A DNA stretch of 64,000 nt from NCBI RefSeq assembly GCF_020783315.1, contig NZ_CP086063.1, positions 1,786,501-1,850,500 of the forward strand. The letters are read 5' to 3'. Source of the DNA: Ferruginibacter lapsinanis (lineage in GTDB: Bacteria; Bacteroidota; Bacteroidia; Chitinophagales; Chitinophagaceae). The notes under the pieces were generated by a model. That model made no database searches, had not been told where the DNA came from, and saw only the letters and a list, made by a program, of their open reading frames with translations. How positions within the stretch are numbered: position 1 is the first letter of the stretch; every line of letters starts with the position of its first letter. Shown here in pieces: positions 1-64,000 of the stretch. Made by a program: the position numbers and the translations under genes.

Positions 1-464
1 AGTTTTGTTTTTTCAACTTTATCATTCCGGATCGCATTTAGTGTAGGCGAAGATAAATATACCTGATTATTATAGGATTGTATCTGATAATGAGGGAACT
101 GTAACGGAAGTGCTATCTGCTCACAATTGATACCAAAGATCAAAACAACATGAGCATCTAATGATGTTGCAATGGTTTGGTAAGTTGCGGAATTGTTCTT
201 ATCAATATTAAGCACAGCCACATCTTCCATACTCAGTTTACATGCTGATAAAATACCCAATAAAAAATTCAATTCTTCATCAGGTAAGTATAATGAATTG
301 TTACTTTCCACTACTATCGCAATTCCTTTTTTATTGTTACCCAAAAAAGATAGAACTGTTGGACTTTCGGGTGCCTGTACTTTTTTTACCGACTCCTCCA
401 CCAAGGTTTTTTTATATAAATCCTGTAAAATAAACGGTTCCAATTTGATATCATTCAAGCCCAT
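1..464 (-). CDS. HolD-like (DNA polymerase III psi-like) conserved protein, 3' end cut
   Basis: An open frame runs on the minus strand from an ATG at 464-462 to the window edge, so only about 154 N-terminal residues are visible. It begins MGLNDIKLEPFILQDLYK. There is a hydrophobic run (LLGILSACKLS) followed by a Rossmann-like alternation, with VVLIFGIN near residues 109-116 and YLSSPTLNAIRNDK near the cut. The arrangement of a short leucine-rich segment, a central beta strand and a late 'xSPxL..I..D...K' motif resembles the psi subunit (HolD) of the DNA polymerase III clamp loader. That is inference from pattern only; it may simply be a conserved Bacteroidota hypothetical. It is divergent from ilvE, with 46 bp between the two starts, so both promoters must lie in that gap or overlap the genes. 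Confidence 0.6.
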   Translation of the reverse strand, partial: MGLNDIKLEPFILQDLYKKTLVEESVKKVQAPESPTVLSFLGNNKKGIAIVVESNNSLYLPDEELNFLLGILSACKLSMEDVAVLNIDKNNSATYQTIATSLDAHVVLIFGINCEQIALPLQFPHYQIQSYNNQVYLSSPTLNAIRNDKVEKTK

Positions 465-485
465 ATAACTCTACAATTTTTTTGT

Positions 486-493
486 TACATTTG
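486..493 (+). promoter_or_regulatory. Bacteroidota -7 box for ilvE
   Basis: TACATTTG fits the Bacteroidota -7 consensus TAnnTTTG and ends 17 bp before the ilvE ATG. No clear TTG -33 element is visible. A weak AAGGA lies between the box and the ATG. Confidence 0.55.
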
Positions 494-510
494 TTGTAAA
501 ATTAAGGATT

Positions 511-1575
511 ATGATTGCAGCAGCAGATTTTAATATTACACTTACCCAACAAAGCAGACTAAAAGATTTTGATGTAAAGGAAATCCCCTTCGGAAAATAT
601 TTTACGGACCACATGCTGGTGGTTGATTATACAAATGGCGAATGGCAAACTCCGCAGATAATGCCGTACGGGCCTATACCTATGTCACCAGCCTCATCTG
701 TGTTGCATTATGGCCAGGCAATATTTGAAGGAATTAAAGCGTATAAATTTCCTGATGGAAATGTATACATTTTTCGTCCTTATGATAATTTTAAAAGATT
801 CAATCTTTCTGCTGAAAGAATGGTGATGCCACAGGTGCCAGAAGAAATTTTTATGGAGGGCATGCGCCAGTTGATCAGCATTGATAATAAATGGATTCCT
901 CAAAAGCCGGATCATGCTTTATATATTCGTCCGTTCATGATCAGTAATGATGAAGCACTGGGAGTAAAACCTAGCGGCTCTTATAAATTCATGATATTAT
1001 TAAGTCCAACTGGTCCTTATTACTCAGCGCCAATGCGTATCCGTGTAGAAGAGTATTATGTTAGAGCAAGTAAAGGAGGGGTGGGGTCTGCTAAATGTGC
1101 CGGCAATTACGCTGCTTCTTTGTATGGTGCTACTGTTGCCCAAAAGGAAGGTTTTGACCAGGTATTATGGACAGATGCAGAGGAGCATAAGTATATACAT
1201 GAATGCGGTACGATGAATGTATTTTTTATAATTGGAGATACCGCTGTAACCCCTGACCTAAATGAAGGAACGACTTTAGCCGGTGTAACGAGGGATAGCG
1301 TGATTACCATGTTGAAAGAAGCCGGTCTGAAAGTAGAAGAAAGGCCACTAAGTATTGATGAAGTGGTTGCTGCATACAAGGCCGGTACATTAAAAGAAGT
1401 GTTCGGTACAGGTACAGCCGCTACTATTTCTCCAATTAAAGAATTGGTTTACAGAGATTTGGAAATGAAATTTGATGTGAATACCTGGACTATTTCTCCG
1501 GAATTGAAACGAAAACTAGATGCGTTGCGTAATGGAGAATTGCCAGATACTCATGGCTGGCTATACAAAGTATAG
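511..1575 (+). CDS. ilvE: Branched-chain amino acid aminotransferase
   Basis: A PLP-dependent class IV aminotransferase of 354 residues that interconverts leucine, isoleucine and valine with their 2-oxo acids in the cytoplasm. The family signature LHYGQAIFEGIKAYK is at residues 65-79. The PLP Schiff-base lysine is most likely K195 in the GGVGSAKCAGNYAASLYG segment, and ECGTMNVFF around residues 231-239 is the usual cofactor-binding motif. The length is that of the long, eukaryotic/Bacteroidota-type BCAT rather than the roughly 300-residue enterobacterial form. The start at 511 follows AAGGATT and a -7 box. The gene stands alone and is closed by a rho-independent terminator. Confidence 0.95.
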   Translation: MIAAADFNITLTQQSRLKDFDVKEIPFGKYFTDHMLVVDYTNGEWQTPQIMPYGPIPMSPASSVLHYGQAIFEGIKAYKFPDGNVYIFRPYDNFKRFNLSAERMVMPQVPEEIFMEGMRQLISIDNKWIPQKPDHALYIRPFMISNDEALGVKPSGSYKFMILLSPTGPYYSAPMRIRVEEYYVRASKGGVGSAKCAGNYAASLYGATVAQKEGFDQVLWTDAEEHKYIHECGTMNVFFIIGDTAVTPDLNEGTTLAGVTRDSVITMLKEAGLKVEERPLSIDEVVAAYKAGTLKEVFGTGTAATISPIKELVYRDLEMKFDVNTWTISPELKRKLDALRNGELPDTHGWLYKV

Positions 1576-1600
1576 ATTTTACCATACATAATATTCATAA

Positions 1601-1623
1601 AACCGCCTGTGAAGGCGGTTTTT
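1601..1623 (+). terminator. Rho-independent terminator after ilvE
   Basis: Perfect 8-bp stem AACCGCCT / AGGCGGTT with loop GTGA, followed by a T run. It starts 26 bp after the ilvE stop. Confidence 0.85.
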
Positions 1624-1685
1624 GATTAAATATTAAGAAAGTAGCAGATTTTTTTATTTTTATTTTTAATTATTAATTATTTCCT

Positions 1686-1693
1686 TACCTTTG
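1686..1693 (+). promoter_or_regulatory. Bacteroidota -7 box for rpsL-rpsG
   Basis: TACCTTTG matches TAnnTTTG exactly, 26 bp before the rpsL ATG, directly after an AT-rich tract. No distinct -33 TTG is visible at the usual spacing. Confidence 0.6.
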
Positions 1694-1719
1694 CCGTCCT
1701 AAAAATAAAGGGTTTTACG

Positions 1720-2100
1720 ATGCCTACAATACAACAGTTAGTAAGAAAAGGAAGAGAAATTATTAAAGCTAAAAGCAAATCAAGAGCTTTGGATGCATGC
1801 CCACAACGTCGTGGTGTATGTACAAGGGTGTATACAACTACGCCTAAGAAACCAAACTCAGCTTTGCGTAAAGTAGCTAAAGTACGTTTAACCAATAAAA
1901 TTGAGGTTATTGCCTACATTCCGGGTGAAGGACACAATTTACAGGAACACAGTATCGTGTTGATCCGTGGTGGAAGGGTAAAAGATCTTCCAGGTGTACG
2001 TTATCATATTGTACGTGGTAGTTTAGATACTGCTGGTGTAAAAGATCGTAAACAAAGTCGTAGTAAATACGGTACCAAAAAAGCAAAAGACAAAAAATAA
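1720..2100 (+). CDS. rpsL: 30S ribosomal protein S12
   Basis: S12 (126 residues) sits at the decoding centre of the small subunit. The hallmark segment [13 protein letters not shown] lies near residues 46-58 and [14 protein letters not shown] near residues 91-104. The lysines that commonly mutate to give streptomycin resistance (in TPKKPNS and GRVKDLPG) are the wild-type residues. The C-terminus is a lysine-rich tail. It is the first gene of a two-gene str-type operon, with rpsG 54 bp downstream. Confidence 0.98.
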
Positions 2101-2154
2101 TTAAAAAATTAAGAATTGGTAATGAATAATTACTGATTGTAATAAATAATAACA

Positions 2155-2622
2155 ATGCGTAAATCACAACCAAAGAAAATTCCTTTAGCACCGGATCCAA
2201 AGTTTAACGACAAACTGGTAACCCGTTTTGTAAATAACTTAATGTGGAATGGTAAAAAAAGCGGTGCATACATTATTTTTTATGATGCTTTAGACAAAGT
2301 AGCTAAAATTACCAATGAAAATGGGTATGAAGTGTGGAAGAAAGCTTTAGCTAACATCACTCCGGGAGTAGAAGTACGTAGCCGTCGTATCGGTGGTGCT
2401 ACTTTCCAAATTCCAAGTGAAGTTCGTGCTGATAGAAAAGTTTCTTTAAGCATTAAATGGATGGTACGTTACAGCAGAGAGAGAAACGGACGTAGCATGG
2501 CAGATAAATTAGCAAACGAAATAGTAGCAGCAAGCAAAGGTGAAGGTGCTTCTTACAAAAAGAAAGAAGATACACATCGTATGGCCGAAGCGAATAAAGC
2601 ATTTGCTCACTTTAGAGTATAA
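2155..2622 (+). CDS. rpsG: 30S ribosomal protein S7
   Basis: S7 (155 residues) nucleates assembly of the 3' domain of 16S rRNA and contacts the E site. The N-terminus [19 protein letters not shown] and the segments [14 protein letters not shown] and [23 protein letters not shown] are typical of the Bacteroidota protein. It follows rpsL by 54 bp. Unlike the usual str operon, the next feature is a strong terminator and then an unrelated surface protein; fusA, rpsJ and tuf are not in this window. Confidence 0.98.
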
Positions 2623-2643
2623 TCTTACAAACTTTATTTTATA

Positions 2644-2673
2644 AAAGATCCCCCGAATTTTCGGGGGATCTTT
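2644..2673 (+). terminator. Rho-independent terminator after rpsG
   Basis: An 11-bp perfect stem (GATCCCCCGAA / TTCGGGGGATC) with a two-base loop region, extended by AAA/TTT and followed by TTTGTT. It starts 21 bp after the rpsG stop and ends the operon. Confidence 0.9.
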
Positions 2674-3022
2674 GTTATATATCTATACTATTCAACGGAT
2701 TAAAAAAACGACTGAATAAAAAGTAAGAAATAAACCAAAGCAGGTTTCATACAAATGAACACCGAAAAAAATGTAAAATAAAAGACCATTTCTACAATAT
2801 TTATATAAGAGAGGCATTCCGACAACGATTGCGTAAAAAAGTACGCAACTGAGAGATAGCGTATCGAAAAATACCGCTAATTTAATAGTCCCGAAAGTGA
2901 TACAAAAAACGACTGCTTGTGTTTCGGGAGCTTGTGTATTGTGCAATTTTCATATGAAAAACATGCTAAAAATTTTATTTGCTTTTATTCATTGGATAAA
3001 AGTTGTATCGAGAATTACTTAC
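2674..3022. other. Gap between rpsG terminator and the T9SS protein; no clear element
   Basis: About 350 bp of AT-rich sequence with no recognisable RNA or repeat and no exact TAnnTTTG box near 3023. Part of it could be coding if the downstream protein starts at 2897 or 2954 instead of 3023. Confidence 0.4.
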
Positions 3023-6000
3023 ATGCCATTACTTCAGCCAATTAAGCTTTGTCTTTTGGTTATAGTCTTTTTGTGTTTTATCAATCAGGCAAAATCACAG
3101 GTTATTGTTGAAACATTCGAGAATGCAGCATGGACTTCACTTACTAGTGTGGGTGCTGCATCGAGTGGTACAATCGGAACAACTTTTGCTGTTACTACAA
3201 CGGCATTTAATATTACATCTAATGCAAGTAGTACTGCTGCAAATTCAGTTGCGACTACATTGACAGGAAATCTTATCACAGGTAATTATACGTGGGCATA
3301 TTCAAAGGCCTCAGTATTAACTATACAAACTGTAGCCAACTCTACTTCTCTTTCTTTGGTACATTCATACAAAACCGTTCTGGCTATGACGAGTAGTGGT
3401 GGATATCTGATTTGTCCAGTATTACCAACAGGAATTGCTTCAGTAAGTTTTTGGAGCAGTAAAACAGGAGGAGGATTTGGGGGAACTTTAGCATTAAATA
3501 CCAATACAACCACAGCTAGTACTTACGTTACCGGCGACTTTAGTCTTTCATCAAGTGTTTTTACAAGTGGTGGCGCAGGAAGAACGTCAACAATATTGTC
3601 CCCTAATTTTACAGGTCCATGTGGGTTGGCTTTTAGAAGTAATGGTATGTGGATAGATGATATCATTATTACGCCATCTCTTTCTGGAGTTAAAACAGGT
3701 ACAGCTGGCTCTATTACAACAAATTCTGCATTAATATCTACTAATGTATTAGAAAATGGGTCTGCTTCGGCAGTAACGGTGTCGGGTATATGTTGGAGTG
3801 ATATACAAGGAGCAGAGTCTATATCCGGAAGTAAGACTACAGATGGTGCTACCACCAATGGAAATTTTAATGGGAGTATGACAGGATTAGCTTCAGGCAC
3901 AACATATTACGTAAAGGCCTATGCTACCAATGGTAACGGAACTTATTACGGTCCGGAAATTAGTTTCACTACAGTAGCAGTTATAGATCCTGAACCAACC
4001 AATCAACCAACAAGTTTTGCAACAGGTACTATTACCACTACAAATATTCCTCTTACCTGGACATCTGCCGTTACAGGTACTCAAGCTCCATCTGGTTACT
4101 TAATTAAAGCAAGTAATACATCAACACCTGCAGAACCTGTAGATGCTACAGATCCTGGTGTACAAGTGAGTTTATCCGGAGGAACAGCTAATGCTAAAGC
4201 AACACCACAATCTGCAACAAGCTATAGCAGCTTTACTAATTTTACTGCCGGTACAATGTATTATTTCAGCATTAATTCATATACCAACTCAGGAGCGAAT
4301 ATTAATTTTTTAAATGCAGCATCAAGTCCTTCTACTCCCGGACCAACACTGTATGCAGCAACTTTACCAAATGCAGTAACATCTCCTGGTATTACATTCT
4401 CGGCCGGTACAGGTACAATTAGCTGGACAGCAGCTTCGGGTTACAGCAGTGCTAATCATACCACGATGGTTTTTGTAAAACCTACGAGCAGCATTACAGT
4501 AGGAACGCCAACAAATAATCCATCTACCTATACAGCTAATACTGCTTTAAATGCAGGTACAGCTTATCAGGGAGATGCATCTGCTCATTGTGTGTATAAG
4601 GGAGATGGAACTTCAGCAACTGTTACCGGTTTATCGACGGGTACAGCTTATTATGTTATGATAGTAGTGGTGGTAGATGCGGCAAATTCAAATGCGAATC
4701 ATTCATATTCGGCGGCAGCAACTACCAGTGGTACCACTCAGGGTGAATACACCTGGGATGGAAGTACTTCTACAGATTGGACTGTTGCCTCCAATTGGAC
4801 TCCCGATCGTACGAGTCCTGTATCAGATGACATACTTAATTTTAATACCGGAGGTACTGTTTCGGTTACCAATTTTACAGCATCAACATATGGAAGCATA
4901 AGCAAATTAAAAATCAGTAACAACACCAATGTAACTCTTAATGCTGGGAGTAGCCAGACACTTACCATTACTTCTGCCAATGGATCAGCTGCAGATCTGG
5001 AAATTAATTCAGGGTCTTCACTAACCACTCAGGCCAGCAGAGTGAATATTACTCTTGCAGCAAACACAACTGCAGATATCAGTGGTACACTTACTATGAA
5101 TAGTAGTACAACATACAACACCGATGCAAGTGGTGCTGTAACTACTATTTCTGGAACGTTGGATAATTCGGGAACGGTTACTTGTACATCTTCGTCGAAT
5201 ATGATAGTTACTTCTACCGGTACTTATCGCCATAATGTAGATGGAGGTACAATTCCTACGGGAACCTGGAATACAGGATCTACCTGCCTGATTTCCGGAA
5301 TTGCTAGCGCAGGGAGTATAAGCGGACATAAACAAACTTTTAGCAAGTTTGTATGGGATTGTCCCGGACAGTCTGCAACACATTTTGTATTAGGTGCCAA
5401 TTCAAGTAGCACTGCTCCAAATTGTGTTATCACGGATAGTTTTATTGTTAAAAGAACAGGGGGGAAAATATTACAGATAACTTCTACTGGTGGGCAGAGA
5501 GATTTTGTTGTTGGAAACTTTTTTCAATATGGAGGTAATGTTGCAGTTACTTATAATACCGACGATGGGGGCACTCAGCGATCACTAACGGTTACGAATA
5601 CCTTTTATGTGACAGATTCAATTGTAAGTGGAGCTGACTTCCAGATCATCAATCAACCCTCTTCGCAAAATATTACCGGAAGGCTATTTGTAAATGGTAT
5701 TGTAGACATGCACAGTAATATCTCTTCTGCAAGTCTTTCAAGAATAGGTACTTCTTCAAAAGCAGAAATTATTTTTGGAGGAACAAGTAATCAGCCTGCC
5801 CGATTTAATAATATTGTCGGTGATATTGATTTTATTATTAACAATCCTGTTAGTGTTACTTTAGGTAGCGATGTAAAGACTTACAGATGTAAATTAAGTC
5901 AGGGTAACTTTTATATCGGGGCTAATACGCTTACTATTAATGGCCCTGTATCATATCCTTCTCCTGCCAGCGGATTATTTGCTGGATCGAGTACTTCTAA

Positions 6001-8143
6001 TTTAAGTATCGGATCACAGGGGCATTCTAAAAATGACACCACAAATGTGTTGAATTTTTTAAGTGGGTATCAATTATTGAAGAATTTTTCTTTGTATGAT
6101 ACCTGTAAAGCTACCCTAGGAACAACATTAGCGCTTACTGCAGGAAGTGGATTTGGAACACTTAAAATTGATACATCTGCTATTTTGACGACGAATGATC
6201 AGCTGACATTAAAATCAGATGCTAATGGTACCGCAAGAATTGATTCTATACCTGTAGATGGCTCAGGAGTAGCATTAGGTACTATTACAGGAAAAATTAC
6301 AGTAGAGCGTTACTTGCCGATGAATGTGAATTGGGATAGTCGCAGATGGCGGTTGATAGGGGTGCCTGTAAGTGTCACCGGAACACCTACATTAAAAGAG
6401 GCCTGGCAGGAAGGGGCCACACCTACTCCCACAACAACATCTGCAACCAGCGGAACAAGTATATATAACCCTAATCCCGGTTATGGTACACACATAACCA
6501 ATGGCACAGGAAGCTCAAATAATGGTAACGGTTTTGATGCTGGGTCAACAAACAACCCATCTATTTATAAAATGGAACCTGGGGTGGGGCAGTGGACAGT
6601 ACCAGGAACTACAACAAGTGCTATAACTAACTATAATGCTTACATGATCTTTGTGAGAGGAGACAGAAGTATAGTAGTGTCAAGTCCATATATTAATACA
6701 ACCGGCGGTGCCAATTTGCGGATTAAAGGAAATATGAATGTTGGCGACGTAACCAAAACTATATCAGCAGGGAAGCAGGTATTGTGTAACCCTTATGCAT
6801 CATCAATCAGCTTAAATAAAGTTTTATATAACGGTGTTGCAATAGGATCTAACAATACAAAAAAATATTATCTGTGGGATCCTAAGTTATGGGGAAGTAA
6901 AAATGTAGGGTCATGGGTAAGTTTTACCAGTAATGCAAATAATACTTATCTGTATGTTCCCAATCCGATTGATTCAGGTTATATGAGTAGCTATGGCACA
7001 ACAGGGTTAATTGAATCTGGTGGAGCATTCCTGATAAATGCGCCATCATCCGGTAGCTTTGTATTTCATGAATCTGATAAAATTGCAAGCAGTACTACAA
7101 TAGGATTGGCAAGCAGGCCGGGCATACAGAATAGACCCGATCAAAATAATTTTTCAGTTTTATATACCAATCTTGCATATAGAAATTCATCTGATCAGCC
7201 AATTTTGGCTGATGGTGTAGCAACAGTGTATGCAGAAGAATATAATAACGAAGTGGATGAACAGGACGTAGAAAAAATGCTGACTTTTTCTTCTAAAGAA
7301 AAAATAAGTTTATTAAGAAATGCGAATGACCTTGCTATAGAAAAAAGAAGAACGATTACAATTGATGATACAATCTTCCTTCAGATGAATAAATTGGATT
7401 ATAACTATCATTATCAATTACAATTTAAGGGAGAAAATTTCACTCCGAACTTAGCCGCATATCTGATAGATGAGTATTTAGGAACAAAAACGGTTATTTC
7501 AACTACGGGCATTACACGGCATAATTTTGAAACTGATGCAACTGCCACAAGCCTTGATATTAACAGGTTTAAAGTTGTTTTCAGGCTTCCCAATCCAAGT
7601 ACGTTGCCGGTTGTTATCAGTAGTATTAAAATTAACCAACAAGTTCAGGGCAATGAGGTGGAATGGAATGTAGAAAATCAACTTGGTGTTAAAGAGTATG
7701 AAATAGAAAGATCCTCAGATGGAATAACATTTAAGAGAATTACATCAGTTGCGGTCGCAACTGTAAATCAATACAGTTGGTTAGATGAAACACTGGTAAA
7801 TGGAATTACTTATTATCGTATTAAGATCATCAATCAAACCGGAGAGGTACATTATAGTGCTATTGCAAAAATAAATAGAGGGAATAATGTGCCATCAATA
7901 AGTGTGTATCCAGCTGTTGTTACAAACGGGGCAATTACGTTGCAATTGAATAATGCGGCTAAAGGCGACTATCATTTACAACTCATAAATGGGTTGGGTC
8001 AGCTATTATTCAATAAACATATCGGGCATAATGGGGGTAATGCAGTAATGACTATACCAACAGGGAAATTGGCAACGGGTATCTATCAGTTTAAAGTAAT
8101 TGCTCCCGATAAACAGGAGAAAGCCTTTAAGGTATTGTATTAA
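3023..8143 (+). CDS. Giant secreted protein with FN3-like repeats and type A T9SS sorting domain
   Basis: About 1706 residues from the start chosen here. The ATG at 3023 gives a good signal peptide (MPLLQPIKLCLLVIVFLCF, cut near NQAKSQ); in-frame starts at 2897 and 2954 would put a long extension before it. After an N-terminal beta-sandwich-like region come three fibronectin-III-like domains (about residues 222-317, 321-445, 448-572), each ending with a GTTYYVKAYA or GTAYYVMI type strand. A long Thr/Ser/Gly-rich beta-helical or adhesin-like stalk begins at YTWDGSTSTDW (about 574). The end carries a VKEYEIERSSDG segment (about 1550) and a type A T9SS tail with ...TGIYQFKVIA...KAFKVLY. Probably exported by T9SS and attached to or released from the surface. 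The ligand is unknown. Confidence 0.85.
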   Translation: MPLLQPIKLCLLVIVFLCFINQAKSQVIVETFENAAWTSLTSVGAASSGTIGTTFAVTTTAFNITSNASSTAANSVATTLTGNLITGNYTWAYSKASVLTIQTVANSTSLSLVHSYKTVLAMTSSGGYLICPVLPTGIASVSFWSSKTGGGFGGTLALNTNTTTASTYVTGDFSLSSSVFTSGGAGRTSTILSPNFTGPCGLAFRSNGMWIDDIIITPSLSGVKTGTAGSITTNSALISTNVLENGSASAVTVSGICWSDIQGAESISGSKTTDGATTNGNFNGSMTGLASGTTYYVKAYATNGNGTYYGPEISFTTVAVIDPEPTNQPTSFATGTITTTNIPLTWTSAVTGTQAPSGYLIKASNTSTPAEPVDATDPGVQVSLSGGTANAKATPQSATSYSSFTNFTAGTMYYFSINSYTNSGANINFLNAASSPSTPGPTLYAATLPNAVTSPGITFSAGTGTISWTAASGYSSANHTTMVFVKPTSSITVGTPTNNPSTYTANTALNAGTAYQGDASAHCVYKGDGTSATVTGLSTGTAYYVMIVVVVDAANSNANHSYSAAATTSGTTQGEYTWDGSTSTDWTVASNWTPDRTSPVSDDILNFNTGGTVSVTNFTASTYGSISKLKISNNTNVTLNAGSSQTLTITSANGSAADLEINSGSSLTTQASRVNITLAANTTADISGTLTMNSSTTYNTDASGAVTTISGTLDNSGTVTCTSSSNMIVTSTGTYRHNVDGGTIPTGTWNTGSTCLISGIASAGSISGHKQTFSKFVWDCPGQSATHFVLGANSSSTAPNCVITDSFIVKRTGGKILQITSTGGQRDFVVGNFFQYGGNVAVTYNTDDGGTQRSLTVTNTFYVTDSIVSGADFQIINQPSSQNITGRLFVNGIVDMHSNISSASLSRIGTSSKAEIIFGGTSNQPARFNNIVGDIDFIINNPVSVTLGSDVKTYRCKLSQGNFYIGANTLTINGPVSYPSPASGLFAGSSTSNLSIGSQGHSKNDTTNVLNFLSGYQLLKNFSLYDTCKATLGTTLALTAGSGFGTLKIDTSAILTTNDQLTLKSDANGTARIDSIPVDGSGVALGTITGKITVERYLPMNVNWDSRRWRLIGVPVSVTGTPTLKEAWQEGATPTPTTTSATSGTSIYNPNPGYGTHITNGTGSSNNGNGFDAGSTNNPSIYKMEPGVGQWTVPGTTTSAITNYNAYMIFVRGDRSIVVSSPYINTTGGANLRIKGNMNVGDVTKTISAGKQVLCNPYASSISLNKVLYNGVAIGSNNTKKYYLWDPKLWGSKNVGSWVSFTSNANNTYLYVPNPIDSGYMSSYGTTGLIESGGAFLINAPSSGSFVFHESDKIASSTTIGLASRPGIQNRPDQNNFSVLYTNLAYRNSSDQPILADGVATVYAEEYNNEVDEQDVEKMLTFSSKEKISLLRNANDLAIEKRRTITIDDTIFLQMNKLDYNYHYQLQFKGENFTPNLAAYLIDEYLGTKTVISTTGITRHNFETDATATSLDINRFKVVFRLPNPSTLPVVISSIKINQQVQGNEVEWNVENQLGVKEYEIERSSDGITFKRITSVAVATVNQYSWLDETLVNGITYYRIKIINQTGEVHYSAIAKINRGNNVPSISVYPAVVTNGAITLQLNNAAKGDYHLQLINGLGQLLFNKHIGHNGGNAVMTIPTGKLATGIYQFKVIAPDKQEKAFKVLY

Positions 8144-8173
8144 TTGTTGCAGCAATCAGTGTGATAATTGCTT

Positions 8174-10687
8174 TTAAATGGCGCTTTTAATATACTTCAC
8201 TCTGTTTCTCCATTTCACTATTTCAAACCATATTACTGATAAGAAACCGATTATAATGCTAATAAACAGTTGTTGAATATCCGGTGTTTTTAATTGAAAG
8301 AACTGCGACAGAGATTGTACAAACAGGAGCAGTCCGGCTATAATTATTGTGATGCCAATAATAAATACCAAGAGCTTGTTCTTATATTTTAATGTAGTAA
8401 AAACAGAGTAGTAGAAAGAGCGATTGATCAGCGTTAGAAAAATATTAGCAGCTATCAATGTTGTGAATACCATTGTTCTTGTAAGGTTTTCATCGTATCC
8501 CTGATGTACAGCAAACTGATAACTGGATAAGGTTCCAATGGTTATCATCAATCCCTGCAAAACGCTTGTTGCTAATTCTTTCCAATTAAAAAAAGTGGTT
8601 GTGAACGGACGTGGATTTTGTAACATGGCGTTTTTCTCCATCGGTTCGTTTTCATATACAATAGAACAGGTTGGTCCCATGATCAATTCCAAAAAGATGA
8701 TATGAACCGGAGTAAATATGTTCGGGTATATCCATCCCAATAATAGCGGTATAAAAACAGTTAAAATGATTGGGATATGGATAGAGATAATGTATTGAAT
8801 TGCTTTTTTAAGATTGCTGTAAATTTTTCTTCCGGCAGCTACTGCATCTACCATTTCTGAAAGATCATCTTCCATCAATACCAGTGAAGCCGCTTGTTTG
8901 GCAATCTCTGTTCCTTTTTTCCCCATTGCAATGCCAATATGAGCGGCTTTTAGCGCCGGGCCGTCATTTACGCCGTCGCCGGTCATTGCAACAATTTGAT
9001 TCTTTGCTTTTAATGCATTGATGATCTTTAGTTTTGCTTCAGGAAACATCCGTGTGAAAACATTTGTGTTCATTACCTTTTCCTGCAGTTCTGCATCTTT
9101 TAAAAGCATCAGTTCATCACCACTGATACTTTTCTCATATCCCCTAAAGCCGATTTGTTTGGCTATGGCGATTGTGGTAGCAGCATTATCTCCGGTCACA
9201 ATTTTTACTTCAATACCGGCATTGTAAAAATGTTCAAATACGGATTGAATATTTTTCTTCGGAGGATCATAAAAGGCAACGATACCTTTAAATTTAAATT
9301 GAAATTCCTGCTGTGTTAAAGGATAGTTTTCGCCTTCAAATTCGGATTCACCTACAGCTAACACTCTGTAGCCCTCGGTGGCAAATGAATCAATGGCATC
9401 ATTGATTGCCTGCTCTTCAATGGCAGATAAATTAGCAATTGTCATCAAAGCTTCAGGAGCTCCTTTAGCAGCAATGATACGATTGCCTGTTTCATTTTTA
9501 AATATATGCGTCATCATTGGAGGTTTACCATCCAATGGATATTCATGCGCCATTTTAAAATGCTTTCTTTCATCTGTATTGCCAAAGCTTGTATAAACCT
9601 GATGCAATGCTATCTCCATCGGGTCGAAGGGGATAGGTTCGCTGGCCCACATTGCTAATGTGATCAGTTCTTTTTCTTCATTGCCAATTAATTCTTCGGG
9701 AGTAGAAATTTTTTGCGAGGATAATACAAACAATTTTGCCAGGCTCATTTTGTTCTCAGTGATAGTGCCGGTTTTATCCGTACAAATTACGGTGGCACTG
9801 CCAAGTGTTTCAACCGTTTTAATTTGTTTTACTACAACCCCCATTTTCATCAGGCGCCATGCTCCCAATGCCATAAAGGTGGTGAAAGCAACAGGGATCT
9901 CTTCAGGTAAAATACTCATGGCCAGTGTAAGAGCTTTGATCAAACTGTCCAGTACATTATATGTTCTGAAATAATTGATAGCCCATACTATCAAAAAAAC
10001 GATCGCTCCGGCAAGCACCATTTTCTTTACAAAATTGCTTATCTGTCTTTCCAATGGAGTGGGCTCTTCCTTAATGCTTTCTAAACTTTTGCCAATCTTG
10101 CCTAGTTTGGTATTGATACCGATGTCGGTTACTGTTATAATGGCCAATCCACTTGCCACGGTAGTTCCCTGGTATACTTGATTCTCGTTTTTTTCTTTAT
10201 CCTTAAAAACGGATAATGATTCACCCGTTAATATTGATTCGTTTACCGAAAAATCATTTGAATGTATAATGATACCATCAGCAGCAATAGAAGTACCTTC
10301 TTCCAGCATTAAATTATCGCCGATAACTATTTCTTCAATTTTTATTTCAATTGTTTCTTCATTTCGTATAACCTTGCAGTTTGGCTCTGTAAGATTTTTT
10401 AATTTTTCTAATGCATTCCTGCTTCTGGAATCCTGATAGATGGAGATGGTTGCTATCAGTACAATAGCAGCCGCCATAAAAGTACCATCACCAGTTTGCC
10501 CACTGATAAAATAAATAGAAGAAGTGGCTAACAATAAGATGACCATTGGCTCTTTTATAACACTTTTGAGTGCTATTAAAAGGCCTATTTCTTTCTTATA
10601 ATCCAGTTTGTTTTGTCCGTATTTTTTTCTTGATTCAATAACCTGCTGATCTGTTAATCCTTTTATATGGAAGTTATTTGCAGGCAT
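8174..10687 (-). CDS. P-type cation-transporting ATPase (P2-like)
   Basis: An 837-residue membrane pump. It has the actuator motif TGES (154-157), the phosphorylation motif DKTGT with aspartate D304, nucleotide-binding KGAPE (408-412), TGD (498-500) and the hinge TGDGVND (569-575). Membrane helix M4 carries PEEIP (261-265), and the M6 region reads FLELIMGPTCS (about 665-675). An N-terminal cation-ATPase domain begins LTDQQVIESRKKYGQNKL. The layout is that of calcium-pump-like P2 ATPases, but the M5/M6 residues do not match the classic SERCA site, so the ion (Ca, Mn, Mg or another) is not assigned. No heavy-metal CxxC domain is present. It is transcribed alone; a perfect inverted repeat sits upstream at 10743-10764. 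Confidence 0.9.
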   Translation of the reverse strand: MPANNFHIKGLTDQQVIESRKKYGQNKLDYKKEIGLLIALKSVIKEPMVILLLATSSIYFISGQTGDGTFMAAAIVLIATISIYQDSRSRNALEKLKNLTEPNCKVIRNEETIEIKIEEIVIGDNLMLEEGTSIAADGIIIHSNDFSVNESILTGESLSVFKDKEKNENQVYQGTTVASGLAIITVTDIGINTKLGKIGKSLESIKEEPTPLERQISNFVKKMVLAGAIVFLIVWAINYFRTYNVLDSLIKALTLAMSILPEEIPVAFTTFMALGAWRLMKMGVVVKQIKTVETLGSATVICTDKTGTITENKMSLAKLFVLSSQKISTPEELIGNEEKELITLAMWASEPIPFDPMEIALHQVYTSFGNTDERKHFKMAHEYPLDGKPPMMTHIFKNETGNRIIAAKGAPEALMTIANLSAIEEQAINDAIDSFATEGYRVLAVGESEFEGENYPLTQQEFQFKFKGIVAFYDPPKKNIQSVFEHFYNAGIEVKIVTGDNAATTIAIAKQIGFRGYEKSISGDELMLLKDAELQEKVMNTNVFTRMFPEAKLKIINALKAKNQIVAMTGDGVNDGPALKAAHIGIAMGKKGTEIAKQAASLVLMEDDLSEMVDAVAAGRKIYSNLKKAIQYIISIHIPIILTVFIPLLLGWIYPNIFTPVHIIFLELIMGPTCSIVYENEPMEKNAMLQNPRPFTTTFFNWKELATSVLQGLMITIGTLSSYQFAVHQGYDENLTRTMVFTTLIAANIFLTLINRSFYYSVFTTLKYKNKLLVFIIGITIIIAGLLLFVQSLSQFFQLKTPDIQQLFISIIIGFLSVIWFEIVKWRNRVKYIKSAI

Positions 10688-10742
10688 TGGTTTTGTTACA
10701 TTTTCTGGATAAGTATCAAATGGAGTGTATAAAAATGATTGC

Positions 10743-10764
10743 TAGCAAGGTAAAATGCTTGCTA
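10743..10764 (-). promoter_or_regulatory. Inverted repeat TAGCAAG-N8-CTTGCTA upstream of the P-type ATPase
   Basis: Perfect 7-bp arms at 10743-10749 and 10758-10764, 56 bp upstream of the ATPase start. A TACCTTGC stretch on the minus strand (one mismatch to TAnnTTTG) lies inside it. It could be an operator or the terminator of the upstream gene run; there is no long T run. Confidence 0.4.
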
Positions 10765-10791
10765 AAGTTACGAATTTATGTTGATTGTTTT

Positions 10792-11541
10792 TTATTGATT
10801 GGCAGACTTTTCTGCCACTACGATCAATCTTGGAGAGGTTAAGGTGTTGTAGGCACCAAAATGATAATCGCCAAAAACCTCCTTAATTACGAGGCCTTGT
10901 TTGGCAAACATTACAGTGAAATCGTGAAGAGAGAACTTGGCCACTTTCTCAGTATATATAAGTGGTTGTTTTAATTGAGGGTCTTCGATCACTATTTTTT
11001 TATAAAAATATTTTTCATCGTGCCATTTGGTAATGATATAGTTAACTCCATCGATCTCTTTTGTAAATGACGGAATTAGTTTATTAACCGAATATTCCAC
11101 GTTCAAATAATCCAATACAAATGTACCAGTAGGTTTTAATGATTGTGCGATTGTGCGTATGGCATTATCGTTTTCTCTTTGCGTATTAAAATAACCGAAG
11201 CTGGTAAAAAAATTAAAGGCGTAATCGTAATAGTTTATCCAAAATGGCAAACGCATATCATGTCTAAAAAAGTGCAGCTTGTCGGTTTGGTATTGCAAGG
11301 CATCAGTAATACTGTCTTCACTAAGATCTATGCCCGTTACATCAAATCCCATTTTGGCTAAATGTATAGAATGTCTGCCCTTTCCGCAGGCCACATCCAG
11401 CATGAGTGAATTTGCAGGAGGCTTTAAATGAGTGATCAGCCTGTCAATAAATGCACCGGCTTCCTCCTCATCCCTGTTAAAATACAGTTGATGATAGTAC
11501 GGAGAGTTAAACCAATCTTTAAACCAAGTAGCATTTTCCAT
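10792..11541 (-). CDS. Class I SAM-dependent methyltransferase
   Basis: A 249-residue soluble enzyme. The SAM-binding glycine motif is LMLDVACGKGRHSIHLA (about residues 46-62), followed by the acidic GIDLSEDS. A C-terminal VFGDYHFGAYNTLTSPRLIVVAEK is typical of one small-molecule methyltransferase subgroup. The substrate cannot be read from the sequence. It is the last gene of a four-gene minus-strand run that includes surE, only 14 bp after the preceding small membrane protein. That suggests co-transcription, not a shared pathway. Confidence 0.85.
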   Translation of the reverse strand: MENATWFKDWFNSPYYHQLYFNRDEEEAGAFIDRLITHLKPPANSLMLDVACGKGRHSIHLAKMGFDVTGIDLSEDSITDALQYQTDKLHFFRHDMRLPFWINYYDYAFNFFTSFGYFNTQRENDNAIRTIAQSLKPTGTFVLDYLNVEYSVNKLIPSFTKEIDGVNYIITKWHDEKYFYKKIVIEDPQLKQPLIYTEKVAKFSLHDFTVMFAKQGLVIKEVFGDYHFGAYNTLTSPRLIVVAEKSANQ

Positions 11542-11555
11542 AGAATATTATTTTA

Positions 11556-11858
11556 TCAACCCAAAAATTTAAACAGCAGCATCACAATGCCATATAGGCA
11601 AGTTGCAACAAAGATACCCTTGGCTGTTTTGTCAATTTTTGCATTTACATACAAAGTAAAAATAACAGCATTGGCTAATAATGACACGCTGATAGCTGCA
11701 GTTAGTATGGTATGACCGGGTTGTACAAAAACAAATTGTAATGCTTCCCAATAATTTAAAGGTCCAAGGTTTCGATATTTAAAAAATATAAATCCTATAA
11801 GCGGAGCTAACAGACCAAACACAAATCCGAGCAAAAAATTATCCTTTTTAAATATCAT
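11556..11858 (-). CDS. Small integral membrane protein
   Basis: A 100-residue hydrophobic protein with about three membrane spans (near residues 8-26, 50-70 and 80-98). No catalytic motif was recognised. Its ATG lies one base after the surE stop codon, so the two are almost certainly translationally coupled. In related genomes surE is often followed by a small hydrophobic gene, so this may be that conserved partner. Function unknown. Confidence 0.7.
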   Translation of the reverse strand: MIFKKDNFLLGFVFGLLAPLIGFIFFKYRNLGPLNYWEALQFVFVQPGHTILTAAISVSLLANAVIFTLYVNAKIDKTAKGIFVATCLYGIVMLLFKFLG

Positions 11859-11859
11859 C

Positions 11860-12639
11860 TTATTTGAACGTTTTTTCCAATTGTGATTTTAATTTGTAGT
11901 CAGTCAGATCGAATTGTACAGGAACAATACTCACATAGTTGTTGTCTAAAGCCCATACATCTGTGTCTTTTCCTTTATCAAAATTTACAAATGCACCGGT
12001 AAGCCAGTAGTATTTTTTTCCATGTGGGTCTTTACGTTGTGTAAAATCCTCTTCATATTTAGCATAAGCCTGGCGGCAGATCTTGATGCCTTTGATCAGC
12101 TCAAGCGGTACAGATGGGAAATTTACATTCAATAAGAAATGTTTATCCAGTTTCTTTTTTAAAAAAGTACTTACTATTTCATGTACATAATGTTTAGCGC
12201 CGGTAAAATCTGCTTCGTAATTATAATCTACCAACGAAAAACCAATACTGGGAATACTTTCGATTGCAGCTTCCATAGCAGCACTCATTGTACCGCTGTA
12301 AATAACATTGATAGAATGATTGGCTCCATGATTAATACCGCTTAAACACAGATCGGGTTTTTTATGCAATATCTTATCAACTGCCAATTTAACGCAGTCA
12401 ACGGGTGTGCCACTGGTTACCCAGCTTTCTACACCCTCAAACATATCTACTACTTTATTCAATCTTAACGGCTGACCAATTGTAATGGCATGTCCCATTC
12501 CGCTTTGAGGTTTGTCTGGTGCTACTACCACTACTCTTCCCAGGTCTTTTACAGCTTCAACCAGGTTACGTATTCCCGGTGCTGTAATACCATCATCATT
12601 TGTAATTAATATAGTTGGGATCTTTTTTGCTTTCGCCAT
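11860..12639 (-). CDS. surE: 5'/3'-nucleotidase SurE
   Basis: SurE (259 residues) is a metal-dependent phosphatase that dephosphorylates nucleoside 5'- and 3'-monophosphates. The metal-binding N-terminus ILITNDDGITAPGI carries the conserved DD pair at residues 14-15. The Ser/Asn ligands appear in PDKPQSGMGHAIT and in SGINHGANHSINVIYSGTM. Length matches the family. It is the second gene of a run from 13131 down to 10792, 30 bp after the upstream membrane protein and 1 bp before the downstream one. Confidence 0.96.
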   Translation of the reverse strand: MAKAKKIPTILITNDDGITAPGIRNLVEAVKDLGRVVVVAPDKPQSGMGHAITIGQPLRLNKVVDMFEGVESWVTSGTPVDCVKLAVDKILHKKPDLCLSGINHGANHSINVIYSGTMSAAMEAAIESIPSIGFSLVDYNYEADFTGAKHYVHEIVSTFLKKKLDKHFLLNVNFPSVPLELIKGIKICRQAYAKYEEDFTQRKDPHGKKYYWLTGAFVNFDKGKDTDVWALDNNYVSIVPVQFDLTDYKLKSQLEKTFK

Positions 12640-12669
12640 TTTTCGTTCTCTTTAAAATAAATAAGTGAA

Positions 12670-13131
12670 TTAATTAAACCATTTTAATAATGGTCTACCG
12701 ATTGCTTCCCTGCCCGGCCAAGGTATTGCGGCAAGTATCAATACAATTGCCAATCCAAAGAATATCAGCATGCGTTTATGTTTTGCAGCATCGGTAGTTG
12801 CTCTTTTTACTGAAGAACGGCCAATGTGGACCAATATCCAGGCAAGCAGCATCATGCTCATGTGCTCCATTGTGAAGAACCGGCTGGTAGGGTCTTTCAT
12901 ATTTTCACCAAGGTGTTTTAGTCTGTCGAACCAACCATTAGAAAAATATAATATCAAACCGATCAGTAATTGAATATCGCAACTGATCATAAAAAACAAA
13001 TTGCTTTTGTTGTCGCCGGCAGAGTAATTTCTTTTAGTAAAGACACCGGTCAGTGCATTGATTAAAGTCCATACACCGAATAATAAAACAGCCCATCTGA
13101 TGAGGCTATGTAAAATAGTTATTGCTTGCAT
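12670..13131 (-). CDS. Cytochrome-b-like four-helix membrane protein
   Basis: A 153-residue membrane protein with about four helices. Histidines sit near the membrane ends in LHSLIRW, MEHMSMMLLAWILVHIGR and KHKRML. That is the pattern of the small 'cytochrome B' family seen in Bacteroidota, in which His residues might bind haem. Haem binding is inference. It ends ...AIPWPGREAIGRPLLKWFN. First gene of the probable surE run; the promoter should lie in the 207 bp up to the divergent repressor gene at 13339. Confidence 0.65.
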   Translation of the reverse strand: MQAITILHSLIRWAVLLFGVWTLINALTGVFTKRNYSAGDNKSNLFFMISCDIQLLIGLILYFSNGWFDRLKHLGENMKDPTSRFFTMEHMSMMLLAWILVHIGRSSVKRATTDAAKHKRMLIFFGLAIVLILAAIPWPGREAIGRPLLKWFN

Positions 13132-13259
13132 AAAATATTTTTTACAAAAATACGGGCTATATACTTGAAAGGTAAATAATTGTTTATCATTTTTAAGTAG
13201 ATGATCTGTATTAAAGAAGAACCATATTTTAAATGAAACAAAAAATCTTTCTTGCTAAC

Positions 13260-13331
13260 AACTAAAAAAAATAGTTGAAAAATAATTTTGGTAAACTAAA
13301 AAAATTAGTATATTTGTGCTAACCAAATTAG
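13260..13331 (+). promoter_or_regulatory. Promoter and three CTAA-N5-TTAG operators of the S24 repressor
   Basis: A -33 TTTG (13287-13290) and a -7 TATATTTG (13309-13316) are 18 bp apart. The dyad CTAA-N5-TTAG occurs exactly at 13296-13308, between the two boxes, and at 13319-13331, over the expected transcription start and just before the ATG at 13339. A third copy with one mismatch (CTAA-N5-ATAG) is at 13262-13274, upstream of the -33 box. This layout is what an autorepressor would use. Confidence 0.65.
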
Positions 13332-13338
13332 TTAAACC

Positions 13339-14091
13339 ATGTCTCAAGCCGGTCAAAACCTTAAATATCTTCGCAAGTTGCGTGGATGGACACAAGAGGA
13401 ATTCGCAGAAAAACTAGGGATCAAGCGTTCTTTAATTGGTGCTTACGAAGAGGAGAGAGCAGATCCCCGCCTCGAAGTGTTGGAAATAGTCAGTGATATT
13501 TTTAAACTGAGTTTAGATGAACTGCTGTTAAAGGATGTAAGCAATACAGGCGGAAGCTATTTGGCTAAACGTCGCCAGCAAAAAATGATGACTGCCGACA
13601 GGAATGTCATTCATTTTGTACCGGTAAAAGCGGCGGCGGGTTACCTGGCCGGTTATGCAGACAATGAATTTATCGATGAGTTAAACACTTTTACGCTGCC
13701 AATGCTGAGCGGTGGTAATTACAGGGCTTTTGAAATAATCGGAGACAGTATGTTGCCAACCCCAAGCGGTAGTATTATTGTTGGTGAGAAAGTTGACGAT
13801 ACAGAAGATGTAAAAAATAATCAGGCGTATATAGTGGTAAGCAGAAACGAAGGGATCGTATATAAAAGAATAGTAAAAAATAATAAAACAAAGAATAAAC
13901 TAACATTGGTAAGTGATAATCCGCAGTATCAGCCTTACCAGGTGAATGCCGAGGATGTGGTGGAATTGTGGGCAGCACAGATGGTCATCAGTAAAGTTAG
14001 TGCACAGCAACGCTGGGATGTGAATTCGCTGGCAAGTATGGTGAACAATTTGCAGAGCCAGGTGAGTACATTGAAAAAGAAAATGAATTAG
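13339..14091 (+). CDS. XRE-family repressor with S24/LexA-like autocleavage domain
   Basis: A 250-residue regulator. Residues 6-64 form an XRE helix-turn-helix (LRGWTQEEFAEKLGIKRSL). Residues 94-180 form a peptidase S24 domain with an intact serine-lysine pair: S137 in GDSM and K176 in VYKRI. The likely self-cleavage bond is A100-G101 in KAAAGYLAGY. The C-terminus (MVNNLQSQVSTLKKKMN) looks like a short coiled coil. By analogy with LexA and phage CI, damage-activated RecA would trigger cleavage; that link is inference. Three dyad operators surround its promoter, and ssb follows 179 bp downstream, suggesting a DNA-damage theme. Confidence 0.9.
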   Translation: MSQAGQNLKYLRKLRGWTQEEFAEKLGIKRSLIGAYEEERADPRLEVLEIVSDIFKLSLDELLLKDVSNTGGSYLAKRRQQKMMTADRNVIHFVPVKAAAGYLAGYADNEFIDELNTFTLPMLSGGNYRAFEIIGDSMLPTPSGSIIVGEKVDDTEDVKNNQAYIVVSRNEGIVYKRIVKNNKTKNKLTLVSDNPQYQPYQVNAEDVVELWAAQMVISKVSAQQRWDVNSLASMVNNLQSQVSTLKKKMN

Positions 14092-14270
14092 TGCCTTACA
14101 TTAGAGTTATTAAGTAATATTAAAACAGTCTTTTTTTGAATAAAGAGAGAATTCTTTTAAAACCTGAAAAACCGGTGACTAAATAGTTCTTACAAACCTT
14201 ATCAATCAAAAGTAATTTTCATAATTTTCAGATTCAGATACATCGATTAAACATTTAAAAACACACAGTT

Positions 14271-14699
14271 ATGATCAAGTTACAAATTGTAGGCAACCTT
14301 GGTAAGGATTGCATTGTAAAAGAAGTAAACGGAAAGAACGTAATTAACTTCAGCGTTGCTCACACAGAGCGTTTTAAAGACAGTCAGGGAAATCAAAAAG
14401 AAAGAACAACCTGGGTAGAATGTGCTTACTGGACAGATAGAACAGCCGTTGCACAATATCTTACTAAAGGAAAAACAGTGTATGCTGAAGGGGCGCCTGA
14501 AGCAGAAGCATATATGAATAAAGATAATCAGGCGGCAGCTACTTTGCGTATGAGAGTGCAAAGTGTTCAATTGCTTGGCGGTAGTGGCGGAGACGCTCCG
14601 GCTCAACGTCCGGCTTCTTCTTCATCATCAGTTACCAGTTCGCCATCAAGCGGATCGATAGCAAGTGATTCGCCTGTTGCAGACGATCTGCCGTTCTAA
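14271..14699 (+). CDS. ssb: Single-stranded DNA-binding protein
   Basis: SSB (142 residues) coats single-stranded DNA in replication and repair. Residues 1-105 are the OB fold (MIKLQIVGNLGKDC, INFSVAHTERF, TTWVECAYW, GKTVYAEGAPEAEAYMNKD). A Ser/Pro-rich linker (PASSSSSVTSSPSSGS) leads to the acidic tip DDLPF that recruits partner proteins. It ends at a terminator shared with the convergent gene. Genomes of this group often carry several ssb copies; whether this is the main one cannot be told here. Confidence 0.95.
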   Translation: MIKLQIVGNLGKDCIVKEVNGKNVINFSVAHTERFKDSQGNQKERTTWVECAYWTDRTAVAQYLTKGKTVYAEGAPEAEAYMNKDNQAAATLRMRVQSVQLLGGSGGDAPAQRPASSSSSVTSSPSSGSIASDSPVADDLPF

Positions 14700-14712
14700 A
14701 ATATTTTAAAAG

Positions 14713-14757
14713 AGCAATAAAAAAAGTCCCGGATTTTTCGGGACTTTTTTATTGCTT
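14713..14757. terminator. Bidirectional terminator between ssb and the convergent glycosyltransferase gene
   Basis: GTCCCG / CGGGAC stem flanked by A-rich and T-rich arms; the inverted repeat extends outward to AGCAAT / ATTGCT. The right arm overlaps the last codons and TAA of the minus-strand gene (stop at 14749-14751). Confidence 0.85.
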
Positions 14758-16233
14758 CTGATACAGTTCGAGGATCTCTGTTTCGTAAATCATTTTGCAG
14801 GGAATGCCTATATTGGCTATCCATTGCGGAAGACTCTGTTTTACTTTTTTATAACCCAATGTTTCAAGCAGATTGCCCTTAGCATCATTTTGCGCCTGAT
14901 CAATTCCTCTCCGAAGGACAAAAAAATTAAGTTTTGTGGTATCTATAAAAGAGATGTTGAATAATGATAAAGCATCTAACTGAACCAATGCGGTATTTTT
15001 ATCTGTATAAAATGTAGCAGGAAGTTCTGGTGTAACATAATCGCACCAACGACTATATACTATTTTTTTTGGTTGTAAAGGATAGGTGTTGTGTAAATAC
15101 CTGGAAATTGCCACCCTTCCGTCTGCAGCTCTACTCATTACAGCAACTAATGCAACTGCATTTATAAGAAACAATATTATAACAATGATATTGCTGAAGA
15201 ATGTTCGTGATAAAATTTGATTTATTCCGGATAGTTTTGGTTCGATCGTTTGCCATGCTATCAATATGATAACAGGAATAAAATTCATCAGGGGGAATAA
15301 AAACCTGAATTCCTTATGTGGTATAATTGAGTGTATTACCAGAAAGGGAAGTGCGATCCACAGAAAAATATTTTTTCTATCCTTAAGTATGAGTGTTGTT
15401 ACCGAAGCTACAATAGCCGTTCCTAAAAGCAAAAAAGGTTTTACTATCAGCGGTTTTACATATGCATACCATGGAGAATTTCCGAATTGAATTACTTTGT
15501 CGGATAGTAAAGTATTGTAGAAATAATTCCATGCGGTAAAAGTGACCTTACCATATAACCAATGATCGAGTATGATTCCTGCAAGAACAATAATTATTCC
15601 TCCGGCGCATATTTTTAAAATATTTGCCCGGTTTTCTTTTTTGATGAGGAGTAACCACGACAATAAAGACACTGTTAATATTGCAGTTTGAAACCGGCAT
15701 AAAAAGCTTATGCCTAACAACACTCCGATCAAAAAGTTTTCATTTTTGTTTTTTACAACAATGGCGGTAGCCCAAAGAAAAAACAACCCTGACCATGTTT
15801 CTGATGAAAACCTGACATTTAAAAAAGGCAGAAACCATAGCAGATATGAGCAAAATATATATAGCTGTTGATATTTCTCGTTGATGCGTTGTATTGTGGC
15901 TTTTACAAATTTGTTGATAATGAATATAGCCAACAACGCACTCATTAGTCTGAGTAGGAAAGCTAATGTATACGGATCGGTAATATTTACCCAGGAGCAG
16001 GATCTAAACAAACAATAGGCTACAAAAGGTTGGGCGGCAGACCTCATGGCTGCATGATATTCCCAGGGCATGTCCTGTGGGATATTTGCTCCTGATTTTA
16101 GTTGAGCAAATTCGATGATCTGGTAATGTTCATCTTCCTGTAAATAACCATGACTATTATATGCTGTTATGCAATAAACAAGTAGGGCGATAGCAATGAT
16201 CAGCTGATGAAATTTTTTGATGTTCAATGCCAT
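14749..16233 (-). CDS. GT22 (Alg9/PIG-B-like) mannosyltransferase, polytopic
   Basis: A 494-residue protein with about ten membrane spans. The first loop holds an acidic EDEHYQIIEFA motif (about residues 33-43) followed by PWEYHAAMRSAAQPF. A later PHKEFRFLFPL segment precedes the last helices. These correspond to the HPDE..Q..E, W-E...R and HKE.RFL.P motifs of the GT22 Alg9/PIG-B mannosyltransferases, which use a polyprenyl-phosphate sugar. The sugar donor and the acceptor glycan are unknown. It neighbours a DUF1624 acyltransferase-like gene on the same strand, but 72 bp apart. An alternative is a GT39/GT83-type membrane transferase. Confidence 0.75.
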   Translation of the reverse strand: MALNIKKFHQLIIAIALLVYCITAYNSHGYLQEDEHYQIIEFAQLKSGANIPQDMPWEYHAAMRSAAQPFVAYCLFRSCSWVNITDPYTLAFLLRLMSALLAIFIINKFVKATIQRINEKYQQLYIFCSYLLWFLPFLNVRFSSETWSGLFFLWATAIVVKNKNENFLIGVLLGISFLCRFQTAILTVSLLSWLLLIKKENRANILKICAGGIIIVLAGIILDHWLYGKVTFTAWNYFYNTLLSDKVIQFGNSPWYAYVKPLIVKPFLLLGTAIVASVTTLILKDRKNIFLWIALPFLVIHSIIPHKEFRFLFPLMNFIPVIILIAWQTIEPKLSGINQILSRTFFSNIIVIILFLINAVALVAVMSRAADGRVAISRYLHNTYPLQPKKIVYSRWCDYVTPELPATFYTDKNTALVQLDALSLFNISFIDTTKLNFFVLRRGIDQAQNDAKGNLLETLGYKKVKQSLPQWIANIGIPCKMIYETEILELYQKQ

Positions 16234-16305
16234 ACCAGAACGTGTAATAATTATGCGATGAAGATAAGTATTAATATTTTTCTGAAAATACCCTTAAGTG
16301 TTATG

Positions 16306-17481
16306 TTATAAATAACTCAACCATCTTTTTTCTTTATTATTCATTTTGTATGCATCAAATTTTTTGCATAGCGGATAGCAGATGGCAATGATGCCGATCC
16401 ATACCAGGTAAACGATCCATAAAGGAAAGCCATAGCCTTTTAAGCCGGGGAGATCGGTTAGCCAGCCGCCATGAAAGATCATTTTATTCCAGCCATACCC
16501 GGTAAGTTGAGCAGCCACCAATGCAAGAACATGGATAACGTATATATGCAGAACATAGAAGAAAAAAGGCACCCTTCCGAAAGTGCAGAAAAAATTTACG
16601 ATCCTTCCTTTTAACTGCTCTGAGTTTGCCAAAAAAATAAGTGATGGTCCTAATGTCATTAGCAGATACAAAAGTGATGGCGGATATTTTTGAGGATTTA
16701 AAAAAGACATCATTGATTTCGAAATGGCATCATACGATTTCCAGCCTATAGGGTCGCCATATATATTGATGGATCTTACAATGATAAAAGTGATGATAGC
16801 AGTAATACCGATATAAGTCAGAATTTTTCTGCGTCTTACACTACTATATGATTTATCATAAAATGAACCAAAACAATATCCTAAAGACATTACAGCGATC
16901 CATGGAATAACAGGGTATCCCACTAACATTTGATAGCCATGTGAAAGATTGAAAAGGCCTCCGTCATGAATCATTGCCCAAGGCATATTGTCTTTAAAAT
17001 GAATATTGTCGAGCAGATCGTGACCGAAAATTACCAGGCAGCTAATGATCAAAATAATTCTTTTTGGTAAGTAGATCATAACTGATAGCACGATCATACT
17101 TACGCCTAACGACCAGATGGTGATGAGCGAAGGCGTTCTGAATTGAATATCAAAAAACCAGGCAAAATTCACAATAGTTAATTCAATAAAAACAAGCCAT
17201 AACCCACGGGTAAAAAGAAAATGCGATAACTCCGGAGTACTTTTTCTTCTGCTTATTAAAAAGGCAGACATGCCCGCCAGAAAGCTGAATGTTGGTGCAC
17301 AATAATGAGTGATCCACCTGGTTAAAAATATCGGCCATGTGGTATGGACAGGATCTGTAGGATCGTAAAGGAATGCGGAGAAATGAAAATAATCTCTCGT
17401 ATGATCGAGTGCCATTACTACCATTACCAGCCCCTTTAACAGGTCGATGGATTCAATTCTTTTTATTTTGAGCATATTCAT
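16306..17481 (-). CDS. DUF1624 / heparan-alpha-glucosaminide N-acetyltransferase-like membrane protein
   Basis: A 391-residue protein with about ten membrane segments. It opens with RIESIDLLKGLVMVVMALDHTRDYFHFSAF, the signature of DUF1624/HGSNAT-type proteins (SID..RG....M...DH). The DH pair lies near residues 26-27. Members move acyl groups across the membrane to sugars, or are uncharacterised. Target unknown. Gap to the downstream GT22 gene is 72 bp; they could share a transcript. An acyltransferase-3-type fold is the main alternative. Confidence 0.75.
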   Translation of the reverse strand: MNMLKIKRIESIDLLKGLVMVVMALDHTRDYFHFSAFLYDPTDPVHTTWPIFLTRWITHYCAPTFSFLAGMSAFLISRRKSTPELSHFLFTRGLWLVFIELTIVNFAWFFDIQFRTPSLITIWSLGVSMIVLSVMIYLPKRIILIISCLVIFGHDLLDNIHFKDNMPWAMIHDGGLFNLSHGYQMLVGYPVIPWIAVMSLGYCFGSFYDKSYSSVRRRKILTYIGITAIITFIIVRSINIYGDPIGWKSYDAISKSMMSFLNPQKYPPSLLYLLMTLGPSLIFLANSEQLKGRIVNFFCTFGRVPFFFYVLHIYVIHVLALVAAQLTGYGWNKMIFHGGWLTDLPGLKGYGFPLWIVYLVWIGIIAICYPLCKKFDAYKMNNKEKRWLSYL

Positions 17482-17620
17482 TGCTGCTTATTTTATGAAG
17501 TAAATAAACGGTAGCAGTGTTCGAAGGGGTAGAGATAGATCATTCAAATATATCATTTAAAGATTGGTTTTACCAATTCTTTACAAAAAGATGAGGCACT
17601 AACTGTAGTGATGCAATGAA

Positions 17621-18280
17621 TTATATTTTTTTAGCTGCAACGATCAGGTTTTCCATTGGGAAGATCTCTCCATTAACCTCCAGGTCGGGTTCTTTATTTT
17701 CAATTGTCTTGATAACATTGAATCCATTGGCAGTAAGTAGTTCTGTAAGATCTTCTTTTGAATATAAAGTGAATCCGTATTTTGTAAATTCGTATTTTTC
17801 TGCCTGGTGTTTTGGACGAAGTGCGATGATGCATATACCCCCGGTAGTGAGTACTCTTTTTATCTCATGTAATACTGCAATTGCATTATCCCAAAAATAA
17901 ATGGTATTAACGGTAAATATTTTGTTGAATGTATTGTTGGCAAATGGGAGAGAAGCGACATCGGCCAAAAAGAATTTTGCAAGGCCTTTAGCTATCCAGG
18001 CTTCATTTATCTTTTCAGATTCTGTGATCATCAGTTCAGAAAAATCACACCCGGTATAAGTGATGGAGTTATGTTGTGATAGAATATCAGTCACAAAAAA
18101 TCCATTACCCATACCTATCTCTAAAATGGTGTCGCCTTCAGTGGCCTGTAATACTTTGATCGTATCAAGGTTCATCTGTCGGTTTCCCTGGTTCATCCAC
18201 TCTGCAGTGGCGATGCCATTTTCCCCGGTGGGTTTGCGCAATTGTGCAGCTCTTTCCTGTTGTGCTTTTTCGTCTGTCAT
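17621..18280 (-). CDS. Class I SAM-dependent methyltransferase (UbiE-like)
   Basis: 219 residues. SAM-binding motif I ILEIGMGNGFFVTDIL is at about residues 53-68, followed by the acidic TGCDFSELMI, then LPFANNTFNKIFTVNTIYFW and GGICIIALRP. This is the Methyltransf_11/UbiE layout. The substrate is unknown. The N-terminus is charged and alanine-rich (MTDEKAQQERAAQLRKP) and probably soluble. It stands alone, 139 bp from the next gene on the same strand. Confidence 0.85.
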   Translation of the reverse strand: MTDEKAQQERAAQLRKPTGENGIATAEWMNQGNRQMNLDTIKVLQATEGDTILEIGMGNGFFVTDILSQHNSITYTGCDFSELMITESEKINEAWIAKGLAKFFLADVASLPFANNTFNKIFTVNTIYFWDNAIAVLHEIKRVLTTGGICIIALRPKHQAEKYEFTKYGFTLYSKEDLTELLTANGFNVIKTIENKEPDLEVNGEIFPMENLIVAAKKI

Positions 18281-18339
18281 TATTTAAAAATAATGATTTT
18301 AACAGCACAGGAAAGTGATAATTTTTGTTGATGAATATT

Positions 18340-18534
18340 CTAGGTTGCTTTGTCTTTTGTATTTCTTACCAGGCTGATACCTGAAAAAAAGAAGATGGCT
18401 CCGATAAGACCAAACACAATAACCATTTTTACATTTTTTGTGCCTGTGCCACCGTCCATAAAGTTCATTCCGGCAATAACTAAACTGACAACACCGAAGA
18501 GGGATAATATGATCCCAAGTACACGCTTTTCCAT
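18340..18534 (-). CDS. Small two-helix membrane protein
   Basis: 64 residues: two hydrophobic helices (about residues 5-25 and 38-57) joined by GGTGTKNVK, ending in a charged KDKAT tail. Starts at an ATG, with a plausible coding pattern but no recognisable family. Small size and isolation keep confidence moderate. Confidence 0.55.
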   Translation of the reverse strand: MEKRVLGIILSLFGVVSLVIAGMNFMDGGTGTKNVKMVIVFGLIGAIFFFSGISLVRNTKDKAT

Positions 18535-18725
18535 ATTTGTATGTTTGTTTTAATACAAGGTATGGCTATGTTTCGGGTAATGGAAAGAAGGTGTGAATGA
18601 TGTAAGAAATGGTAAAAATTTTGCAACAATGAGTTATGGACAAGATCATTGTTACGTTGGTTACAAACAAAAAATGATAACGGCAAAAGAAGTGCCGTAA
18701 GCATTATAAAATGTTGCCCTTGTAA

Positions 18726-19268
18726 CTAAGGACCAATTGTTATATTCCTGAATGTGCCACCAGTAATAGTAACGACAGCGTTATCACTGCCACGTGTTAA
18801 TGTGGCACTGAAAGTGCCATCAGCCATACCGCTATGAATACTGGTAATCGTTACTGTTGCAGCATCTCCTATTTTTGAAGCGCCATAAAAATGAGCAGGA
18901 TCATTGATAGTGATAGCAGAAACAGAAACGGAATGAGGCGGGAGTGTATTATCTGCAATAGTATTAGTATAAGTGTAAGGTGTATTAATGGCTAGCGAAC
19001 TTGTTTCCAACGTTAGGTTAACTTCTCTTAGAGGAAGCAAATGATTACTGTAATCGTTGCTGATGAAAAGACGGAACGAACCTGCATGATGCTCGTAAAT
19101 ATACATGGCCATAAACGCTTCTGCATTGTAATCTGTGTTTTGGGTCCAACTATATGCGGTGCCATTTGCGGTAAAACTAACAGCGCCGACAGTGGCTGAA
19201 GGAGCCGGGTCTTTTGAACATGAAAAAAGGAATAGTATGGCTATGAAGCAGATGGGACGTAGTAACAT
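18726..19268 (-). CDS. Putative lipoprotein
   Basis: The ATG at 19268 gives MLLRPICFIAILFLFSCSKDPAP, a lipoprotein signal with the lipobox cysteine at residue 17 and an SKD sequence that in Bacteroidota often marks outer-membrane lipoproteins. The frame stays open upstream to 19415, but that part would put about 49 unlikely residues before the signal. The mature part (about 163 residues) is beta-rich, with VGAVSFTANGTAYSWTQ near the start and GTFSATLTRG...VTITGGTFRNITI at the end. Function unknown. The upstream boundary abuts a repeat region. Confidence 0.75.
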   Translation of the reverse strand: MLLRPICFIAILFLFSCSKDPAPSATVGAVSFTANGTAYSWTQNTDYNAEAFMAMYIYEHHAGSFRLFISNDYSNHLLPLREVNLTLETSSLAINTPYTYTNTIADNTLPPHSVSVSAITINDPAHFYGASKIGDAATVTITSIHSGMADGTFSATLTRGSDNAVVTITGGTFRNITIGP

Positions 19269-19368
19269 GGCAGCATTATTTAAGTTAACGACCCGTATAA
19301 GGTACAGTATTAAAAAATAGAAAGCAATAAGAAAGTTTTTTGTAATGCTTTCACCTGGCGGCGGGGCC

Positions 19369-19438
19369 TTACTTTTTTTCCTGACAAAAGAAAGTAATCC
19401 CGAAATGATTGGCATGTGTCACAAAAAAAGTCAAGGAC
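19369..19438. repeat. Left flank repeat of the 42-bp array
   Basis: TTACTTTTTTTC...GAAAGTAA (19369-19397) forms a hairpin and is followed, after about 20 extra bases, by an A run and TCAAGGAC. The same order of elements recurs in the same orientation at 20247-20293 on the far side of the array. Confidence 0.6.
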
Positions 19439-19524
19439 TTTACCTTGTTTCGTGGCACAGGAAATAATTTTGTTACATTTTATTTTGCTGTTTCGTATGC
19501 CAGGAAACAAGGTAGGGAGACGCT

Positions 19525-20157
19525 TCCATATAATGTAGATATGTTGCTTTGAGTTGTGGGAAGCTTTCTACCTGATGTAGATGTGTTGCTTTGGGTTGTG
19601 GGAAGCTTTCTACCTGATGTAGATGTGTTGCTTTGGGTTGTGGGAAGCTTTCTACCTGATGTAGATATGTTGCTTTGGGTTGTGGGAAGCTTTCTACCTA
19701 ATGTAGATGCGTTGCTTTGAGTTGTGGGAAGCTTTCTACCTGATGTAGATGTGTTGCTTTGGGTTGTGGGAAGCTTTCTACCTGATGTAGATTTGTTGCT
19801 TTGAGTTGTGGGAAGCTTTCTATCTAATGTAGATTTGTTGCTTTGAGTTGTGGGAAGCTTTCCGCTATAAGCGGATGTGTTGCTTTGGGTTGTGGGAAGC
19901 TTTCCGCTATAGGCGGATGTGTTGCTTTGGGTTGTGGGAAGCTTTCCGCTATAGGCGGATGTGTTGCTTTGGGTTGTGGGAAGCTTTCCGCTATAGGCGG
20001 ATGTGTTGCTTTGGGTTGTGGGAAGCTTTCCGCTATAGGCGGATGTGTTGCTTTGGGTTGTGGGAAGCTTTCCGCTATAAGCGGATGTGTTGCTTTGGGT
20101 TGTGGGAAGCTTTCCGCTATAGGCGGATGTGTTGCTTTGAGTTGCAGGAAGCTTTCC
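19525..20157. repeat. Tandem array: 15 copies of a 42-bp unit with a covarying stem-loop
   Basis: Each unit has a 24-bp core (starts GTTGCTTTG, ends GGGAAGCTT), a 15-bp stem-loop and a 3-bp joint. Cores start at 19543 and repeat every 42 bp up to 20131. The first six stem-loops are TCTAC-CTRAT-GTAGA and the seventh is TCTAT-CTAAT-GTAGA, which leaves one T/G mispair. The next seven are TCCGC-TATAR-GCGGA. Two base pairs of the stem are changed on both sides, so pairing is kept. A degenerate stem-loop (TCCAT-ATAAT-GTAGA) precedes the first core, and the last core (GTTGCAGG variant) runs into TCCGGGCCC. Frames through it are open only because 42 is a multiple of three. Confidence 0.95.
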
Positions 20158-20246
20158 GGGCCCTAAGGTCGGTGTCGTCACCGATCGACGATGAGTGGGG
20201 GAGTACCAACCAAGGATAAAACCCCGCCGGGAGGGAGGAGTTTTCT

Positions 20247-20293
20247 TTACTTTTTTTTCTTGACAAAAAAAAGTAACAAAAAAAATCAAGGAC
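20247..20293. repeat. Right flank repeat of the 42-bp array
   Basis: TTAC-T8-CTTGACA-A8-GTAA forms a long A/T hairpin, followed by an A run and ATCAAGGAC. It is a compact version of the left flank at 19369-19438. Together they bracket the array as imperfect direct repeats. Confidence 0.6.
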
Positions 20294-20513
20294 AACAGCA
20301 ACGCCTCCGGCGCTTTGTCCTGCCAACGCCACATGAAGTGTATTTGAATTGTTTATAGGGTTCTTAAGTGGAGGATTATTGAAGTGCTATTTTATGTTTG
20401 TTAGTATTACAGATTTGTTGGTGGGATATTTTATTGATAGGGTGAAGTTTTACAAGTGATCGTACCGAGGAGGGGGGAGTAATGATTTATTGCAGAAGAG
20501 GGAGTTTTTATAA

Positions 20514-20607
20514 GCGCAGGGCTCCGTCCTGTGTCTATACGTTACTTTATTAACGTTAAAATGATGATATTTTAGTAACTCGCCGGCTGCAGGACAGAGT
20601 CCTGCGC
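20514..20607. repeat. 94-bp element with 18-bp inverted ends
   Basis: The left end at 20514-20531 (starts GCGCAGG) and the right end at 20590-20607 (ends CCTGCGC) are inverted copies with 16 of 18 matches. Each end is itself a palindrome (CAGGAC-AGA-GTCCTG on the right). The interior is AT-rich and non-coding. It looks like a REP- or MITE-type unit, 12 bp past the stop of the SIR2-like gene. Confidence 0.65.
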
Positions 20608-20619
20608 CTAACGGAATAG

Positions 20620-21429
20620 TCAAACTTGGACTTCATTTTCTAAGTCGTCAGGCAAATAAGCAGTGACTTTGATATTACGTTCTTCATCATTTAGTAAGAG
20701 CCTGATTCGTTTCGCAACTTTTTTATAGTCTGGGTTTATTACTACAATTTCTTTGGTATTTATAGAATCCCAACCTAATGATAATATTTGTGCTAATTCT
20801 GCGTCTAAAGGGTCAAGCGAAATTCCATAAAGTATTGTTCTATTGCATTCTGAAACTGCATTAAGTACTGATGAATGATTTTTCAGCATTTGAACACTTT
20901 CTTCCTTCGACCTGTAAGGTTCTCTCGTAATTTCGGAGGGCAAATAAAGTGTTTTAGAATTTTGAACGCTTCCGTGTAAGTGAAATGTCTCAAGTCGTCC
21001 AACTATTCCACCTTCAGTTGAATGTCCATAATAATTAACTGCATTGTCTACTACTGTGTCCCAATTAGTGGTTATCTGAACAGATTTTATGTGCTTCTGA
21101 AAAATAAATTTATCCAGAACTGAGAAAAATTGTTTGCGTATAAATATCTCTTTATGTTTCTCTGCAAAAATCAAACTTCTACAAAGTTCACTTTTTATAA
21201 GATGGTAATCTCTAAGCATCAATTCAAGATGTTGCTTAGAATTTGGGCTGTCATCAAAAGCTATAGTCCTTAATTGATATACAAGTAGTGATAAGAAAAA
21301 ATTAGAAGAATCGATGTCAAATACAAACTTGTATTCAGGTTCTAATATCCTAATAATTGGTTTCCAGGCATTTTCTATTGCTCCTGCTCCTGTTATTAAG
21401 CAAACTTTTTCATATTCATTGTCCACCAT
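20620..21429 (-). CDS. SIR2-like NAD-binding domain protein
   Basis: 269 residues, not previously paired with any neighbour here. The motifs match the SIR2-like fold: LITGAGAIENAW (GAG at 14-16), TTNWD (120-124), FHLHG (HG at 152-153) and YGISLDPLDAELAQIL (201-216). In sirtuins and defence-type SIR2 enzymes the Asn, Asp and His of these motifs bind or hydrolyse NAD+; all three are present (N122, D124, H152). Standalone SIR2-like proteins often act in phage defence by draining NAD+, which is the inferred role. No partner effector gene adjoins it. It lies between a repeat cluster and a permease, typical of an acquired gene. A -7 box (TATATTTG) is 31 bp upstream. Confidence 0.75.
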   Translation of the reverse strand: MVDNEYEKVCLITGAGAIENAWKPIIRILEPEYKFVFDIDSSNFFLSLLVYQLRTIAFDDSPNSKQHLELMLRDYHLIKSELCRSLIFAEKHKEIFIRKQFFSVLDKFIFQKHIKSVQITTNWDTVVDNAVNYYGHSTEGGIVGRLETFHLHGSVQNSKTLYLPSEITREPYRSKEESVQMLKNHSSVLNAVSECNRTILYGISLDPLDAELAQILSLGWDSINTKEIVVINPDYKKVAKRIRLLLNDEERNIKVTAYLPDDLENEVQV

Positions 21430-21459
21430 CTGATAATCGGGTATTAATTACGCCTAACT

Positions 21460-21467
21460 CAAATATA
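21460..21467 (-). promoter_or_regulatory. -7 box of the SIR2-like gene
   Basis: TATATTTG on the minus strand, an exact TAnnTTTG match, 30 bp before the ATG. No obvious -33 TTG. Confidence 0.5.
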
Positions 21468-21541
21468 TGCGAAAGTTTGTGCCATAGAAAAAATAAAAGT
21501 CTATAGTATTATTATATCCGCATCAATCAAAGCTCAACATA

Positions 21542-21605
21542 GGTATGCCGCACAAGTGAGTGACACAACGATGACGCCATGAAAAACAAATGCTTGTCCC
21601 AAAAA
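21542..21605 (-). repeat. Copy 1 of a 64-bp dispersed element
   Basis: Read on the minus strand it begins TTTTTGGGAC and ends with a 33-bp block, TCATCGTTGTGTC...CGGCATACC, that matches 49599-49661 at 32 of 33 positions. It lies between the SIR2-like gene and the APC permease. Confidence 0.7.
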
Positions 21606-21617
21606 GAAAAAAATATT

Positions 21618-23105
21618 TTATGCTTTCTTATCGGGATTTCTCAGCTTACTATTTTTAGCGCTATAAGAAAAGTAGATAACAATACCTATGGCCAACCATC
21701 CGAATAAACGTAACCAGTTTGTCCAGCCAAGGCCAAGCATCATTAACAGGCAAGCAGCTACGCCAAGGATAGGTACTAACGGTACCCATGGTGTTTTGAA
21801 CTGACGGGGAAGATCGGGATCTGTTTTGCGTAAGATGATAACGCCAATGCATACCAGGCAAAAAGCAAACAGCGTTCCGATGCTTGTCATATCACCCACA
21901 ATATCTCCGGGAATGAATGCAGCAAAAGAACCTACCAAGACCAAGATAATTAAGTTGGCTTTGTATGGTGTTTTAAATTTTGGATGCACTTTACTGAAAA
22001 CACCTGGTAATAAACCATCTTTACTCATAGAGTAAAAAACCCTTGATTGTCCTAATAACATTACCAGTATTACAGAAGAGAAACCTGCAAGGATGGCAAC
22101 GGTAACTAATTTACCAAGCCAGCCATAGCCCATCATGTATTTGTTGATGGCAAATGCTACTGATGCTTCTTTACCGGTAGTTCTGAAATCTTGTACCGTG
22201 GCAACCCCGGTAAGCACGTGTGCAAATAAAATATACAAGATGGTACAAACTGCTAATGAACCGAGAATACCTATGGGCATATCCCTTTTGGGATTCTTGG
22301 CTTCCTGCGCTGCCGTACTCACCGCATCAAAACCAATAAAGGCAAAGAACACTACACCGGCGGCACCTACTATTCCCCAAAAGCCTCCGAAGTGGTGACT
22401 GATACCTTGATGATCTACATAGGTTGTAGCGGCAGGAATATAATGCTCATGATTTACCGGGTTCATAAAACCCCAGCCAATGATGATGATCAAAATAACG
22501 ATGCTCACTTTTGCAATTACGATCAGGTTGTTTACAACAGCCGATTCCTGTGTACCTCTTATCAATAATAAACTTAATGCGGCAACAATACCTAAGGCCG
22601 GTAAATTGATCATGCCATGTTCTAATCCATCTACACTGTGCTCAAACGGAGAATGACAGAGGGCATAGGGAATGGCTTTCCAATGCAATACGTTTACCAG
22701 TAAATTATTTAAATATTCGCTCCAGGCAATACCAACGGTGGCAGCACCTACAGCATATTCCAATACCAGATCCCATCCAATGATCCATGCAACAAATTCT
22801 CCCATAGTGGCATAGCTATACGTATACGCACTACCGGCAATGGGTATGGAAGAAGATAATTCAGCATAACATAATCCTGCTAATCCGCAACCGATAGCAG
22901 CTAAAATGAAACCAAGTGTTACAGAAGGTCCTGCATTTTGTGCAGCGGCAGCAGCCGTCCTTACAAACAAACCGGCACCGATGATGGCGCCGATACCTAA
23001 AGCAATCAATGAAGTTGCCGTTAATGTTCTTTTTAATCCTTTTTTGTCTGTATCTCCTGCATCAGCCATCAAAAGATGTAATGGTTTCTTTATAAATAAA
23101 CTCAT
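21618..23105 (-). CDS. APC-family amino acid permease (cationic amino acid transporter type)
   Basis: 495 residues and about twelve membrane helices. The first helix has the APC glycine signature LGIGAIIGAGLFV; ELSSSIPIAGSAYTYSYATMGEFVAWIIGWDLVLEYAVG is the conserved TM2-TM3 region, and FFAFIGFDAVSTAAQEAKNPKRDMPIGI is typical of the CAT/YfnA subgroup. It imports amino acids with protons or exchanges them; the exact substrate is not readable. Monocistronic by spacing. The terminator position is unclear. Confidence 0.9.
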   Translation of the reverse strand: MSLFIKKPLHLLMADAGDTDKKGLKRTLTATSLIALGIGAIIGAGLFVRTAAAAAQNAGPSVTLGFILAAIGCGLAGLCYAELSSSIPIAGSAYTYSYATMGEFVAWIIGWDLVLEYAVGAATVGIAWSEYLNNLLVNVLHWKAIPYALCHSPFEHSVDGLEHGMINLPALGIVAALSLLLIRGTQESAVVNNLIVIAKVSIVILIIIIGWGFMNPVNHEHYIPAATTYVDHQGISHHFGGFWGIVGAAGVVFFAFIGFDAVSTAAQEAKNPKRDMPIGILGSLAVCTILYILFAHVLTGVATVQDFRTTGKEASVAFAINKYMMGYGWLGKLVTVAILAGFSSVILVMLLGQSRVFYSMSKDGLLPGVFSKVHPKFKTPYKANLIILVLVGSFAAFIPGDIVGDMTSIGTLFAFCLVCIGVIILRKTDPDLPRQFKTPWVPLVPILGVAACLLMMLGLGWTNWLRLFGWLAIGIVIYFSYSAKNSKLRNPDKKA

Positions 23106-23164
23106 ATGATGAATATTAATGTTGTTTTAATGATCTGGAAAAATAAGCAATATATTTTTAATTT

Positions 23165-23289
23165 GAAAATTTGGAGATTTGGAGATTTGGAAATGATTGG
23201 TGCTATTAGATTACAAGAATGCTTCAAATCATCAAATCTCCAAATTATCAAATCTCCAAATTCCCAAATCATCAAATCTCCAAATCATC
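23165..23289. repeat. Inverted cluster of GATTTGGA / TCCAAATC repeats
   Basis: The left arm (23165-23196) has three tandem GATTTGGA-like units. The right arm (23225-23289) has four TCCAAATC-like units with ATCAAATCTCCAAAT repeats in reverse orientation. The 28-bp spacer could cap a long imperfect hairpin. It lies in the promoter interval between the divergent permease and gltP genes. Confidence 0.75.
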
Positions 23290-23315
23290 CTTATATTGCA
23301 ACCTAATTAGCTTTT

Positions 23316-24584
23316 ATGGAAATTATAAAGCCAACTGATTCTAAACCCAACCGCCTTACACTATATATTGTAATTGCGATGGTGTTGGGTATAGTGGCAG
23401 GTTATATCATTCATGAAAAAGCTTCTCCTGAGTTTGTAAAAGATTTTGCTCCCAAGATAAAATTACTGGCTACTATATTTTTGCGATTGGTGCAGATGAT
23501 CATTGCGCCGTTGGTATTTGCTACGCTGGTGGTGGGTATTGCTAAACTCGGTGATCTTAAAACGGTGGGCAGAGTTGGAGGTAAAGCAATGATCTGGTTC
23601 ATATCAGCTTCGCTGATCAGTTTGCTGCTGGGGTTGGTATTGGTTACTATTACAAAACCCGGAGTAGGTGTTAACCTGGCTAATGCCGATCTGGAAGGAG
23701 CAAAAGACCTGATGGGTAAGACCAAAGAATTTTCTTTAGATAAATTTGTTGAACATGTGGTGCCAAGGAGTGTGATAGAGGCCATGGCGAATAACGAGAT
23801 ATTACAGCTGGTTATTTTTTCTGTTTTCTTTGGGGTGGCATTAACAGCGATCGGTAAAAAAGGGGATGCGATCATTAATGCACTGGACTCATTAACACAT
23901 GTGGTACTTAAAATGGTTGGCTATGTAATGAACCTGGCACCGGTTGGTGTGTTTGGTGCTATGACGGGAGTGATCGCTATTAAAGGCTTGGGTATTTTAA
24001 AAACCTATGCTTATTATATTGGTTCGTTCTATTTGGGATTGGCTGTGTTGTGGGGTGTTTTGTTATTTGTTGGGTGGCTGATCCTGAGAAGAAGATTAAT
24101 AGTATTGATGCGTCGTATCTCAGATCCGATGGCCATTGCATTTAATACAGCCAGCAGCGAAGCAGTATTTCCGAAATTGGTGGAAGAGATGGAACGTTTT
24201 GGTTGCAACAATAAAATTGTTTCCTTTACATTGCCATTAGGCTATTCTTTTAATTTAGATGGCAGCATGATGTACATGACCTTTGCCAGTATGTTCATTG
24301 CACAGGCATATAATGTTACTGCTGTAACGGAACATGTAGGAACACAGATTGCGATGCTGCTGGTGTTTATGCTTACCAGTAAAGGTATTGCCGGTGTGCC
24401 CAGAGCGTCGCTGGTAGTAGTGTTGGCAACAGGTGGTATGTTTGGCATTCCTCCTGAAGGAATTGGTTTAGTTTTGGCGATCGATACTTTTTGTGATATG
24501 GGCAGAAGTATGACCAATGTATTAGGTAATGCATTGGCAACAGCTGCGGTTAGTAAATGGGAGGGTGCTTTAGAGCATTCATAA
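23316..24584 (+). CDS. Dicarboxylate/amino acid:cation symporter (DAACS)
   Basis: 422 residues of the GltP/DctA family, a sodium- or proton-coupled importer of glutamate, aspartate or C4-dicarboxylates. Hairpin 1 reads FNTASSEAVFPKLVEEMERFG, the family's SS-rich loop. The TM7 segment FNLDGSMMYMTFASMFIAQ corresponds to the NMDG ion-binding motif (here NLDG). Hairpin 2 is KGIAGVPRASLVVV, and TM8 DTFCDMGRSMTNVLGNALAT carries the substrate-binding D...R/N positions. It is the first of three co-directional transport genes (gltP-like, dedA-like, MFS) spaced 23 and 9 bp, a likely operon. Confidence 0.92.
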   Translation: MEIIKPTDSKPNRLTLYIVIAMVLGIVAGYIIHEKASPEFVKDFAPKIKLLATIFLRLVQMIIAPLVFATLVVGIAKLGDLKTVGRVGGKAMIWFISASLISLLLGLVLVTITKPGVGVNLANADLEGAKDLMGKTKEFSLDKFVEHVVPRSVIEAMANNEILQLVIFSVFFGVALTAIGKKGDAIINALDSLTHVVLKMVGYVMNLAPVGVFGAMTGVIAIKGLGILKTYAYYIGSFYLGLAVLWGVLLFVGWLILRRRLIVLMRRISDPMAIAFNTASSEAVFPKLVEEMERFGCNNKIVSFTLPLGYSFNLDGSMMYMTFASMFIAQAYNVTAVTEHVGTQIAMLLVFMLTSKGIAGVPRASLVVVLATGGMFGIPPEGIGLVLAIDTFCDMGRSMTNVLGNALATAAVSKWEGALEHS

Positions 24585-24607
24585 ATTAATAATAACAACT
24601 ACGTTTT

Positions 24608-25303
24608 ATGATGGATTTTATTTTGTTGGCTTTTAACTGGCATCAATTATTGCAACCGCAATGGTATATTGAGAATGGCGGCTTGTGGTTATTGTTGTTC
24701 ATCGTTTTTGCGGAAACGGGTTTGTTTGTTGGTTTCTTTTTGCCCGGAGATTCGCTGCTGTTTGTGGCGGGTATCTTAAGTACTTCTTTGGTGAATTCTG
24801 TTTCTTTAAATACCGGCAATGATTTTTTTAATTTACTGATCATTAGTGCGCTTTGTATCATAGCCGGAATTTTAGGAAATACGGTGGGATATATTTTTGG
24901 CAGAAAGATCGGTCCTGCGATGTATAACTGGCGAGACAGATTTTTGTTCAAGAAAAAATACCTGTACCAGGCACATGAGTTTTATGAAAAGCATGGCGGC
25001 GGTGCCATTGTAATGGCAAGGTTTTTACCTATTGTACGGACTTTTGCGCCGATCGTTGCCGGTATTGTAGGTATGGATAAAAAGAAATTCGGTTTCTTTA
25101 ATGTCATCGGCTGCGTAGCATGGGTAGTAACGATGCTTTTTGCTGGCCATTACTTAAATACTTTTTGCAAAAGTCAATTTAATTTTGATCTGGAAAAACA
25201 TTTAGAAGTAATTGTAATAGGTATAGTTGTAGTAACGACAGCTCCTGTTGCTTTTAAATTGTTTTTTGTAAAGAAAAAAAAACCTGATAATACTTCTGTA
25301 TAA
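24608..25303 (+). CDS. DedA-family membrane protein
   Basis: 231 residues. Motifs: ETGLFVGFFLPGDSLLFVAG in the first membrane segment and HGGGAIVMARFLPIVRTFAPIVAGIVGM with the conserved arginine. These define the DedA (SNARE-associated) family, undecaprenyl-phosphate or phospholipid flippases that help recycle lipid carriers. The start could be either of two tandem ATGs (24608 or 24611). Second gene of a transport operon, 23 bp after the symporter and 9 bp before the MFS gene. Confidence 0.9.
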   Translation: MMDFILLAFNWHQLLQPQWYIENGGLWLLLFIVFAETGLFVGFFLPGDSLLFVAGILSTSLVNSVSLNTGNDFFNLLIISALCIIAGILGNTVGYIFGRKIGPAMYNWRDRFLFKKKYLYQAHEFYEKHGGGAIVMARFLPIVRTFAPIVAGIVGMDKKKFGFFNVIGCVAWVVTMLFAGHYLNTFCKSQFNFDLEKHLEVIVIGIVVVTTAPVAFKLFFVKKKKPDNTSV

Positions 25304-25312
25304 TTTGTTGCA

Positions 25313-26536
25313 ATGCAAAACAAGAATTCTTCGATCTTCAATATTGCCGTATTAGTAGCTGCACTTGGTTACTTTGTAGATATTTATGATCTGCTGGCAT
25401 TTAGTATACTTCGTCAACCTAGCTTGGCTAGTTTCGGTTTGAGTGCCGATGAGATAGACAGCAAGGGTTTGTTTATTATTAATATTCAGATGATCGGTTT
25501 GCTTATCGGTGGAATCTTGTGGGGTGTGTTGGGAGATAAAAAAGGCAGATTGAGTGTGTTATTCGGTTCCATACTTTTATATTCTTTAGCAAATATTGCC
25601 AATGGTTTTGTACAAACGGTGCCGCAATATGCCTGGTGTCGTTTTATCGGAGGTGTTGGTTTGGCCGGAGAGTTAGGTGCAGGAATTACTTTAGTGGCAG
25701 AATTATTACCTAAAGATAAAAGAGGAGTTGGCACTTCACTGGTGGCCGGCATTGGGTTGAGTGGTGCAGTGCTGGCATTTGTTTTCAAGCAATTGTTCGA
25801 TTGGCGTATCTGTTATTTTATTGGTGGAGGATTGGGGTTATTATTGTTGATCCTTCGTATATCTGTCGCCGAAAGTGGTATGTTCAATGAGGTAAAAAAT
25901 ACGTCGGTACAAAAAGGGAACTTCTTGATGCTGTTTACCAATAAAGAGCGGTTTAAAAAATATATGCTCTGCATTTTGATCGGGTTACCCACATGGTTTG
26001 TGATCGGGATTTTAGTAAGCTTCTCTAATAAATTTGCTGCTAATTTTAATATTAAAGATAAAATTGATAGTGGTAAGTCGGTGATGTATGCTTATGTTGC
26101 TATTTCTATTGGAGATATTTTAGTGGGCCTGCTGAGTCAGTATTTAAAAAGCAGAAAAAAAGCATTGTATATTTTCTATTCACTTTCTATTATAGCAATA
26201 TTTATTTTCTTTACTCAATTGTATAATTCTACCGCAGCCAATTTGTATTGGGTATGTGCCATGCTTGGTTTTGCTACCGGCTTTTGGGCCATATTTGTTA
26301 CCATGGCGGCAGAGCAATTTGGTACTAATCTGAGGGCTACCGTTGCTACTACTGTTCCTAATATGGTTAGAGGATCACTCGTTCTTACCACCATTCTTTT
26401 TACCGGTTTGCAAACCAGTATGAGTTATGTACAGGCAGGAATGGTGACCGGTGCTATCGTGATGACGATAGCGATCGTTGCAGCCATCTTTACTAAAGAA
26501 ACATTTGGTAAGGATCTGAATTATGTTGAAGAATAA
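25313..26536 (+). CDS. MFS transporter
   Basis: 407 residues, twelve predicted membrane helices. MFS motif A appears as GVLGDKKGRLSVL after helix 2. A glycine-rich segment (FIGGVGLAGELGAGITLVAELLPKDKRG) spans helices 4-5, reminiscent of sugar/organic-acid-type MFS carriers of the AAHS/SP branch. The substrate is unknown. It follows dedA closely and ends the run; the next gene starts 82 bp later. Confidence 0.85.
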   Translation: MQNKNSSIFNIAVLVAALGYFVDIYDLLAFSILRQPSLASFGLSADEIDSKGLFIINIQMIGLLIGGILWGVLGDKKGRLSVLFGSILLYSLANIANGFVQTVPQYAWCRFIGGVGLAGELGAGITLVAELLPKDKRGVGTSLVAGIGLSGAVLAFVFKQLFDWRICYFIGGGLGLLLLILRISVAESGMFNEVKNTSVQKGNFLMLFTNKERFKKYMLCILIGLPTWFVIGILVSFSNKFAANFNIKDKIDSGKSVMYAYVAISIGDILVGLLSQYLKSRKKALYIFYSLSIIAIFIFFTQLYNSTAANLYWVCAMLGFATGFWAIFVTMAAEQFGTNLRATVATTVPNMVRGSLVLTTILFTGLQTSMSYVQAGMVTGAIVMTIAIVAAIFTKETFGKDLNYVEE

Positions 26537-26618
26537 GACAATGTTAAGACTATTGTAAAATACCCTGCCATTGGGAAATAAGAATAATATTTGCATTGGT
26601 GAATCATAATCTTATTCA

Positions 26619-27200
26619 ATGATGTACAAATACTTATTCGGTTTGTTTTTTCTTTTTATTTCTTCTGCAATTTCAGCCCAACAGATCTCGGTGGAAGTGA
26701 AGTACGTGCCGGCAGATCCTGCAGATAATTTACTTATACCATATAAGCCAGGCAAAAAACTAAGGTGGGCAGATTTCCAGGGGATACCTACCGATACGGC
26801 TAATACATCCGCCATCACTTCTTCCGGGCTGGGATATAAATTCAAACTGCATCGTACAGAAGAACTGGCGACATTTACGTTTACAGTTAATTGTACTTTC
26901 TCCAAACTTAAATCGTGGGTAGAGCCGGGGAGTACTAACGATTATGTATTAAATCATGAGCAACGACATTTTGATATCAGTTACATCAATACATTTTTGT
27001 TTATACAAAAATTAAGAACAACCACTTTTTCTTTAAACAATTATCGCAATGAAATCCAACAGATATATAATGATGTATCGTATGCGTTAAATAATATGCA
27101 GCGTAGTTATGATATCGAAACAAAGAATGGAATTGATAAAGAAAAACAGGCAGAGTGGAATAAAAAAATTGATAAAGAACTGGCTACTGTTGTTTTATAA
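26619..27200 (+). CDS. Secreted DUF922-like putative zinc peptidase
   Basis: 193 residues. An N-terminal signal peptide (MMYKYLFGLFFLFISSAISAQQ) precedes a domain with KKLRWADFQG (46-55) and the metal-type motif NHEQRHFDI, in which H113, E114 and H117 form an HExxH site. This is the layout of DUF922, proposed to be a metalloprotease family. No activity is known for this protein. The C-terminus is helical and charged (NGIDKEKQAEWNKKIDKELATVVL). It lies alone before recG. Confidence 0.75.
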   Translation: MMYKYLFGLFFLFISSAISAQQISVEVKYVPADPADNLLIPYKPGKKLRWADFQGIPTDTANTSAITSSGLGYKFKLHRTEELATFTFTVNCTFSKLKSWVEPGSTNDYVLNHEQRHFDISYINTFLFIQKLRTTTFSLNNYRNEIQQIYNDVSYALNNMQRSYDIETKNGIDKEKQAEWNKKIDKELATVVL

Positions 27201-27277
27201 TAATATACCACAATAACCCTGTTATATAGTGTTATTTCTGCTGGTTAGAATGACGGCAATAGCTGCTTCAAATAAAA

Positions 27278-27285
27278 TATCTTTG
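27278..27285 (+). promoter_or_regulatory. -7 box of recG
   Basis: TATCTTTG, an exact TAnnTTTG match. It places the transcription start about 27291-27293, nearly at the non-standard start region discussed for recG. Confidence 0.5.
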
Positions 27286-27293
27286 TAAAAAGA

Positions 27294-29411
27294 ATTACTA
27301 TCTCATCTTCTCAAAACATATTATTTAGTCCGATAGAGTATTTAAAGGGTGTGGGTCCTTTAAGGGGAGATATGCTTAAGAAAGAGCTGAACATCTTTAC
27401 GTATAAAGACTTGTTGGAACATTATCCGTTAAGACATCTGGATAAAACAAAGGTAGACAAGATACGCTCAATCAATTTTAATGCAGACTATGTGCAGGTT
27501 GCCGGAAAGTTAATGCATTTTGATATTGTGGGAGAAAAGAGAAGCAAACGTTTGGTGGCGTATTTACAGGATGATACCGGCGAAATAGAACTGACATGGT
27601 TTCAGGGGATTAACTGGGTCACCAAAACCTTGCATACAGGACATCATTACCTGGTGTTTGGTAAGGTGGGCTCATTTATGGGTAAAATACAGATTGTGCA
27701 TCCCGAGATAGAGCCTTACACAGAAGAAAAGGCAGGAGGGAAAAAATTCCTGGAGCCTATCTATCCATCTACAGAAAAATTAAAAGTGAGGGGACTGAAT
27801 GGAAGAATGCTTGCGAAATTAACGTATGCGTTATTGCAACAATTATCTCCAAAAGACCTGCCCGAGAATCTGCCCGAAAGTATCATTAAACAATATCGTT
27901 TTATCAGTCGCTGGGAAGCCAATTGTCATATCCATTTTCCTGCAACAGAAGAAATGTATAAACATGCTGTACGCAGATTAAAATTTGAGGAACTGTTTTT
28001 TGCCCAGGTAAGATTAGGATTGATACGCAGTACCCGGCATCGTTTCAGTAAAGGATGGATCTTTGATAAAGTAGGTGATTTTTTCAATACTTTTTACAAC
28101 GAATTTCTTCCTTTTGAATTGACCAATGCCCAGAAGAGGGTGCTGAAAGAAATACGAAAAGATGCAGGCAGCGGCAAACAAATGAACCGACTCTTACAGG
28201 GGGATGTGGGAAGTGGGAAAACCATTGTGGCTTTATTGAGTATGTTGATTGCGGCAGATAATAATTTTCAGAGTGTACTGATGGCGCCTACAGAAATTCT
28301 TGCTCAGCAGCACTTTAATGGAATTACAGCGGTGTTAGGAACAATGAATATTGAAGTGAGGTTATTGACAGGGTCTACTAAAACCAAAGAGCGTAAAGAA
28401 ATACTGACAAAATGTGAAGATGGCTCTTTGCATATTTTAATTGGTACACATGCGGTGATAGAAGATAAAGTACAGTTTAAAAATCTTGGGTTTGCGGTGA
28501 TAGATGAACAACATAAATTCGGAGTGGCACAAAGAGCTAAACTTTGGAAAAAGAATTCGCTACCCCCGCATATCCTGGTAATGACGGCAACGCCTATACC
28601 AAGAACACTTGCACTAACTGCCTACGGAGATCTGGATTACAGTGTAATTGATGAATTGCCGCCGGGCAGACAACCAATTAATACCATCCATCGTTTTGAA
28701 AGCAAGCGGCCGCAGGTAATGGATTTCTTGCGGCAGGAAATAGAAAAAGGAAGACAGGCGTATGTGGTGTATCCGTTAATTGAAGAATCTTCTAAAGTGG
28801 ATTACGAAAACCTGATGAAAGGTTTTGAAGAAGTGAAGTCGTTTTTTCCTGAACCAAAATTCTGGATCAGTATGGTACACGGAAAACAACCGGCAGAACA
28901 AAAAGAAGTAAACATGAAACGTTTTGTTACAGGAGATACGAATATTATGGTGAGTACTACCGTAATTGAGGTGGGAGTAAATGTTCCGAATGCATCTGTA
29001 ATGGTAATTGAAAGTGCAGAAAAATTTGGTTTATCGCAACTGCATCAGCTTCGTGGACGGGTAGGAAGAGGGGCTGAGAAAAGTTTTTGCATTTTATTAA
29101 CAGGCAACAAATTGTCTGCAGAAGCGAAAGAAAGATTGAAAATACTTTGCGCTACTAATGATGGTTTTGCTGTTGCTGAGAAGGATCTGGAGATACGGGG
29201 GCCGGGAGATATAGAAGGGACAAGGCAAAGCGGTGATTTAAACTTTAAGATAGCGAATATAGTCCAAGACCGAATTATGCTGGAAGCAGCTAAAGAGGCA
29301 GCCAATGTGATCGTTGAAAATGACCCTGAATTTACAATGGCTGAAAATTTGCCTGTAAAGGAATATTTGCAATGGCAAAAGGGTAAAACAATCTGGAGTA
29401 AAATATCGTAA
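27294..29411 (+). CDS. recG: ATP-dependent DNA helicase RecG
   Basis: RecG remodels stalled replication forks and Holliday junctions. Helicase motifs: Walker A LLQGDVGSGKT, motif II as DEQH, MTATPIPRTL (motif III), and STTVIEVGVNVPNASVMVIESAEKFGLSQLHQLRGRVGRG for motifs V-VI. The N-terminal wedge opens with PIEYLKGVGPLRGDMLKKELNIFTY, the normal RecG beginning. The only standard start in frame is GTG 27351, inside this motif (the V of KGVG). The conserved frame stays open upstream with no ATG, GTG or TTG. An ATT at 27294, just after the -7 box, is the best upstream start, and I extend the gene to it with caution. Length from GTG is 686 residues. Confidence 0.93.
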   Translation: MTISSSQNILFSPIEYLKGVGPLRGDMLKKELNIFTYKDLLEHYPLRHLDKTKVDKIRSINFNADYVQVAGKLMHFDIVGEKRSKRLVAYLQDDTGEIELTWFQGINWVTKTLHTGHHYLVFGKVGSFMGKIQIVHPEIEPYTEEKAGGKKFLEPIYPSTEKLKVRGLNGRMLAKLTYALLQQLSPKDLPENLPESIIKQYRFISRWEANCHIHFPATEEMYKHAVRRLKFEELFFAQVRLGLIRSTRHRFSKGWIFDKVGDFFNTFYNEFLPFELTNAQKRVLKEIRKDAGSGKQMNRLLQGDVGSGKTIVALLSMLIAADNNFQSVLMAPTEILAQQHFNGITAVLGTMNIEVRLLTGSTKTKERKEILTKCEDGSLHILIGTHAVIEDKVQFKNLGFAVIDEQHKFGVAQRAKLWKKNSLPPHILVMTATPIPRTLALTAYGDLDYSVIDELPPGRQPINTIHRFESKRPQVMDFLRQEIEKGRQAYVVYPLIEESSKVDYENLMKGFEEVKSFFPEPKFWISMVHGKQPAEQKEVNMKRFVTGDTNIMVSTTVIEVGVNVPNASVMVIESAEKFGLSQLHQLRGRVGRGAEKSFCILLTGNKLSAEAKERLKILCATNDGFAVAEKDLEIRGPGDIEGTRQSGDLNFKIANIVQDRIMLEAAKEAANVIVENDPEFTMAENLPVKEYLQWQKGKTIWSKIS

Positions 29412-29496
29412 ATTGAAGAGCTTTATCCGGGTTTAAATGAATGAGAACATTCCGGTAGTATGTTTTGTTAAGATAATTTGAGCCGTTAAAATATTT

Positions 29497-32400
29497 ATGT
29501 TGAGAAAAATATCCATATCTGTATTGCTGATCGCTTCAATTTTTTTTGTGGTTACATCTGCTCATGCTCAACTTTCGTTCATAGAAAATAAAGGTCAGTG
29601 GAATAGCAGAATAAACTTTAAATCCGACATACAGTCGGGTGCTTTTTTTCTTGAAAAGAATGGTTTTACTGTTTCGCTGCATCATCCTGATGATCTGCAA
29701 AAATTCTCCGAGCAGATACATGGTCATAGCCATAACAAAAGTAAAATTGACAACAGAAGCGACAAAGAAAGTGATAAAGAAGAAGTGGTAAAAATGGATC
29801 AACCCATTACCATTCGTTCACATGCATATAAAGTCAATTTTGTTGGTGCTTCCAATAATGTTCAGGTACTGCCTGAAAAAATATTACCTACTTATAACAA
29901 TTACTTTATCGGGAATGATAAAAGTAAATGGCAGGGAGATTGCAAAATTTACCAGGCAGTATTGTATAAGAATATCTATCCTAATATTGATGTACGCTAT
30001 TATACAGATGGCACAACGTTAAAATATGATATCATTGTTAATCCGGGTGGCCGGATTAATGATATTGTTATGCAATATGAAGGAGCAGATCAACTTAGTA
30101 TTAAAAATGAAGAATTGTTGGTGCAGACATCGGTGGGAGAAATAAAGGAATTATATCCTTATACTTATCAATTACATAATAACGAAAAGCAGGTACTGAA
30201 GTGCAGCTATCAATTAAAGAAAAATCGTATCAAATTTAAAGTGAGAGATTATTCTCCTGATGCAACTATTGTCATCGATCCTACATTAATTTTCAGCACA
30301 TTCACCGGAAGCACTGCTGATAATTGGGGGTATACTGCAACCCCTGGGCCCGATGGGACTATGTTTGCTGCTGGTATTGCTTTTGATTTTGGTTTTCCTG
30401 TTTCTCCGGGAGCTTATCAAATGAACTTTAAATATGGTGTAGATGAAGATGGCAATGGACCGTATGATATTGCGATCATTAAGTTGTCTTCTAATGGCGC
30501 TAACAGATTATATGGCACTTATCTGGGAGGTGACGGTAATGAACAGCCGCATAGTATGATATGTGATGCCCAAGGTAATTTGGTTGTAGCCGGTCGATCC
30601 AATTCTAACGGCAGGGTGCCATACCCTACAACTATTCCTTTTATTGGAACCCAGGGAGGGTATGATATAGTAGTGTCTAAATTTAATGCGACAGGAACAT
30701 TATTGACAGGGTCAATAAGAATTGGCGGAAGAGGAGACGATGGCGTGAATATAAAACCTAAATATGTTTCATTGGCGGGGATCACTCCTAATGGTCAGAC
30801 TGATGGCGCATTTGAAACACGTAGAAATTATGGTGATGATGCCCGTTCTGAAGTAATACTGAATGCTAGTGGTGATATATTATTAGTGTCATGTACACAG
30901 TCGCCCGATTTTCCCATAGTTGGTTCAGCTTTTCAAAATACTTTTGGAGGTGGACGACAAGATGGTTTATTCTTAAAATTTACATCAGAATTAACGGCAC
31001 TACAATCCAGTTCTTTCTTTGGTGGTAGTGGAAGTGATGCTTGTTTTGTTTTATCTGCTAATCCGTTAAATGGGGATATCTATGTAGGAGGGGCTACAAC
31101 CAGTAATAATTTACCTGGTGATAAAACAAGTGTGATTGCAGGGAATTATCAGGGAGGTGCAACCGATGGTTTTGTGTTTCGATTAAATCCTGCCGGCAAT
31201 TCGCTTATTAAAACAACTTATCTGGGCACTAACGGTAATGATATGCTCTACGGAGTTCAATTTGATAAATTCGGGTTTCCATATATCATGGGTACCACTA
31301 CCGGAAACTGGCCTGTTAAGAATGCATTATTTAGCAGCAACGGAGGTAAGCAATTTATCAGTAAGCTGGAACCCGATCTTTCGGCATTTGTTTATTCTAC
31401 TGTTTTTGGAACCAATGTACCTGTTCCCAATATTTCACCTATTGCTTTTTTAGTAGATCGGTGTCAGAATGTATATGTGTCTGGTTGGGGCGGGGGTATC
31501 AGTAATAGTAAACTATATCCTTCTGCAGGAACAAGAGGTTTACCCATTACTCCGGATGCAATTAAGTCAACTACAGATGGAGATGATTTTTATTTCTTTG
31601 TATTGGAAAAAAATGCCAATAGCCAGTTGTTCGGAAGTTTCTTCGGGCAAACGGGCGGAGAACTTGGCGACCACGTAGATGGAGGTACAAGCAGGTTTGA
31701 TGCTAACGGAATTATTTACCAGGCATTGTGTGCAAACTGTGGCGGTCCGAGAAACCTGGGTTTTTTCCCAACGTCTCCAGGGGCATGGGCAAGAACAAAT
31801 GGTTCTGGAAGTTGTAATGAAGCCGCGGTAAAAATTGAAATGAATTTTTCGGGTATTGCGTCTTCTGTACAGGTGTCAATAGATGGTGTGCCGAATGATA
31901 CTGCCGGTTGTGCACCACTTACCATAACATTTACAGATACCATTGCTAAAGCAAAAAAATATATCTGGAATTTTGGCGATGGGTCTGCAAACGTAACAAC
32001 TACGGTTGCTACAGTAGATCATTTATATATGGCATCTGGATATTATAATATCATGCTGGTAGGTATTGATTCTTCTAAATGTAATATTGCTGATACAGCT
32101 TATGCAAGAGTTAAAGTAGGAACCAATGAGGTTTTTCCTTCTTTCACTGCTACTAAATTGACGCCTTGTACTAATTTAAGTTTTGAGTTCACCAATACAA
32201 CTACTTCTATTTTTGGAGGAGAAAGAACTGTCAAATATATCTGGGATTATGGTGATGGTAGTAAATTGGATACAGTAGCATACAGCCCAAATACTACACA
32301 TACCTATGCGTCGGTTGGAACATATGATGTGAAATTGTCTGTAATAGATTCTATCTTTTGTAATACACCACAAAGTTTTTCAAAGACCATTCGATTGGCA

Positions 32401-33165
32401 AGTATTGTAAAAGCTGATTTTAGTACCCCGGCAAAAGGATGTGCTCCATATACTGCTCAATTTGTAAATAAGTCTTTGGGAGGCACTGATTTTATCTGGG
32501 ATTTCGGTGATGGAAGCCCTGTATCTACAGACGTAACACCAACACATTTATATACCAGGGCAGGTAATTTCACCGTTCGCTTAATTGCCATTGATCTATT
32601 TACCTGCAATCAACGAGATACCATGACAGTTGATATTGAAATATTCAGTATGCCAACAGCGAATTTTAGTTTTACTCCTGTAACGGCGAAGGTAAATACC
32701 CCCACACAATTTATTAACTCCTCATTGAATGCTGTTAGTTATTTATGGAATTTTGGTGATGGGGATAGCTCGATAACAGCTAATCCTCTACATCAGTTTA
32801 ATGCAACAGATACATTTAATGTTTGTTTAATGGCTAAAAACGAAGCCGGTTGTATAGATACACTTTGTCAGGCTGTGGAAGCAATTGTAGAGCCATTGAT
32901 CGATGTGCCAAATGCATTTACCCCTAACAGTAATGATATCAATAGTGTGATAAGAGTGGCAGGGTTTGGTGTTGTTAAGATGACCTGGAATATATACAAT
33001 CGTTGGGGGCAATTATTGTTTACATCAACAAGTCCGAAGATAGGTTGGAATGGAGAGTATAAAAATAAGCCGCAGCCTATGGATGTATATGTATATACAT
33101 TAGAAGCGGTTTTATCTGATGGGAAAAAAGTAAAGAAAACAGGGGATATATCTTTGTTAAGATAG
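29497..33165 (+). CDS. PKD-domain protein with type B T9SS sorting domain (gliding-associated)
   Basis: 1222 residues. A signal peptide (MLRKISISVLLIASIFFVV, cut after SAHAQ) precedes LSFIENKGQWNSRINFK, the typical opening of large Bacteroidota surface proteins. Residues about 270-760 hold repeats such as TYLGGDGNEQPHSM, SSFFGGSGSDACF and TTYLGTNGNDMLY, likely a beta-propeller. Four PKD domains follow (near residues 803, 890, 981 and 1060; WNFGDGS or WDFGDGS cores). The C-terminus (about 1134-1222, DVPNAFTPNSNDINS...WNGEYKNKPQP) is a gliding-motility-associated type B sorting domain, exported by the T9SS. A PorP/SprF gene follows 103 bp later, the usual partner. Confidence 0.9.
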   Translation: MLRKISISVLLIASIFFVVTSAHAQLSFIENKGQWNSRINFKSDIQSGAFFLEKNGFTVSLHHPDDLQKFSEQIHGHSHNKSKIDNRSDKESDKEEVVKMDQPITIRSHAYKVNFVGASNNVQVLPEKILPTYNNYFIGNDKSKWQGDCKIYQAVLYKNIYPNIDVRYYTDGTTLKYDIIVNPGGRINDIVMQYEGADQLSIKNEELLVQTSVGEIKELYPYTYQLHNNEKQVLKCSYQLKKNRIKFKVRDYSPDATIVIDPTLIFSTFTGSTADNWGYTATPGPDGTMFAAGIAFDFGFPVSPGAYQMNFKYGVDEDGNGPYDIAIIKLSSNGANRLYGTYLGGDGNEQPHSMICDAQGNLVVAGRSNSNGRVPYPTTIPFIGTQGGYDIVVSKFNATGTLLTGSIRIGGRGDDGVNIKPKYVSLAGITPNGQTDGAFETRRNYGDDARSEVILNASGDILLVSCTQSPDFPIVGSAFQNTFGGGRQDGLFLKFTSELTALQSSSFFGGSGSDACFVLSANPLNGDIYVGGATTSNNLPGDKTSVIAGNYQGGATDGFVFRLNPAGNSLIKTTYLGTNGNDMLYGVQFDKFGFPYIMGTTTGNWPVKNALFSSNGGKQFISKLEPDLSAFVYSTVFGTNVPVPNISPIAFLVDRCQNVYVSGWGGGISNSKLYPSAGTRGLPITPDAIKSTTDGDDFYFFVLEKNANSQLFGSFFGQTGGELGDHVDGGTSRFDANGIIYQALCANCGGPRNLGFFPTSPGAWARTNGSGSCNEAAVKIEMNFSGIASSVQVSIDGVPNDTAGCAPLTITFTDTIAKAKKYIWNFGDGSANVTTTVATVDHLYMASGYYNIMLVGIDSSKCNIADTAYARVKVGTNEVFPSFTATKLTPCTNLSFEFTNTTTSIFGGERTVKYIWDYGDGSKLDTVAYSPNTTHTYASVGTYDVKLSVIDSIFCNTPQSFSKTIRLASIVKADFSTPAKGCAPYTAQFVNKSLGGTDFIWDFGDGSPVSTDVTPTHLYTRAGNFTVRLIAIDLFTCNQRDTMTVDIEIFSMPTANFSFTPVTAKVNTPTQFINSSLNAVSYLWNFGDGDSSITANPLHQFNATDTFNVCLMAKNEAGCIDTLCQAVEAIVEPLIDVPNAFTPNSNDINSVIRVAGFGVVKMTWNIYNRWGQLLFTSTSPKIGWNGEYKNKPQPMDVYVYTLEAVLSDGKKVKKTGDISLLR

Positions 33166-33268
33166 ATCTATTTACGAATTATGATTTTGGATGTACGATT
33201 TTAAAAGAGATATTTAGATTGAGATGTTTAACGATAGACAAAAATATTATACTGTAAAATTAATTAAC

Positions 33269-34300
33269 ATGCCGTTTCTTTTGAAACGATTGCTACTAAT
33301 TAGTATTGCTTATTGTCTATTGCCTGTTGCTTTTGCTCAGGATCTGCATTTTTCTCAATTTTTTAATACGCCTTTAACTACTAACCCGGCTAATACAGGA
33401 TTCATTCCAGATGCCGATTACAGGATTGGCGCCCATTATAGAAGTCAATGGTCATCTATATTGACTGCTCCCTATAAAACGACCAGTATTTATGGAGATG
33501 CACAGATATTAAGGAATAAATTTGAGAACGGATGGATGGGAGTTGGTGGTGTGGTATTAAGTGACATTGCCGGAACAGGAAGTTTAAGATCTACAAAAGT
33601 ATATGGATCGGTTGCTTATCACCAGATGTTGGGAGATGCCAGTTTACTGAGTGCAGGATTTAACCTGGGGTGGGTTAACAAACGGATAGATCTTAGTAAG
33701 CTCACTTTTCCGAGCCAGTTCAATGGTAAGTTTTTTGATGGTTCCATTACTGCTAACTATCCAAATTTTGTAGCTACTAATGTTAGTTATTTTGACATGC
33801 AGGCAGGGTTGAATTATGCATATTTCCCTGATGAAAATACATACATCAATGCCGGCTATTCTATACATCATGTAAACAGGCCAACAGAAACCTTTTTTTC
33901 ATCCAATGGCGATAGCAGCAGAATTGCTATGCGTCATATTGGTTTTGTCAATGCTATCTTAAAACCAAATGACAGGGTGATCATTAATCCTAATGCCTAT
34001 TATACTATGCAGGCAAAAGCGTCAGAACTGGTGGTAGGGTTGAATGCCAATTATAATTTATCTGAAGCGGGAGAAAAACAACTGATAGCAGGAGTGTATT
34101 ATCGTGTAGGCGATGCTGTTATTCCGATGGTAGGCTTCGAAATAAAAAACATTCGTTTTACCTTTAGTTATGATGCGACAACCTCTGCATTGAAAAATTT
34201 CAATAATTTGCAGGGTGCATCAGAATTCAATGTAACCAAGAAAGGTTTTTATAGTGAATATAACGGTGATACCCGTAAAGTTTTATGCCCTAAATTTTAA
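33269..34300 (+). CDS. PorP/SprF-family T9SS outer-membrane protein
   Basis: Starting at the ATG of MPFLLKRLLLISIAYCLLP, which gives a clean signal peptide ending before QDLHFSQFF; an in-frame ATG at 33224 would add 15 unlikely residues. The mature protein begins DLHFSQFFNTPLTTNPANTGF, the hallmark of PorP/SprF. These 14-stranded outer-membrane proteins pair with type B T9SS cargo and anchor or help translocate it. About 343 residues. It directly follows a PKD/type-B cargo gene and precedes another outer-membrane barrel gene by 5 bp, so the three probably form one surface module. Confidence 0.9.
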   Translation: MPFLLKRLLLISIAYCLLPVAFAQDLHFSQFFNTPLTTNPANTGFIPDADYRIGAHYRSQWSSILTAPYKTTSIYGDAQILRNKFENGWMGVGGVVLSDIAGTGSLRSTKVYGSVAYHQMLGDASLLSAGFNLGWVNKRIDLSKLTFPSQFNGKFFDGSITANYPNFVATNVSYFDMQAGLNYAYFPDENTYINAGYSIHHVNRPTETFFSSNGDSSRIAMRHIGFVNAILKPNDRVIINPNAYYTMQAKASELVVGLNANYNLSEAGEKQLIAGVYYRVGDAVIPMVGFEIKNIRFTFSYDATTSALKNFNNLQGASEFNVTKKGFYSEYNGDTRKVLCPKF

Positions 34301-34305
34301 TAGCA

Positions 34306-34929
34306 ATGAATAGAAGATCAATTTTAGTACTGTCATTATTATGTGTAATATCTTTTGCTCAGGCACAGGATGAAGAAAAATCAGCAGAGTCAACGAAAGG
34401 ATTTAAGAAAGAAAATTTCTTTACCGGAGGAAACATCGGATTGGGATTTGGCTCTGGAACCACATCCTTTGGTATTAGTCCACATTTTGGGTATAGCATC
34501 AATAAATGGATTGATGTAGCCGTTTCTGTGAATTATAATTATATCTCTCAAAGAGATTATTATGAAGTGAATGATAAATTAAGACAAACCACCATTGGTC
34601 CAGGTGCATTTGTTAGGCTTTTTCCGGTAAAATTTTTATTTGCGCAGGCGCAATATGAGCATAATTTTATCAGGCAAAAATATATTCCCGCTACTGGGAG
34701 TTATATCTCACCTGCAGTTTACAAAGTTGAATCCAATAGTTTGCTGATCGGTGCCGGCTACACAAGTGGCAGATCTGTGGGTAATAATAGTTATTATTAT
34801 TTTTCACTCATGTTTGATGTGCTTAAAGATCCCTATTCGCCTTACCTGGATACTTATGGCAGAGTATTGCCTGTAGTAAGAGCCGGATATAACATTGCAT
34901 TGTTTCAGGGAAGAAATAAAAAATATTAA
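34306..34929 (+). CDS. Outer-membrane beta-barrel protein
   Basis: 207 residues. Signal peptide MNRRSILVLSLLCVISFAQAQ, then an acidic spacer and beta strands rich in alternating aromatic residues (GGNIGLGFGSGTTSFGISPHFGYSINKWIDVAVSV; FAQAQYEHNF), ending in NKKY. The pattern resembles porin-like outer-membrane beta-barrels. It starts 5 bp after the PorP/SprF-like gene. Its stop codon overlaps the stop codon of the convergent LOG-family gene (34926-34929). Role unknown; perhaps an accessory of the same surface module. Confidence 0.75.
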   Translation: MNRRSILVLSLLCVISFAQAQDEEKSAESTKGFKKENFFTGGNIGLGFGSGTTSFGISPHFGYSINKWIDVAVSVNYNYISQRDYYEVNDKLRQTTIGPGAFVRLFPVKFLFAQAQYEHNFIRQKYIPATGSYISPAVYKVESNSLLIGAGYTSGRSVGNNSYYYFSLMFDVLKDPYSPYLDTYGRVLPVVRAGYNIALFQGRNKKY

Positions 34930-35465
34930 TTTAAAAACCTTACCAGTTCCGCCGGTTCATTTAGAATGGTCATCCTGCTTTCGAGGGATTCATACAAGAA
35001 ACCATCTGCAAAGAGTTTTTGCATGTGTGCAATCAGGTGTGTGTAAAATCCATCTGTGTTCAAAATAAAAATATGTTTGTTGTGGATACTGAGTTGGTTC
35101 CAGGTAAGAATTTCAAATAATTCATCCAAAGTACCAAAGCCGCCTGCTAATACTACCGCAGCGTCACATTTTTCATAGATCATTTTTTTTCTGGTGTGCA
35201 TATTATCTACAATGATCAATTCGGTGATGCCATCGTGTTGATGTTCCCATTGAGCTAATATCTCCGGCATGATCCCTGTTACCTTACCTTCTTTTTGTAA
35301 AACAGCATTTGCAATAGAAGCCATCAAACCTTTGTTGCCACCGCCATATATAAGTTGGATACTTTTTTCGGCCAATAACAAACCCAGCTGTTCTGCATGT
35401 TGTGTGTATAAGGGGTTAGCGCCCGCTTTGCTGCCACAAAAAACAGCGATTGATTTTATTTGCAT
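34926..35465 (-). CDS. LOG-family (TIGR00730) Rossmann-fold protein
   Basis: 179 residues. The family acts as a nucleotide phosphoribohydrolase, releasing cytokinin-type bases or acting on AMP; bacterial roles vary. Motifs: FCGSKAGANP near the start, IYGGGNKGLMASIA (39-52), MHTRKKMIYEKCDA (89-102) and LAGGFGTLDELFE (106-118). The standard catalytic motif is PGGxGTxxE. Here the first residue is Ala (A107) rather than Pro, and R92 and E115 are kept. Stands alone; the stop overlaps the barrel gene on the other strand. Confidence 0.88.
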   Translation of the reverse strand: MQIKSIAVFCGSKAGANPLYTQHAEQLGLLLAEKSIQLIYGGGNKGLMASIANAVLQKEGKVTGIMPEILAQWEHQHDGITELIIVDNMHTRKKMIYEKCDAAVVLAGGFGTLDELFEILTWNQLSIHNKHIFILNTDGFYTHLIAHMQKLFADGFLYESLESRMTILNEPAELVRFLN

Positions 35466-35520
35466 ATTTTACCTATCTTGAATTTTAAAGCAAGCTAATT
35501 CTTAATTTTTAATTTAATCC

Positions 35521-36993
35521 ATGTCGCCATTTATTTTATTTTCTTTTGTAATTGGTTATTTTCTGATACTTCTTACAGTTGCTTACTTTACCTCCAAAGG
35601 CAGTAATAATGATTCTTTTTTTATCGGTAATCGAAACAGTAACTGGATGCTGGTAGCATTTGGAATGATCGGTACAAGTTTAAGTGGAGTAACTTTTGTA
35701 AGTGTGCCCGGAGCTGTTGGAAAGCCAATGGGTATGGGAGTTGAGGGCTTTGCTTATTTTCAGATAGTGATTGGATATTTAATAGGGTATGCCATCATAG
35801 CCTATGTTTTATTACCGTTGTATTACCGGATGAACCTTACTTCGATCTATAATTATTTACAAAATCGATTGGGTTTTACCTCTTACAAAACAGGCGCATC
35901 ATTTTTTATTTTATCCCGTACATTGGGTGCCACAGCCAGATTGTACCTGGTAGTGAGGATCTTGCAGGATAGTATTTTTGCCAATCTAGGTGAAGGATTT
36001 CATATGCCATTTTGGTTTACCACACTCATTATTTTATTGATGATATTGCTATACACTTTTAAAGGCGGTGTAAAAACGATTGTGTATACCGATACATTGC
36101 AAACTACCTGTATGTTAGTGGGGTTGGTGGTTTGTATTGTTTACATACTACATTCTCTGGATTTGAGTTTTGGTACAGCAATGTCCTCATTATCTGAGAA
36201 GGGATACAGTAATATATTTGTTACTGATCCTAATAATAAGTTGTTTATACTGAAACAAATTATTGCGGGAGCTTTTATTACTGTTACGATGACAGGGCTT
36301 GATCAGGAAATGATGCAAAAAAACATCAGTGTAAGAACTCTCAAAGATTCTCAAAAGAATATGATCACGTTTTCAGGTATACTGATCGTTGTGAATTTTT
36401 TATTTTTGTTGTTAGGCGGCTTGCTTTATTTGTATGCAGCTAAAAATGGCGTTACAGAAACAGGGGATAAGTTATTTCCTGCAACGGCCATCATGCATAT
36501 GCCTCCTTATATCTCTATCATCTTTGTCATTGCATTGATCTCTGCCTTGTTTCCAAGTGCTGATGGAGCCATCACAGCACTTACATCATCTTTTTGTATA
36601 GATATTTTAGGGCTGCATCGTAGTAGTCATTTGTCAGAGAGTCAGCAAAAAAAAACAAGGCAGATTGTTCATCTGACTTTTGCTGCAGTTTTTTTATTGT
36701 TTGTGATGATCTTTAAATGGATAGATAGTTCCAGCATGATAGGTGTAATATTAAAAGTAGCCGGTTATACCTATGGTCCATTGTTGGGTTTGTTTGCCTT
36801 TGGTATTCTTACTAAACGAACAGTGAATGACCCTGTGGTTCCCGTGGTTGCTGTAATTGCGCCGATCATTTGTTTTTTTATTGATAAGTATCAGGCAGAT
36901 ATGTTTGGAGGATTCCAGATAGGGTTAGAGTTGCTGGTAATAAATGGTCTGCTTACATTTATCGGCTTGTTAATTATCTCTAAAAAAGCATAA
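35521..36993 (+). CDS. Sodium:solute symporter (SSS family)
   Basis: 490 residues, about thirteen membrane helices. The first helices hold the SSS signature region (SFFIGNRNSNWMLVAFGMIGTSLSGVTFVSVPGAVG), with LGATARLYLVVRILQDSIF later, as in SSS carriers of sugars, amino acids or nucleosides. TGLDQEMMQKNISVRTLKDSQKNM is the usual loop between helices 7 and 8. The substrate is unknown. A strong terminator follows 38 bp after the stop. Confidence 0.9.
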   Translation: MSPFILFSFVIGYFLILLTVAYFTSKGSNNDSFFIGNRNSNWMLVAFGMIGTSLSGVTFVSVPGAVGKPMGMGVEGFAYFQIVIGYLIGYAIIAYVLLPLYYRMNLTSIYNYLQNRLGFTSYKTGASFFILSRTLGATARLYLVVRILQDSIFANLGEGFHMPFWFTTLIILLMILLYTFKGGVKTIVYTDTLQTTCMLVGLVVCIVYILHSLDLSFGTAMSSLSEKGYSNIFVTDPNNKLFILKQIIAGAFITVTMTGLDQEMMQKNISVRTLKDSQKNMITFSGILIVVNFLFLLLGGLLYLYAAKNGVTETGDKLFPATAIMHMPPYISIIFVIALISALFPSADGAITALTSSFCIDILGLHRSSHLSESQQKKTRQIVHLTFAAVFLLFVMIFKWIDSSSMIGVILKVAGYTYGPLLGLFAFGILTKRTVNDPVVPVVAVIAPIICFFIDKYQADMFGGFQIGLELLVINGLLTFIGLLIISKKA

Positions 36994-37031
36994 AAAAATT
37001 AAAATAGTTGTACTTTTATACTGTTAGTGGG

Positions 37032-37071
37032 TGCCATTTCTCATGCGGCAAAATATGAGAAATGGCATTTT
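37032..37071 (+). terminator. Rho-independent terminator after the SSS gene
   Basis: Perfect 13-bp stem (TGCCATTTCTCAT / ATGAGAAATGGCA) with a 10-base loop, followed by TTTTATATTT. Confidence 0.85.
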
Positions 37072-37105
37072 ATATTTATAATAAAAACTGAAAATTGGAT
37101 AGTTG

Positions 37106-37741
37106 ATGGCAATTGAGCTAGTAAATACTGCCGCGGAAAAATATGCAGATGCATACACTACTGCTGATGAAGTATTGTTGGAAACGGTGGCAGAAAAAAC
37201 CGTACAAACACACCCGCTGGCGCATATGCTTAGTGGTCATGTGCAGGGGCAGTTTTTGTCAATGCTTAGTGCATTATTAAAGCCCACCAGGATTTTAGAG
37301 GTTGGAACTTTTACGGGATATAGTGCTTTATGTTTAGCCAAAGGCCTGACAGACAATGGAATATTACATACAATTGATATCAGGGACGAAGGTGCAAATT
37401 TGTTTTTTCAACAGTCTGTTTATAAAGATAAAATTAAAACGCATATTGGTGATGCAAATACAATTATACCTTTGCTAAAAGAAACCTGGGATATTGTATT
37501 TATCGATGCAGATAAAACAGGGTATATTGGCTATTACGAGTTAATTTTGCCATCGGTAAAGAAAAATGGTCTTATAATTGTTGATAATGTTTTGTTTCAT
37601 GGGGAAGTTTTGAAAGATACTATTTCAGGAAAAAATGCCAAAGCTATTCAGGCATTTAACGAGTTAGTAAAAAATGATGAAAGAGTAGAGCAGGTATTAT
37701 TAACAGTTAGAGATGGTTTACTCTTGTTAAGAAAAATATAA
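37106..37741 (+). CDS. O-methyltransferase (catechol-type, Methyltransf_3)
   Basis: 211 residues from the ATG at 37106; a TTG directly before it is in frame but less likely. Motif I is RILEVGTFTGYSALCLAKGL (about residues 58-77). DIVFIDADKTGYIGYYELILP and GLIIVDNVLFHGEVL carry the metal-binding aspartates and asparagine typical of caffeoyl-CoA/catechol O-methyltransferases. The substrate is unknown. It starts a run of three co-directional genes (with glucosaminidase-LysM and hpt), gaps of 20 and 12 bp. Confidence 0.88.
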   Translation: MAIELVNTAAEKYADAYTTADEVLLETVAEKTVQTHPLAHMLSGHVQGQFLSMLSALLKPTRILEVGTFTGYSALCLAKGLTDNGILHTIDIRDEGANLFFQQSVYKDKIKTHIGDANTIIPLLKETWDIVFIDADKTGYIGYYELILPSVKKNGLIIVDNVLFHGEVLKDTISGKNAKAIQAFNELVKNDERVEQVLLTVRDGLLLLRKI

Positions 37742-37761
37742 TTTATTATTAAATATTTGAA

Positions 37762-38931
37762 ATGAAAAGATCAGTTCTGATAGGAATTATTTTATTAATC
37801 AATACAGCGTTGTTTTCTCAGACAATCACTCCTGAGCAATATATAGCATTGTATAAAGACATTGCCATCAGAGAAATGAAGAGGATGGGAGTGCCTGCAG
37901 CGATCACACTTGCACAGGGAATTCTTGAAACAGAAAGCGGTAATAGTGCATTGGTAAAAAAATCAAATAATCACTTTGGGATTAAATGTAAAACAACATG
38001 GACGGCAAGTGGTGTTAGCCATGATGACGATGCTCCGGGTGAATGTTTCAGAGTGTATAAAACGGCTGAAGATTCTTACCGTGATCACAGTAATTTTTTA
38101 AGGGCTGGAGAACGTTATGCATTCTTATTCAGATTAAATCCACTGGATTATAAACAATGGGCAGAAGGATTGAAAAAAGCGGGCTATGCTACCAATCCAA
38201 ATTATCCTAAGATACTGATCAAGCATATTGAACAATATAATCTGCAACAATATTCTTTAGCAGCTGTTGATGAAGTGCCTAAATTTAATTCAGAAGATTT
38301 TACCGATGATAAGGAACCGCCTGCAGCTGCTGTTGTGGATGAAGAAAGAGTTGTTACAGCTGTTGCAACACCTGCAGAGAATACAGAGAAAACAACATTG
38401 GATTTGAAAAATGCTACTACTGTTATCAATGGCAGTAAATGTGTATTTGCAAAAAAAGGAACATCTTTATTGGTGATAGCTTCAAAAAATAATATCAACC
38501 TTAGTAAATTACTTGAATATAATGACCTGGGTGAAGATGGGTTATTATCCAAAGATCAGATCATTTTTTTACAGCATAAAAAAAGTGTAGGAAATAAAGA
38601 CTTTTATATATCACAGGATGGAGAGACCTTATATGATGTAGCTCAAAATAATGGGATCACTTACCAAGCATTATTGACATACAATAATTTAAAAGAAGAC
38701 ACTAAGCTTTACCCGGGTACAAAGCTTTTCTTGAAGTCGATCAAAACAAATGATCAAACGAATAAAATAGTTAAACCTTCAAGTGCTCCCAAATATTATG
38801 AAGTGCAGCCTAAGGAGGGTTTATATTCTATTGCAAAAAAGAATGGAGTAAAAGTTCAGCAGTTGATGGAATGGAATAATTTAACTACGGATTCTTTGAA
38901 AATAGGTCAGCAACTAATTGTTTCACAATAG
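37762..38931 (+). CDS. Secreted glucosaminidase with LysM domains (peptidoglycan hydrolase)
   Basis: 389 residues. A signal peptide (MKRSVLIGIILLINTALFSQ) precedes a GH73-type glucosaminidase domain, residues about 22-165, with AITLAQGILETESGNSALVKKSNNHFGIKCK containing the catalytic glutamate region (LETES) and YATNPNYPKILIKHIEQYNL. A variable acidic linker leads to three LysM-like modules (about residues 233-275, 278-322 and 342-388), e.g. KYYEVQPKEGLYSIAKKNGVKVQQL. Cleaves glycan strands and binds peptidoglycan. Probably in one operon with the O-methyltransferase upstream and hpt downstream. Confidence 0.92.
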   Translation: MKRSVLIGIILLINTALFSQTITPEQYIALYKDIAIREMKRMGVPAAITLAQGILETESGNSALVKKSNNHFGIKCKTTWTASGVSHDDDAPGECFRVYKTAEDSYRDHSNFLRAGERYAFLFRLNPLDYKQWAEGLKKAGYATNPNYPKILIKHIEQYNLQQYSLAAVDEVPKFNSEDFTDDKEPPAAAVVDEERVVTAVATPAENTEKTTLDLKNATTVINGSKCVFAKKGTSLLVIASKNNINLSKLLEYNDLGEDGLLSKDQIIFLQHKKSVGNKDFYISQDGETLYDVAQNNGITYQALLTYNNLKEDTKLYPGTKLFLKSIKTNDQTNKIVKPSSAPKYYEVQPKEGLYSIAKKNGVKVQQLMEWNNLTTDSLKIGQQLIVSQ

Positions 38932-38943
38932 TAATTAATATTA

Positions 38944-39486
38944 ATGCCAGTTATACAAGTACATGATAAAAAATTCGGACCATTTATAGGTGCAGAAAAA
39001 ATAAGTCAACAGATAAAAAGAGTAGCAGCAGAGATCAATCGTGATTATGCAGGGAAAAAGCCTTTGTTTATTGCTATACTCAACGGGTCGTTTATGTATG
39101 CATCTGATCTGTTTAAAGAAATTACTATTGAAGCTGAGATTTGTTTCATTAAACTGGCGTCATATAAAGGCACTAAATCTACCGGTAATGTAATAACTTC
39201 CATTGGGTTAGATGAGCCGTTAAAAGACAGGCATGTGATCATTGTAGAAGATATCGTAGATACCGGCAATACTTTGTCTAAATTTTTACCACAATTATAT
39301 AATCAACAACCTGCATCATTAAAGATTTCTGCATTATTACAAAAGCCGGATGCTTTGGAGCACCCTGATCTGATCGTTGATTATCTGGGGTTTAGTGTTG
39401 AAAATATTTTTTTATTGGGTTTTGGACTGGATTATGACGGATTAGGGCGTAATATCCCTGAAATATATCAGTTAATAGAAGATTAG
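38944..39486 (+). CDS. hpt: Hypoxanthine phosphoribosyltransferase
   Basis: 180 residues. The 13-residue PRPP-binding motif HVIIVEDIVDTGNTLSK (near residues 98-114) has the paired acidic E/D. FIAILNGSFMYASDLFKEI and the flexible loop region KLASYKGTKSTG match purine phosphoribosyltransferases. It converts hypoxanthine or guanine plus PRPP to IMP or GMP, salvaging purines in the cytoplasm. It is the last of a three-gene run, 12 bp after a peptidoglycan hydrolase gene. Confidence 0.95.
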   Translation: MPVIQVHDKKFGPFIGAEKISQQIKRVAAEINRDYAGKKPLFIAILNGSFMYASDLFKEITIEAEICFIKLASYKGTKSTGNVITSIGLDEPLKDRHVIIVEDIVDTGNTLSKFLPQLYNQQPASLKISALLQKPDALEHPDLIVDYLGFSVENIFLLGFGLDYDGLGRNIPEIYQLIED

Positions 39487-39553
39487 GCAATAAAAAGACA
39501 GTCATTTACGTATATATCATACAAATTTTTTAACTTTCGGATATTTTATCCCG

Positions 39554-41308
39554 TTGAAAAGAACAATCCTATATATTCTTGCCATCTTTTTTGCAAATTC
39601 TTTGTCGGCGCAATACTATTTACGAGGCGAAATAAAAGATAAATCGGGGCAACCAATTCAGAATGTAAAAATGATTTTACGTTCAACCCACCTGACATAC
39701 TATGCAGGTAACTCCGGAGGCTTCGGCATCAGCACAGATTTTTTATACGATTCTTTAACAGTGATCCACGAAGGGTATGAAACTCAAACCGTTGGGATCA
39801 AGTCTGATGTCTATCAGGAGATTGTAATGAAAAAACTGAATGCGAACGATAATAAAAATCGGCAAAAATTAATTTCCATTACCAAAGATTTTAACCAAAC
39901 ATCAAAGTACAAGTGGTTCTTTGGAGATGAATCTTATTTTTCCTTAGTGGAAAATGCTGTTGTTGATGCAGAAAAATACCCAAATACAGGATTTTCATTA
40001 AATATAAATAAAGCTTCATACAGCAATATCAGGCGTTTCATCAATATGAAAAGTTCTGTTCCTCCTGATGCAGTTAGGGTAGAGGAATTGTTGAATTATT
40101 TTAATTTACACTATGTAGAGCCGGAAAAAGATCAGGTATTTCGAGTGGAGTCTCAGATAAGTGAATGCCCATGGAATATAAAGAATAACCTGCTTTATCT
40201 GAATATAAGTGCCCGTAAAATTAACATGGACAAAGTGCCTCCCAGTAACCTGGTATTTTTGATAGATGCGTCAGGTAGTATGGATATGCCGAATAGATTA
40301 CCATTGGTAAAGGCGGCCTTTCAAATGTTAGTGAAAAATTTGCGGACAATTGATACTGTCTCTATTGTAAAATATGGTGGGCCTGTGCAGGTATGGTTAC
40401 AACCAACCAGCGGAGGTCAAAAGGAGAAGATCATTCAATCAATTGAAGAGTTGACAGCAGATGGGGATACACCCGGTGAATCTGCTATCAGGCTGGCATA
40501 TAGAATAGCGAAAAGCACTTTTATCAAAGGAGGGACCAATAGAGTGATATTGGCTACAGACGGAGATTTTAATGTGGGTGAAACAACAGAAGAAGCATTG
40601 GAGGATCTGATTGTAAAGGAACGACAATCTGGATTGTATCTTACCTGTTTAGGTGTGGGGATGGGAAATTTTAAAGATTCCAAATTAGAAACTCTCGCCA
40701 AAAAAGGAAATGGGAATTATGCTTATCTGGATGATATTCAGGAGGCGGAAAAAGTATTGGTAAAAGAAGTAACACAAACATTTTATACGGTTGCAGATAA
40801 TGTTTTTTTAAATGTACAATTCAATCCTGCATTAGTGAGTGAATATCGTTTGATCGGATTCGATAACAAACGTGATGCGGTAGCGGATAGTACAGGAGAA
40901 CTGGAAGGAGGGGAGATTGGCAGTGGTAACAGTGTGATGGCAATCTTTGAATATAAGTCAGCGATCAATAAGATCAATGAATTCCCTACATCCGGTGCGG
41001 TGGCACAGGTGGTGTTAAGTTATAATACTTCTCCGGATAAGACCCGTAAAGAAGTAAGGTTTGATTGCAGGCAGAACTATCTTCCATTTAACAGTATAGA
41101 CAAGGAATTACAATTCGGTACTGCACTAGCTATGTTCGGGATGAAGCTTCGTCAATCGAAAAATTTAGGTATTGCCGATTGGAATGATATTGAATCTATT
41201 GCAACAACATCTGCTAATCCGGAAAATTATCTGCAAAGGGATTTTATAAAGTTGCTGAAAGAAGCAAGAAAATTTTATACGAAGAAAAGGAAGAAGGGGT
41301 ATGATTGA
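39554..41308 (+). CDS. Exported von Willebrand A domain protein (YfbK-like)
   Basis: 584 residues. The only plausible start is TTG at 39554, which opens a signal peptide (MKRTILYILAIFFANSLSAQ). Residues about 22-95 look like a carboxypeptidase-regulatory-like beta-sandwich (YYLRGEIKDKSGQPIQNV). A YfbK-type segment follows (FSLNINKASYSNIRRFINMKSSVPPDAVRVEELLNYF). The vWA domain starts LVFLIDASGSMDMPNRL; the MIDAS motif DASGS is intact, and ATDGDFNVG carries a further metal-site aspartate. The C-terminus resembles DUF3520. The role is unknown; such proteins bind partners through a metal ion. Transcribed alone, ending at a bidirectional terminator. Confidence 0.88.
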   Translation: MKRTILYILAIFFANSLSAQYYLRGEIKDKSGQPIQNVKMILRSTHLTYYAGNSGGFGISTDFLYDSLTVIHEGYETQTVGIKSDVYQEIVMKKLNANDNKNRQKLISITKDFNQTSKYKWFFGDESYFSLVENAVVDAEKYPNTGFSLNINKASYSNIRRFINMKSSVPPDAVRVEELLNYFNLHYVEPEKDQVFRVESQISECPWNIKNNLLYLNISARKINMDKVPPSNLVFLIDASGSMDMPNRLPLVKAAFQMLVKNLRTIDTVSIVKYGGPVQVWLQPTSGGQKEKIIQSIEELTADGDTPGESAIRLAYRIAKSTFIKGGTNRVILATDGDFNVGETTEEALEDLIVKERQSGLYLTCLGVGMGNFKDSKLETLAKKGNGNYAYLDDIQEAEKVLVKEVTQTFYTVADNVFLNVQFNPALVSEYRLIGFDNKRDAVADSTGELEGGEIGSGNSVMAIFEYKSAINKINEFPTSGAVAQVVLSYNTSPDKTRKEVRFDCRQNYLPFNSIDKELQFGTALAMFGMKLRQSKNLGIADWNDIESIATTSANPENYLQRDFIKLLKEARKFYTKKRKKGYD

Positions 41309-41388
41309 TTTGTTATCCGAATAAGATAAAAAAGAAATAATGCTTTGAAAACAATTGTGTTTGCTGATAGTTAGATACTACCCAAGTA

Positions 41389-41433
41389 TATAAATTAAAA
41401 GAGGCTCTTTTTTCGAGCCTCTTTTAATTTATA
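41389..41433. terminator. Bidirectional terminator between the vWA gene and dnaJ
   Basis: Inverted repeat with a 19-bp stem: TATAAATTAAAAGAGGCTC against its complement, loop TTTTTTC, lying between two convergent genes. The A-rich and T-rich arms give a U tract in both directions. Confidence 0.9.
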
Positions 41434-41441
41434 TAAAACAT

Positions 41442-42617
41442 TTAGCTAAACATCTCCCTCACTTTATCGAAGAAAGATTTATCTCCCTTTTCAGGTTTAG
41501 GTGTAAAGTTTTGGCTACGCTGCATTTTTTCCAACATTTCTTTTTCCTCGCTGCTGATATGCTGAGGTGTCCACACATTTACATGTATCAACTGGTCTCC
41601 TTTTTCATAACTGTTTACAGATGGGAAACCTTTTCCTTTCAATCGGAATATCTTTCCGCTTTGGGTACCGGCAGGTATTTTAATTTTGGCTTTACCATCA
41701 ATAGTAGGTACTTCTACCTGCGTACCAAACACAGCTTCAGGAAAAGATAGATGTAAATCGTAAGCAACGTTTAATCCATCCCTGTGTAATTCTGCATGAG
41801 CTTCTTCTTCTATCAAAACGATCAGATCGCCGTTTGCACCGCCTCGTTCACCGGCGTTACCCTTGCCATTCATACTCAATTGCATTCCTTCCTGTACACC
41901 TGCAGGTATTTCTATTGTAACGGTTTCTTCGCCATATACTCTGCCATCGCCTTTACAAGCAGTACATTTATTGGTGATCGTACTTCCTTCTCCGTTACAG
42001 GTAGGACAGGTGGTAACAGTCTGCATTTGGCCTAAAAAAGTATTCTGCACACGTTTTACCTGGCCGCTGCCTCCGCAGGTACCACAGGTTTGTGTGCTGT
42101 TTTTGTCTTTAGCGCCACTGCCGCTACAGGTAGTACATAATACATATTTTTTAACCTTAACAGTTTTAGTAGCGCCTTTGGCCATCTCTTCATAATTCAA
42201 TTTTATTTTGATACGAAGATTTGTGCCTCTTACACCACGGCTACGGCCACCCGAAGATCTTCTTCCGCCACCACCGCCGCCAAAGAAACTTCCAAAAGGA
42301 CTGTCATCGCCAAACACATCACCAAACTGACTGAAGATATCATCCATATTCATACCGCCACTAAATCCACCGCCACCGCCATTGCCTCTTCCCGAGCCAA
42401 AAGCCTGATGGCCAAAACGGTCATACTGGGCTCTTTTATCCGCATCACTTAAAATTTCATAAGCCTCTGCTGCTTCTTTAAATTTTTCTTCAGAAGCTTT
42501 ATCTCCCGGGTTACGATCAGGGTGAAATTGCATCGCTACCTTACGGTACGCTTTTTTTATTTCATCCTGTGTAGCAGATTTAGATACACCTAATATTTCG
42601 TAAAAATCTTTTTTCAT
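41442..42617 (-). CDS. dnaJ: Chaperone protein DnaJ
   Basis: 391 residues with all canonical domains. J domain at 1-70 with HPD ([12 protein letters not shown]), a Gly/Phe-rich linker ([17 protein letters not shown]), and four zinc-finger repeats ([32 protein letters not shown]) around residues 160-230. The C-terminal substrate-binding domain follows. It delivers unfolded clients to DnaK and stimulates its ATPase. It lies 118 bp downstream of grpE on the same strand, a usual pairing, but a palindromic spacer separates them. dnaK is not in the window. Confidence 0.98.
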
Positions 42618-42735
42618 ACCCCTTAATCCCCTAAAGGGGAAATTTTTGAACTCTAAAAATGTAGAGTTTTTTTATTTTAAAAAATGCTTTAATGATGCCA
42701 ACTCCAATTCCCCCTTTAGGGGGTGAAGGGGGGTG
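42618..42735 (-). repeat. Palindromic C/G-rich spacer between grpE and dnaJ
   Basis: Both ends carry the same element in opposite orientation: a CCCCTAAAGGGG palindrome next to a C4CTT motif (42618-42640, and 42706-42734 inverted). Between them AACTCTA-AAAATG-TAGAGTT (42649-42668) makes a hairpin followed by T7 on the plus strand. It interrupts the grpE-dnaJ transcript. Confidence 0.7.
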
Positions 42736-43287
42736 CTATTTCCCTACCACTACTTTTGCAAAACGTATTAATTTATCATTCAGATAATACCCCTTCACTA
42801 CTTCATCCACCACTTTATCTTTAAGGTCTTCTGTAGGAGCAGGTATCTCAGTAATAGCTTCATGTTTTTCAACATCAAACTCTGTATGGATACTTTCCAT
42901 CGCTTTAAGGCCTTTGCTCTGCAAAGTATTTCTTAGTTTTCCAAACACTAATTGAATGCCTTCTTTTATTTGAGCAATATCCTCGGTGGTTTGCAATTGT
43001 TTTTCGGCCCTGTCGCAATCATCCAGCACATCCAATAAAGAACTGATCACTTCTTTGCCAGCTGTTTGAAAAAGTTCACTACGTTCTTTAGCACTACGGC
43101 GTTTGTAATTATCGAATTCAGCAAAAAGACGGATGTATTTATCTTTTTGTTCATCCAGCTCCTTTTGAATTTTTTCAACTGCATTTTCAGTGTCTTCGGG
43201 GTTGCTTAAATGTGTATTACCCGGGATGTCTGAATCTGCATTGATATTCATTTCTCCGTTTTCAACAATTGTTTCTTTTTCTTCCAT
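42736..43287 (-). CDS. grpE: Nucleotide exchange factor GrpE
   Basis: 183 residues. A disordered acidic N-terminus leads into a long coiled coil (QKELDEQKDKYIRLFAEFDNYKRRSAKERSELFQ), followed by the beta domain (AMESIHTEFDVEKHEAITEIPAPTEDLKDKVVDEVVKGYYLNDKLIRFAKVVVGK). It releases ADP from DnaK. It has the clearest promoter of the minus-strand genes: -7 TACCTTTG and -33 TTG 19 bp apart at 43305-43334. Followed by dnaJ. Confidence 0.96.
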   Translation of the reverse strand: MEEKETIVENGEMNINADSDIPGNTHLSNPEDTENAVEKIQKELDEQKDKYIRLFAEFDNYKRRSAKERSELFQTAGKEVISSLLDVLDDCDRAEKQLQTTEDIAQIKEGIQLVFGKLRNTLQSKGLKAMESIHTEFDVEKHEAITEIPAPTEDLKDKVVDEVVKGYYLNDKLIRFAKVVVGK

Positions 43288-43304
43288 AATTTAAAAATTG
43301 TGTG

Positions 43305-43334
43305 CAAAGGTACGATAGTCAAACATTTTGCCAA
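43305..43334 (-). promoter_or_regulatory. Promoter of grpE(-dnaJ)
   Basis: On the minus strand, TTG (43334-43332), a 19-bp spacer and TACCTTTG (43312-43305), an exact fit to the Bacteroidota -33/-7 promoter. The ATG is 17 bp downstream. Confidence 0.65.
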
Positions 43335-43499
43335 TGCTTGCTTTGCGGTCAAATTGACAATTTTTTGGACTTTAGGCTGACTAAGTGTGATTGGACACTC
43401 TTTCTACTGACTTATTGAGCGATTATCCAATAAATAAACAGTTAAGAGATGAATAGATGTATAGTTGCAATAAAATAAAAGAGGAAAATCAGGTAAAAC

Positions 43500-43844
43500 T
43501 TATTTCACTACCTGAAATTTACCAGATTGAAGGATCTTGCCGTTTTTATCACGTAGTTGGTAAACATAGATACCACGATAAAAATCTAATAAAGGAAGAT
43601 TAAAATGCTGCGTATTTGTCTTAACCTCATATACTTTTTTACCCATAAAATTGTATACCTGTAAAGCAAATGATTTATCAAAACCACGCTGAAAATCGAA
43701 ATTGACAGCTGTACTGGCAGGAGTAGGATATACTTTGATCAATTTTGCAGGGCCATCACCAAGTATGGCTGTTTTATTTTGTGCAAAAGAAGTAAAAGTC
43801 AATCCAAATAATAGAATCAATATGGTCAATAGTCGTGTCAACAC
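43500..43844 (-). CDS. Minimal secreted protein: signal peptide plus type A T9SS sorting domain
   Basis: 114 residues. Signal peptide MLTRLLTILILLFGLTFTSFAQ, then only about ten residues before VYPTPASTAVNFDFQRGFDKSFALQVYNFMGKKVYEV, and the end GIYVYQLRDKNGKILQSGKFQVVK, which is a complete type A T9SS C-terminal domain. There is essentially no separate passenger domain. It stands alone. It may be a small attached surface protein, a decoy for the sorting machinery, or a relic of a larger gene. It has its own ATG and no frame damage. Confidence 0.8.
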   Translation of the reverse strand: MLTRLLTILILLFGLTFTSFAQNKTAILGDGPAKLIKVYPTPASTAVNFDFQRGFDKSFALQVYNFMGKKVYEVKTNTQHFNLPLLDFYRGIYVYQLRDKNGKILQSGKFQVVK

Positions 43845-43916
43845 AGTAAAAGTAATAATTTCTTTTCAAATATTAATGAATATTCTTGTAGAAAAAAAGC
43901 GATTAAATCATCTATA

Positions 43917-43957
43917 ATTCAGCCCGGCAGGTTTCTAGAATCCTATCCGGGCTGAAT
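43917..43957. terminator. Inverted repeat between the T9SS-tail gene and the peroxiredoxin gene
   Basis: Arms ATTCAGCCCGG (43917-43927) and CCGGGCTGAAT (43947-43957) with a 19-base loop; no strong T run. It lies directly after the peroxiredoxin stop and may end its transcript. Confidence 0.5.
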
Positions 43958-43959
43958 CC

Positions 43960-44427
43960 CTACAAAGAGTTCAGGATATCGGTAATTGCTGTAAAATTTG
44001 GCAGATCTCCTGCACTTTCCAGTACTTCTGCATATTGTATAACTCCCTCTTTATCAATAATAAAAGCAGCTCTTTTACTAACTCCTTTCATATCCAGTAT
44101 CCAATCTGTATAAATAGCCCCATAGGCGGTTGAAACATTCTTATTAAAATCGCTTAACAGCGTGAAATTGAAGTTTTGCTCTTCTTTAAATTTCGCAAGC
44201 GTAAAAACCGAATCGACCGAAATTCCCAAAACCTGGGCATTGGCATTGTTATAAACAGCCATATTATCGCGGATGCTGCACAGTTCTTTGGTGCATACTC
44301 CCGTAAATGCTTGGGGGAAGAAAAGGAGTAGAACATTTTTTCCTCTAAGGTCGCTAAGCGCTACTTTGCTTTTATCACTGGCGTGTAAAATAAACTCTGG
44401 GGCTTGTTGTCCGATTTCTGGTATCAT
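43960..44427 (-). CDS. Peroxiredoxin (AhpC/TSA family)
   Basis: 155 residues with a thioredoxin-like fold. The peroxidatic cysteine lies in FPQAFTGVCTKELCSIRD (about residues 33-50), preceded by the catalytic-pocket region LLLFF. A second Cys five residues on could be resolving or not. It reduces hydrogen peroxide or alkyl hydroperoxides. The N-terminus (MIPEIGQQAPEFILHASDKSKVALSDLRGKNVLL) is typical. It stands alone; the electron donor is not evident nearby. Confidence 0.93.
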   Translation of the reverse strand: MIPEIGQQAPEFILHASDKSKVALSDLRGKNVLLLFFPQAFTGVCTKELCSIRDNMAVYNNANAQVLGISVDSVFTLAKFKEEQNFNFTLLSDFNKNVSTAYGAIYTDWILDMKGVSKRAAFIIDKEGVIQYAEVLESAGDLPNFTAITDILNSL

Positions 44428-44590
44428 AATTGTTTATTACTTGATGATATAATTATTTTGTAAAGGGTAACATTTTTTGTCGTCTTTTGTTCTATCATCA
44501 GCGATAAATTTACCAAGGTCCGGTAAGGGTGTTGTGAATATTTTAAGAAAAGAAAAACTACATTTGATGACTAATCAATTTAAAATTGCA

Positions 44591-45280
44591 ATGAAGCATT
44601 TACTTTTTAGAAGTTTGATAGGATTGATGTTTTTGGTATTCGCAAATACTTGTGATGCGCAATACAAGGATTTCAGTTTATCTCCCGAAGGAGATACATT
44701 GAATGCTACTGATAAAAAGGGATTAAAACAAGGCAAGTGGGTGATAACCGTACCCGAAATAAGAGGTGAACCAGGATATGATGAAGAGGGAGTGTATAAA
44801 GATGATAAAAAAGAAGGAGTGTGGCGGAGGTATAGCACAGAGGGTGATCTGCTGGCAATAGAAAATTATAAATATGGAGGAAAGGATGGGATACAACAAT
44901 ATTATTCTTACCTGGGTTCTTTGATCAAAGAGGAAGAGTGGCATGCGTATAATCCGGATGCGCCTTATGATACCATTCCTATTTACGGAACCGGTAGCAA
45001 TGAGATCGTTGAATATAAAATCGTAAAGGCTACGCAATATAGTGTGCCACATGGTGAGTGGAAATATTTTGCTACAGATGGAAGACTAACGAAAGCAGAA
45101 AAGTATGACAGAGGCAGATTACTGGCTGATGATGAAAACAAAAAGCCTGATGTAGTTACATCTGATGTAAAAGAAAAGCCTAAGGAAAAAGCGAAGCCTC
45201 AGGAAGTGCTTGATTACGAAAAGAAATACAGTAAAAAGAAAAGAGAACATATGGAACGGGATGGTAAAACCGGCTTATAA
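44591..45280 (+). CDS. Secreted MORN-repeat-like protein
   Basis: About 229 residues from the ATG giving signal peptide MKHLLFRSLIGLMFLVFANTC (cut near DAQ); the frame also has an ATG at 44477 that would add 38 residues. The mature part has repeated 'YKDDKKEGVWRRYSTEGDLLAIENYKYGG' and 'GEWKYFATDGRLTKAEKYDRG' strands, the MORN pattern also seen in YwqK-type proteins. The C-terminus is a lysine-rich tail (KEKPKEKAKPQ...KKKREHMERDGKTGL). Function unknown. It ends at a strong terminator. Confidence 0.75.
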   Translation: MKHLLFRSLIGLMFLVFANTCDAQYKDFSLSPEGDTLNATDKKGLKQGKWVITVPEIRGEPGYDEEGVYKDDKKEGVWRRYSTEGDLLAIENYKYGGKDGIQQYYSYLGSLIKEEEWHAYNPDAPYDTIPIYGTGSNEIVEYKIVKATQYSVPHGEWKYFATDGRLTKAEKYDRGRLLADDENKKPDVVTSDVKEKPKEKAKPQEVLDYEKKYSKKKREHMERDGKTGL

Positions 45281-45315
45281 AAAAATGTATCGGCTTTAAC
45301 CGATACATTTTTTTT
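45281..45315 (+). terminator. Rho-independent terminator after the MORN-type gene
   Basis: 13-bp stem AAAAATGTATCGG / CCGATACATTTTT with loop CTTTAA and a following T run. It begins at the base after the stop codon. Confidence 0.88.
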
Positions 45316-45331
45316 ATAAGGATATATTGCT

Positions 45332-47434
45332 TTATTCAATGGGGAATAAGCTAATAGCACAGCCTCCTCCCGGGGCTAATTGTAATTTTAATTGTGATTT
45401 ACTTGTTACCACTTGTGTGGTTATCTCGTAAGGCTGAGGATTATCTTTCCAATGAGCATCTTTTGCATCTGCATAAATGGTAGCCAGGTATTTTTTATTA
45501 GCATCCAAAAAATCTAATTTTATTGTAGTGCTGCGTTTGTTCTCATCTGTTATGGCGCCAATGAACCATTTGTTTGTTCCTTTTGCTTTTCTGGCAACGG
45601 TAATATAATCTCCCGGTTCGGCCTCCAGGTATTTGCTGTCATCCCAGTCTACTGCCACATCTCTGATAAATTGAAAAGCATCTAATCTTGATTCATAACT
45701 TTCAGGCAGATCTGCCGCCATTTGCATCGGGCTGCAGATAGTAACGTATAAGGCTAACTGTTTAGCTAATGTGGTATGAACAAAATTATTTGCTTTCGTA
45801 CTATCCCAATGCACCATTTTTAATTCAAATATTCCCGGAGTATAATCCATAGGTCCTCCCATGAATCTAGTAAATGGGAAGATCGTTTCATGATCAGGAT
45901 TATTACCTGTACTCCAGGCATTGAACTCCATTCCTCTTGCAGCTTCACAAGCCATCCAATTAGGATAGGTGCGGCTTAATCCTGTAGGACGGACCGCTTC
46001 ATGAGCATCCAGCATGATCTTATAATCAGCTGTTTTTTTTGCTACTCTTACATAATGATTTACCATCCATTGACCATCATGATATTCTCCACGAGGAATG
46101 ATCTTACCTACATAACCTGTTTTAACAGCATCATACCCGTTCTCTTTCATGAATCTGTAAGCGGTATCCATCTGTCTTTCGTAATTAGTAACGGAGCTGG
46201 ATGTTTCATGGTGCATGATCATCTTAACACCTTTTTCTGCGGCATAGCGGTGTAATTCTTTTACATCAAAATCAGGGTAAGGAGTAACAAAATCAAAAAC
46301 ATTTTCTTTCCATTGACCAAACCAATCTTCCCAGCCTACATTCCAACCCTCTACCAATACTCCGCTAAAACCATACTTTGCAGCAAAATCAATATACTTT
46401 TTTACATTAGCCGTATTAGCTGCATGTTTTCCACTGGCTCTATCCCAACTAGATTTTCCTACATGCATTTCCCACCAAACACCAATAAATTTCTGCGGTT
46501 TAATCCAACTGGGATCTTTGATCACAGAGGGCTCATTTAAATTTAAAATAAGCTTGGAGGCGATAATATCTGTGGCTTTATCCGATACAATAATTGTGCG
46601 CCAGGGAGTTTTAGCAGGTGCTTGCAAATAAGCTTTATTACCAATTGCATCCGGCACCAATCTTGACGATAATGTGTAACTGGTTTTGTCAAGATGCAAG
46701 TTCATTGCCGGGTAGTTAACTAATGCAGCTTCATGAATATTAATATACAAGCCATCGCTGCTCTTCAGCATTAACGGTGTTTGTACCGCATTGCTATCAA
46801 AAAAGGCCCTGGCATTGATTTGATTATAGGCCAAAGATTTGCTGGCATCAACTTCACTTAAATTAGTCGTTTCAGGATTAAATTCATTGCTGTCATAATC
46901 TCCTGGTATCCAAAATGCTTTATGATTACCAGTTAAATGAAATTCTGTGTATTCATCTGCAATGGTAAAATGATTAAGATTTTTTTGTTGAGGGAATTCA
47001 TATCTAAAGCCGACACCATCATTAAAAACTTTGAATACAATGTCCATTAGAACCGGTGTGCTGTTTGTCTGGGTAAGATGAACAGTCAGCTGGTTGTAAT
47101 TATCTCTTATTTCTTTTACCTCACCCCATACCGGTTGCCATTTTTCATCAACAGATTGTTGTTCTGTTTTTATAACGGCCAAATTGAATCTTAACGATGG
47201 TAAGAATGTTTTGGAGAAATTTTCTTTGATGGTAAAGCCCATTCCCGACGGTAAAATGACATCTTTTGTTTTGTACGTGCAGGCATACATCGGTGTACCT
47301 GCTTCATTGATCCAGAAGGATAGTATTATATTTTTATCCGGCGAATTGACCGTTGTTTTTTTTGCCTGGGCATTGATAACATTTATAGAGGTAATAAATG
47401 TCACTAATAATATCAGTAATCGTTGTGTAAGCAT
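45332..47434 (-). CDS. GH97 alpha-glucosidase (SusB-like)
   Basis: 700 residues. Signal peptide MLTQRLLILLVTFITSINVINAQ. The N-terminal beta-sandwich of GH97 precedes a TIM barrel. The glutamates of the inverting SusB type are visible in PRGEYHDGQWMVNHY, DAHEAVRPTGLSRTYP and ACEAARGMEFNA. The retaining-type nucleophile pattern (KVDFMD) is absent, so an inverting alpha-glucosidase is the best reading. It hydrolyses malto-oligosaccharides or similar in the periplasm. No susC/susD neighbours lie here, so it is not part of a visible polysaccharide-utilisation locus. Confidence 0.93.
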   Translation of the reverse strand: MLTQRLLILLVTFITSINVINAQAKKTTVNSPDKNIILSFWINEAGTPMYACTYKTKDVILPSGMGFTIKENFSKTFLPSLRFNLAVIKTEQQSVDEKWQPVWGEVKEIRDNYNQLTVHLTQTNSTPVLMDIVFKVFNDGVGFRYEFPQQKNLNHFTIADEYTEFHLTGNHKAFWIPGDYDSNEFNPETTNLSEVDASKSLAYNQINARAFFDSNAVQTPLMLKSSDGLYINIHEAALVNYPAMNLHLDKTSYTLSSRLVPDAIGNKAYLQAPAKTPWRTIIVSDKATDIIASKLILNLNEPSVIKDPSWIKPQKFIGVWWEMHVGKSSWDRASGKHAANTANVKKYIDFAAKYGFSGVLVEGWNVGWEDWFGQWKENVFDFVTPYPDFDVKELHRYAAEKGVKMIMHHETSSSVTNYERQMDTAYRFMKENGYDAVKTGYVGKIIPRGEYHDGQWMVNHYVRVAKKTADYKIMLDAHEAVRPTGLSRTYPNWMACEAARGMEFNAWSTGNNPDHETIFPFTRFMGGPMDYTPGIFELKMVHWDSTKANNFVHTTLAKQLALYVTICSPMQMAADLPESYESRLDAFQFIRDVAVDWDDSKYLEAEPGDYITVARKAKGTNKWFIGAITDENKRSTTIKLDFLDANKKYLATIYADAKDAHWKDNPQPYEITTQVVTSKSQLKLQLAPGGGCAISLFPIE

Positions 47435-47500
47435 ATGGCTCCATTTAGAGGCTCAATTTACAATTTATTGTGTAAAAAATACATGTTTATATTGAGCCAA

Positions 47501-47532
47501 AAAAAATCCCATCCGCTATTAACGGATGGGAT
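47501..47532 (-). terminator. Terminator after rpsA
   Basis: 10-bp stem ATCCCATCCG / CGGATGGGAT at 47506-47515 and 47523-47532, followed on the minus strand by a long T run (plus strand A8 at 47499-47506). Confidence 0.8.
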
Positions 47533-47554
47533 CTATTATTAAAAGAGATAAAAA

Positions 47555-49477
47555 TTATCCTTCTTTTTCAGCATCAGCAGCAGCGTTGCCATCTAATTTA
47601 GCTTTCAGATCAGCTAATGCGCTGATATCACCTAATGTAGATTTTTCAACTTTGCTTTGAAGATTTTTAACTGCTTTCTTAGTTACTTCAGCATCAGCTT
47701 TTTTCTCTTTGATCACAGCTTGTTTTTCTTCTTCTTGTACTTGTTCCCAAAGACGAGTATGGCTTAACACGATACGTTTGTCATTACGGTCAAATTCAAT
47801 TACTTGAAATTGTGCAACTTCATCTGCATTTACTGTTTTACCATCTTCTTTTGCAAGATGACGAGCAGGAGCAAATCCTTCCAAACCATAAGGTAAAGAA
47901 ACGATAGCGCCTTTATCATCTTTTTTAGTAACTGTTCCTTCATGAACTGTTCCTACTGCAAAAGTATCTTCTAAAGAATTCCAAGGATCTTCTTCAATTT
48001 GTTTGTGTCCTAACTGAAGTTTACGTCCTTCTTTGTCGATGTTCATAATGATCACATCGATAGTAGCACCAACTTTAGTGTATTCGTTAGGGTTATTGAA
48101 ACGTTTCAACCAGCTAAGGTCACTTACGTGAATCATACCACCGATACCGCTTGCTAATTCAACAAATACGCCGTAAGGAGTAATGTTTTTAACAGTGCCA
48201 CTGTGTTTGCTTCCTTCAGGGAATTTAGTGTCAATTTCGCTCCAAGGATCATTAGCCATTTGTTTGATAGACAAACTCATCTTACGAGTGTCTTTGTCTA
48301 ACGTAACAATTTTAGCTTCATGTTCGTCACCTAATTTAAAGAATTCTTTAGCGTTGATCGGCGTATTAGCCCAAGTGATTTCACTCACGTGTACTAAACC
48401 TTCAACACCTGGCATGATTTCAAGGAAAGCACCGTAGTCTTCGATGTTCACTACTTTACCTTTAATGATTTCACCTTCTTTAATTGATTCGCTCAATGTA
48501 TCCCAAGGATGAGGAGTTAATTGTTTTAAACCTAAGCTGATACGTTTTTTGTCATCATCAAAATCTAAAACAACAACGTTAATTTTCTGATCCATCTTCA
48601 ATACTTCAGAAGGATGGTTGATACGACCCCATGAAATATCAGTGATGTATAGTAAACCATCTAAGCCACCCAAATCAAGGAATGCTCCGAAATCAGTGAT
48701 GTTTTTGATAGTTCCTTCAAGTACTTGACCTTTTTCTAATTTACCGATAATTTCAGCACGTTGTGCTTCGATATCGCTTTCAATAAGTGCTTTGTGAGAT
48801 ACAACAGCATTCTTAATTGTTTCGTTGATCTTAACAACTTTGAATTCCATTGTTTTACCAACAAACTGATCGTAATCAGTAACCGGTTTAACATCAATTT
48901 GAGATCCAGGTAAGAAAGTTTCCATACCGAATACATCAACAATAAGACCACCTTTAGTTTTGCTTGTAACCAAACCTGTAACGATTTCGCCAGTTTTGTG
49001 CAATTCCATAATGCGTTCCCAAGCACGACTGGTACGAGCTTGTTTACGACTAAGGTGTAAGTTGCCGTTCTTATCTTCTTTGTCAACTACCATTACTTCA
49101 ATGATGTCGCCAACTTTGATACCGCCAACTACATCTCTGAATTCATTCAAAGAAATTAAACCATCACTTTTAAAACCGATGTTTACAACAGCATCTGTTT
49201 TAGTGATCGCTTCAATAGTCGCCTGGATCATTTCGCCATCGTTGATTTGTTTGAATGTGTTATCATACACATCATCATACTTGGCTTTTTCTTCTTTTGT
49301 GTAACTAGAAACGTTACGTTTGTCAACGCTCCAATCGAAGTCGTCGTGAGCTGTTGCTACTGTTTCAGCAACAGGCGCAACCACAGGCACATTTGTTACC
49401 GCAGCAGTTTCAACTTCTGGAGAAGCTGATCCTTCCTGTGCATCTGCGTTTAGTTGTTTGTTAATAATAAATGACAT
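47555..49477 (-). CDS. rpsA: 30S ribosomal protein S1
   Basis: 640 residues with six S1 (OB-fold) repeats after an acidic Ala/Val-rich N-terminus. Repeats are seen as GLISLNEFRD, GLIVDVFGMETFLPGSQID, GAFLDLGGLDGLLYITDISWGRINHP, GAFLEIMPGVEGLVHVSEITW, GVFVELASGIGGMIHVSDLSW and GAIVSLPYGLEGFAPARHLA. S1 binds mRNA near the start codon, important where Shine-Dalgarno sequences are weak, as here. Long acidic tail. A -7 box and a short leader hairpin lie upstream. Confidence 0.97.
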   Translation of the reverse strand: MSFIINKQLNADAQEGSASPEVETAAVTNVPVVAPVAETVATAHDDFDWSVDKRNVSSYTKEEKAKYDDVYDNTFKQINDGEMIQATIEAITKTDAVVNIGFKSDGLISLNEFRDVVGGIKVGDIIEVMVVDKEDKNGNLHLSRKQARTSRAWERIMELHKTGEIVTGLVTSKTKGGLIVDVFGMETFLPGSQIDVKPVTDYDQFVGKTMEFKVVKINETIKNAVVSHKALIESDIEAQRAEIIGKLEKGQVLEGTIKNITDFGAFLDLGGLDGLLYITDISWGRINHPSEVLKMDQKINVVVLDFDDDKKRISLGLKQLTPHPWDTLSESIKEGEIIKGKVVNIEDYGAFLEIMPGVEGLVHVSEITWANTPINAKEFFKLGDEHEAKIVTLDKDTRKMSLSIKQMANDPWSEIDTKFPEGSKHSGTVKNITPYGVFVELASGIGGMIHVSDLSWLKRFNNPNEYTKVGATIDVIIMNIDKEGRKLQLGHKQIEEDPWNSLEDTFAVGTVHEGTVTKKDDKGAIVSLPYGLEGFAPARHLAKEDGKTVNADEVAQFQVIEFDRNDKRIVLSHTRLWEQVQEEEKQAVIKEKKADAEVTKKAVKNLQSKVEKSTLGDISALADLKAKLDGNAAADAEKEG

Positions 49478-49484
49478 AATATAA

Positions 49485-49515
49485 ATCCCGGTTTTTTAAC
49501 GGGAGGGCAAAGGTA
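49485..49515 (-). promoter_or_regulatory. rpsA -7 box and leader hairpin
   Basis: On the minus strand TACCTTTG (49515-49508), then a CCCG...CGGG hairpin with an A-rich loop, before the rpsA ATG. The leader hairpin may be a translational control site; S1 autoregulation is known in other bacteria. Confidence 0.45.
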
Positions 49516-49598
49516 CATTAAAATATACGATTTACGGTGTTTGATTGATGATTTTTTTCAGTGCAGGTGAAGGTTTTAGGCTGTTTGGGGGTTGATCT

Positions 49599-49661
49599 TT
49601 TTTGGGACCGGCATTGGGGCTTTGGGCATCATCGTTGTGTCACTCACTTGTACGGCATACC
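49599..49661 (+). repeat. Copy 2 of a dispersed element (63 bp)
   Basis: Matches the reverse complement of 21542-21605. Both have TTTTTGGGAC, then a 33-bp block (TCATCG...GGCATACC) with a single difference, at the G/A before CGGCATACC. Both lie in intergenic DNA. Confidence 0.7.
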
Positions 49662-50005
49662 ATTGCGAAACTTTGTATACGGTTTATAAGTATAACTTTT
49701 TGGTTATCAGTGTATTTTTTATAAGATATTGATCTTTGCCCGTTTGTATGCCAGGAACTTCGGTTAGAAACGGCTTACAAATAAATTTGATCGAGATAAA
49801 TGGGTAATAAAACCCTTAAAAACCTTTACCAGTCTATAATACATCTCATATTAAAAAATGATGAATATCATTTTCTGTTGAGCAGATCAGGTCTACATTT
49901 GGCAGTTAAAGATTTTTGTTTCAATAAGTGTTAAATCGCTTGCAAAGCCGGCAAAAATTGGCGAATGAACAAAGATCATCCTATCACTTTTTTTAAGCCA
50001 TCAAT

Positions 50006-50752
50006 ATGAAAAATAAAATTTTGATACTGGTTTGCAGTTGTCTTTTTGTTACAAATGCAGATCTCAGGGCACAAATAGACATAACCGGGCAAGCCAAAAG
50101 CACAGACAATACAAATCCTATTCCTGCTGACCAAGGTTATTTTGTACCAACCATTAATAGTGGTAGCATTGTAATTGAGAGGTTGCCAAAATCCGGTGCG
50201 CCAGATAGTATAGAACCCGTTTCTTTACTGTCATTAGTAGCAGTAGTAACAGGGTCGCAAAAAGTAGATATATACTGGTCTTCTTCTTCTGAAACCAATA
50301 TAGCTTACTACATAATAGAACGTTCAAAGGATGATGTCGAATACAAACAATTGATCAAATCCCCCGCAGTAGGGAATAGCCGTACCACAAAAAATTATTA
50401 TGCCTTTGATGCATCACCTTCTCCCAATTATACCTTCTATCGATTGAAGCAAATTGATTTGAACGGGCAGATCAAAGATGGCCCTATCGTTCGCATCAAG
50501 ATAAATACAAAAATGAAACCGAGTGTTTATCCAAATCCTTTTTCAGAATTCATAATGATGGATATCCATGAGATATCTCTGGCAGGATTACACTATACCT
50601 TATCAGACATGAATGGCAGAAAGCATCAGCAAGACCAGGTAAGGGATAAGGTTAGTTATATACAGGTAAGAGAACTTCCACAGGGAGCATATGTATTGAG
50701 TTTATGTAGAAACGATATCGAAATACAATCATTTACCGTGATCAAAAAATAG
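50006..50752 (+). CDS. Secreted protein with type A T9SS sorting domain
   Basis: 248 residues. Signal peptide MKNKILILVCSCLFVTNADLRAQ. Residues about 75-165 form a fibronectin-like region (VDIYWSSSSETNIAYYIIERSKDDVEYKQL), the typical unit before a type A tail. The tail (about 170-248) starts KPSVYPNPFSEF and ends GAYVLSLCRNDIEIQSFTVIKK. Exported by T9SS. The passenger is short, so it may act as a structural or anchor protein. Function unknown. Confidence 0.8.
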   Translation: MKNKILILVCSCLFVTNADLRAQIDITGQAKSTDNTNPIPADQGYFVPTINSGSIVIERLPKSGAPDSIEPVSLLSLVAVVTGSQKVDIYWSSSSETNIAYYIIERSKDDVEYKQLIKSPAVGNSRTTKNYYAFDASPSPNYTFYRLKQIDLNGQIKDGPIVRIKINTKMKPSVYPNPFSEFIMMDIHEISLAGLHYTLSDMNGRKHQQDQVRDKVSYIQVRELPQGAYVLSLCRNDIEIQSFTVIKK

Positions 50753-50781
50753 CATAATGGTGATGCCTATTGTTGATTAAT

Positions 50782-50789
50782 TATCTTTG
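50782..50789 (+). promoter_or_regulatory. -7 box abutting the start of the kinase-like gene
   Basis: TATCTTTG, an exact TAnnTTTG match, ends three bases before the ATG at 50793. The transcript would be leaderless or nearly so. Confidence 0.5.
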
Positions 50790-50792
50790 CGT

Positions 50793-51899
50793 ATGGAGTT
50801 TGAAGATATTATTAATGCGAAACTGTCAAAAGAGGTTGACAGGCCGATGATGAAGAAGGATTCTTTTCCGGTAAGTGAGATGTTTGATACTTACCTGCGT
50901 AAGTACGACAGGGATGTAAAGTTGCCGATCGTTTATAAAGACCTGCTTAATTACAGATACGCCAATTCTTTAAGAGATAAACACGGTAAGATCACTCATT
51001 GGGAAAATGCAGTATATGATCTGAAAGAAATGGAATATTTGAATGAGGCATTGGTGAATACTTACGCACTTTTAAAAACCGAAGGCGATCTCAGCTTTGC
51101 AAAACATCTGGCTGTAGAACGCATTGATTTTTGTGAATTTGGTAACAGTGTGCCTTTTAGAATAAGGATCATTAATAGGATAAACGATAACTACGATCAC
51201 TTTTATGTAAAGTCTGCAGATGCATCACGTATTTATGGGCTTGAGTTGGAAGACATGTTATCACCCAACAAAATAGTTTTCCTCTATCATAAAAACACAT
51301 TGGTTGAAGAACATATTCCCGGTATACCCGGTGATGTCTTCATCGAGCATTACCTGAATCTTCCTGAAACAAATAAAGTACGTATTGCGAAGGAATTTGT
51401 GAAATTCAATGAACGTTGTTTTGCCAGATTGTTGGGTGATATGCGTAGCTATAATTTTGTAATAGATATTACACCAGATATTGAAGACTACCAATATCGC
51501 ATACGTGCTATTGATTTTGATCAGCAGAGTTACGAGGGGAAAAAGAATATGTACTTACCTCAATTCTATAAAGAAAACTTTGAGTATGTGCAGTTGGTGT
51601 TGCAGAATTTAAGCCCGGATGTGATTTCGCAATACCGTACGGAAGAGCGCACAACCATGGCATTACGTGTTATAGGATCACGTAAACGTTTGATGGAGTT
51701 GTTGAATATAATCAGTAAGGATGAGATATCAGAAAATTACAAAGTGAAAATTTTACGTGATGAGTTGAATGAACATTTCGAGAACAACTATTTCTCTAAA
51801 TGTAAAACCATGGGAGAGTTGGTTAAGCGTCAATTGAAACAAATGTTGCAGAAGCATTTAAATCAATCACAGAAAAGACAATCTGGGGCCACCAGATAG
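50793..51899 (+). CDS. Unknown conserved protein with kinase-like features
   Basis: 368 residues from the ATG at 50793 (a TTG six bases earlier is in the -7 box). No family is recognised. Three features are spaced like an atypical protein/aminoglycoside kinase: a strand with Lys in HFYVKSADASRIYGLELE (K140), a catalytic-loop-like GDMRSYNFVI (D216, N221) and a metal-loop-like AIDFDQQSYEG (D241, D243). VEEHIPGIPG (171-180) could be the hinge. The C-terminal 90 residues are helical and basic (LVKRQLKQMLQKHLNQSQKRQ). The kinase reading is inference; catalytic HRD and DFG are both altered. It precedes a convergent HAD gene whose stop is 4 bp away. Confidence 0.75.
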   Translation: MEFEDIINAKLSKEVDRPMMKKDSFPVSEMFDTYLRKYDRDVKLPIVYKDLLNYRYANSLRDKHGKITHWENAVYDLKEMEYLNEALVNTYALLKTEGDLSFAKHLAVERIDFCEFGNSVPFRIRIINRINDNYDHFYVKSADASRIYGLELEDMLSPNKIVFLYHKNTLVEEHIPGIPGDVFIEHYLNLPETNKVRIAKEFVKFNERCFARLLGDMRSYNFVIDITPDIEDYQYRIRAIDFDQQSYEGKKNMYLPQFYKENFEYVQLVLQNLSPDVISQYRTEERTTMALRVIGSRKRLMELLNIISKDEISENYKVKILRDELNEHFENNYFSKCKTMGELVKRQLKQMLQKHLNQSQKRQSGATR

Positions 51900-51903
51900 C
51901 CAT

Positions 51904-52560
51904 TTACAAACTCTGCATCAACAACTCATTAAAATTTTGCAGGGAAGAAATTTTTAGATCTGCTGCATTGAATTTTACATGCTGACTTTCATGTGGTGCA
52001 GGTATTACAACACATTTCATTTTTGCGGCTTTGGCTGCAATTAGTCCGTTAAAAGAATCTTCAAAACAAATACAGTTTGAAGGGTTGGTGTTTAATTTTT
52101 CTGCACAGTTTAAATATACCTGAGGATGTGGCTTGCCATATTCTAACTGGTCTGCAGAGGAAATAGCCTGTAAATAATTTCTGATACCTAATTTATCTAC
52201 TACTGTATCTATAACAGCAAATCCGGAAGATGTAGCTAATCCGATCTTGAATTTTCTGTCAATAAAAAAATTGAAAATGTGGGAGAGACCCGGCATTGCT
52301 TTTCCTTTCTGATTTATTTTGCTCACTACAGTTTCTACAATGTCTCTTTCAGCCTGTAATGCTTTTTCCTGTGGAATTTTATAAACAGTGAACCACCAGT
52401 TTACAAACTCCTTTGTTCTCAGCCCGGTTGTAGTGCTATACTGCTCCTGGGAAATTTGTATGCCATAGTTTTTAAACACTTCGTCGGTAGCTTCACTCCA
52501 TAAAGGTTCGCTATCAATCAGCACGCCATCCATATCAAAAATTACTGTATTCAATTGCAT
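51904..52560 (-). CDS. HAD-family phosphatase (beta-phosphoglucomutase / HxpB-like)
   Basis: 218 residues. HAD motif I VIFDMDGVLIDSEPLW has nucleophile D9 and acid D11. Motif II is GLATSSG, motif III is the Lys in YGKPHPQVY, and motif IV is CICFEDSFNGLIAAKAA. This is the subfamily IA type with a helical cap, whose members dephosphorylate hexitol or sugar phosphates or isomerise them. Exact substrate unknown. It faces the kinase-like gene and ends 4 bp from it. Confidence 0.9.
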   Translation of the reverse strand: MQLNTVIFDMDGVLIDSEPLWSEATDEVFKNYGIQISQEQYSTTTGLRTKEFVNWWFTVYKIPQEKALQAERDIVETVVSKINQKGKAMPGLSHIFNFFIDRKFKIGLATSSGFAVIDTVVDKLGIRNYLQAISSADQLEYGKPHPQVYLNCAEKLNTNPSNCICFEDSFNGLIAAKAAKMKCVVIPAPHESQHVKFNAADLKISSLQNFNELLMQSL

Positions 52561-52706
52561 GGATGCAAATATATTTTAAATATGTGAACACTCATTGGTT
52601 GATCAGAGATTACATTCTTCGGTCCGTTAATAATCTTTCAAACCGCAGTTATCTGTGTTCGGCTCAATTATGTATATTGCGTTTAATATTTTTAAAATAA
52701 TATTGG

Positions 52707-53468
52707 ATGCCTGCCTGGTTTGAAAAATTTAAAGAGACTAAACTGATAAAAGGGACGGTGTATGTTATTGTAGGATTAATTACATACCCTGGCCTGAATA
52801 TTATTAATAGGTTGCAGGTTAATGGAATGGAAAATCTGCGAAAGCTTCCTAAGCAGAATGTTTTATTTGTAAGCAATCATCAAACCTATTTTGCAGACGT
52901 TATTACATTTCTACATATTTTTTGTGCAGTAAGGTGGCGAAAGAAAAATGGCTTGGGAATCCCTTATTATTTATTGTGGCCTTTTACCAATGTGAAATAT
53001 GTAGCAGCAGAAGAGACCATGAAAAAGAATTGGATCAGCAGGTTGTTTATGCTAGCAGGAGCTCTTACCGTAAGACGTACATGGAATGATGGAAGTAAAG
53101 AGGTCAGACGCACCCTTGATCCAAGTGATACCAGAAAAATAGAAAAGGCATTACAAAAAAATTGGGTGATCACTTTTCCGCAAGGAACCACCAAGCCCTT
53201 TGCTCCGGGGAGGAAAGGAACGGCTTTTATTATAAAACAACATCGACCAATAGTAATACCGGTTGTAATAAATGGTTATTGGCGTGCTTTTAACAAAAAA
53301 GGATTGAAATTCAAAAAGACAGGGATCAAATTGTCTGTTACATTTAAAGAGCCGCTAAAAATTGATTACGAGGATACTACCGAAAATATTCTGGCACAAA
53401 TAATGGATGCCATCGAACAGAGTAAGGAGTTTATGTTTAAAGGCAGACATCACTTAGTTCATAGTTGA
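52707..53468 (+). CDS. Acyltransferase of the PlsC family, variant motifs
   Basis: 253 residues. Block I reads SNHQTYFAD with H58 and D64, a HX5D spacing instead of the HX4D of standard PlsC. Block III is FPQGTT (147-152) where PlsC has FPEGTR. APGRKGTAFI and PIVIPVVINGYWRAF follow as usual. One membrane anchor is predicted near residues 14-34. It is probably a phospholipid or lipid acyltransferase. The altered motifs may mean a different donor or acceptor. Transcribed alone. Confidence 0.82.
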   Translation: MPAWFEKFKETKLIKGTVYVIVGLITYPGLNIINRLQVNGMENLRKLPKQNVLFVSNHQTYFADVITFLHIFCAVRWRKKNGLGIPYYLLWPFTNVKYVAAEETMKKNWISRLFMLAGALTVRRTWNDGSKEVRRTLDPSDTRKIEKALQKNWVITFPQGTTKPFAPGRKGTAFIIKQHRPIVIPVVINGYWRAFNKKGLKFKKTGIKLSVTFKEPLKIDYEDTTENILAQIMDAIEQSKEFMFKGRHHLVHS

Positions 53469-53541
53469 TGGGACTGTTCTGCGAATAAAACGATTTCAAT
53501 TCGAGTATTCGTAACTAAAACTATAAACTACAAACTAATAT

Positions 53542-54057
53542 TTACGGCGTCATAAATAGGGCTTTCAGTTCATCAGCATCATGTGGTTTCATTTTTCCAC
53601 TAAGTATCAGCCTCAATTGTCTTCTTCTTAATGCACCATCAAACAATCTTTTTTCTTCCTCACTTTCAGGTATTAAGTTATAGGAGATTTCCTGTGGTTT
53701 ATTATTTTGATCCAGCGAAACGAAGGTCATGAATGCTTCATTGCTTTTGTAGCGATACTTTTGCATAGCGTCTTCTCCCCAAACAATAATATGTACTTCC
53801 ATACTTGTTTTGAAAGTTCTTGTTAGTTTAGCTTCAATATGCACCACATTGCCTAATTTAATAGGACTTTCAAAAGATATATTATCAACAGAAGCAGTTA
53901 CGCAGGCTGTTTCTGTATGTTTCATTGTTGATAATGCTGCTGCAATATCCATCCAGTACATTAATCTTCCTCCCATTAAATTACCTAGATGATTGGTGTC
54001 ATTGGGCATTACCAACTCTGTCATAACAACTAATGATTCGGATGCTTTCTTCTCCAT
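53542..54057 (-). CDS. Acyl-CoA thioesterase (hotdog fold, YciA-like)
   Basis: 171 residues. The catalytic hotdog segment is MPNDTNHLGNLMGGRLMYWMDIAAALSTMKH (NDTNHLGNLMGG with Asp/Asn), followed by ACVTASVDNISFESPIKLGNVVHIEAKLTRTFKTSMEVHIIVW. The C-terminal extension (EEEKRLFDGALRRRQLRLILSGK) is typical of the acyl-CoA hydrolase subgroup. Hydrolyses acyl-CoA to free acid and CoA. Stands alone between two plus-strand genes. Confidence 0.92.
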   Translation of the reverse strand: MEKKASESLVVMTELVMPNDTNHLGNLMGGRLMYWMDIAAALSTMKHTETACVTASVDNISFESPIKLGNVVHIEAKLTRTFKTSMEVHIIVWGEDAMQKYRYKSNEAFMTFVSLDQNNKPQEISYNLIPESEEEKRLFDGALRRRQLRLILSGKMKPHDADELKALFMTP

Positions 54058-54127
54058 GTGTTAGTTTTTATCAAAGATAGCGATGCTTTAATTTATTTGG
54101 TAATTCGTTTTGATTGACGCAACTTAG

Positions 54128-55369
54128 ATGACAATTTTTTTTATGGTTTCATTTGATAATACAGAATATGCATTTGCTTATAAAACAACTGCGGAATTAA
54201 AAAAGGCGCATTTTCTTTTTTCTTCAATGGCTAAACCATGGTTGGTAAATATTGGATTAAAAGTACTGCCGGCAGCAATTAAACATAATTGGCCATTCAC
54301 TAAAAAAATCGTTCGAAATACTATTTTTAAGCAATTTGTAGGTGGCGAAACATTGGAAGAAACTGCCTTTGTAGCGGATAGATTGGAGCAGTATAATGTA
54401 CAGGTTATTTTAGATTATGGAGTAGAGGGGGGAGAAAATGGAGAAGTCGGATTTGATGCCTCCGCAGATGAATTTGTTAAAGTGATCAACTATGCTGCTA
54501 CCCAGCGTAATATACCGTTCATGAGCATTAAGGTAACAGGTTTAGCGAGGTTTGGATTATTGGAAAAACTGGATGCATCAATGAATAATGCGATTGGTAC
54601 TTTGATGAAGCGTTATATTAAAGCTGTTAGCGAATTGTCTGAAACAGAAAGAGAAGAGTGGCATAATGTAAGATCACGATTGCTGAAGATATGTGATATA
54701 GCTGCAAAGAAAAATGTTGGTGTATTGGTAGATGCAGAAGAAACATGGATACAGGATCCTGTAGATGCATTGACAATACTGATGATGGATACATTCAATA
54801 AACAACGAACGGTAATTTTCAATACAGTGCAATTATACAGACACGACAGATTAAAATTTTTGCATGATATGTACGAGGCCGCAGCAGAACGTGATTTTAT
54901 TTTAGGGGTTAAAATAGTTAGAGGGGCTTATATGGAAAAAGAAAGGGAGAGGGCGTCGGAAATGAATTATCCATCACCTATTCAATTGGATAAAACAGCT
55001 TGTGACAGAGACTACAATGCTTCTATCAGATTTTGCAGCGATAAGCTGGATCGCATCTCTTTAATAGTGGCATCACACAACGAATACAGTAATCTGTTAG
55101 TGATTGAACTATTGCAACAAAAAAATATTCCACTCGATCATCCTCATATACACTTTTCTCAATTGTATGGAATGAGTGATAATATTACTTTTAATTTGGC
55201 TAAAGAAGGTTGTAAAGTAAGTAAGTATTTACCTTTTGGACCTATTAAAGATGTGATACCTTATTTGATGCGGCGGGCCCAGGAAAATACATCTGTAAGT
55301 GGTCAGACCGGTAGAGAATTATCATTAATAGAAAAAGAATTGCTAAGGAGAAAGAATAGTGGGGGGTAA
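54128..55369 (+). CDS. Proline dehydrogenase
   Basis: 413 residues (408 if the ATG at 54143 is used). The PRODH barrel is seen in YNVQVILDYGVEG, MSIKVTGLARFGLLEKLD, GVLVDAEETWIQDP, FNTVQLYRHDRLKFLHDMYEAA and LGVKIVRGAYMEKERERA. These hold the FAD- and proline-binding residues, including the conserved RGAY. The C-terminal part SKYLPFGPIKDVIPYLMRRAQEN carries the RR pair. It oxidises proline to pyrroline-5-carboxylate, passing electrons to quinone. It is a monofunctional Bacteroidota-type enzyme. The next plus-strand gene starts 53 bp later. Confidence 0.94.
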   Translation: MTIFFMVSFDNTEYAFAYKTTAELKKAHFLFSSMAKPWLVNIGLKVLPAAIKHNWPFTKKIVRNTIFKQFVGGETLEETAFVADRLEQYNVQVILDYGVEGGENGEVGFDASADEFVKVINYAATQRNIPFMSIKVTGLARFGLLEKLDASMNNAIGTLMKRYIKAVSELSETEREEWHNVRSRLLKICDIAAKKNVGVLVDAEETWIQDPVDALTILMMDTFNKQRTVIFNTVQLYRHDRLKFLHDMYEAAAERDFILGVKIVRGAYMEKERERASEMNYPSPIQLDKTACDRDYNASIRFCSDKLDRISLIVASHNEYSNLLVIELLQQKNIPLDHPHIHFSQLYGMSDNITFNLAKEGCKVSKYLPFGPIKDVIPYLMRRAQENTSVSGQTGRELSLIEKELLRRKNSGG

Positions 55370-55422
55370 AAATTTTTTATGAAATTATTATATAAATATT
55401 TATCTTAATAAAAATTAACTGT

Positions 55423-55932
55423 ATGAATCCTTCAAATTCCTCTAATGATGTTTTAAATTTTGCAGAAGAAAATAATTCTAAACTTCCACAAAGTCTGAAT
55501 GTATTAACCATTCTTACTTTTATTGGCTGTGGGATCGGCGCATTAGGTGCTGTTGCTACTCCTTTTATCATGAAGTTCTCTAAAGAAATGATGGACAAGG
55601 CCACTTCAATGAGTACTGAGATGTCTGACAAACAATTAGCAGATATAGCAAGAGGCAAGCATATGATTGAGTTAACTCAACAAAATATAATACCACTGAC
55701 TATAATTGGTGTGATAAGTATTATAGCTTGTTTGGTTGGAGCTTTGTGGATGAGAAAATTGAAAAAAGATGGGTACTGGTTGTATGTTTCCGGAGAAGTT
55801 TTACCGCTGATTGGGAATGCAGTTTTTTTAGGTGCTGCTGCATATGCCGACTGGAAAAGCTATCTGGGGCTACTTGTTCCGGTAGTATTTATCATTTTAT
55901 ATACTTTGCAAAGAAAGTATCTGGTAAAATAA
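55423..55932 (+). CDS. Membrane protein of unknown function
   Basis: 169 residues. A polar N-terminus is followed by about four membrane helices (near 25-48, 91-110, 119-138 and 141-160). Between the first and second lies an amphipathic, charged segment (KFSKEMMDKATSMSTEMSDKQLADIARGKHMIELTQQ). No family is recognised. Its stop is adjacent to the stop of the convergent periplasmic-binding-like gene (55933). Confidence 0.65.
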   Translation: MNPSNSSNDVLNFAEENNSKLPQSLNVLTILTFIGCGIGALGAVATPFIMKFSKEMMDKATSMSTEMSDKQLADIARGKHMIELTQQNIIPLTIIGVISIIACLVGALWMRKLKKDGYWLYVSGEVLPLIGNAVFLGAAAYADWKSYLGLLVPVVFIILYTLQRKYLVK

Positions 55933-57126
55933 TTACCAGGCTTTAGAAATAGTACCATTTAGTATTCTGACAAAATACAAATGTTTATTTTCGAAATAAT
56001 CAGGAATGGTACTTCCCTTTTTTAACATAACGGGGTGAAAATTGAAATCAGAAAAGACTTTAAATGTTTTGTCATTTAAATGGCTCATAAAATCAGTTGG
56101 GTATTTCGCCAATAATTTTGTGAATAGATGAGCACATTCAAATCCCTTAAATGCCATATCACTCGGTTTAGTTTTAAATTTTTTCAGGTAACCGTTAGTT
56201 AATACTTTGCTGAAATTATCTGCTTTACTGTTGTAATAAGGAGTGGTGAAATAAACAGAAAAATCTTCATGTTCTTCTTTACTCATTAATGACTTAAAGC
56301 CATCCCAATTGGGCATTCCTATTAAGGTTATCGCATAGCTTTGCGACATACTATAACAGGCATTTGTTAGTTTAGTGGCAAACTCTTCGTCCAGACTACC
56401 GCCGATAATTACTGATTGTTTGTTGCTATCAAGTTTTGCTTTCAGTATTTCTACATCAATGGTACTGTCGAAATTAAGCGTTTGAATATTCAGTAAATTT
56501 TTTCCATCCTGATCATTTAATAGCTTAAAATAAGAAGCTACTTTATCTTCCTGCACTCCTTTCTGTCTGCACAGTAAAATTTTATCCGTACCATGATTTT
56601 GCAGGGTGTAGGTGAAAATTGCTTCACAATGTGCCTTTAAAGTAGAATTAGCGATAACTACAAATGGATTGGCAGTAATACCCCCGTCGTTGGGGTAAGT
56701 AGCAGAAATAAAAGGAATGTTTTTGTTTGCTGCAAAGTCTGCCAGCTCTTTATACTCCATGTCTTTAACAGATCCAATGATCAGATCAAGACTATCTAGT
56801 TTTTTATTGTCAATCAGTGAAGAGATTGGTTGGTCAGAAGATTTAGAGTCATAAATATAGGCTGCAATATTAGCATTCCATATTTTCATAGAGTCTAAAG
56901 CAATTTGTGCTCCTTGTACAAAATCAATTCCGGGCATTACAAATTTCGGGATGCTCTTTGTATATCTGAAATTCCCCTTAGTACTGAAAAGAGAATCCAT
57001 ATAGAGTGGTGCAAAAATGCCTACTTTATACGTTTTAAGTATAGGTGTGGAATCAGTTTGTGCAAACATTTTTTTCTGAAAAAAAATGCTGATAAACAAC
57101 AATGAAATAACGATCGATCTTTTCAT
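55933..57126 (-). CDS. Periplasmic binding-protein-like (type I, receptor-type) protein
   Basis: 397 residues. Signal peptide MKRSIVISLLFISIFFQKKMFAQ. The mature part has the two-lobed type I periplasmic-binding fold of leucine-binding and receptor ligand-binding domains: VGIFAPLYMDSLF, PGIDFVQGAQIALDSM, DLIIGSVKDMEYKELADFAANKNIPFISA, and FKGFECAHLF near the end. No ABC permease or ATPase gene adjoins it, so it may be an orphan ligand sensor or a lipid/peptidoglycan-linked protein. It lies 39 bp after guaA on the same strand and may be co-transcribed. Confidence 0.8.
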   Translation of the reverse strand: MKRSIVISLLFISIFFQKKMFAQTDSTPILKTYKVGIFAPLYMDSLFSTKGNFRYTKSIPKFVMPGIDFVQGAQIALDSMKIWNANIAAYIYDSKSSDQPISSLIDNKKLDSLDLIIGSVKDMEYKELADFAANKNIPFISATYPNDGGITANPFVVIANSTLKAHCEAIFTYTLQNHGTDKILLCRQKGVQEDKVASYFKLLNDQDGKNLLNIQTLNFDSTIDVEILKAKLDSNKQSVIIGGSLDEEFATKLTNACYSMSQSYAITLIGMPNWDGFKSLMSKEEHEDFSVYFTTPYYNSKADNFSKVLTNGYLKKFKTKPSDMAFKGFECAHLFTKLLAKYPTDFMSHLNDKTFKVFSDFNFHPVMLKKGSTIPDYFENKHLYFVRILNGTISKAW

Positions 57127-57165
57127 AACCTTTTAAACCTTTAACGTATTAAACCTTCTACCTGC

Positions 57166-58701
57166 TTATTCCCATTCTATTGTTGCAGGAGGTTTGCTGC
57201 TGATATCATAAACAACTCTGTTAATTCCCGGCACATTATTAATTATCTCATTAGATATATTGGCCAGAAATTCATAAGGTAAATGAGCCCAGTCAGCTGT
57301 CATCCCATCTACTGAAGTTACAGCTCTCAAAGCTACTGTAAATTCATATGTTCTTTCATCTCCCATTACACCAACACTCTTTACCGGTAATAAGATTGTT
57401 CCGGCCTGCCAAACAGTTGCATACAGTCCGGCTTTTTTTAGTCCATTGATGTAGATGGCATCAGCATCTTGCAATAACCGTACCTTTTCTTCAGTAACTT
57501 CTCCTAAAATCCTGATTGCTAAACCTGGTCCTGGAAAAGGGTGTCTTGCGATCATTTCTGTAGGGATACCCAATTCGGCACCAACTTTTCTTACTTCGTC
57601 CTTGAATAAATAACGGAGTGGTTCTACTAATGACAGTTTCATGGTATCGGGTAATCCACCAACATTATGATGTGATTTAATAGTAGCCGATGGGCCGTGG
57701 ACAGATATCGATTCTATTACATCGGGGTAGATAGTGCCCTGACCAAGCATTTCTATACCTTCCAGCTTTTTTGCCTCCTGGTCAAATATCTCTATGAACC
57801 CTCCTCCAATAACTTTTCTTTTTTCTTCCGGGTCCGATTTTCCTGCAAGTTTAGTATAGAAATGTTCTCTTGCATCTATGCCTTTTACATTCAATCCAAG
57901 TTGATTGTAGGTTTCAATCACTTTTTCAAATTCACTTTTACGCAGCACTCCGTTATCTACAAATATGCCAAATAAGTTCTTGCCAATGGCTCTGTGTATC
58001 AACGTAGCAGCCACTGTGCTATCAACACCACCGCTTAAGGCCATGATAACTTTTTTATCTCCGATTTGTTTTTTAAGTGCTTCAACTGTGTCGGTGATAA
58101 AATGTGCCGGTGTCCAATCTTGTGTACATCCGCAAATATTTACCAGAAAGTTTTTGATAATGATCTTCCCTTCGGTAGAATGATATACTTCGGGGTGAAA
58201 TTGTAATCCATACAAAGGATGCTCATCACTGCTTGTACGCTTAAAAGCAGCTACAGGAATACTTTCCGTAGTGCCCAGTATTTCGAAGCCTTCGGGCAAT
58301 TCTTTAATGCTATCACTATGGCTCATCCATACCTGCGATGCAGGGGAGATATTTTCTAATAAAATATCCTGCTTCTTTATTTGAAGACTGGCTCTGCCGT
58401 ATTCTCGTTTATCACTTTTATCTACTCTGCCTCCAAAAACCTTTGCAGTCAATTGAGCACCGTAACAGACGCCCAATACAGGCAATTTAGCTGCTATGGC
58501 TTTTACATCAACCATCAATGCCTTTTCTTCATTTACCGAAAATGGAGAGCCGGAAAGAATGATACCTTTCAGGGAGCTGTCAAATACTATTTCTTTGTTA
58601 TATGGGGTTATTTCACAGTAAACATTAGCCTCACGTACTGCACGGGCTATCAACTGTGTGTATTGAGAACCAAAATCAAGAATTAAAATTTTTTCTGTCA
58701 T
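57166..58701 (-). CDS. guaA: GMP synthase (glutamine-hydrolysing)
   Basis: 511 residues. N-terminal class I glutamine amidotransferase with catalytic Cys79 (GVCYGAQL) and His/Glu in FHPEVYHS. The ATP pyrophosphatase domain follows with P-loop [12 protein letters not shown]. The C-terminal dimerisation domain ends [22 protein letters not shown]. It converts XMP, glutamine and ATP to GMP. The gene start overlaps no gene; a palindrome lies over the promoter (58705-58732). Confidence 0.97.
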
Positions 58702-58704
58702 AGG

Positions 58705-58732
58705 ACTGCGAAGGTAATATTTAGTTCGCAGT
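58705..58732 (-). promoter_or_regulatory. Palindrome over the guaA promoter
   Basis: ACTGCGAA / TTCGCAGT, perfect 8-bp arms with a 12-bp spacer, directly upstream of the guaA ATG. The -7-like box TACCTTCG (one mismatch) falls partly inside it. It is more like an operator than a leader hairpin. Confidence 0.45.
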
Positions 58733-58740
58733 TAATTTTT

Positions 58741-58791
58741 TCTATAAAAAAAGAACCCGAAAAAAATATTTTCGGGTTCTTTTTTTATAGA
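58741..58791 (-). terminator. Strong terminator with 23-bp stem
   Basis: A perfect 23-bp inverted repeat, TCTATAAAAAAAGAACCCG outward, with a five-base loop. It lies after the T9SS gene at 58805-60415 (its stop is 13 bp away) and before the guaA promoter. The flanking A/T arms give U tracts in both directions. Confidence 0.92.
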
Positions 58792-58804
58792 AAAAAATGC
58801 TAAT

Positions 58805-60415
58805 TTATTGTACTGCTATTTTTTGGGTAGTAGTATGTGTAGCATCAGTCACTTTTACAAAATAAATGCCTTTAGACAATCCATAAGTACTGATATCGAT
58901 GGTAGAAAGAGCAGTAGATTCTGAACGAACCAATTTGCCATTAAAGTCGATCACTTTAACAAGCGTATTGCTGTTATTGTTTTCTTTAGAAATGTATACT
59001 TTAATAAAGTCTTTAGCAGGGTTAGGGCTAATTAATACTTTGTATTTGCTGCTAAATAATACTTTTCTTGTTTCAGATAAAGTAACACTTCCATCTATGG
59101 CAACTTCTTTCAAACGATAGTAGTTAAAACCACTGATAGGAGAATTATCTACAACAGAATAATTTCTCAATGTGCTACTGTTACCTGCAGCTGGAGTTGA
59201 AGAAATATCTGTCCAATTAATACCATCAGCACTACGTTGTATAACAAATGAATGCGTATTGAATTCTTGTTCAGTACCCCAACTGATCGATACAGAAGAA
59301 TTACTTTTTTGTGTAGTAAATCCATTTAATCTAACAGGATTTACAGAAGATGGAGGTACAATCTGAACACCTCTGAAAGCAGTATTTGTAGCAGCTGCTA
59401 ATACTAATGTAGGTGTAGCTGTTGGAGCAACGCCATAACCTGAAGCATCAACAAAGGCATTTAATGGAGAACCACCTCTAATTCCATAAAGAGTTACAGT
59501 TGATCCGGAAGTAGTACCTGTTAATCCTCTGTAAGCACCACCTGCATCCATTATACCTGTAGAATCCCATGATGTTCCTGCCATATTCAATGAAAATTTC
59601 TTGATACCTGTTGGGTTAACATCATCACCGAAATATAAAGTGTTTAAACCATCAGGGCCACCAGGAAGATGTGTCATATAGATGCTGTTTGCAGTAACTG
59701 TCAAACGCATTCCAGGAAGATTAGTAATAGTATTTCCATTGGTAGTAGGGAATCCACTTAAACTACCTATTCTTGCAACAGTACCAGAGCCAGCGCCAGT
59801 GATTATATCACTGCCAACAACCTGAACAGATCTGAAGTTAGTAACGCTGGTACTAACAACAACGGCTGTGTCTGGAGATATGCCTGTACAACCAAATGGA
59901 ACATATCTTAATCCTCCTGTGCTACCTACATGCCAGAAACCAGTTCCGTCATTTGTTGCAGCACATCTTGAATTACCACTTGAATGGGCAACATCCAATA
60001 GAGTAGAAGTGTTAACGGTACCATCCATTGAAACTCTTGCAATAACTCTTTTTACATTTGCAGCAGAGCTAATAGTTGCTGTTCCTGTATCTGCGCTATA
60101 ACCGGTCAAAACAAAATAAGCGCCATTGCCTGACACTGTAAGGTTGGCATCATTTGATGAAGAACCGGCAGTAGTAAATTTATTATTTGTCCCTGTAAGC
60201 TGGGTTGCATGGAAGGGCACAGTAATAGTTTGTACTGCTGCACCGGCAGTTGTTATCTCCTGTAAAAATACAGGGGTAGCTGCACTACTTAATGCTTTAT
60301 CTCCAATACCAACTCTGGTGATAACTAAATTACCAGGAGTAAAGGCTGATTGAGAATACGTTGTTTGCGATGAAATTGTCCCAAACAAAAAAATCAGGGT
60401 AAAAATTTTCTTCAT
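58805..60415 (-). CDS. Secreted protein with type A T9SS sorting domain
   Basis: 536 residues. Signal peptide MKKIFTLIFLFGTISSQTTYS. A Thr/Ser/Gly-rich beta-structured passenger (about residues 22-360) has repeating segments (GNLVITRVGIGDKALSS; GDNAYFV-like GNGAYFVLTGYSADTG; GLNTLYFGDDVN; TVTLYGIRGGSPLNAFVDASGYGVAP) that look like a beta-propeller or adhesin. A fibronectin-like region (SVSISWGTEQEFNTHSFVIQRSADGINW) precedes the type A tail starting SSKYKVLISPNPAKDF, ending KIAVQ. T9SS cargo of unknown ligand. Confidence 0.82.
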   Translation of the reverse strand: MKKIFTLIFLFGTISSQTTYSQSAFTPGNLVITRVGIGDKALSSAATPVFLQEITTAGAAVQTITVPFHATQLTGTNNKFTTAGSSSNDANLTVSGNGAYFVLTGYSADTGTATISSAANVKRVIARVSMDGTVNTSTLLDVAHSSGNSRCAATNDGTGFWHVGSTGGLRYVPFGCTGISPDTAVVVSTSVTNFRSVQVVGSDIITGAGSGTVARIGSLSGFPTTNGNTITNLPGMRLTVTANSIYMTHLPGGPDGLNTLYFGDDVNPTGIKKFSLNMAGTSWDSTGIMDAGGAYRGLTGTTSGSTVTLYGIRGGSPLNAFVDASGYGVAPTATPTLVLAAATNTAFRGVQIVPPSSVNPVRLNGFTTQKSNSSVSISWGTEQEFNTHSFVIQRSADGINWTDISSTPAAGNSSTLRNYSVVDNSPISGFNYYRLKEVAIDGSVTLSETRKVLFSSKYKVLISPNPAKDFIKVYISKENNNSNTLVKVIDFNGKLVRSESTALSTIDISTYGLSKGIYFVKVTDATHTTTQKIAVQ

Positions 60416-60507
60416 AATAGTTGTTTTATTTATTCAAATGTAAAAAATAATACTGGTATTTTACAACAAAGACACATATTACTATAAAAATGTTGCCTTA
60501 AAAGAAC

Positions 60508-61407
60508 TTAAAAACAATCGTCGCCGTGCCCTATCATAAAGGGGTATGGTAGGGCTTTTTCAGGTTTTGGGATGGCTACGTAGTTGTAATAATCAAAATA
60601 ATCGTCAAAGCCAAAGTTTACGACTGTTTCATTTTTATCTGGATTGAATATGCTTTTTAGTACACTTGCAAGTCTTAATCCTCCTCTAAGCAATTGTTTG
60701 GTAATGATCGGAGTCATATTATCAAGATATGGTTTATCTAATAGCCCGTCTTTGAAATTATAAGCTGTATCCAGATAAGAGCGTGATTGTTTATACCAAC
60801 CTAGAACATCTATTTTACGGATAGCTTTTATTTCATCGGCACTTAAAGAATCATATAGTTTTAAACAATCTTCAAGATCTACAGGAGCATAATCAATGAT
60901 CTGTGTATCCCAAACGCTATGAAGGTTTCCGGAAACAAATGGAGAATGGATGCTGATAGCATTTCCGCCTTTATCACTGGAATACCCGCAATGTAAAGGC
61001 TGGTGCAGATCTCCGATCAAATGAAAAAGGTATTTTAATCTTACATTAATATCTTTTTTCTTTAAATTATCCTTCTTTTCCAATTCCATTAGAGAAGTGT
61101 ATATAACAGTAAGCATGTTCCTGTCGGGGGTAACTTTTATTGGGGCTCCTTTATCTATATCAAAATAGTGCCATGAACGCATAAATTCATAATAGGTGTT
61201 GCCTTTACTGTCATCCATCCAGGTTGCGGCTTCTTCTATTGATAAGTTTCCTAGATATTTCCCCACAATTGCTTTTGTAGAATCATCTAAAAAATGGAAG
61301 GCTATCTCAGCTACCAGGCTGTGGCCTTTTGCACCCCAGGCATAGGATTTATTAGGAATTGTAAATACCAATGCAGCGAAAACGGCTAAGAAAAGGCTCT
61401 TCTTCAT
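60508..61407 (-). CDS. S1/P1 nuclease
   Basis: 299 residues. Signal peptide MKKSLFLAVFAALVFTIPNKSYA, after which the mature N-terminus starts with the essential Trp of WGAKGH, whose amino group and His bind zinc. Further zinc ligands: WMDDS, SWHYFDID, HLIGDLHQPLHCGYSSDKGGN and NLHSVWDTQ. It degrades single-stranded DNA or RNA in the periplasm or outside the cell. Stands alone between the T9SS gene and a divergent TonB receptor. Confidence 0.94.
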   Translation of the reverse strand: MKKSLFLAVFAALVFTIPNKSYAWGAKGHSLVAEIAFHFLDDSTKAIVGKYLGNLSIEEAATWMDDSKGNTYYEFMRSWHYFDIDKGAPIKVTPDRNMLTVIYTSLMELEKKDNLKKKDINVRLKYLFHLIGDLHQPLHCGYSSDKGGNAISIHSPFVSGNLHSVWDTQIIDYAPVDLEDCLKLYDSLSADEIKAIRKIDVLGWYKQSRSYLDTAYNFKDGLLDKPYLDNMTPIITKQLLRGGLRLASVLKSIFNPDKNETVVNFGFDDYFDYYNYVAIPKPEKALPYPFMIGHGDDCF

Positions 61408-61527
61408 GAATTTTTATTTATACAAATGTAATGTAATTTCGAAATAGGTATGATGTGGAAAAACTTATTTTTTATGTTATTTCTACATTATTTTTATATT
61501 ATCATATTTTTTCTGAAAAATTAACAT

Positions 61528-61535
61528 TATTTTTG
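61528..61535 (+). promoter_or_regulatory. -7 box of the TonB receptor gene
   Basis: TATTTTTG, an exact TAnnTTTG match in an AT-rich region, 21 bp before the ATG at 61557. Confidence 0.45.
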
Positions 61536-61556
61536 AGTTTACATTAAATTTTTTTT

Positions 61557-64000
61557 ATGGGCACTCCAAAACTTAGATTATTTGTTTTACTGCTATTGTT
61601 ACATATATCTTCTTTTTCTTTTTCTCAAGATGTACGAACAAATACTGCTGATACTACAGGTGAGTCAACAAACTCACCAGATGAAATTTCGATCGTGTCA
61701 TTAGATGAGTCTGATGGTAATGATGCAAATCTTACAAATGTTTCTACACAGGCAAATGCCTACAGGGATGTTTTTTATAATGCAGCTCGTTTCAATTGGA
61801 GTCCGGTAAGATTTCGTAAACGTGGATATAACAATGATGCTGATAAAACATACATTAATGGTGTTCCTATCGAGAATTTAGGAAATGGAGCAACTCCTTA
61901 TTATTTATGGAGTGGATTGAGTGATATTTACAAGCATAGTACCAATGCTCCGGGGTTGCAAATGAATAATTATGGATATGGCAGTTATGGTGGTACATAT
62001 AATTTAGATGCAAGAGCGTTTAAACAATATAAACAACTGAATGTAAAATATAGTGTTAGCAATAGAAACTATACACACAGGCTTTCTATAACCAAAGCAA
62101 CAGGATTTAATAAAAAAGGCTGGGCTTTCAATTTTGCAGGAGATCGTAGGTTTTCTGACGAAGGTTATATAACAGGTACTTATCAAAATGCATGGGCTGC
62201 TCAAATAGGCATTGATAAAAAAATTGATGATCAAAATATTATTTCATTTGTAGCAATCTATGCGCCGAATGAAACAGGAAGACAAGGGAATGTAGTACAG
62301 GAAATGTATGATATCGCTGGTACACACAATTATAATTCATTGTGGGGATACCAAAATGGCAAAAAAAGAAATTCGGCAGTTAATAAAACAAGTCAGCCAA
62401 TATTTATTATTTCTCAAGATTTGAAAATTAATAAAAAAACTTCTCTGACTACAGGAGCTTCTTATTCATTCGGCAAAAGAAGACGTGGTGGGGTTGATTG
62501 GTATAATGCTCCGGATCCAAGACCGGATTATTACAGATACTTGCCAAGTTATTATATAGATAATCCAGTTCTGCAAGAAGATGTAATGGGGGCCATGTTA
62601 GAAGACGTGAATTTGAGGCAAATAAATTTTGATAAATTTTTTGATGTAAATCGATCACATCCAGAAACTATTTATGATATAAATGGCAAACAATTAGCTA
62701 CAGGTAAACGATCATTATATATATTGAGCGATCAGGTGATCAGTTCAAATAACTTTAATGCCAGTAGTACTTTGAACACTAAATTTAGTAAACACATTGA
62801 TTTCTCTAGTGGTCTTACTTATCAATACTTGCGCAATAATTATTACAAAGAAATAACTGATCTGTTAGGAGGTGATTTTTTTGTAAACGTAAACCAATTT
62901 GCAGAAAGGGATTTTCGATCTAATGATTCTGCTAATATCAATAACTTAAACAATACAAACACAATTGTAAAAGTTGGAGATACATACGATTATAACTATG
63001 TTATCAATTCTCATAAAGCAGCAGCTTGGATGCAGGCAATGTTTAAGTATAAAAAACTTAATTTCTTTTTAGCGGGTAATGGTTCAGCTACTAGTTTTTA
63101 TAGAGTAGGGTATTATAGAACAGGTTTATTCCCTGACAATTCTTTTGATAAATCAAGTGTTAATGTATTTTGGAATTACGGTTTTAAAGGAGGTGTTTCT
63201 TATAAATTAAATTATCGTAATTATTTTTATGTTAATGCTGCTTATCAAACAAATGCACCTCAGTTTGAAAAATCATATATATCTATTCGTCGCCGAAATG
63301 ATGTACAAAGCAATTTAGTAAGCGAAAAAGTTACAAGTGTTGAGGGGGGATATGAATATGCCAGTCCTAAATTTAAATTCAGAGCAACAGGATATTATAC
63401 ACAATTTAAAGATGGAATAGATCAGTCTACTTTTTATGATGACCTGAGCCGCACTTTTGCCAATTTTAGTCTTACTAAGATAGATAAAGTAAATATGGGG
63501 GTTGAAGTAGGATCGGATGTATTGCTGGTAAAAGGGTTAACATTAAATATGGCTGCAGCGATAGGAAGATATCGTTATAGCAATAGGCCATTACTTACAG
63601 CTACAAGAGATAATTCCAGTGATATTATTTTGAAGGATGTTGTTACCTATATCAAAAATTACCACACAGGTAGCCCAGAAGAAGCTTATTCAGTTGGCCT
63701 ATATTATCGTTCTAAAAACTATTGGGGTGTAGGTATCAATGCTAATTATTTTGATCAGATGTGGGCAAGGATTAGTCCTGTTCGTAGAACTTACTCTGCT
63801 ATAGAAGGAGTAGATTATGATAGTAAGCTTTGGCACGATATTTTGGATCAAACAAAACTGCCAAGTCAGTTTACTTTGAATGCAAATGCAAATTGGTCTA
63901 AAAAGTTAAAAGGATCGATTTTTAAAGGAAGAAAATATACACTATTGCTTATAAATTTTAATGTAAATAATATTTTAAATAACCGAGATATTGTACAAAC
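61557..64000 (+). CDS. TonB-dependent receptor, C-terminus cut by the window edge
   Basis: The frame runs from the ATG at 61557 to the end, about 814 residues. Signal peptide MGTPKLRLFVLLLLLHISSFSFSQ, then an acidic linker. A plug-like region (ANAYRDVFYNAARFNWSPVRFRKRGYNNDADKTYINGVPIENLGNG) follows. Long beta-barrel strands continue to the edge (NAAWAAQIGIDKK; FYVNAAYQTNAPQFEKSYIS; SVGLYYRSKNYWGVGINANYF). The usual carboxypeptidase-like N-terminal domain of SusC types is absent, so it is probably a plug-barrel receptor for siderophores, vitamins or glycans. A susD-like partner, if any, is outside the window. Confidence 0.85.
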   Translation, partial: MGTPKLRLFVLLLLLHISSFSFSQDVRTNTADTTGESTNSPDEISIVSLDESDGNDANLTNVSTQANAYRDVFYNAARFNWSPVRFRKRGYNNDADKTYINGVPIENLGNGATPYYLWSGLSDIYKHSTNAPGLQMNNYGYGSYGGTYNLDARAFKQYKQLNVKYSVSNRNYTHRLSITKATGFNKKGWAFNFAGDRRFSDEGYITGTYQNAWAAQIGIDKKIDDQNIISFVAIYAPNETGRQGNVVQEMYDIAGTHNYNSLWGYQNGKKRNSAVNKTSQPIFIISQDLKINKKTSLTTGASYSFGKRRRGGVDWYNAPDPRPDYYRYLPSYYIDNPVLQEDVMGAMLEDVNLRQINFDKFFDVNRSHPETIYDINGKQLATGKRSLYILSDQVISSNNFNASSTLNTKFSKHIDFSSGLTYQYLRNNYYKEITDLLGGDFFVNVNQFAERDFRSNDSANINNLNNTNTIVKVGDTYDYNYVINSHKAAAWMQAMFKYKKLNFFLAGNGSATSFYRVGYYRTGLFPDNSFDKSSVNVFWNYGFKGGVSYKLNYRNYFYVNAAYQTNAPQFEKSYISIRRRNDVQSNLVSEKVTSVEGGYEYASPKFKFRATGYYTQFKDGIDQSTFYDDLSRTFANFSLTKIDKVNMGVEVGSDVLLVKGLTLNMAAAIGRYRYSNRPLLTATRDNSSDIILKDVVTYIKNYHTGSPEEAYSVGLYYRSKNYWGVGINANYFDQMWARISPVRRTYSAIEGVDYDSKLWHDILDQTKLPSQFTLNANANWSKKLKGSIFKGRKYTLLLINFNVNNILNNRDIVQ

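Follow-up and report, generated by a model that had tools for sequence, protein, structure and literature searches.

The LexA-like protein and its gene neighbourhood

The locus comprises a lexA-like gene at positions 13339–14091 (+ strand) of the window, i.e. of the whole stretch of 64,000 nucleotides that was analysed, with a promoter that carries CTAA-N5-TTAG dyads, and downstream of it, on the same strand, the ssb gene for a single-strand binding protein (14271–14699, +). The preliminary description had given the span of the lexA-like gene as 13260–14091; the gene is indeed present there, but this start coordinate takes in the operators, and the open reading frame itself corresponds to 13339–14091. 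Its 250-aa product, a non-canonical LexA, combines an Xre/CI-type HTH (recognition helix region IKRSLIGAYEEERA) with an S24 autoprotease. Both domain assignments exceed the curated cut-offs: HTH_3 (PF01381; the penta-helical, phage-repressor type) was identified at residues 8–62 with 54.8 bits (cut-off 23) and Peptidase_S24 at residues 98–210 with 40.2 bits (cut-off 23.3). None of the LexA DNA-binding models, i.e. the LexA winged HTH (PF01726), matched the N-terminus, which instead matches HTH_3, HTH_19 and HTH_31. Among the NCBIfam models the phage RstR family scores best, though without reaching its cut-off, and the AlphaFold model, built from a shallow alignment, is too poor (mean pLDDT of 53) to confirm the fold.

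The sequence elements associated with self-cleavage are invariant across the aligned orthologues (n=11), as the preliminary description had led us to expect: A100-G101 (in KAAAGYL) is the predicted scissile bond, and S137 (in GDSM) together with K176 (in IVYKR) is the predicted catalytic dyad. The distances from A to S (37 residues) and from S to K (39 residues) are near those in the E. coli LexA, where the corresponding residues are A84, S119 and K156. Orthologues occur genus-wide at 74–92% identity. The 3.46-Mb genome has only two S24 genes, and since the other one is UmuD, the lexA-like gene is its sole HTH-S24 candidate regulator.

The lexA-like gene has housekeeping neighbours, among them ssb and a 5'-nucleotidase SurE-like gene, and ssb follows it on the same strand in 36 of 40 loci. 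The 179-bp gap between lexA and ssb has neither a dyad at 0–1 mismatch nor a recognizable terminator-like site; for want of a dyad in the gap, ssb was rejected as a separately regulated target. Elsewhere in the window, a 284-aa ORF at 19480–20334 consists of repeated units of roughly 13 residues each (GKLPTTQSNTSAYS-like), which also give rise to ORFs on the opposite strand; it is likely to be a tandem-repeat array, not a normal gene.

Operators in the lexA promoter

The lexA promoter has two perfect dyads on the + strand: O2 (CTAAAAAAATTAG, 13296–13308) lies between the -33 and -7 elements, and O3 (CTAACCAAATTAG, 13319–13331), 23 bp from O2, covers the presumed transcription start. The promoter elements were read from the sequence as TTTTG at -33 (13286–13290, +), within a T-rich block conserved in the aligned promoters, and as the Bacteroidota -7 element TATATTTG (TAnnTTTG; 13309–13316, +), which is kept in relatives. 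The placement of the dyads over the -33/-7 region and the start site thus agrees with what had been proposed, and the coordinates of all three dyads noted earlier, two perfect and one mismatched, are exact.

Comparison of 42 lexA promoters from congeneric or near genomes (the window, L001–L010, L062–L090 and L109–L110; 40 of them distinct) revealed that O2 and O3 are always 23 bp apart, start to start (42/42), and are both perfect in 41 of the 42, the exception being Flavihumibacter petaseus (L010), with one mismatch in O2. When the distinct promoters are aligned, the half-sites prove invariant in nearly all relatives and the O2 spacer varies. In simulated 208-bp intergenic stretches with the dinucleotide content of the region itself, 0.0097 perfect dyads are expected per stretch, and two or more occur in a fraction of 0.0001; the two perfect dyads thus exceed chance by far, and their conservation is stronger evidence than the simulation.

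The third dyad (CTAAAAAAAATAG, 13262–13274, +) carries one mismatch and probably arose by chance in A-rich DNA: 0.23 such dyads are expected per 208 bp, so that its occurrence is unremarkable, and no counterpart was found at the same position in the lexA promoters of relatives. It was therefore rejected as a third operator, and the three-dyad set suggested previously is reduced to the two conserved sites at 13296 and 13319. Over the whole 64,000-nt window the loose motif (up to one mismatch) shows no enrichment (29 observed vs 41.5 expected).

Predicted regulon

The scan of the complete genome (3,455,339 bases, one contig) identified 39 perfect CTAA-N5-TTAG dyads, about half the number found for the reversed-pattern control (76); most of them lie within coding genes and were set aside as coding-sequence coincidence, as were those that several relatives have where a PorV-like coding sequence begins. 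The extended form ACTAA-N5-TTAGT has eight perfect occurrences, six of them intergenic, upstream of lexA, recA, umuDC, a DnaQ/GIY-YIG exonuclease gene, a C5 DNA methyltransferase gene and mreB. Three perfect dyads precede umuDC (818178, 818191 and 818214), recA has one perfect dyad and a one-mismatch dyad 23 bp upstream of it, and dinB has CTCA-N5-TTAG (one mismatch) about 22 bp ahead of its apparent GTG start. No dyad was found upstream of recN or of the SRAP gene of this genome, and both were rejected as LexA targets.

The preliminary description had proposed looking for the dyad at genes of the imuA/dinB/recA type and had regarded its absence elsewhere, together with a lack of effect of its mutation on expression, as evidence against an operator. 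Perfect dyads are present at recA, umuDC and the exonuclease gene, and a mismatched one at dinB, but imuA is a target in relatives only: the Y-family genes of this genome are dinB and umuC, there is no ImuB-type gene among them, and the imuA-imuB-dnaE2 cassette appears to be absent. Among 12 congeners, in which the identities of genes at the dyads were checked on representatives, the perfect 15-mer occurs upstream of recA (9), umuDC (6), the DnaQ/GIY-YIG exonuclease gene (4), imuA (3), a topoisomerase IV/gyrase B-like gene (2) and uvrA.

Several further genes were noticed beside these sites. A gene of the 2'-5' RNA ligase superfamily is divergent from umuDC and has a common operator array with it (L057:1172-1226; L122, L127, L143, L145, L153); the two are probably co-regulated. 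The UmuD protein of the genus (L057:1247-1675 and relatives) reads NATGF at the position of the E. coli UmuD cleavage site, which is Cys24-Gly25; its predicted scissile bond is therefore Thr-Gly. DNA methyltransferase genes, of the C5 type in this genome and adenine-type-looking in one relative, have a perfect extended dyad 13–17 bp ahead of the start codon (L026:1501-1513; L115), and a perfect dyad lies 76–81 bp upstream of a LEA_2-domain lipoprotein-like gene in this genome and one relative (L054:1501-1513; L114).

The mreB site (739892–739904 in this genome; L027:1501-1513) recurs as a perfect dyad about 140–170 bp upstream of the start in 10 of 19 congeners (L171–L189) and in none of 10 genomes that represent other families of this order. 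Its spacers and flanks have diverged (median identity 50%). In nine of the ten dyad-bearing congeners the gene upstream of mreB is purH, named by eye from its C-terminus and co-directional with mreB, so that mreB is the likely target of the dyad there; any effect of LexA on it could be of either sign, because the dyad is located upstream of the apparent conserved core promoter. If mreB does belong to the regulon, DNA damage would change cell-wall elongation and cell shape. The main text of the 2021 description of the family (PMC8565304) makes no mention of mreB as a target.

Agreement between the protein and its operator was also found beyond the genus. Among homologs from the order's other families, which are about 32–50% identical, 8 of the 9 with a GAYEE recognition helix carry a dyad with at most one mismatch no further than 60 bp from the start codon, compared to 0 of the 7 without it (Fisher p = 0.0014, for a small sample and uncorrected for relatedness).

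Spacing of the paired operators

The 23-bp pairing is found at lexA (42/42), in most pairs at recA (others being 21, 22 or 24 bp) and at umuDC (6 genomes). The pair at lexA flanks the -7 box, at about -20 and +3; at recA the pair lies upstream of the -7 box, which to judge from its sequence is TATCTTTG and stands 19 bp beyond the nearer operator. Because the pairs are placed differently with respect to the -7 box, the spacing is not set by promoter geometry. It equals that of the lambda OR operators, which are 23–24 bp apart from centre to centre and to which CI dimers bind cooperatively via the C-terminal domain. The recurrence of the pairing at three promoters suggests that two dimers of the LexA-like protein may cooperate in a CI-like manner. 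The combined proposal, of a cooperative dimer pair on dyads spaced as for lambda CI and of a regulon that reaches mreB in the genus, is put forward tentatively, as somewhat more likely to fail than to hold. The 23-bp pairing is not mentioned in the main text of PMC8565304.

Proposed mechanism and alternative explanations

From these features we infer the following course of events. LexA dimers would bind the two dyads 23 bp apart in their own promoter and would shut off lexA by occluding the start site and the spacer between the -33 and -7 elements; the same repressor would bind the dyads at recA, umuDC, dinB, the exonuclease gene and a small number of further genes. Upon DNA damage, RecA loaded on single-stranded DNA would form a filament that presumably stimulates self-cleavage by S137/K176 at A100-G101. 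Such cleavage would part the HTH from the dimerizing C-terminal domain and free the regulon, the repressor gene included.

Could the protein instead be a CI-type repressor of a prophage, which controls only phage genes and itself? HTH_3 followed by S24 is the phage-repressor architecture, and the best NCBIfam match, although below its cut-off, is a phage family; however, the neighbours are housekeeping genes (ssb, the SurE-like gene and others), the orthologues are found genus-wide at 74–92% identity with ssb adjacent in 36 of 40 loci, and the operators are located at the chromosomal recA and umuDC instead of phage genes. The prophage reading is thus strongly disfavoured, and we consider it extremely improbable. 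A regulator that acts on its own gene, perhaps together with ssb, with the SOS genes under the control of another protein, would agree with the observation that the only non-coding perfect dyads of the window are those of the lexA promoter. Yet the dyad also occurs at recA and umuDC, likewise in pairs 23 bp apart, and the genome has no other HTH-S24 protein that could take this role, which makes such a restricted function very improbable.

Hardly any more credit can be given to a protein that serves as an activator or acts without self-cleavage, e.g. by ligand sensing. According to the authors of the 2021 study, activation stays possible short of a non-cleavable mutant (PMC8565304), but the lexA operators overlap the core promoter and the start site, and the cleavage residues are invariant. 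The lexA-like gene therefore very probably encodes the SOS master repressor, a non-canonical LexA of the CTAA-N5-TTAG group that is autoregulated and predicted to undergo RecA-triggered self-cleavage.

Relation to known SOS repressors

The domains, the conserved operators and the dyads at recA and umuDC support the original interpretation of the gene as a LexA-like, autoregulated damage repressor or sensor of Bacteroidota, and they match a published family: the interpretation is correct but not new, as the family was described in 2021 by Sanchez-Osuna et al., who reported phage-repressor-like LexA proteins in Bacteroidota, including the CTAA-N5-TTAG group (PMC8565304). For members of this family, binding to CTAA-N5-TTAG was demonstrated by EMSA with mutated dyads, and induction by mitomycin C was shown; the reported targets include recA, umuDC, imuA-imuB-dnaE2, ssb, the GIY-YIG exonuclease of COG0847 and parCE, and Chitinophagaceae, the family of the present bacterium, were named among the families with large regulons (PMC8565304). 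Our analysis brings one more genus under this recently recognized SOS system, in a phylum long believed to have none, and provides clean material for comparison, with half-sites that are invariant, spacers that vary freely, a fixed 23-bp pairing and agreement of recognition helix and operator, which makes both the cooperativity and the extension of the regulon to mreB directly testable.

Membership in the group was judged on the domains, the residues, the motif in the protein's own promoter and the target genes, with the Pontibacter protein compared by description. Like the CTAA-N5-TTAG group (Pontibacter actiniarum WP_025606010.1; PMC8565304), the protein possesses HTH_3 and S24, the A-G bond and the S/K dyad, and the dyads occur at its own gene, recA, umuDC and the COG0847 GIY-YIG/DnaQ exonuclease, as well as, here in relatives, at imuA and topoisomerase IV. 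No difference of kind was found; the fixed 23-bp pairing and the genus-level mreB dyad are additions. The GGA-N5-TCC group (S. agarivorans WP_075324850.1; PMC8565304) belongs to the same family and exhibits the same architecture, but it has another operator motif and is found mainly in Flavobacteriaceae, unlike the gene described here. HdiR of Lactococcus, UmuDAb of Acinetobacter and lambda CI are likewise damage-responsive non-LexA repressors of the S24 family, but with small or phage regulons, other operators and, according to PMC8565304, independent origins. The canonical LexA of E. coli is also an S24 autoprotease and an autoregulated SOS repressor, but it binds the CTGT-N8-ACAG operator with a winged HTH (PF01726), whereas the protein analysed here possesses an HTH of the CI/Xre type.
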